22,874 bases of DNA. It comes from a virus. The notes below the pieces were generated by a model. That model saw only the letters and a program-made list of their open reading frames with translations, did no database searches and was not told the DNA's origin. Positions 1-22,874 of this stretch are shown one piece after another (the stretch's first letter is position 1; each line of letters begins with the position of its first letter). The DNA lies in the IMG/VR virus record IMGVR_UViG_3300027861_000207, positions 1-22,874 of that record; one strand, written 5' to 3'. Position numbers and translations under genes: made by a program.

Positions 1-1
1 C

Positions 2-202
2 AGCGTGCACCACTGCCGCCGCCCGTTCGCGGCGCAGGCATGGCTTGAGGCGACGCCGATAGATGACATCGGCATGCCGCCCACCGAGACGGAGCCGTGC
101 CCGGGGTGGGAGGCGAAGGAGGTGGACGGCAAGCCCCTATGCGCGGAGCATGGGTTCGACCCCTCGGACACGAGCGAGGATCCGTTCGGGGAGGTGGAGT
201 GA
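2..202 (+). CDS. Small zinc-binding protein, 5' end probably cut by the window
   Basis: The reading frame is open back to base 2, so the true start may lie upstream; the only start codon inside is a GTG at position 5. The visible 66 residues hold an HHC near the N-terminus and a late PLCAEH, a spacing seen in small phage treble-clef or zinc-ribbon proteins in which an early Cys pair is followed by a C-x2-H pair. The stop shares one base with the ATG of the next gene (TGATG), so the two are translationally coupled. The function is not recognised; zinc binding is inferred from the Cys/His pattern only. Confidence 0.5.
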   Translation, partial: SVHHCRRPFAAQAWLEATPIDDIGMPPTETEPCPGWEAKEVDGKPLCAEHGFDPSDTSEDPFGEVE

Positions 203-507
203 TGTCGTCTGCATACGCGGTACTGAGGGTTCGTGTGGAGCCAGCGGACTTCGACGATATGGCGGATTCCGACGAGGGACTGAGCCCCATCGAGTCCCCC
301 AGCCCGTTCACGCCGGGAGAGGTCATCATCTTCCAGGAGACCAAGGACGGCGTGGACACGGACAGGACGTGCCTCAAGCTCGTGAACGCGATCGTCCTCT
401 GCGACGATCCACACCACCGAGGACTGGCCGTCGCCCTGGTCTCGCTCTCGCCAGATCACGAGCGCATCGTGCGCGGGGCGATGGCACTGCAGGATGGTCA
501 GCCATGA
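202..507 (+). CDS. Hypothetical protein, possible DUF3850/ASCH-like fold
   Basis: This is a 101-residue protein. The ATG at 202 was chosen because it overlaps the previous stop and makes an ATGA junction with the next gene; a longer frame opens at 97 but would run through the upstream gene. The order of elements resembles small PUA/ASCH-like phage proteins (DUF3850): an opening strand with VEPADFD, a central F-x-PGE turn like the usual F-x-VGD, and a final strand AVALVSLS. The usual FEIRKND stretch is missing, so the assignment is weak. Such domains are thought to bind nucleic acid. Confidence 0.6.
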   Translation: MSSAYAVLRVRVEPADFDDMADSDEGLSPIESPSPFTPGEVIIFQETKDGVDTDRTCLKLVNAIVLCDDPHHRGLAVALVSLSPDHERIVRGAMALQDGQP

Positions 508-821
508 GCGACAACCAGGATTTCTACGACCGCATCGAACAGCACCTCGCAGCCGCCAAGAGGATGGCCAGGGATCAACTCGATGACCCGACGAACGATG
601 ATGTGCTGTCGCTGCTGCGGCAGATCTGCCTGGAGCAGAGCCGGCTGGTGATGGCGGCGGCGAAGAAGGCGGCGAAGAAGGCGGCGAAGAATCCCGCGAG
701 CAAGGCGGACACGGGCAGGGCAACGAAGGCGCATCAACGTGAGACGCACGTGACACCGCCTAGAATCGACGCCACCGCGCTACCCTTACGCGGGTATGCC
801 GAGAGCTACGATCGCGCTTAG
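504..821 (+). CDS. Hypothetical protein with a Lys/Ala-rich C-terminal half
   Basis: The product is 105 residues. The start at 504 overlaps the previous stop by four bases (ATGA). The N-terminal half is a predicted helical stretch with charged residues (DFYDRIEQHLAAAKRMARDQ). The middle holds an AAKKAAKKAAK tract, histone H1-like in composition, which could bind DNA non-specifically. No known family is recognised. The 21-base gap to the next gene and the low-complexity tail leave the exact C-terminus unremarkable. It belongs to the leftmost coupled cluster with the two genes before it. Confidence 0.6.
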   Translation: MSDNQDFYDRIEQHLAAAKRMARDQLDDPTNDDVLSLLRQICLEQSRLVMAAAKKAAKKAAKNPASKADTGRATKAHQRETHVTPPRIDATALPLRGYAESYDRA

Positions 822-842
822 GCGGCGGCTGGCATAGGTAGA

Positions 843-1247
843 ATGGCTGAAACGGGGGGATGGATAGGAGGGATCGTGGGAGATCGGAAGATCAGGAAGA
901 TGCTTGCGACGGTGACGATCGGCGAAGGGTACGACGGCACAGTGAACGACGCGTGGACGGCTCCCCCGGAAGTCGACGACATCATCGATCACCTGCTGGA
1001 GAGGCCGGTTGATGCGCTCGATGTCATGCGCGCGCTGTCAACCGCCAAGATCGCAGGACCATGGGAAGGCCCCGACTTCTTTGGCAGACATCATCGGGCG
1101 TGCGCCGAGGGAATCGCCGCGTGGGTGTACGACGGCGGTGGAGACTCGCAGCATATTTCCGGCTGCGTGACCGCGGCAACGAAGCATGCCGCCGATCGCG
1201 CCCTCAAGGCAGCAGGGTGGGTGCTTGCTGACGAGGTGCCGGAGTGA
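843..1247 (+). CDS. Hypothetical protein, paralogue of the 2967-3440 product
   Basis: From ATG 843 the product is 134 residues. A GTG at 876 is an alternative start, with AGGAGG about four bases upstream, better than the weak site before 843. Residues about 50-75 (HLLERP, then an AGPW motif) and the C-terminus (KHAAD, AL-x-AAGWVLAD) match the 2967-3440 protein closely, so the two are paralogues with a divergent middle. No domain family is recognised. The stop overlaps the GTG of the next gene (GTGA), which indicates coupling. Confidence 0.65.
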   Translation: MAETGGWIGGIVGDRKIRKMLATVTIGEGYDGTVNDAWTAPPEVDDIIDHLLERPVDALDVMRALSTAKIAGPWEGPDFFGRHHRACAEGIAAWVYDGGGDSQHISGCVTAATKHAADRALKAAGWVLADEVPE

Positions 1248-1444
1248 TCCGCCGATCGCCACCAAAGATCCGAACACAGCCCTACGTCATCACCACGAGG
1301 AAGCGAGACGGCGGCAACGCCTACGCCACAGGGGCGGCGACGTATGCAGGGGCGCTCGCGAGGATCGCCATGATCCGAAGGTGGTACCCAAGGACGGAGA
1401 CGGAGATCGAGCACGGCAGCGGCGAGCAAGGGAGGCTGTTTTGA
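1244..1444 (+). CDS. Small basic hypothetical protein
   Basis: The product is 66 residues and starts at a GTG that overlaps the previous stop as GTGA. It ends at a TTGA junction with the RusA-like gene. The protein is rich in Arg and Tyr and has a YATGAATYAGALARI segment followed by a basic stretch. No family is recognised. Its place between two coupled genes, with no gap on either side, is the main support for its being real. Confidence 0.55.
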   Translation: MIRRSPPKIRTQPYVITTRKRDGGNAYATGAATYAGALARIAMIRRWYPRTETEIEHGSGEQGRLF

Positions 1445-1959
1445 TCCGCATCACCGTACCAGGAGAGGCCCGCCCGTGGAGAGCTTCGCAGACCGTCAGC
1501 AAGGGCGGACGCACGTGGACCCACCGAGAGGATGGCCAGGAGGAACAAGAGCACCACGTCAGGCACTACGCAAGCGAGGCCATGGAAGGCCACGAGATCA
1601 TGGAGGGGCCGGTCGTGCTGTCGATCACGATCTACCGTGCTCGAGGGCTGAAAAGCATGTCGGGTGTCAAGCGAGACGCGGCGCTGTACGACCTCGTGAG
1701 GCCGACGACGCGGCCGGACTCCACCAACTTGTGTAAGGCGATCGAGGACGGGCTGTCCGGCGTGGTGTTCGTGGACGACTCGCAGGTGGTGGAGACGACG
1801 ATCCGCAAGCGGTACGGGATGCCGCCGAAGGTGATGATCAGCGCGAAGGAATGGGAGCCGGATACATGGAGGCTGTTCGACTTCGAGCGCAAGGGCAAGC
1901 GCTGGGCATCGTGGCTATTGAAGAACCTCCCATCGTGGCTCACGGTTCCAGATGCCTGA
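1441..1959 (+). CDS. rusA: RusA-family Holliday junction resolvase
   Basis: RusA endonucleases cut four-way DNA junctions during phage recombination and before packaging. The TTG at 1441 is taken as the start because AGGGAGG lies five bases upstream and the TTGA overlaps the previous stop; the protein then opens IRITVPGEARPW, the usual first strand of RusA. It has 172 residues, somewhat longer than E. coli RusA (about 120). The catalytic block at 91-117 reads RPDSTNL-CK, then EDGL and FVDDSQV. Asp93, Lys99 and the Asp112-Asp113 pair are present. The position matching the second metal-binding Asp (Asp72 in E. coli RusA) is Thr95, as I recall for many phage relatives. Residues 20-60 are a charged insert. 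Confidence 0.85.
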   Translation: MIRITVPGEARPWRASQTVSKGGRTWTHREDGQEEQEHHVRHYASEAMEGHEIMEGPVVLSITIYRARGLKSMSGVKRDAALYDLVRPTTRPDSTNLCKAIEDGLSGVVFVDDSQVVETTIRKRYGMPPKVMISAKEWEPDTWRLFDFERKGKRWASWLLKNLPSWLTVPDA

Positions 1960-2383
1960 GTGCCGCACCGCCGCCCGCTGCCCATGCTGGCGACAACACC
2001 ACGACGAGAAGACCCAGGTGCTGCACATCGTGCTCGATCTCGCCCTGCTGAACCTGGATCGCATGTACGACATCCGCAACCCCGTACGCGCCCCCGATGG
2101 AGGATGGTGGGGACGGTGGGATACCGACGGCACCGAGATCGCGATCGTGCCGGATCGGTTCAAGGCGGAGTTAGACGATCGTGGCATCGAGTGGATGCCG
2201 ATCATGCGTCGGCTCAAGATCGAATCGTGGGCGACGATGACGGACTCCACGTGGTGCAGCCCTGTTAGGATCGGCGATCAGCGTAAGAGGTGCGCACGCT
2301 TCCCGATGGAGGCATTCATCGAGGCGTTGGATGCAAATCCAAACACGCTTCGTGAGCCTCGCGCACGCGCCCGCGCCCTGTAA
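1952..2383 (+). CDS. Hypothetical protein
   Basis: The product is 143 residues; its ATG lies eight bases inside the end of the RusA-like gene. The N-terminus has CRTAARCPCW with three Cys and then HH, which could bind a metal. Residues 30-75 look like alternating strands rich in Trp and Asp (GGWWGRWDTDGTEIAIV). The C-terminus is Arg-rich. No family is recognised. It is the last gene of the first cluster, followed by the only sizeable non-coding gap on the left side. Confidence 0.6.
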   Translation: MPECRTAARCPCWRQHHDEKTQVLHIVLDLALLNLDRMYDIRNPVRAPDGGWWGRWDTDGTEIAIVPDRFKAELDDRGIEWMPIMRRLKIESWATMTDSTWCSPVRIGDQRKRCARFPMEAFIEALDANPNTLREPRARARAL

Positions 2384-2676
2384 CTAGTCACATACCAAGC
2401 ACCTATGTCCTAGGATCGGAGCTATGGCTTCTCTAAAGGCAGCGTTCCGAGGGATCGGAGTTAAGAGGGGTGAGAACCAAGGAATGCCGCGCACGCCCGG
2501 CATACCATCCCCTTCACGCGCGCGAGGCATCGCCCCTTTCTTGCGCCGATCTTGCACCTGCTGCGATCCCCGTGGTAGCGTGCTCACGAGTGGCCGATCA
2601 ACCGACTTCACCCCGTCGTCTGCCGTCTCCCAAGGTCACTCATCCTTGGCGGGCGGCGGGGTGCGTTGGAGGGCAT
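2384..2676. other. Non-coding gap with short repeats, possible control region
   Basis: No convincing gene lies in these 293 bases. They hold a near-identical 12-base direct repeat, GGATCGGAGCTA at 2413-2424 and GGATCGGAGTTA at 2452-2463. There are also two 6-bp hairpins with 8-base loops: ATGCCG/CGGCAT at 2484-2503 and CCAAGG/CCTTGG at 2630-2649. A TAGGAT at 2411-2416 could act as a -10 box, but no clear -35 accompanies it. The gap separates two runs of coupled genes, so a promoter for the downstream run is plausible. No T-rich terminator is visible. Confidence 0.35.
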
Positions 2677-2970
2677 ATGCCGGTAGATGACGGGTGGAGC
2701 GAGGACGGCGACTCGTACAGCCGGATCGGACAGGATGACGACGGCGGGCTAGTGAAGCGCCTCGGGCCGGGATACATCGAGTATCTAGACGCCGACGAGA
2801 TCCGGGCAGCATTCGACCGCCGCGACGCTCGGATCGCCGAGTTGGAGGCAGCGCTGGACGGCTCGCTGAGAGAGGGTGAACCGTGCCCGTGGTGCGGTAA
2901 GCGTCGTGATCCTCACCACGCGGAGTGCCCGACTGCCGCCCTCATGGGTTGGGGAGTGGAGACGCCATGA
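2677..2970 (+). CDS. Small acidic protein with a C-terminal zinc-binding motif
   Basis: The product is 97 residues. The start at 2677 was chosen because TTGGAGGG lies just upstream and the frame before it has no coding character. Residues 45-70 (DADEIRAAFDRRDARIAELEAAL) look like a short coiled coil. They are followed by CPWCGKRRDPHHAECP, a C-x2-C-x6-HH-x2-C cluster that probably binds zinc. This layout is common among small phage proteins of unknown role. The stop overlaps the next ATG by four bases. Confidence 0.7.
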   Translation: MPVDDGWSEDGDSYSRIGQDDDGGLVKRLGPGYIEYLDADEIRAAFDRRDARIAELEAALDGSLREGEPCPWCGKRRDPHHAECPTAALMGWGVETP

Positions 2971-3440
2971 GCGACGAACGCACCCTCACAACCCTGTGCC
3001 GCCGCCTTGACGCCGATCACGCCCTCGACGTTGACGCGGTGGACCCGACGCCCGCCGACATCGTGGCGCACCTGCTGGAGCGGCCTGACGATGCTTGGGA
3101 GGTGCTGCTGCAGCTTGCCGGGCGTGTGGCGGGGCCGTGGGTGGACGAGACGATCCCCCGCGGGGAGATCATGCGCCGCTACCGATACGGAACAACATGG
3201 CTACTTATCGAGGCCGAGTCGCTACCGGCCGGATTCGTCGACGTGAATTCATACGCAGGTAAACGCCCTGCGGTGCAGCATGACAGCATGGCCGACGCCA
3301 AACACGCCGCCGACGCCGCCCTCACCGCCGCCGGGTGGGTGCTCGCGGACAAGGAGATCATCGGCCGCACCATCGACCACGGCGCTACCGGCGCACTCGC
3401 CCCCACCTGCGGGCCTCGGTTCGGGGCGGACGATGACTAG
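2967..3440 (+). CDS. Hypothetical protein, paralogue of the 843-1247 product
   Basis: The product is 157 residues; the start at 2967 forms an ATGA overlap. It shares HLLERP, AGPW and the C-terminal KHAAD/AAGWVLAD blocks with the 843-1247 protein. It has a longer middle (about residues 60-100, with several Tyr and Trp) and an extra tail of about 28 residues after the shared block. The conserved ends with a variable middle suggest one fold with a changed recognition part. No database family is recognised. It is coupled to the zinc-ribbon gene downstream, whose ATG lies inside its last codons. Confidence 0.65.
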   Translation: MSDERTLTTLCRRLDADHALDVDAVDPTPADIVAHLLERPDDAWEVLLQLAGRVAGPWVDETIPRGEIMRRYRYGTTWLLIEAESLPAGFVDVNSYAGKRPAVQHDSMADAKHAADAALTAAGWVLADKEIIGRTIDHGATGALAPTCGPRFGADDD

Positions 3441-3711
3441 TTGCCCCGACTGCGGTTCCCCGCTGATCTCCATCGGCCCGCTTGTGGAGTGCACAGGCTG
3501 CGCCTACGGATGGGAGTCCGACGGCCCGATGACCGGCGAGACGAAGGACGCGATCGGTGGATTTGTCGCGTATCTGCAGGCCCTGAGCCTTCGCCAGCGA
3601 CGCGACGCCATGCTGGAGCTACTCGACCACGCGTGCCAGCGCTGCGGCTCTGAGCTGCCGAAGTGGGGGCCGTGCGAGGTGTGCGGGCAGTTGCGGCCGG
3701 ATGACGAATGA
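3433..3711 (+). CDS. Double zinc-ribbon protein
   Basis: The product is 92 residues. It has one Cys knuckle pair at each end: CPDCG with CTGC in the first 25 residues, and CQRCG with CEVCG in the last 25. A helical linker lies between (about residues 36-65, KDAIGGFVAYLQALSLRQRRDAMLELLDHA). Two C-x2-C ribbons around a helix are typical of small nucleic-acid- or protein-binding adaptors; the target is unknown. The ATG at 3433 overlaps the previous gene's end by eight bases, and the stop overlaps the next ATG by four. Confidence 0.7.
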   Translation: MTSCPDCGSPLISIGPLVECTGCAYGWESDGPMTGETKDAIGGFVAYLQALSLRQRRDAMLELLDHACQRCGSELPKWGPCEVCGQLRPDDE

Positions 3712-4013
3712 CCCTCCCCACCCTCACAACCCACCCCCGCTACCTCGCCCTCCCATGGGCCGGGTGCCTCGCGGTCAAGATCAGCAAGTCCAGCGACGCG
3801 CCGTTCGTGCCTGACATCGACTCACCAGCCTTCCTCGGCCTGATCGCTGCCGAGATCGTGGCATGCGGGGGCACGGTCGATCCTCACTTCCGCGGCAACG
3901 TCATGGCGTTGGACCTGCTGGAGCTGTGGCGGTTGGAGGACATCAAAGACACGTGGCTTGAGCGGCTGGCGGCGCGGAAGGCGGCTAGGAAGCCGGTTGC
4001 TGCGCGCGGGTAG
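3708..4013 (+). CDS. Hypothetical protein, last rightward gene before the leftward island
   Basis: The product is 101 residues and starts in an ATGA overlap. It opens with TLTTHPRYLALPWAGCLAVKI, continues with a helical middle and ends with an Arg/Lys/Ala-rich tail (RLAARKAARKP). No family is recognised. It meets the HNH endonuclease gene tail to tail with a 54-base gap. I see no strong terminator in that gap. Confidence 0.6.
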   Translation: MTLPTLTTHPRYLALPWAGCLAVKISKSSDAPFVPDIDSPAFLGLIAAEIVACGGTVDPHFRGNVMALDLLELWRLEDIKDTWLERLAARKAARKPVAARG

Positions 4014-4067
4014 CTACTCCACCATCTCCCACACGAAGTCAAGCATCGCCATGCACTCGGCCCTGCG

Positions 4068-4580
4068 CTACGGCAGATGGCGCCATGTTCTGCGTTTCCT
4101 GATGCCGGAGATGGCGCTCGGTGTAATTCCGAACCTTTTTGACAGCGCGACCCCCGTCTCATTAGACGCCCGAATCTCAAGAACCTGCGCTTCGTTCAAT
4201 TTCGCGGTAAAACTCTTCTCCCCACGCAGCGAAGTGCCGTGCCGCACCCTGTCCTCTCCGTTTTCCTTCAACGTTCCCCACGCGAGATTATGGGGAACGT
4301 TGTTGGTTTGCTGGCCGTCGAGATGACGAAGCACAAGGCCAGTTGGCCTCGGGCATATGAAAGCCTCAGCTACCAAGGACGCGACTGATACAGATCTTCC
4401 TCTTTTTCTTTTGTCGCGCAGCCCTGCCCTCAAGTAGCCATGGCCAACAAACAGGGTTAGCATGTGGGGGGAGGTGGCCCTCTCGTTTCCTGGGCCGTAT
4501 CTGTTCCACGACCGAACACGCCCGATGCTGCTGACTTCGTACAGCGGCCATCCGACTGCTTCTCTCCAATCCTCTTCCAT
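4068..4580 (-). CDS. NUMOD4-HNH homing-type endonuclease
   Basis: This 170-residue protein has the build of a free-standing phage homing endonuclease, which cuts a target lacking the gene and so spreads itself. The N-terminus (EDWREAVGWPLYEVSSIGRV) is a NUMOD4 DNA-binding motif. Residues about 82-107 carry the HNH core (RHLDGQQTNN, then NLAWGT and KEN). Residues 127-169 are an HTH module ending in RTWRHL. The start at 4580 was preferred over a longer frame to 4688 because GGAGG lies seven bases upstream. It has its own promoter (4677-4685) and a hairpin in the leader, as expected for an inserted mobile gene. Confidence 0.85.
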   Translation of the reverse strand: MEEDWREAVGWPLYEVSSIGRVRSWNRYGPGNERATSPHMLTLFVGHGYLRAGLRDKRKRGRSVSVASLVAEAFICPRPTGLVLRHLDGQQTNNVPHNLAWGTLKENGEDRVRHGTSLRGEKSFTAKLNEAQVLEIRASNETGVALSKRFGITPSAISGIRKRRTWRHLP

Positions 4581-4597
4581 GCCAACCTCCACACCCC

Positions 4598-4637
4598 CGC
4601 CTTGGGTTGCGTTGAACCCAGGAGATTCCCCAAGGCG
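4598..4637 (-). promoter_or_regulatory. Leader hairpin before the HNH gene
   Basis: A perfect 9-bp inverted repeat, CGCCTTGGG at 4598-4606 and CCCAAGGCG at 4629-4637, encloses a 22-base loop. In the leftward transcript the hairpin ends seven bases before the ribosome binding site GGAGG (4586-4590, plus-strand positions). It could shield the translation start or block read-through from upstream genes. Homing endonuclease genes of T4-type phages are known to carry such hairpins; the same role here is inference. Confidence 0.5.
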
Positions 4638-4676
4638 AGGATGGGAGTAGACGGTTAACTGATTCAACGCAGAACC

Positions 4677-4685
4677 ATCATAGCA
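4677..4685 (-). promoter_or_regulatory. Extended -10 promoter for the HNH gene
   Basis: On the minus strand the sequence reads TGCTATGAT: a TATGAT -10 box (5/6 match to TATAAT) preceded by the TGN extension. No good -35 is seen, which extended -10 promoters tolerate. Transcription would start near 4670, about 90 bases before the HNH start. The same 12 bases (plus strand CCATCATAGCAC, 4675-4686) recur at 19342-19353 before another leftward gene. Confidence 0.55.
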
Positions 4686-4706
4686 CACCGCCTGCGTGCT
4701 TTACGC

Positions 4707-5078
4707 CTAGAGGTTCCCCATCATCCCGCTCGCGTACCATGCGAGTTGTACGCACTCCGCATTGTCCCTCGCTTCCGGTGGAGTCGTCGCGTAGCACCAC
4801 GCCTCGTCGCCTTCATCCAACTCACCGACACGCCGGTTGCAGTCGGCGTACACGTCGTTCCACGTCTCGCACGGCTCAACCTCGGCCATGGGGAACACGC
4901 TGCCGTCGTCGCCCGGCCGGTAGTCGTCTTCGGCATAGCAGTACATCGCCGTGTGGTTGTCCTCCCACGTGCCCTCGCAGGTGACCCACAGATCCGCGAA
5001 GGCCGCGCACCTGCGCTCGCAGTCGTTGGAGTAGCAGCCCGCGAGGGTGGCGATCAGGATCAAGGGTAGGTAGCGCAT
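4707..5078 (-). CDS. Cys-rich lipoprotein
   Basis: This 123-residue protein begins MRYLPLILIATLAGC, a short signal peptide ending in an LAGC lipobox, so it should be exported, lipidated at Cys15 and held in a membrane. Eight further Cys are spread over the rest of the chain (about residues 20, 24, 34, 47, 69, 80, 94, 108), enough for four disulfides in the periplasm. The mature part is acidic. AGGAGGG lies four bases before the ATG. Phage lipoproteins can act in superinfection exclusion or receptor masking, but no such family is recognised here. It follows the amidotransferase gene by 39 bases and is probably co-transcribed with it. Confidence 0.8.
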   Translation of the reverse strand: MRYLPLILIATLAGCYSNDCERRCAAFADLWVTCEGTWEDNHTAMYCYAEDDYRPGDDGSVFPMAEVEPCETWNDVYADCNRRVGELDEGDEAWCYATTPPEARDNAECVQLAWYASGMMGNL

Positions 5079-5117
5079 GAGGCCCTCCTGTATGGATGTT
5101 ACACGATGCGGCCGGGA

Positions 5118-6356
5118 TTATTCCGTCACCACGTGCCGCAGCCTGTCACCGTCCCACAGATGCGGCGATCGGAACCCGGCCGCCAGCTCATGCAGGTAGC
5201 CTCGCGACATCTCAGGCACCTCGAGAGCCGCGAACGCCTCGGGCATCTCACCACGCCTCACGGACAGGTACGCCATCACGTCGTCGGCGAAGCGCTCCGG
5301 CCACTCGTGGTCGAACCGCCGCACCAGCGCCACGCCCTCGGCCCGGGTGATGTCCCCGCTGCGGATCTCCTGGGATGCGTCGTACGTGGCCCGGCCGATG
5401 CCGAATTTCACGCGCGTCGTCCAGTAGTGGAAGTCGTCGATCTTGTCGTCGATGGAGTTGTACTTGCTGTAGGTGCCCGGCGTGCGTTCCGGTGACGCCT
5501 CGAATCCGCCGTGCTTGACCGCGTAGTAGTACGCCGACTGCGGGTGCCATCGCAGGTAGTAGCCGAGGTAATGCACGTCCACGCCGCCCGCGTCGAGGGC
5601 ATCGGGATCGGCTGGGAGGTACGGGGCCAGGTTCGATCCTCGCACGCCGTACCGCTCGCCGAGTTCGGCCACGGACACGCCCGACAGGTAGACGTCCCGG
5701 GGATCGGTGGCGGTGAAGTACCTGTGACTGCGCACCGCCGTCTCCGTGTCGATCTGCGGGTTGCCGTACTCCGCCTCGTTCTCGCCGTAGAACACGAGCC
5801 GCAGCCCGTGCTGCAGCGCCACCTTGGGAGCAAGCGCCTTCTGCCCGACGATGAACGGCTGAAACGGGTGGAACAGGTGCTGCACGGCCAGCCGCGTGAG
5901 CAGCCGGTGCACGCGCCCGTTCGGCGTGTAGAGGATGTTGTCGATGCCGGAGTGAATCCACCGTTGGAAGTTGGCCCACCCCCACGGCGTGTACATGTGC
6001 GGCGCCCACGTCACGGTCAACGGGTGCATGCCGTAGACGGTGCTGAGCACGTGCGAGGCGTAGAAACTGTCCTTCCCCCCCGATCCCGGGCACAGGCAGT
6101 CGTAGGAGCCGTCTGCGCTGCGGTACCGATCGCACAGATCCCGCAACTCGCGGTCACGCTCGGCCCAGTCGGTGAGCGCCTTCGCCTCGGCCACGCGGCA
6201 CGCATCGCACACGCCCTCGTCGTCTAGGTGGATCGTGTCCTTGCGGCTGTCGGCGGTGTGCTGGAATTCCACCGCGGAGTTGGGCCGCTGGTTTGAGATG
6301 ACGCAGCGGGTGCAAAATTGGACGTCAGGCGGTAGGCCGTACAGGGTCTCTGTCAT
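5118..6356 (-). CDS. N-acetyl sugar amidotransferase (PseA/WbpG type)
   Basis: This 412-residue enzyme belongs to the PP-loop ATP pyrophosphatase group that converts an N-acetyl group on a nucleotide sugar or sugar acid to an acetamidino group (WbpG/PseA, TIGR03573-like). The N-terminus has two Cys pairs, C15-x2-C18 and C50-x2-C53, a likely zinc site. Residues 90-99 read PGSGGKDSFY, the PP-loop that binds ATP. The next block (VTWAPHMYTPWGWANFQRW) is typical of the family. The length fits known members (about 370-410). GGGAGAGG lies seven bases before the ATG. It is unusual in a phage and suggests modification of a surface glycan; the partner that supplies ammonia (a HisH-like protein) is not in the window. 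Confidence 0.88.
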   Translation of the reverse strand: MTETLYGLPPDVQFCTRCVISNQRPNSAVEFQHTADSRKDTIHLDDEGVCDACRVAEAKALTDWAERDRELRDLCDRYRSADGSYDCLCPGSGGKDSFYASHVLSTVYGMHPLTVTWAPHMYTPWGWANFQRWIHSGIDNILYTPNGRVHRLLTRLAVQHLFHPFQPFIVGQKALAPKVALQHGLRLVFYGENEAEYGNPQIDTETAVRSHRYFTATDPRDVYLSGVSVAELGERYGVRGSNLAPYLPADPDALDAGGVDVHYLGYYLRWHPQSAYYYAVKHGGFEASPERTPGTYSKYNSIDDKIDDFHYWTTRVKFGIGRATYDASQEIRSGDITRAEGVALVRRFDHEWPERFADDVMAYLSVRRGEMPEAFAALEVPEMSRGYLHELAAGFRSPHLWDGDRLRHVVTE

Positions 6357-6768
6357 GTCGATACCTCTCCCACCTCACCCGCTGCCGGGCGGCGAATTCA
6401 CCATCACAGATCGAGCACCGCGCGCGTCGATGCGGGGCGGCCTCTGTCGGCTGTGTGAGCGCAACCCCATGAACGGCGCAGTGGGTACGCTTCCGCAGCC
6501 TTCGCGCCTCGATGCCGAGCCCGTGGGCATGCTTGCGCCACCCATGGGCGTGCGCGCAGCCTCGACACGTCCAGCCAATCACGGGCGAGTAATCCTCACC
6601 CCACGCCGCGGTAAGCGCCATCCGCTCGCACGTCGCGCTTCTGCCGCACTCGCATCGGAACCGCAGCTCCAGCGCCGTCAGCGCCTCACGTGGCCCGACG
6701 CGGTAGCGGTCGCGCTTGAGGGTGCACGGGCGCTCGTTGCCGTGGATGTCGAGGCGTAGGCGGGTCAT
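6325..6768 (-). CDS. Cys/His-rich hypothetical protein
   Basis: The product is 147 residues. It starts in an ATGA overlap with the gene before it and overlaps the start of the amidotransferase gene by 32 bases. Four Cys pairs or groups are visible: CECG, a CRGC with HAHGWRKHAHG after it, a CAVHG and a final CSIC. Together they suggest one or two zinc-binding folds. The chain is Arg-rich, which would fit nucleic-acid binding. No family is recognised. Its place in the leftward operon puts it under the control region at 7086-7147. Confidence 0.6.
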   Translation of the reverse strand: MTRLRLDIHGNERPCTLKRDRYRVGPREALTALELRFRCECGRSATCERMALTAAWGEDYSPVIGWTCRGCAHAHGWRKHAHGLGIEARRLRKRTHCAVHGVALTQPTEAAPHRRARCSICDGEFAARQRVRWERYRHDRDPVRPTA

Positions 6769-7085
6769 GGCTTGCCGTCGATGATCTTGAGCATGTCGTC
6801 TGCGATCTCGTCGGCCACGTCATGGCGCTCAAGCCACGCCGCCCGATCCTCGCCGTCCATGTCGTCGCGCGGGCGATCTCCGTATGAGGCGTTGTCGCAG
6901 GCCAACTCACGAAGCGCGGTGATCTTGGCTTCCAGCACATCGCTCATCACCCTCGCCTCGTCCAGCCGTTGAGCCAGCAACAGGCAGTCATCTGCCGCCA
7001 TGGTTGCGGCCGGGCATTCGTCACCTTTGGCGAACATCTCTGCACGCTTCACAACCTGCCGCTCGTCGTCTGTCAGGTACTCCAT
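6765..7085 (-). CDS. Acidic helical hypothetical protein, first gene of the leftward operon
   Basis: The start at 7085 gives 106 residues (MEYLTDDERQVVKRAEMF). It is preferred because GCGAGG lies five bases upstream, whereas the longer forms from 7118 or 7154 lack a ribosome site and would cover the operator-like repeat. The protein is mostly helical and acidic, with a leucine-rich middle (CLLLAQRLDEARVMSDVLEAKI) that may form a coiled coil. No family is recognised. It is the promoter-proximal gene of the operon that also carries the amidotransferase. Confidence 0.6.
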   Translation of the reverse strand: MEYLTDDERQVVKRAEMFAKGDECPAATMAADDCLLLAQRLDEARVMSDVLEAKITALRELACDNASYGDRPRDDMDGEDRAAWLERHDVADEIADDMLKIIDGKP

Positions 7086-7147
7086 CACCGCCTCGCTTTC
7101 ACCCAGATACTTGCACATGGACAAGCACATGTGCAACCCTACCACCC
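7086..7147. promoter_or_regulatory. Divergent control region with a 9-bp inverted repeat
   Basis: These 62 bases separate the leftward operon from the rightward HTH gene. TTGCACATG at 7111-7119 and CATGTGCAA at 7128-7136 form a perfect inverted repeat with an 8-base spacer, a typical size for a dimeric HTH operator. GATACT at 7106-7111 could be a rightward -10 box (4/6). On the minus strand TTGCAC could be a leftward -35. Either promoter would overlap the repeat, so binding there would control both directions. The adjacent HTH protein is the obvious candidate ligand; that is inference. Confidence 0.5.
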
Positions 7148-7552
7148 ATGCCAAAGCTCACCGAAACCGCGGTGCTCGCCATCCTCGCATCCCCGCACAC
7201 CGATCGGTTCGTCGCCGAGGTGCACGGGGTGTCGCGGGCCACGATCCGAGACGTGCGCACCGGCCGCTCATGGAAGCGCCTGCACGCGGTAGCGGCCGCC
7301 TCAGACGCCATCGACCGCGAGGGCTACGCCGAGATGGTACGGCTACAGCGGCAGCGCGCAGCGAGGCGCACAAGCCCCTTGACGGCTGCCCTCGTGATGG
7401 AGATCCGACGCTCCACCGAGTCACAGGCAGCGCTTGCCCGCCGACTGGGGATCGCCCGCGGCACCGTCCAGAATGTCCAGGCGGGGCGGACGTGGGGCGA
7501 CGTGCGCGAGCATGAATCAGCGGCGACGCAGCCGCGGAATGGAGCTCCATGA
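7148..7552 (+). CDS. Two-module HTH DNA-binding protein
   Basis: This 134-residue protein is made of two HTH modules, about residues 7-45 and 80-119, joined by a charged linker. Each ends in a (V-x-x-G)R-S/T-W motif: VRTGRSWKRL in the first, VQAGRTWGDV in the second. Both line up without gaps with the C-terminal module of the HNH endonuclease at 4068-4580 (ending RKRRTWRHL). It thus looks like a regulator built from homing-endonuclease DNA-binding parts. No ribosome site is visible before the ATG, so the mRNA may be leaderless or nearly so. It lies beside the inverted repeat at 7111-7136 and may repress both divergent units. Confidence 0.75.
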   Translation: MPKLTETAVLAILASPHTDRFVAEVHGVSRATIRDVRTGRSWKRLHAVAAASDAIDREGYAEMVRLQRQRAARRTSPLTAALVMEIRRSTESQAALARRLGIARGTVQNVQAGRTWGDVREHESAATQPRNGAP

Positions 7553-7755
7553 GGAACAACGGAGTTGACATGTTCCTGGCATGCCCGAAGTGCGGAGAGA
7601 ACGCCGTCAGGCGGCACACAGAGGACGGCACGAATGGCGCGTGCAACCACTGCGGGGTCGTGCTCAACAGCGAGCAGATGGAGCGCCCTCTCCGTAGGCC
7701 GATCGTGCCGAACAAGGAGTGGGCGATATGGCAGAAGTGGCTCAGGGAGCGATAG
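7549..7755 (+). CDS. Small zinc-ribbon protein
   Basis: The product is 68 residues from ATG 7549, which overlaps the previous stop (ATGA) and has GGAG upstream. ATG 7570 with CGGAG before it is a second possible start. The fold is a compact zinc ribbon, CPKCG then CNHCG, with about 17 residues between the knuckles. A basic tail rich in Trp follows (KEWAIWQKWLRER). Transcription-factor-like ribbons of this size are common in phage accessory clusters. The specific role is unknown. Confidence 0.65.
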   Translation: MRNNGVDMFLACPKCGENAVRRHTEDGTNGACNHCGVVLNSEQMERPLRRPIVPNKEWAIWQKWLRER

Positions 7756-7759
7756 CACC

Positions 7760-8020
7760 ATGACCGCCGCCAATCTCCCCCGCCCACCGGGGATCACGTC
7801 TGCCGAGGTCAGGGACGCTCACGACCTGCAAGCCGCGGTCACGGAGCTGTGCAGGCTCATCCGCATGGAGGGCGTGTTCGACGGGCTGAGGTGGGCAGCG
7901 AGGGGCGGAGAGATGGCATCGGAACATGACCTGAACATCCGATACCTGCGGGTGCACAACGCGCGGATGGGTGCCGAGGGGCAAGCGCTGCGGTTCATCA
8001 GGGAAGCGGGGAAGGCATGA
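7760..8020 (+). CDS. Hypothetical helical protein
   Basis: The product is 86 residues, starting four bases after the previous stop with GGGAG about ten bases upstream of the ATG. It is largely helical (SAEVRDAHDLQAAVTELCRLI), with a second helical part ending LRFIREAGKA. No family is recognised. The stop overlaps the next ATG by four bases, so it is part of the coupled run 7148-9149. Confidence 0.55.
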   Translation: MTAANLPRPPGITSAEVRDAHDLQAAVTELCRLIRMEGVFDGLRWAARGGEMASEHDLNIRYLRVHNARMGAEGQALRFIREAGKA

Positions 8021-8439
8021 CACCGGAAGAGATCGAGATCGCGAGGGAGATGGCGGATCACCCCGACTGGACGTGGTCGACCGCGGTGCTGGTGAGGCAT
8101 CGGACGCTCTACGACGTGCTGTGGACCCGCATCGGAGAGGACGGGCTGACACTCTCGCTGCGGATGTCGGATCTCATGGACGATCCCATCCCCGATCTCG
8201 ATGACCCCGCCACGCAGGGTGTGGTGCTGGCGCAGGTGCGGGAGCGGCTGGAATGGCGGCACGCGCACGTGGTTCCCGTTTCCGCTGGCGGCGAGCCTGG
8301 GTCTCGAGACTGGGCCGCGGATTACTGGAGCGTCAGCCGGTCATGGGAGGACGTCTGGGCAATGACGAACGCGCCAACGGGCCCGACGTACGGCGCCGCC
8401 CTCGGCCGCGCGTGGCTGGCGTCGAGGGAGAAGCCATGA
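8017..8439 (+). CDS. Hypothetical protein
   Basis: The product is 140 residues and starts in an ATGA overlap. The N-terminal 60 residues are helical and acidic (TPEEIEIAREMADHPDW). The C-terminal part has several Trp residues (DYWSVSRSWEDVWAM) and a Gly/Ala-rich end. No family is recognised. Overlaps of four bases at both ends indicate tight coupling with its neighbours. Confidence 0.6.
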   Translation: MTPEEIEIAREMADHPDWTWSTAVLVRHRTLYDVLWTRIGEDGLTLSLRMSDLMDDPIPDLDDPATQGVVLAQVRERLEWRHAHVVPVSAGGEPGSRDWAADYWSVSRSWEDVWAMTNAPTGPTYGAALGRAWLASREKP

Positions 8440-8651
8440 GCGAACCCGAAGGCCCCAAGATGGTCATCGACACCACGCCGACGAACGCGCCGCTGACGTG
8501 CGCCAACTGCTCACGGTGGTTTCAAGGGCCATTCGACGGCCCAGCGTGGGGAAGGTGCAGGATGATGCGAGTGGATTACCACCACGAAATGTTGACCCGC
8601 GCCGATCACGTATGCCAGTCCCACAAGTGGCGAAAGGAGCCGACGCCATGA
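8436..8651 (+). CDS. Small four-Cys protein (CxxCxxW family)
   Basis: The product is 71 residues. The pattern is CANCSRWF, about 14 residues, GRC-RMM, then a basic His-containing stretch and ADHVCQSHKW. The same order of C-x2-C-x2-W/Y, a lone C and a final C-x-x-W/H recurs in the proteins at 8829-9149 and 10381-10740, so this window holds three members. The four Cys probably bind zinc or another metal. I do not recognise a function. It is translationally coupled on both sides. Confidence 0.65.
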   Translation: MSEPEGPKMVIDTTPTNAPLTCANCSRWFQGPFDGPAWGRCRMMRVDYHHEMLTRADHVCQSHKWRKEPTP

Positions 8652-8836
8652 CCCACCACCCACCCCTCAACCGCCGCCTCGTGGTCATGGTCGACGAACA
8701 GATCCGGGAGTACCTTGCCCGCCGTGCCCGCGATGGCCGCTGCTCGGTCGCGCACTACGTCAGGGGGCTGATCGTGCGGGACATGGTGAAGGAAGCGGTG
8801 AAGGCTGATCGTGGCGAGGGAGGCGAGGATGGATAG
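8648..8836 (+). CDS. Ribbon-helix-helix DNA-binding protein
   Basis: The product is 62 residues, the usual size of Arc/CopG-type regulators, which bind DNA as dimers through an N-terminal beta strand. The strand is RRLVVMVD at residues 9-16. Two helices follow (QIREYLARRARD; SVAHYVRGLIVRDMV). It is clearly related to the RHH protein at 9632-9808, which has the same strand-helix-helix spacing and a matching V-R-x-L-V/I-x-R-D end. The start overlaps the previous stop as ATGA. The likely role is transcription control or antitoxin-like; no toxin partner is evident. Confidence 0.7.
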   Translation: MTHHPPLNRRLVVMVDEQIREYLARRARDGRCSVAHYVRGLIVRDMVKEAVKADRGEGGEDG

Positions 8837-9149
8837 GCCGAAGTGGGGGACGTGTGGATCTCCCTGCAGATGGAATCGTCCGACGATGGTACACGTCTAC
8901 GGTACGGACGACGTGATCCACGTCTGCGACCGCTACCCGCACACAGAGCCAATCCCATCGAAGAACACCTGCGGCGAGTGGGAGCCGCCCGAAGGCCGCG
9001 TGTGTGGGACGTGTGAGTGGTGGGCCAATCCAGCCACCAACGAGAAGGCAAGATACTGTCTGACGCGTCCCATAGGGCCAACGGCTCAACTGCACGGTTG
9101 GGCCGACACATGCCCCGCATGGCGCTGGACCGGCCCATCGCCCACCTGA
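8829..9149 (+). CDS. Cys-rich protein with a CxxCxxW module
   Basis: The product is 106 residues from ATG 8829, chosen because AGGGAGG lies five bases upstream; a GTG at 8811 would add six residues. The N-terminal part has CGSPC and two further Cys. The C-terminal part repeats the module of the 8436 protein: CGTCEWW, YCLTRP and ADTCPAW. It probably binds two metal ions. The final TGA is also the first base triplet of the TGACACA repeat array, so the gene ends inside the control region of the next operon. Confidence 0.65.
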   Translation: MDRPKWGTCGSPCRWNRPTMVHVYGTDDVIHVCDRYPHTEPIPSKNTCGEWEPPEGRVCGTCEWWANPATNEKARYCLTRPIGPTAQLHGWADTCPAWRWTGPSPT

Positions 9150-9190
9150 CACACCCGCCTGACACACCTGACACACCGCCCTTGACACAT
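9146..9190 (+). repeat. Four TGACACA direct repeats upstream of the XRE-type regulator
   Basis: CTGACACACC occurs at 9146-9155, 9159-9168 and 9168-9177. A variant, CTTGACACAT, lies at 9181-9190. The unit starts are 13, 9 and 13 bases apart. The last copy contains a perfect TTGACA -35 box. Direct repeats that abut or overlap a -35 box next to HTH and RHH genes look like a cooperative operator. An origin-type iteron role is possible but no replication gene is nearby. Confidence 0.6.
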
Positions 9191-9210
9191 GCGCCGCAAC
9201 GGTGCAGGAT
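9182..9210 (+). promoter_or_regulatory. Promoter candidate for the 9230-17878 operon
   Basis: TTGACA at 9182-9187 is a perfect -35 box. The best -10 at 17-base spacing is CAGGAT (9205-9210), only 3/6. Transcription would begin near 9217, just before the strong ribosome site AAAGGAG. The weak -10 suggests dependence on an activator, which the TGACACA repeats next to it could bind. Confidence 0.45.
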
Positions 9211-9229
9211 CTCGCCCAAAGGAGATCCC

Positions 9230-9628
9230 ATGCCGCAAGTAGGTTACGAAGTCCGCCTCTACAACAAGGGCGGGCAGTACGTCTCGGCCGAGGCTGACGA
9301 CGAGAAGGACGCCACCGAGAAGGCCGAGGCGAAGTTCGAAGACTACTTCGGCAAGGCTGAGATCGCGCAGAAGATCGTCAAGCGCCCCGAAGACTCCACC
9401 CCGCTCGACATGAGCTTCCACGGTCGCCTCGGCCGCAGCCTGCAACGCCTGCGCGTCAACGCCGACAAGACGCAGAAGCCCGTTGCTCAGGCGGTGGGCA
9501 CGTCGCCATCACAGCTCAGCAAGTGGGAGAACGGCCACGACGAGATCGGCTCGCGCAACGCGGACAAGTTGCTGAAAGCGATCGGCGCCACGGTCCCGGA
9601 TCTGATCGCGGAGATGTCGACGGAGTAG
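9230..9628 (+). CDS. XRE-type HTH regulator with an extra N-terminal domain
   Basis: The product is 132 residues; AAAGGAG lies five bases before the ATG. Residues 65-125 form an HTH_3/XRE domain (LGRSLQRLRVNADKTQKPVA, then SPSQLSKWENG and DKLLKAIGA). Residues 1-60 are a separate part: a strand-like start (YEVRLYNKGGQYVSAEA) and a long charged helix rich in Lys and Glu. I do not recognise that part. It is the first gene after the TGACACA array and heads an operon that ends in the terminases, so it is a candidate controller of the late genes or of its own promoter. Confidence 0.8.
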   Translation: MPQVGYEVRLYNKGGQYVSAEADDEKDATEKAEAKFEDYFGKAEIAQKIVKRPEDSTPLDMSFHGRLGRSLQRLRVNADKTQKPVAQAVGTSPSQLSKWENGHDEIGSRNADKLLKAIGATVPDLIAEMSTE

Positions 9629-9631
9629 CCC

Positions 9632-9808
9632 GTGCCACCCAAGACCCGCCGATTCCACGTGATGCTCACTGACGACCTGTTCGACCACCTCAAGCGCCGA
9701 GCAGACGAGCGCCTTACGTCAATGGCCCAATTCGTGCGTGATCTCGTGCTGCGGGATCTCGTGCGCAACCCACCGAGAGAGAGCGATGACGAAAAAGAAG
9801 CCCGGTAA
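9632..9808 (+). CDS. Ribbon-helix-helix DNA-binding protein, GTG start
   Basis: The product is 58 residues. It starts at a GTG with CGGAG seven bases upstream, three bases after the XRE gene. The strand TRRFHVMLTD is followed by helices LFDHLKRRADE and SMAQFVRDLVLRDLV. This is the Arc/CopG arrangement and closely matches the 8648-8836 protein. The end overlaps the next gene by 23 bases. With the XRE gene it makes a two-regulator head of the operon. RHH proteins often bind tandem short sites, so the TGACACA repeats are a reasonable target; that is inference. Confidence 0.7.
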   Translation: MPPKTRRFHVMLTDDLFDHLKRRADERLTSMAQFVRDLVLRDLVRNPPRESDDEKEAR

Positions 9809-10055
9809 GAAGCCGACGACGAAGCCCACGCCCGCGAAGATCGCCGCTGCCATGGTGGCGAAGATCGATCGGGCACTCGCGACCGGCGAGATCGGGATTG
9901 ACGATGACGTGCAGGCGCTGGCCGTGTGCGTGACGAGGGCGGACGCCTACGCCGTTGTAGAGGCCCTCGAAGGATCGGGGTGCATGGTGCGTGTCGACGA
10001 CAGCACGCCGAAGCGTGGATACCGTGTGACGGCGTGGAAGCGGGGGGACGCATGA
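9786..10055 (+). CDS. Hypothetical protein with a Lys-rich N-terminus
   Basis: The product is 89 residues. It opens with a disordered basic stretch (MTKKKPGKKPTTKPTPAKI) and continues with a helix and an alpha/beta part (ALAVCVTRADAYAVVEALEG, then CMVRVDD and RGYRVTAWK). The order strand-helix-strand-strand could be a small ferredoxin-like fold. No family is recognised. The start lies inside the end of the RHH gene, and the stop overlaps the next ATG by four bases. Confidence 0.6.
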   Translation: MTKKKPGKKPTTKPTPAKIAAAMVAKIDRALATGEIGIDDDVQALAVCVTRADAYAVVEALEGSGCMVRVDDSTPKRGYRVTAWKRGDA

Positions 10056-10384
10056 CCACGTGTGATGTAAGCCGCGGCGTCGTAGAGCTCCACAGCACGG
10101 CGGGCGGGATCACCTATCGCCTATGGATCTTCACCACCGCGATCACGGCGGTACAGGACCGCATCGAGCGCGACAACCCCGATCAGCCATTCGAGATCCG
10201 CCCCGGCGCGATCGTGATAGCAGGCACGGGTCACGGCGTGAACGAGTCGCCCGAAGAGGTGCTAGCCGCCATCGACCGCGCGGGGTTCGTCAACAGCGAA
10301 TTCGAGTCGATGGAGCCGGATACCATCGTGATCGAGATGGACGGCGCGAGGGTAGCCGAGGCCGTCGCGAAGAGGATGCCATGA
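10052..10384 (+). CDS. Hypothetical protein with an FlbD-like end motif
   Basis: The product is 110 residues and starts in an ATGA overlap. After a strand-rich first half (VVELHSTAGGITYRLWIF) comes a repeat-like motif: GVNESPEEVLAAI, then RAGF. The same motif (METPDEVLLRV, then TGF) ends the core of the 12290-12991 protein. Small FlbD-like proteins end in a comparable V-x-E-S-x-E-E-V-x-x-x-I, so a common small beta fold is possible. No function is assigned. Confidence 0.55.
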   Translation: MTTCDVSRGVVELHSTAGGITYRLWIFTTAITAVQDRIERDNPDQPFEIRPGAIVIAGTGHGVNESPEEVLAAIDRAGFVNSEFESMEPDTIVIEMDGARVAEAVAKRMP

Positions 10385-10740
10385 ACGTCGCAGCCCCACT
10401 GCTCCAAACCGTCGAAGCGCTCCACGGGTTCGTCGACCTTCGCCGCGAGGCGATCAGCAAGCGACAGCGGCGGATCGTGCAGTGCCGACGGTGCTGGTAC
10501 TTCCTCCCAAGCGCAGGCGAGGCCGACGGCAACCCCGAAGTAGGCGTGTGCCGCTTCAGCCCGCCGATCCACATCATCGAGTCCACGCAGACGCAGGTTC
10601 CCGGCCCCGACGGCAACCCCACGCAGGCGGTACAGCAGCAGGCGAAGTGGATGTTCGGGCGTACGGGCGCGTTCGACTACTGCAGCAAGTGGCGGCCGTG
10701 GGCGAAGTTGTGGACGCTGGCGTTCCGGAGGGTGTCGTGA
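10381..10740 (+). CDS. Cys-rich protein, third CxxCxxW-type member
   Basis: The product is 119 residues. After a helical N-terminus, CRRCWYF begins the module at about residue 35. It continues with GVCRFSPP and ends in FDYCSKWRPW. This is the same order as in the 8436 and 8829 products, with a longer insert between the second and third Cys elements (about 40 residues, rich in Gln and Pro). The GVCR-x-x-PP form is widespread among small phage proteins of unknown role. Metal binding is likely. The stop overlaps the following GTG by four bases. Confidence 0.65.
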   Translation: MNVAAPLLQTVEALHGFVDLRREAISKRQRRIVQCRRCWYFLPSAGEADGNPEVGVCRFSPPIHIIESTQTQVPGPDGNPTQAVQQQAKWMFGRTGAFDYCSKWRPWAKLWTLAFRRVS

Positions 10741-10961
10741 GCAACAAAACCAAGGTGAACATCAATCTAGGATGCCCAGCCGTGATCGGTGTCGTCTTCG
10801 GCGCCCTGTTCGTGACGCTCAAGATCTGCGGCGTGATCGAGTGGTCGTGGCTATGGGTGACCGCGCCGCTGTGGGGATTGCCCGTCTTCGGCCTGTCCGT
10901 GGCTCTCGTGCTCGCTGCCGCCGCGGGCGGCCTGTTCGCCGTGTCGAAGGTGGTGAAATGA
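10737..10961 (+). CDS. Small two-span membrane protein
   Basis: The product is 74 residues and starts at a GTG overlapping the previous stop. Two hydrophobic spans are clear, about residues 13-32 (CPAVIGVVFGALFVTLKICG) and 44-68 (APLWGLPVFGLSVALVLAAA). A short basic start and a Lys-containing end flank them. The size and two spans would suit a holin or a small inner-membrane regulator, but no endolysin gene is nearby, so I do not call it a holin. Confidence 0.6.
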   Translation: MSNKTKVNINLGCPAVIGVVFGALFVTLKICGVIEWSWLWVTAPLWGLPVFGLSVALVLAAAAGGLFAVSKVVK

Positions 10962-11392
10962 TCCGCCATCTGCCCGCCGAGATGACACCCGATCTCGTGG
11001 CGCTGTCGGATTGGCTCATGGATCAGCGGTTCGAGATGAAGCCTGACGGGTACGCTGCCAAGGACGGCGAGCGCATCGCGTGGCACATGTGGCAAGCGAG
11101 GGTCACCGACGTCCCCTGCACGCCGTACGAGACGAAGGACGTTCACGGCTTTCCCATTATCAAGCAATCGAAACCGGCGATCGACCTGACATCATGGCGC
11201 ACCTATGGCGTCTTGCGCGGCATCCTCGCGCACTTGTCGCCGCTTGGCGATGTCGAGTGCTACCCGTCCAACCGTGGCGGCCACGTGTTCGTCGTCGTCG
11301 GCTGCGGCGGGCACACGCACGAGCGGAAGCTAACCCGGATCGAAGCCGTGATCGACGCTATCCAATGGCACACGAACAGCGAGGAACGATGA
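10958..11392 (+). CDS. Hypothetical protein
   Basis: The product is 144 residues and starts in an ATGA overlap. It has a helical N-terminal part (PDLVALSDWLMDQRFEM) and a C-terminal alpha/beta part with several Gly and His (SNRGGHVFVVVGCGGHTHERK). The latter pattern could form a small metal or nucleotide site, but no family is recognised. The protein is coupled to both neighbours. Confidence 0.55.
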   Translation: MIRHLPAEMTPDLVALSDWLMDQRFEMKPDGYAAKDGERIAWHMWQARVTDVPCTPYETKDVHGFPIIKQSKPAIDLTSWRTYGVLRGILAHLSPLGDVECYPSNRGGHVFVVVGCGGHTHERKLTRIEAVIDAIQWHTNSEER

Positions 11393-11859
11393 CCAAACCA
11401 ACCGTGAAGTCCCTCACAGCCGACCTCGCAGCCCTCGCCGAGCGCGTCGAACACCTCGAGGGCGCGATCCAAGTCCTACGCCGCGCAGACGCCGACAACG
11501 CCTTCGACGTGGAGACGCTGCGGCACAAGCTCGCGATCATGGCCAGCGGGATCGAAGACCAGGACACGCACAAGGTACTGCAGGAGCATGAGGCGTATGC
11601 GGCGCGGCAGGTGCAGCTACGCGGCTTCCCCATGCACGACTTCGTGACGGCTGGCCACAACGGGCTTGCTTGGGTCACAGGCGCGATCCAGGAGATCGAC
11701 GGCGAGGCGCGGATCGAGATCATGGCCATGGACGGGCCGTTCGCCGAGTTGCGCGGGCGCGTGTTCACCGGGCCGACTGCACAGGATGCTGTCGAGACGG
11801 CGCGGTTGGTGATCGAGCCGTTGGCGCGCAAGGTGGTGGGGGGCGGCGAGGATGGGTGA
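11389..11859 (+). CDS. Coiled-coil hypothetical protein
   Basis: The product is 156 residues. Residues 5-35 form a clear coiled coil (VKSLTADLAALAERVEHLEG and onward), and helices continue to about 75. The last 80 residues look like a compact alpha/beta domain (LAWVTGAIQEIDGEARIEIM, then TAQDAVETARLVIEPLA). No family is recognised. It overlaps the next gene by eight bases. An oligomeric accessory role is a guess from the coiled coil only. Confidence 0.55.
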   Translation: MTKPTVKSLTADLAALAERVEHLEGAIQVLRRADADNAFDVETLRHKLAIMASGIEDQDTHKVLQEHEAYAARQVQLRGFPMHDFVTAGHNGLAWVTGAIQEIDGEARIEIMAMDGPFAELRGRVFTGPTAQDAVETARLVIEPLARKVVGGGEDG

Positions 11860-12286
11860 TCGGGGATTCAAGCCGAGCGTGCCGTCAAGCGCGGTGCTAG
11901 ACGTCTACTCCGGCGTCTACAACGCGGATGGCGTGTTCATCCCGCGCTTCGGCATAGCGCCGCCGCTGTCCAACTTCTCCATGTGGACGGGCGCCAGCGC
12001 GGGCGTATCAGCAGCATCCACGCCACCGCCCCGCGAGCCGAAGGAGCACGAACACGACGCATGGCATCCTGAACGCGGCTACCTCACGAACCACGAACTC
12101 GGCGACGTGACAGACGACAAGACCATGACCGACTTTCACATCGGGCAGTCCTACGACGACGATCCCGCGGTTACGATCTTCTGCAAGCAATGCCTCGGCG
12201 ACTCGTTCCTAGTCGGCTTCGGCCACTGCCTGACGGTGATCAAGTGCAAGGAATGCGGGTGGGAGTCGGCGGTGCATGATGGGTGA
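11852..12286 (+). CDS. Hypothetical protein with a C-terminal zinc ribbon
   Basis: The product is 144 residues. The first half is Pro/Ser/Gly-rich and probably flexible. A central acidic, His-rich part (EHEHDAWHPE) follows. The C-terminus is a zinc ribbon, FCKQC and IKCKECGW, separated by about 20 residues. ATG 11852 sits eight bases inside the previous gene. The ribbon resembles those at 3433, 7549 and 15142. Function unknown. Confidence 0.55.
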   Translation: MGDRGFKPSVPSSAVLDVYSGVYNADGVFIPRFGIAPPLSNFSMWTGASAGVSAASTPPPREPKEHEHDAWHPERGYLTNHELGDVTDDKTMTDFHIGQSYDDDPAVTIFCKQCLGDSFLVGFGHCLTVIKCKECGWESAVHDG

Positions 12287-12289
12287 AGC

Positions 12290-12991
12290 ATGACGTTTAT
12301 CAAGCCGATCTGGTGGGTGCGCTTGATTCGGATCTTACTGCGGCCGTTCTTCCTCCTCTCGCACAGCGTGTCAGGGTGGCTGTCGTCTAACTCGGCGCTC
12401 ATCTTGACCCGTGACGAGAACGGGCGCGAAGTCCGGATCTACCCCGTCCACGTGCTCGGCTTGACGGACAACAGCCACGACAAGGACGGCGAGCGTGTGC
12501 CGGTCGTAGCGCTGTACACCACGCTTGGCCGGTACAACTTCCGCTGCACGGTGGCCGAATTCAGGCTCAAGCTAGACGACGCCGCGGGCATCGTCGACGA
12601 CCTGCTGTTCGAGGTCACCACGCCGGTGTTCCCCGACGGCACGCAGGAGAACATGGAGCAGCGGGAGACGCTCCTATCATCCCGTGGCGTGTTCTCGATC
12701 CACCCGATGATCCGCGAGGGCGAAGACGACCCCTACGGCACTCGCATCGTAACGGCGTGCGGGTACTTCACCGCCATGGAGACGCCCGACGAGGTGCTGC
12801 TGCGGGTGAACGCGACGGGGTTCAAGCGGTTCACAGAGGGCGAGCCCGTGATCGTCTCCCCGCCGCCGAAGCCCGATGCTGCCGAAGACGAGCCGATCGC
12901 AGCCGACGAGCCACGGGGCTACACCGAGACACCCACGCCCGACGGCACCGTGACGGCGTGGAAGGAAGTCAACGGGGAGGGCGAGGAATGA
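12290..12991 (+). CDS. Hypothetical protein with a hydrophobic N-terminus and FlbD-like motif
   Basis: The product is 233 residues. It begins with a hydrophobic, basic stretch (FIKPIWWVRLIRILLRPFFLL), which may be a membrane-associated helix. A beta-rich domain covers about residues 40-180. Near its end is TAMETPDEVLLRVNATGF, which matches the motif in the 10052-10384 protein. A disordered Pro/Glu-rich tail follows (VSPPPKPDAAEDEPIAADEP). No family is recognised. The stop overlaps the next ATG by four bases. Confidence 0.55.
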   Translation: MTFIKPIWWVRLIRILLRPFFLLSHSVSGWLSSNSALILTRDENGREVRIYPVHVLGLTDNSHDKDGERVPVVALYTTLGRYNFRCTVAEFRLKLDDAAGIVDDLLFEVTTPVFPDGTQENMEQRETLLSSRGVFSIHPMIREGEDDPYGTRIVTACGYFTAMETPDEVLLRVNATGFKRFTEGEPVIVSPPPKPDAAEDEPIAADEPRGYTETPTPDGTVTAWKEVNGEGEE

Positions 12992-13281
12992 CCGACAACA
13001 CCGACGACTTCGGCCTCACATCCGAGTTCGTCAAGTCGTGCCGACTCGTCAGCGACGGCACGTGGTGGGTGAAGGGCGAGATCGTGGAGTGCGTCGACTG
13101 GTACGAGGGTCACGGCTACGGCCTGTTTCGTGGCCCGCACGCATCGCTAGGTGAGAGCATCGAGTGCAAGCCGAAGGGCGATATCCACATGGACGAAGAC
13201 ACCGCGAACCTCACCGAGTTTGACATCTACACGCCCGATGGCGTGCTGTGGCGGGCAGCGGTGGAGGATGACGACGAATGA
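12988..13281 (+). CDS. Small acidic hypothetical protein
   Basis: The product is 97 residues with many Asp and Glu and few Lys. It contains an aromatic, strand-like core (TWWVKGEIVECVDWYEGHGY) and an acidic tail (AAVEDDDE). ATGA overlaps at both ends join it to its neighbours. No family is recognised. Small, very acidic phage proteins sometimes mimic DNA, but nothing here shows this. Confidence 0.55.
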   Translation: MTDNTDDFGLTSEFVKSCRLVSDGTWWVKGEIVECVDWYEGHGYGLFRGPHASLGESIECKPKGDIHMDEDTANLTEFDIYTPDGVLWRAAVEDDDE

Positions 13282-13628
13282 CCGACGAAAGCGTGACCGT
13301 CACCCACGAAGACGGCGAGGCCGTCATCCGGTTCCCATGCGACGACAGGCGCAGAGCGCAGCGCGCGGGGCGGGCGGTGGCCGAGTGCCTGAGCGATGGC
13401 GAGCCACGGCTCCCCGAGGGGCACTACATCACGGCAGACGGCCACGTGTGCGAGTCGTTGAGGATCAACGGGTTTGTGTACCATATCCCGCAGGAGCCCT
13501 ACCGCGATCCCGATTACCCCACCGTCGTTGACGACTGGATGCAAGACGGCGAGCTACATCTTCGAATGTCAGACGACGTGGAATACGCGATCCCCGTGAA
13601 GGCGGTGGACAAAGGTGGTGACGAATGA
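13278..13628 (+). CDS. Hypothetical protein
   Basis: The product is 116 residues, starting and ending in ATGA overlaps. It is strand-rich at both ends (SVTVTHEDGEAVIRFP; DGELHLRMSDDVEYAIPV) with a helical, basic segment between (DDRRRAQRAGRAVAECL). No family is recognised. It directly precedes the DUF115/Maf-like gene. Confidence 0.55.
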   Translation: MTDESVTVTHEDGEAVIRFPCDDRRRAQRAGRAVAECLSDGEPRLPEGHYITADGHVCESLRINGFVYHIPQEPYRDPDYPTVVDDWMQDGELHLRMSDDVEYAIPVKAVDKGGDE

Positions 13629-15145
13629 CCGCCCTCCCACCACGCCCGCAGATGTCGCCGGAGCAAGAGCGCGCGGCGTCCATGTCAAACACCGTCGCCG
13701 CGTTCGGCGCCCTGTGGTGCTCGCAAGGCGCGCTGAACCTCCCTGTGCTCGCCAAGTGGCCCACGGTGGCGAAGCTCGGCGACGCCTTCAAGGGACAGCC
13801 CGCGGTCATCATCGCGCCGGGGCCGTCGCTGTCGCAGAACCTGCACCTCGTGAAGCAGCTCAAAGGCCGCGCGGTGCTGATCGCCTTCTCGCGCTGCCTC
13901 GAGATCCTCAAGCCCGCTGGGATCGTGCCTGACTTCGTGGTCGTGCTCGACCCGCTGGATCTCACGTACCACTTCGACGGGTACGACGCGCGCGAGATCG
14001 AGTGCCTGTGCGTGGGTATGACGTGCAACCCGCAGTTGTACCGACTGCCCGTCAAGCGGTTCGCCAGCTTCTCAGGAAACGCGGTGATCGAGGCGTGGCT
14101 GTATGACCACCTCGACGGGCCCGACACGTGGCTTGATACCTCGTGCTCGGTGGCTACCACGTCGACCTCGCTGGCTCTCAAACTGGGCTGCGATCCCATC
14201 ATCTACGTGGGCCAGGATCTCAGCTTCCCCAAGGGCAAGTATTACGACAAGGGAAGCCGCGACGGTGGCGCCACGCTGCAGAAGATCGAGCCGCTGAGCG
14301 CCGAGGATCAGGCGGAAGAGGATCGCATCCTCAAGACGCTGGGAGCCCTTGCGCAGTGCGGGGATCAGGCCGCTCAGATGGCAATCCAGCGTATCTACAG
14401 CGAGCGGGACGTGCGCGAGAACGGCAGCGACGTGGCTGGGTTCAGCGCAGAAGCCAAGGAAGTCGAAGCCACGGGCAAGGCTGTGCTGTCGAGGATCGGC
14501 CGCGTGGCCAAGGTGCCAGGCTACTACGGCGGCAAGGTGCCATGCACTCCCTCGTTTTCGTGGGTGGGTGAGTGGCTGGAGAAGCGCGCGCAGTTGCAGC
14601 CGTTCGGCCGCATGATCAACGCCACCGAGGGCGGGCGGTACATTCAGGGCATGGTGCACGCGCCTCTGCAGACCGTGATCGACGGTGGCGAGGTCAAGAG
14701 GGGCTCTGAGGTCCACGCTACGCTCGATCCGCTACCCGATACGCCCGTGGACGTGCCCGGCGTGCTCGATGGCATCTGCGAGGCTCTGGATACCGACAAG
14801 CAACGCGCCGATCTGCTCGCCATGTCCCACGATATCCGCGACTCCATGACCACGGCGGGCGCTGCCGCCTTCCACCTCGACAACGCTATCGACAGGCGCT
14901 ACCCCGCGCGCACGCTCCGCGGCCTGGAATCGTGGATGGTGGACGCCATCGCGCCCGCGTCCATGTGGGCGAGCGTGTGCATGCAAGCGCACACCGCCAC
15001 GCTCACACAGCAGATGAACGCGACGGGCGGCGATGACGCATGGCGCACCGCGCTCGCGGATCTGTGCCGAGCGGTGGACACGACACGGAAGATCGCGCAG
15101 GCGTGTTTCGACGTGGCGATCGGTGAGATGGAGGGCGAGGGATGA
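13625..15145 (+). CDS. DUF115 / Maf-like protein (MptE-like fold)
   Basis: This 506-residue protein carries the DUF115 signature shared by archaeal 6-hydroxymethylpterin pyrophosphokinase MptE and bacterial Maf proteins, which attach pseudaminic or legionaminic acid to flagellin. Visible motifs are APGPSLSQNL (65-74), PDFVVVLDP (102-110) and a CSVATTSTSLALKLGCDP (174-191) followed by YVGQDLSF (194-201). The C-terminal 250 residues are less typical. Phage members exist next to terminase genes and have no proven role. It is tightly coupled in the operon. Together with the PseA/WbpG-like enzyme it points to sugar-linked modification, though the substrate cannot be read from sequence. Confidence 0.8.
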   Translation: MTALPPRPQMSPEQERAASMSNTVAAFGALWCSQGALNLPVLAKWPTVAKLGDAFKGQPAVIIAPGPSLSQNLHLVKQLKGRAVLIAFSRCLEILKPAGIVPDFVVVLDPLDLTYHFDGYDAREIECLCVGMTCNPQLYRLPVKRFASFSGNAVIEAWLYDHLDGPDTWLDTSCSVATTSTSLALKLGCDPIIYVGQDLSFPKGKYYDKGSRDGGATLQKIEPLSAEDQAEEDRILKTLGALAQCGDQAAQMAIQRIYSERDVRENGSDVAGFSAEAKEVEATGKAVLSRIGRVAKVPGYYGGKVPCTPSFSWVGEWLEKRAQLQPFGRMINATEGGRYIQGMVHAPLQTVIDGGEVKRGSEVHATLDPLPDTPVDVPGVLDGICEALDTDKQRADLLAMSHDIRDSMTTAGAAAFHLDNAIDRRYPARTLRGLESWMVDAIAPASMWASVCMQAHTATLTQQMNATGGDDAWRTALADLCRAVDTTRKIAQACFDVAIGEMEGEG

Positions 15146-15624
15146 TCCACGCACCGCGAGGCGATCACAAGTGGAAGCCGTTTCAAGAGGCGATCCAGTG
15201 GTCTAGCAAGCCCATGTACCTGCGGCACGCTGACGGCGACTACATCGGCGTTGCTCAGATGGTGGACGCCGAGTGGTGGGAGATCACGAGGCACGCTGAC
15301 GGGGCTGCAGTGATGATCAAGCCGATCGACGTGGCGTGGGAGTGCACGCCCGTCGACATGCTCGCCCTCTTTCGTCACGATCTCGCAGCCTACGAATCGG
15401 CCATACGCGCGCAGTTCGCAGGCGACGGCACACCGCGCAGGGTGGACGCCATGCGGGACAGAATCCTGTCGTTCGTGTTCTTCGGTGGCGACGCCAACCG
15501 GCTCGATGGCCCGCGCGTGTGCCCTCGGTGCGGCGAGGAGCAAAACCTGCGATCGATCGACGGGGACCAGTGTTGGGATTGCGACTGGGACGAAGCGCGC
15601 GACGGGTTGTGGAGGGACGAATGA
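15142..15624 (+). CDS. Hypothetical protein with a C-terminal zinc ribbon
   Basis: The product is 160 residues and starts in an ATGA overlap. The N-terminal half is aromatic-rich with mixed helix and strand (FQEAIQWSSKPMYLRHADGD). The C-terminal 35 residues form a zinc ribbon, VCPRCGEE and CWDCDWD, with about 14 residues between knuckles. No family is recognised. It lies between the DUF115/Maf-like gene and the terminase genes. Confidence 0.6.
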   Translation: MIHAPRGDHKWKPFQEAIQWSSKPMYLRHADGDYIGVAQMVDAEWWEITRHADGAAVMIKPIDVAWECTPVDMLALFRHDLAAYESAIRAQFAGDGTPRRVDAMRDRILSFVFFGGDANRLDGPRVCPRCGEEQNLRSIDGDQCWDCDWDEARDGLWRDE

Positions 15625-15881
15625 TCGATCCCAACTTCCACGGCCGGATCTCGCCGTCGCCTGAGCCGCCGCTCACGCCCGCGGACATCGCAGCAGCGTG
15701 GGGGGACATCACCGCGCCCTACGTCGGCAAGCCGCTGTACGTGTTCGATCAATACTTCGGACTCGGCGCGATCGAGATGGGTAGCGCCCGCGAACAGACG
15801 TGGTGGACGTGGGTAGATCGGTGGTTCAAGACGCTCGCCCTGCGCCAAGCGTGGGCACCGGGAGGGGAGGGGATGCCGTGA
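15621..15881 (+). CDS. Small hypothetical protein before the small terminase
   Basis: The product is 86 residues. It is Pro-rich at the start (HGRISPSPEPPLTPADIAAA), then aromatic (YVFDQYFGLGAIEM; WWTWVDRWFKTLAL). ATGA and GTGA overlaps link it to its neighbours. Its place just before the terminase pair suggests an expression-coupled accessory, but no family is recognised. Confidence 0.55.
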   Translation: MIDPNFHGRISPSPEPPLTPADIAAAWGDITAPYVGKPLYVFDQYFGLGAIEMGSAREQTWWTWVDRWFKTLALRQAWAPGGEGMP

Positions 15882-16312
15882 CCGCCGTAACCCTCACCCC
15901 GCTCATGGTCGCCGTCCTGATCGACCTGTGCAAAGGCGGCATGTCCTACGCCGAGATCGCCACCAAGCACAAGATCACCGATCCCGACTTGATCCGCAGG
16001 TGGGCGAATCTCAAGTGTTTCAAAGAGGAACACGCATCGCTTCAAAAGGAGATCCGATCCCAGCGTGCCGCGCTCATGGACCACGCAAGCATCCTCGCGG
16101 CAAAGCACCTCGTGGCCACGCTGGACGACGACAGCGAGGACAAGACGGCGGACAGGAACACGGCAGCGCAGATCGCGCTGAGGAACACGAACGAGCAGCC
16201 AGGCGAGGTAAGCATCACCATCGAGCCCCGTGGGATCTTCGCCGCACCGCCGGATGAGTTGCCGCCGGTGCCGGTGCTGGCGTTGGAAGAGCCCGCCGAC
16301 ACCGACGACTAG
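15878..16312 (+). CDS. terS: Probable terminase small subunit
   Basis: Small terminases bind the packaging start site and hand DNA to the large subunit. The product is 144 residues from a GTG that overlaps the previous stop, with GGGAGGGGAGGGG upstream. Residues about 8-45 hold an HTH (VAVLIDLCKGGMSYAEIA, then DPDLIRRWANL), followed by a helical stretch that would form the oligomerisation part, and an acidic Pro-rich tail. The call rests mainly on the HTH, the size and the position directly before the large subunit. Confidence 0.75.
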   Translation: MTAVTLTPLMVAVLIDLCKGGMSYAEIATKHKITDPDLIRRWANLKCFKEEHASLQKEIRSQRAALMDHASILAAKHLVATLDDDSEDKTADRNTAAQIALRNTNEQPGEVSITIEPRGIFAAPPDELPPVPVLALEEPADTDD

Positions 16313-16315
16313 CCC

Positions 16316-17878
16316 ATGCACATCGATCGCATGTACACCACCCGCGGGCAGCTCGTCACGCCCAACCCCGTGCAGTGGTGGATTCTCGAGGCGTTCAGAT
16401 CCTCGCGCGTGTTCGACATCCTCGTCAGCGGTGGCCTAGGCGGTGGCAAGACGGCGGTAGGCGCGCAGGCACTCGTCGAGACGGCAGCGCAAAACGCCAA
16501 CATCACCGACGGTGCGCCGCTCAGGTACGGCATCGTCTCGCCGAGTTTCAGCCAGCTCAACCGCGTGACGCTGGAGGCGTTCAGGGGAGTGTGGAACGCC
16601 ATGAACGATCAGAAGGGTTCGTCACCGCAGGCTTTCTCCGCATGCGACAGCGTGATCCGGTGGGACAAAAAAGAGTGCATCATCTACACGAAGCTCGGCG
16701 CGGAGTTCGTGTACGGCACAGGCGACAACGCAGCCCGCGCGCTTGAGGGAAGCGAGTTGACCGCGGCGTGGGTCGACGAACCGGCGCTGTGCAAGGAAGA
16801 GACGCAGGCGCGCATCCGCGAGCGCTTCCGCCAAAACGTGTTCGGGCCGACGGGCGCCACGATCCAGGGCATCATATCCACCGGCACGCCTCGCCCGGGA
16901 TGGTCCCTCGCGTGGCTGCACAAGACGTTCGGCAACCTCGACGACTACACCCCCAACGGGCTGCGCAAGTGCCGCGTAGCGCTGCCTACGCGCTTGAATC
17001 TGCCCAACCTGCGGCCGGGGTACCTCGACGAACTCCGCAGCATGTACAGCCCGCGCATGATGGAGGCGATGCTCGAGGGCAAGTTCGTCGTGCTCACAGG
17101 CGCCGTCTATCCCGATTGGGGCGAGGGCAGCGCCGTAGACTACATCCACGATCCCAAGCGCGAAGTCATCATCGGGCTAGATCCCGGCTACCGCCGTGCG
17201 GCGTGGATCTGCACGCAGCCGACGCACGCGTACCAAGCCGGGCTCCCGCTGATCGGGACCGAGGGCTGGACGATCTTTGACGAGATCATCACAGCCGACA
17301 CCGACACCGAGCGGCAGACGCTGCAGTTACTCCAAAAGCCGTGGATGAAGGGCCGTACCACCATCACGATCGCCCACGATCCCGCAGGCGTGGCGAAGCA
17401 AAGCGCCGTGGGCAAGTCGGACATGGACATCATCAAAGACACGTGCCGCAAGGCGGGCGTCAACGTCGTGTTTAGTTGCTCCCGCAAGCCCGAAGACCAC
17501 GCGATCCAGGCGAGGTGCGAGCGCCTACGCGCGCTGATCAAGTCGGCTGACGGCGTGCAGAAGATGACGATCGCGAGGCCGATGCAACGCAGGCAGTACA
17601 CGCCGGGCGAGGATGGGCGCAAGTCGGTGGGGATCTACGAATCGCTGCTTGAGCAGCCGTTCAAGGACGGCAAGGACATCCCAGACGACTCGACGGTGTG
17701 GAAGCCGTGGACGCACTCGGGAGACGCGCTGGGCTACCTCGCGGTGTTCGTGGCGCCGATCTTCGCGCACGACGATCAGGGGTGGAAGGACGCGGCTGAG
17801 GAAGGGTATGAGGAGCGGGCGTTGGGTGGTGAGATGGGCGACTTCGGTGGGGATGGGTTCGGGGTGGCTGACTTCTAG
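16316..17878 (+). CDS. terL: Terminase large subunit
   Basis: This 520-residue ATPase-nuclease pumps DNA into the prohead and cuts it. The Walker A loop is GGLGGGKT (39-46). The Walker B strand with catalytic Glu is AAWVDEPA (150-157). The coupling motif is ISTGTPRP (187-194). The C-terminal RNase H-like nuclease shows three acidic motifs: IIGLDPGY (285-292, Asp289), IAHDPAG further on, and HSGDALGY near the end. The length is normal for the family. The ATG at 16316 lies three bases after the small subunit. The stop is followed at once by a new promoter. Confidence 0.93.
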   Translation: MHIDRMYTTRGQLVTPNPVQWWILEAFRSSRVFDILVSGGLGGGKTAVGAQALVETAAQNANITDGAPLRYGIVSPSFSQLNRVTLEAFRGVWNAMNDQKGSSPQAFSACDSVIRWDKKECIIYTKLGAEFVYGTGDNAARALEGSELTAAWVDEPALCKEETQARIRERFRQNVFGPTGATIQGIISTGTPRPGWSLAWLHKTFGNLDDYTPNGLRKCRVALPTRLNLPNLRPGYLDELRSMYSPRMMEAMLEGKFVVLTGAVYPDWGEGSAVDYIHDPKREVIIGLDPGYRRAAWICTQPTHAYQAGLPLIGTEGWTIFDEIITADTDTERQTLQLLQKPWMKGRTTITIAHDPAGVAKQSAVGKSDMDIIKDTCRKAGVNVVFSCSRKPEDHAIQARCERLRALIKSADGVQKMTIARPMQRRQYTPGEDGRKSVGIYESLLEQPFKDGKDIPDDSTVWKPWTHSGDALGYLAVFVAPIFAHDDQGWKDAAEEGYEERALGGEMGDFGGDGFGVADF

Positions 17879-17907
17879 TTGACGCGCCGATCCTCGTGCC
17901 CCATACT
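17879..17907 (+). promoter_or_regulatory. Promoter just after terL
   Basis: TTGACG (17879-17884, 5/6 match) and CATACT (17902-17907, 4/6) are separated by exactly 17 bases. The -35 begins at the first base after the terL stop. Transcription would begin near 17914, at the left arm of the inverted repeat 17915-17979. This is the best-matched -35/-10 pair I see in the window. Confidence 0.6.
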
Positions 17908-17914
17908 TCCCCCC

Positions 17915-17979
17915 GTGAGTCCCGAAACAACCCCACATTCGATTTCGTCGCCCGTCGCTTCGGCGCCTTCGGGACTCAC
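17915..17979 (+). promoter_or_regulatory. Structured leader: 12-bp inverted repeat with inner tetraloop hairpin
   Basis: GTGAGTCCCGAA (17915-17926) and TTCGGGACTCAC (17968-17979) are perfectly complementary across 12 bp with a 41-base loop. Inside the loop is CGC-TTCG-GCG, a classic stable UUCG tetraloop. No T-run follows, so it is not a standard terminator. It would form at the very 5' end of the mRNA for the ParB-like gene, about 36 bases before its GTG. A packaging-site or operator role is also possible because it adjoins terL. Confidence 0.6.
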
Positions 17980-18015
17980 ACGTCGGAGCGGCGGCGGCGA
18001 TTTGTGGGAGGCATC

Positions 18016-18882
18016 GTGCCATCTTCCGTAAAGTACAGAGAAGCTGCAGCGTCCATCGAGGTGGTTACGCCCGATCAAGCGTCGGGCATGCTCAGGAGAA
18101 ACACAGGGAACCGTCCGCTGAATGAGGCGCGGGCAATGGCGCTAGCGCAAGCCATCATGCGCGGCGAGTGGGTGTTCAACGCGCAGAGCGTAGCGGTAGG
18201 TACGGATGGGCGACTTCTCGACGGACAGCACCGCCTGCGGGCGATCGAGATCAGCGGCATCGGCGTGCCGCTGCTGGTATGCAGGGGGCTCCCCCTGCTG
18301 GCGATGCGAACAATCGACATCGGCGCGAAGCGCACGAACGGCAACATGCTGCGGGTGCTGCGCGGGATGAAGAGCGCGAATCAGGTGGCAACGGCGGTCG
18401 GGCACCTGTACAGGCTCCTGATCGGGCCATCGGCGCTCACGAGGTACCAGATCCCAACGCCAACCGAAGTCGACAGCCTCATCGACGAGTATCCTGACGT
18501 CATCGCCGGGGTGGAGGTGTACAGAACCGCAGCGTTCCGCAGGCTCACGAAGAGGACAGGCGCGTTCGCAGCCCTCTACGCTCTTACGATGCCGACGCTC
18601 CCGGGCGAAACGGCGGAGTTCGCATCGCAACTCGTGAAGGGCGTTGATGTCGCGTCCCCCGTCGCGCACCTGCGGAACTTCGCGCTGGACATCAGGTTGA
18701 AAGAGAGCAGCAAGATGGGCACCTATCGGCGCGTGCCGAACAAGCAATTCATCGGGTGCATGATCAAGGCGTGGAACACGTTCGCGCAGGGGAACGAGAT
18801 GAAGCGCCTCTTCATGACGAAGAGGGAGAAGTTTCCCGCCATCGTCGGCGGCCCGGGGTGGACTGCGCCCAACGGGGACTAG
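18016..18882 (+). CDS. ParB/sulfiredoxin-fold phage protein
   Basis: The product is 288 residues from GTG 18016, chosen for GGGAGG four bases upstream; an in-frame extension back to 17896 would cover the leader hairpin. The N-terminal 100 residues follow the pattern of ParB-like N-terminal domains: VVTPDQASGML, NRPLNEARAMALAQAIMRGE, and the box DGRLLDGQHRLRAIEISG (64-81), which matches the substrate loop of the ParB/Srx fold. The remaining 190 residues are helical and unassigned. Members can act as nucleases, kinases or DNA-binding switches; which applies here is unknown. The stop overlaps the stop of the opposite gene within a CTAG. Confidence 0.75.
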   Translation: MPSSVKYREAAASIEVVTPDQASGMLRRNTGNRPLNEARAMALAQAIMRGEWVFNAQSVAVGTDGRLLDGQHRLRAIEISGIGVPLLVCRGLPLLAMRTIDIGAKRTNGNMLRVLRGMKSANQVATAVGHLYRLLIGPSALTRYQIPTPTEVDSLIDEYPDVIAGVEVYRTAAFRRLTKRTGAFAALYALTMPTLPGETAEFASQLVKGVDVASPVAHLRNFALDIRLKESSKMGTYRRVPNKQFIGCMIKAWNTFAQGNEMKRLFMTKREKFPAIVGGPGWTAPNGD

Positions 18883-19085
18883 TCCATATCCGCCATCGGG
18901 GCGACTATCCCGATCGTGATCACCCCTCGCTCGCCTACCCCCGAATCCTCGTCGAAAAGATCAAGCAACGCGCGCGCGATTGCGCGGCGGCAGAAGACAG
19001 GCGTTGCCTCGTTGGCTAAGATTGCATCGACAGATCTGATGTAGGCTGCGAAGTCTGCCAGGGAAGGGAACGGATCTTCATCCAC
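18879..19085 (-). CDS. Small acidic protein, partner of the leftward RHH gene
   Basis: The product is 68 residues from a GTG at 19085 that lies inside the end of the RHH gene; a TTG or a longer frame to 19154 is possible but would overlap the RHH gene more. The sequence is acidic and helical (PSLADFAAYIRSVDAILANE, then ALLDLFDED). It is not a recognised toxin. The arrangement of RHH gene first and small second gene resembles a toxin-antitoxin or regulator pair, but the second product lacks known toxin motifs. Confidence 0.5.
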   Translation of the reverse strand: MDEDPFPSLADFAAYIRSVDAILANEATPVFCRRAIARALLDLFDEDSGVGERGVITIGIVAPMADMD

Positions 19086-19290
19086 TACCAACCCCGCCCA
19101 CAGGCGCACCGCTGCACTCCACCTCAAGCGCCCGCAAGCCCCGCTCCATCGCAAGCCGCAGCACCTTCGTTCGGCTCGACTTCGCCCACCTGTTCATCTC
19201 GTGATAGCGGGCCACTGACGACACCATCGCGCTCGCCCTTGCCACGTGTTCACGCTGGATCTTGATCGGCATCGTGTCGTCGAATTCCAT
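19078..19290 (-). CDS. RHH-like DNA-binding protein
   Basis: The product is 70 residues. The start at 19290 was chosen because GGAGG lies six bases upstream; the frame continues to 19341 but would cross the operator-like repeat. It has a strand (TMPIKIQREHV) followed by two helices (ASAMVSSVARYHEMNRW and SRTKVLRLAMERGLRALE), as in MetJ/Arc-type RHH proteins. It is encoded against the late genes, with its own promoter and a 7-bp inverted repeat at the transcription start, and so probably represses itself. Confidence 0.6.
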   Translation of the reverse strand: MEFDDTMPIKIQREHVARASAMVSSVARYHEMNRWAKSSRTKVLRLAMERGLRALEVECSGAPVGGVGSG

Positions 19291-19315
19291 GGGCGCCCTC
19301 CAAAAAACCAAGCGG

Positions 19316-19331
19316 TAACCGCCCGCGGTTA
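19316..19331. promoter_or_regulatory. Operator-like inverted repeat TAACCGC-CC-GCGGTTA
   Basis: A perfect 7-bp inverted repeat with a 2-base centre lies just downstream of the predicted leftward start site. A related half-site, GGTAACGC, occurs at 19357-19364 on the other side of the -10 box. The pair could be bound by the RHH protein made from this promoter. Confidence 0.5.
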
Positions 19332-19343
19332 TTCCGCGCACCC

Positions 19344-19373
19344 ATCATAGCACGCGGGTAACGCTATCCCCAA
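19344..19373 (-). promoter_or_regulatory. Extended -10 promoter for the leftward RHH cassette
   Basis: The minus strand reads TGCTATGAT (19344-19352), a TGN-extended -10 box, with TTGGGG (19368-19373) 18 bases upstream as a weak -35. The -35 reaches the first base of the portal start codon, so the two transcription units are back to back. The core is identical to the HNH promoter at 4677-4685. Confidence 0.55.
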
Positions 19374-21886
19374 TGGCAGCCGCCACCGTCACCCGCCACG
19401 TTCACACGAGGCGAGCATCCTCACCACCCGCGCGCAAGCGGCAGCGCCCCTCCATGCGGATCTATGAAGACGGCGACGCGTTCGCCGAGTTGGAGCGCAG
19501 GGAGTCCAACGGCCAGCCAATCGGGTGGAGCGGCACGGAACTCGCGGGCGGATACTTCACCGGCGTCGATCCCAACGCCGAGATCGACAACGACGCATGG
19601 CTCGGCGACACGTCTGCACCCGGCTTCGGCGAGCAGATGGCCAAGGAAGACGGCGAGGTAGGCGCGTCCGTTGACGAGTGGATGGAGGCGGTCCAGAACG
19701 CCCCGTGGACGGTGCAGCCGGGAGACGCCGACGACCCGCAGCAGCACATGATGGCCGAGTTCATCCGCCGCATGCTGTTTGAGGTGAGCGAGACGAGTTG
19801 GGAGACGAATAGCCGTCACCTAGCGCGCTCCGTGCTGTGGGGCTGCTCACCGTCTGAGATCGTTACCGGGTACGTCAGCGACGACGAGACGCCGGTGTAT
19901 GAGCAGGTCAAAGAGCCGGGCCGCATGGCGAAGTGGACGCCTACCGGGCAGTTCGATCGCGGTCACTACGTGCTCACGGACCTCGCCCCGCGGTCGCCAG
20001 CATCCATCGAGCGGTGGTTGCAGGACAAGGAAACGGGCCGATTCGCAGGCATCGAGCAGATCGGCCGCATGGACGACACCACGGGGCTAGGTACAGGGAA
20101 CATCGAGATCCCCGCCGATCGCCTCGTGCTGGTGACGTACGGCGGTGACTCCGGCAACTGGCAAGGCGTGAGCCGCTACCGCCCCGCATACATCCTGTGG
20201 AAGGCCCGCAAGGTGCTTCTGCGGATGCACGTGATCGCCGCTGAGAGATTCGGCGTAGGCGTCCCGAACGCCAAGGTAGTAGCCAAGCCCGGCGAGGTGG
20301 ATGACAAGACGCTGCGCGACAACTGGGCCAGCGTCAAGCGCATGGTGGCCCGCTATCGCGGCGGCTCGCAGGCATGGATCGCCACGCCCTACGGGATCGA
20401 CGTCGACATCATGGACACGGCGCTTCCCGCCGCAGACGCGATCCTCAAGCTGTATCAGGCGCTGAGCACCGAGATCCACATCATCGGGCAGACGCAGCAT
20501 CTGGTGCAGGGTACGCAGTCCGGCAGCGGTGGCCTCGGCACGCAGGGCCTTCGCGATGGCCAGTCCAGCGACTTCCGCAACACGATCAATCCGCTACTCG
20601 ACAGCATCGCCCGCGAGACAAACCGCCGACTCGTCAAGCCGCTGATCGATCTCAACTGGGAAGGCGTACGCACGTACCCGTTTCTCCAGGTGGGTGACGC
20701 CGCACAGCAGAGCGTCAAGGAACAGCTCGAGGCTTACGAGATCGGCGTGCGCTCGCGTGCGCTGACGCCGCAGCCCGAAGACGAAGACTTTTTCCGGCAA
20801 GAGTCTGGGTTGCCCGTTCGTGTCGAAGTTGAGGCCGAAGAGGAGCCGGACGAAGATCCCGACGACGACACCACCGACGAGCCCGAACAGCTCGCCGAGT
20901 GCGCATGCGGCTGCGGTGGCGTGGACATGTTCGCCGACATGCCCTTTGAGGCCGAGCAGGGTCGAGGCGCCGAGCGCGTGCGGCAACTCGCCGAGTCGAA
21001 ATTCGACGACCGATCGAGTCGCGTGGCCCGTGAAGACGCCATCACCAGGATCTCGGTGGACACGCACAACACGATCCGCCGTCGCGTGCTCGAGCCGTAT
21101 CTAGAGAAGATCGCGCCCGCGCTCGCGAGCGGTGACGCCGCTGCCATCGCAAGGACGCCGCTACCAGGCAAGCCCGCCCTCGTTCGCACGCTGCGCGACG
21201 GGTACCAGGACGTGCGGCAGTTGGGAAAGGCGGAAGTCAAGCGCGAGACGAAGCGGATGAGCAAAGATCCCGACTTCGCCGCCGACATCGCCGAGGCAAT
21301 GGCCGAGTGGGCGCAGGACAACCCGTCGCTCTTCGCCGACAACCCCAGCGGGCAAGCCAACTCGGTCGACGACATCGTGCGCAAGGCGGGCGAGATCGTA
21401 AAGAAGATCGGCCTGATCGCCACGACCACCGCGTCCATGCTGTTCGGCCAAGTCGACGCCACGATCAACAGCTATCTGCAGCAGGTGCCCGTCAACGAGT
21501 GGGTGCCGTCCGCGATCATGGAGCGGGTGCAGTCCGTCATCACGCCGCGCACCATCGCAAGCGACGCAGTGATCCAGGACTCCAACAGCGTCTACAGCGT
21601 CGGCAGAGCCGAACAGGGGCGCATCGAGGGTGCTGGGACTGTCGTCTATACCGTGAACCCTGAGATCGGCATCAGCGGCCCTCACGTCGTGTGCGTCGAG
21701 TGCGAGGCGACGGCAGCGAGCGCGGCGAATCCGGCCGAGGTGGGAACGCCTCAAGAGGAACAGCTCATGGCGCCGAATCCGCTGTGTTTGTCCACGCTTA
21801 GCGGCGTGAACAACTGCTGGTGCACGCTGATCTATCTCTCCACAACGAGCACGGCGGACGCGGCCGATGCGGCGGGGCTGGCATGA
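19373..21886 (+). CDS. Portal protein (DUF935, Mu gp29-like) fused to MuF-type head protein
   Basis: This 837-residue protein joins two head functions. Residues about 30-480 match the DUF935 portal family, which forms the ring through which DNA enters; the hallmark is EIHIIGQTQHL, then a Gly/Ser stretch and a late RLVKPLIDLNWEG. An acidic hinge (about 480-530, EEEPDEDPDDDTTDEPEQ) follows. Residues about 540-815 resemble Mu gpF/SPP1 gp7 head-morphogenesis proteins, ending in a Cys-containing part (VVCVECEA; NNCWCTLIYL) like their usual D-x-x-C-x-x-C and C-R-C ends. In Mu the two are separate genes. No ribosome site is clear before ATG 19373, and the first 27 residues are basic and low in complexity. 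Confidence 0.85.
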   Translation: MAAATVTRHVHTRRASSPPARKRQRPSMRIYEDGDAFAELERRESNGQPIGWSGTELAGGYFTGVDPNAEIDNDAWLGDTSAPGFGEQMAKEDGEVGASVDEWMEAVQNAPWTVQPGDADDPQQHMMAEFIRRMLFEVSETSWETNSRHLARSVLWGCSPSEIVTGYVSDDETPVYEQVKEPGRMAKWTPTGQFDRGHYVLTDLAPRSPASIERWLQDKETGRFAGIEQIGRMDDTTGLGTGNIEIPADRLVLVTYGGDSGNWQGVSRYRPAYILWKARKVLLRMHVIAAERFGVGVPNAKVVAKPGEVDDKTLRDNWASVKRMVARYRGGSQAWIATPYGIDVDIMDTALPAADAILKLYQALSTEIHIIGQTQHLVQGTQSGSGGLGTQGLRDGQSSDFRNTINPLLDSIARETNRRLVKPLIDLNWEGVRTYPFLQVGDAAQQSVKEQLEAYEIGVRSRALTPQPEDEDFFRQESGLPVRVEVEAEEEPDEDPDDDTTDEPEQLAECACGCGGVDMFADMPFEAEQGRGAERVRQLAESKFDDRSSRVAREDAITRISVDTHNTIRRRVLEPYLEKIAPALASGDAAAIARTPLPGKPALVRTLRDGYQDVRQLGKAEVKRETKRMSKDPDFAADIAEAMAEWAQDNPSLFADNPSGQANSVDDIVRKAGEIVKKIGLIATTTASMLFGQVDATINSYLQQVPVNEWVPSAIMERVQSVITPRTIASDAVIQDSNSVYSVGRAEQGRIEGAGTVVYTVNPEIGISGPHVVCVECEATAASAANPAEVGTPQEEQLMAPNPLCLSTLSGVNNCWCTLIYLSTTSTADAADAAGLA

Positions 21887-22874
21887 CAGACACGACCACA
21901 GGGCCTTTTAGGATCGTTGCTCTCGCGCAACTCGGCGAAGGCGAAGACGCCAACACGCGCTGGCACACGATTCTGACGGTAGGCACGAAGCACGGGCGCC
22001 CGATGGCTGGACCGTCCAAGGTCACCATCACGAAGGCGGATCTCGATGCGCTGGCAGCTGGCCGTGAGTCGTGCGATCTGCCGATCGATGTAAATCACGC
22101 TTTCGGCGCTGGCGACAACTCCGAAGAGAACACCGCCGCCCGCGGGTGGATCAAGGCGATCAAGCGCGTAGGCAAGGAATTGCGCGCGCTCGTCGAATGG
22201 ACCGACGAAGGCGCGGAGTTGATTCGCTCAAAGAAGTTCCGGTTTTTCAGCATCGAGTTGGGGACGAAATTCGATCAGGACAACGGAGACGCAGTAGGCC
22301 AGCGCGTCACAGGCGGCACGCTCGTCAATCACCCATTCTGGGATTTGCCTGCGCTCGCGCTCAGTGAGGGCGCCGCGCAGTTCATCGAAACCGAACAGGC
22401 CAGCACTGACGCTGCGGAATCTACCGCGGAATCGGATGCCCCGGCCGCAAATGTGGAGGATTCGCAGATGACGGATCTCAAGTTGCTGTCCGAGGCATCG
22501 GGGCTGGACCTGACCGCGGACAACGCCAACAAGCTGCTCGCCGAACTGCGGGCCACGGCCGACAAGGTCGACGGTCTGGAGACCGAGCGCGACACGCTGA
22601 AGGCGGACAAGGAAACCCTCGCGGGTGAGATCGTGACGCTCAAGGCCACCAACGCCGAGAGCACCGCGGACGCGCAGAAGTACGCCGAGCGCATCGGCAA
22701 GATCGAGGCCGAGCTGGACGGCGAGCGCGAGCAGCGCGTGTTCGACCACGACCTCAAGCGCAACGCCGTGAGCAAGGCCGAAGCGGGCACCGCCGACGAA
22801 CCCGGCATCGCGCGCAAGATCTACCGCACCGACGCGACCCTGTACTCCGAGGGCTACGGCGCTCGCGCGGACAA
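21883..22874 (+). CDS. Mu gpI-like prohead protease with scaffold part, cut by the window end
   Basis: The gene starts in an ATGA overlap and stays open for the remaining 330 codons. Residues about 30-165 match the Mu-like protease family: LPIDVNHAF (His72), ARGWIKAIK, ALVEWTDEG, KKFRFFSIE (Ser123) and VNHPFWDLPALALSE. Such proteases mature the prohead and degrade the scaffold. After an Ala/Glu-rich linker the chain becomes a long coiled coil (from about 196), typical of a scaffold. An in-frame ATG at 22468 (Met196) has GGAGG seven bases upstream and could yield a separate scaffold protein. Confidence 0.85.
   Translation, partial: MTDTTTGPFRIVALAQLGEGEDANTRWHTILTVGTKHGRPMAGPSKVTITKADLDALAAGRESCDLPIDVNHAFGAGDNSEENTAARGWIKAIKRVGKELRALVEWTDEGAELIRSKKFRFFSIELGTKFDQDNGDAVGQRVTGGTLVNHPFWDLPALALSEGAAQFIETEQASTDAAESTAESDAPAANVEDSQMTDLKLLSEASGLDLTADNANKLLAELRATADKVDGLETERDTLKADKETLAGEIVTLKATNAESTADAQKYAERIGKIEAELDGEREQRVFDHDLKRNAVSKAEAGTADEPGIARKIYRTDATLYSEGYGARAD
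22455..22470 (+). promoter_or_regulatory. Internal ribosome site and in-frame start for a nested scaffold protein
   Basis: GGAGGA at 22455-22460 and ATG at 22468-22470 lie seven bases apart, inside the protease gene and in its frame. The start falls exactly where the protease part ends and the coiled-coil scaffold part begins. Mu gene Z is made in this way from within gene I. Confidence 0.6.

Follow-up and report, generated by a model that had tools for sequence, protein, structure and literature searches.

A nuclease-free phage protein composed of two helix-turn-helix modules of the HNH endonuclease tail family

The DNA stretch analysed here (the window) spans an entire IMG/VR virus record, 22,874 bases long and with an overall GC content of 65%. 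Its gene at 7148-7552 encodes a stand-alone protein of 134 residues, made up of two helix-turn-helix (HTH) modules of the kind that forms the C-terminal tail of phage HNH endonucleases. We lean slightly towards the reading that this protein is a nuclease-free DNA binder of the tail family, most likely a local regulator and probably a repressor, whose modules were split from a nuclease.

The features that carry the comparison are the following.

4068-4580, minus strand: I-HmuI-like HNH endonuclease of 170 residues, with NUMOD4, HNH_3 and an HTH tail
4074-4205, minus strand: HTH tail of the HNH enzyme, a module of 44 positions (A3 profile 74 bits, its own sequence being part of the profile)
7148-7552, plus strand: stand-alone 134-residue protein with two HTH tail modules and no nuclease domain
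7154-7282, plus strand: module A (A3 profile 51.2 bits, E 2.9e-15)
7265-7369, plus strand: predicted long helix joining the modules, residues 40-74 (AlphaFold2, block means of pLDDT 62-81)
7379-7504, plus strand: module B (A3 profile 48.5 bits, E 1.9e-14)

Two tail-family modules in the 134-residue protein

The HNH protein belongs to PHROG_59 (E 5e-38) and carries the Pfam domains NUMOD4 (26.7 bits) and HNH_3 (25.3 bits), both of which exceed the cut-off. Its start is best placed at ATG 4580, with GGAGGT just upstream, giving the product of 170 residues. The predicted model matches I-HmuI (1U3E) with E 9.2e-7 and a probability of 1.00, while in a phmmer comparison with I-HmuI the nuclease part is covered and the tail lies outside the match. 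The tail comprises the last 44 residues, in which the HTH is followed by a terminal G/R-x-x-W-x-x-L/V motif; residues 127-169, singled out in the original prediction, correspond to it. With 56.5% GC and a GC3 of 63%, compared with a GC3 of 72-89% in most genes of the window, the HNH gene differs in base composition from most of its surroundings, as expected for a mobile gene. No group I intron was found around it, and Rfam has no match anywhere in the window. The HNH gene contains, at 4269-4302, a perfect 12+12 bp inverted repeat with a spacer of 10 that exceeds in length all others found in the window.

Relatedness of the three modules was assessed with a profile (A3) of 38 HNH-linked tails that excludes both halves of the 134-residue protein. 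Run over the whole window, it matches at exactly three places, namely the HNH tail, module A and module B, and hhalign compares it with the A+B pair at a probability of 99% (E 6e-18). A held-out tail model gave 48.7 bits for each of the two modules, with maxima of 10.8 and 8.2 bits among composition-matched shuffles (2000 per module). The profile does not match the HTH_3 protein at 9224-9628 at E 0.01, and is thus no general HTH detector. PHROG_59 likewise matches the 134-residue protein in two stretches (E 1.1e-8), through the zone of the profile that also matches the HNH tail. L4, I12 and W42 are invariant in the family alignment (A1) and G27 is nearly so, all four being present in both modules, and the family match continues past the HTH through the C-terminal G-R-S/T-W motif. 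BLASTP aligns the HNH protein with module B of the 134-residue protein over 42 residues without gaps (E 5e-8). Module A alone went unseen when compared with module B by BLASTP and has no Pfam match, so that the tandem becomes clear only with a profile. Pfam NUMOD1 (PF07453) did not match the HNH or the 134-residue protein at E up to 1, and relatives carrying between one and six modules likewise gave no match at E up to 0.1 or 0.01.

In a gap-free alignment, the identities are 35% between module A and the HNH tail, 38% between module B and the HNH tail, and 31% between A and B. HNH tails share a mean identity of 37% among themselves (sd 7%), and the mean identity to these tails is 36% for module A and 34% for module B; the two modules are thus as near to HNH tails as these are to one another, and sit within the family. 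The low A-B identity and the average similarity of both to the tails argue against a recent duplication. Nor was the 134-residue protein recently copied from the adjoining HNH gene, since its modules are no nearer to that tail than to others and its gene has 70% GC compared with 56% in the HNH gene. Support in a tree of the modules is too low to separate an old A/B duplication from two sources.

AlphaFold2 predicts three helices in each module with high confidence, at residues 6-14, 19-26 and 30-38 in module A (pLDDT about 92-95), 80-88, 93-100 and 104-111 in module B (pLDDT about 94-96), and 130-138, 143-150 and 154-161 in the HNH tail. Helix offsets of 0, 13 and 24 residues are identical in the three modules. 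The helix that links A and B is predicted at lower confidence, and the relative placement of the modules is thus not fixed by the model. The low confidence of this placement, together with the tiny size of the modules, accounts for a PDB fold search with the 134-residue model that returned generic HTHs and no significant match. TAL effectors, which reached very low E-values when the tail profile was searched against PDB sequences, were set aside as an artefact of roughly 2-bit scores summed over repeats, none of which is significant singly.

Both the gap-free alignment of the HNH tail with the two halves of the 134-residue protein, as originally predicted, and the existence of the tail module as a stand-alone tandem are upheld by these data. 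Placement of the three stretches in different HTH families had been named as the outcome that would speak against the prediction; the profile and predicted-structure comparisons instead point to a single family.

Tail modules with and without a nuclease in other phages

Related tails were gathered from reference phages and IMG/VR. An HNH domain was detected by our own HNH model in 56 of the 75 module-carrying frames, and several of the remaining 19 (L057, L062-L065 and L034) appear, by eye, to carry different HNH-like nuclease parts. Most HNH enzymes have one tail. The HNH enzyme L056 has two, and its double tail aligns end to end with the 134-residue protein (E 5e-10); p93 of Myxococcus phage Mx9 (L087:665-1765), an HNH_3 endonuclease, has four HTH tails in tandem, scoring 39-49 bits each. 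Both resemble the 134-residue protein in their tandem tails and linkers, but have an HNH_3 nuclease in front. The DNA-binding array of Mx9 p93 is unusually long.

Nuclease-free proteins with a single module are encoded in L005, L023, L036, L049, L061 (two) and L069/L070; those of L005, L023, L036 and L061 share with the 134-residue protein the module without HNH, but have one rather than two. Several of these single stand-alone tails retain the nuclease-side linker. One of them is a protein of 72 residues (L005:9941-10156), in which the HNH leader RFWSKV runs straight into the linker RGEKQG and the tail, and which looks, from its sequence, like an HNH protein with the nuclease core deleted. 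Its gene sits just before an apparent portal gene. In Synechococcus phage S-EIVl (AHV82181, L014:600-977), an NrdR-like zinc ribbon is fused to one tail module. This protein matches PHROG_20467 over its full length and has no HNH domain, so that the name 'HNH endonuclease' of PHROG_20467 is probably wrong. Larger arrays also occur: a nuclease-free protein of 366 residues in a 266-kb IMG/VR phage contig (L082:839-1939, minus strand) contains five to six diverged module copies, which score 8-20 bits singly, one of them being only partial, and E 1e-22 as a whole protein. The only relative that searches with this array returned was Mx9 p93 among the phages; IMG/VR gave back the array alone, and genomes gave nothing. 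The regulator T5 D5 (PHROG_323), to which the array had pointed, has no tail module, as the tail profile scores 0.1 bits against it (E 36).

Bacterial chromosomes rarely carry the module: of 398 genomes from one phylum, 11 have it, and no tandem modules were seen in them. Whole-protein homologues of the 134-residue protein were found neither in IMG/VR nor in plasmids, nor in phages, where only HNH tails were matched. Since the 134-residue protein consists only of two tail copies, the tail module is used by phages both with and without a cutter, and the range of architectures supports the predicted exchange of parts between nucleases and nuclease-free proteins. The L005 protein favours the direction from nuclease to stand-alone module, short of proof for the 134-residue protein. 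This protein may accordingly be regarded, by analogy rather than through a direct ancestor, as derived from a nuclease, and would have arisen by separation of the tail modules as seen in other phages.

Genomic setting and proposed role

The phage belongs to a tailed-phage lineage with distant relatives only; its large terminase (16316-17878, PHROG_2) shares about 23-26% identity with those of the nearest described phages. Genes point rightward over 1-4013, leftward from 7085 to 4068, and mostly rightward again from 7148. The leftward run extends from 7085 to 4707 and closes, at its convergent end, with the HNH gene; the 134-residue gene is the first of the rightward run, and the two runs diverge from a gap of 62 bp between 7085 and 7148.

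6765-7085, minus strand: divergent neighbour without a family match, heading the leftward run at whose far end the HNH gene lies
7111-7136, no strand assigned: candidate operator between the divergent genes, formed by an inverted repeat with perfect arms of 9+9 bp, TTGCACATG-8 nt-CATGTGCAA
7549-7755, plus strand: small zinc-ribbon-like reading frame whose ATG overlaps the stop of the 134-residue gene (Pfam zinc-ribbon matches are sub-threshold)
9224-9628: ordinary regulator of the HTH_3 (Cro/C1) type, a separate candidate repressor of the phage
19373-21886: portal protein

Two further genes of the record deserve mention. A protein of 412 residues (5118-6356, minus strand) without Pfam or PHROG match contains CxxC pairs and a GSGGKDS motif and resembles, by eye, an ATP-pyrophosphatase or sugar amidotransferase. 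The gene at 13625-15145, upstream of the terminase gene, encodes an MptE-like domain (PF01973, 115 bits).

We read the 134-residue protein as a regulator because of the divergent gap, the perfect inverted repeat within it and the position of the gene at the head of the rightward run, and because such DNA-binding parts act as repressors in I-TevI and CapR. Its two HTH units would bind at the inverted repeat (7111-7136), and the bound protein would cover the start of its own rightward run as well as that of the leftward run ending in the HNH gene. Position and candidate operator thus make a putative role as a gene switch likely. Arms of at least 9 bp arise in the 62-bp gap with a probability of 0.00175 in Markov copies of the region, a value calculated after the repeat had been seen. 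No second copy of it was found in the window, which has five perfect repeats with arms of at least 8 bp, this one included; with the longest of the five lying inside the HNH gene, the repeat at 7111-7136 is suggestive and no proof.

Several observations count against the regulator reading. The gene was originally predicted to stand beside a divergent promoter; the divergent intergenic region is indeed present, but the 62-bp gap yielded no sigma-70 promoter, and ATG 7148 is preceded by no clear ribosome-binding site. The other stand-alone modules that were checked have no perfect inverted repeat (arms of at least 7 bp) within 110 nt upstream. To these are added the lack of a whole-protein homologue in IMG/VR, phages and plasmids, the post hoc choice of the repeat, the longer repeat in the HNH gene and the presence of a separate HTH_3 regulator.

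Could the 134-residue protein instead be a functionless remnant of a double-tail HNH enzyme, comparable to L056, which has lost its nuclease part? HNH enzymes with two or four tails do exist, and the L005 protein, with its RFWSKV leader and RGEKQG linker kept beside the tail, has the look of a core-deleted enzyme. Decay is nevertheless unlikely in our view. The frame is intact and GC-rich, and its GC content by codon phase (72/58/80%) is like that of other genes in the window, compared with values of 64/76/37% in the same frame upstream (6923-7147), which are not gene-like; by this measure, the gene is a maintained and GC-adapted one. The 134-residue protein has no HNH match, the only one in the window being that of the gene at 4068-4580, and the other frames of the window showed no trace of an HNH remnant. 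Moreover, the start codon falls at the module boundary, as the protein begins at the module itself (MPKLTE), the stop overlaps the following ATG, and the conserved family residues are retained in both modules.

A broader idea, which we hold only as a speculation of rather low probability, treats the HNH tail as a freely repeatable DNA-reading bead, present in one to six copies per protein and built into nuclease-free arrays including the 134-residue protein, which might recognise composite sites and serve as switches, or else shield homing sites against the HNH enzymes of rival phages.

Somewhat less probable still is that the 134-residue protein is the partner of a nuclease and acts in trans, guiding or blocking an HNH enzyme, for instance as a shield of the homing site or as part of a split enzyme with a separate nuclease. 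The same phage does encode an HNH enzyme with a tail of this family, and in ICP1 an HNH gene without a DNA-binding domain is immediately followed downstream by a gene for a DNA-binding domain (gp115/gp116, PMC10448857). The two genes of the present phage, however, are separated by 2.6 kb, belong to different transcription runs and have unlike base compositions, and modules A and B resemble this HNH tail no more than they do other tails, which gives no indication of a shared target.

That the three stretches are unrelated HTHs made alike by convergence is very improbable: each is only about 44 residues long, HTHs are common and generic Pfam HTH models match module B weakly, but the family profile gives modules A and B 49-51 bits compared with at most about 25 bits for weak HTH-like matches in 45 phage records, shuffles reach 11 bits at most, the HTH_3 protein at 9224-9628 stays unmatched, and the match of both modules extends through G-R-S/T-W.

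Relation to known systems

Homing-nuclease parts that have turned into regulators are already established, as are the NUMOD modules of homing enzymes (PMC1564403). I-TevI represses its own promoter, the DNA-binding part of the homing enzyme acting at an operator (PMC2988022); it differs from the 134-residue protein in that the nuclease is kept and the operator is a site resembling the homing site. CapR of the PLE satellites is derived from T5orf172 homing-nuclease DNA-binding domains, a kind of nuclease in which beads-on-a-string repeats and domain swapping are described, and plant AP2 factors are cited as a parallel (PMC10448857). The likeness to CapR lies in the use of a homing-nuclease DNA-binding domain without the nuclease as a regulator, a role that is putative for the 134-residue protein; CapR is of zinc-finger type and linked to T5orf172, whereas the part found here is a three-helix HTH from HNH enzymes. 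Compared with the PHROG_59 or I-HmuI-type HNH endonucleases, of which the HNH protein of the window is one, the tail module is the same, but the 134-residue protein lacks NUMOD4 and HNH and has two tails. In a small literature search, we found no description of the HNH-tail HTH as a nuclease-free tandem or larger array.

The label 'HNH endonuclease' that databases give to some nuclease-free proteins, as in PHROG_20467, is owed to the tail. In the 134-residue protein, the DNA-binding end of a homing-type HNH nuclease is clearly seen as a tandem protein free of the nuclease, and other phages have intermediates, which range from nucleases with one, two or four tails through a core-deleted form and single stand-alone modules to an array of five to six copies. 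The step from a selfish nuclease to a phage regulator thereby becomes testable in small, single-gene experiments.
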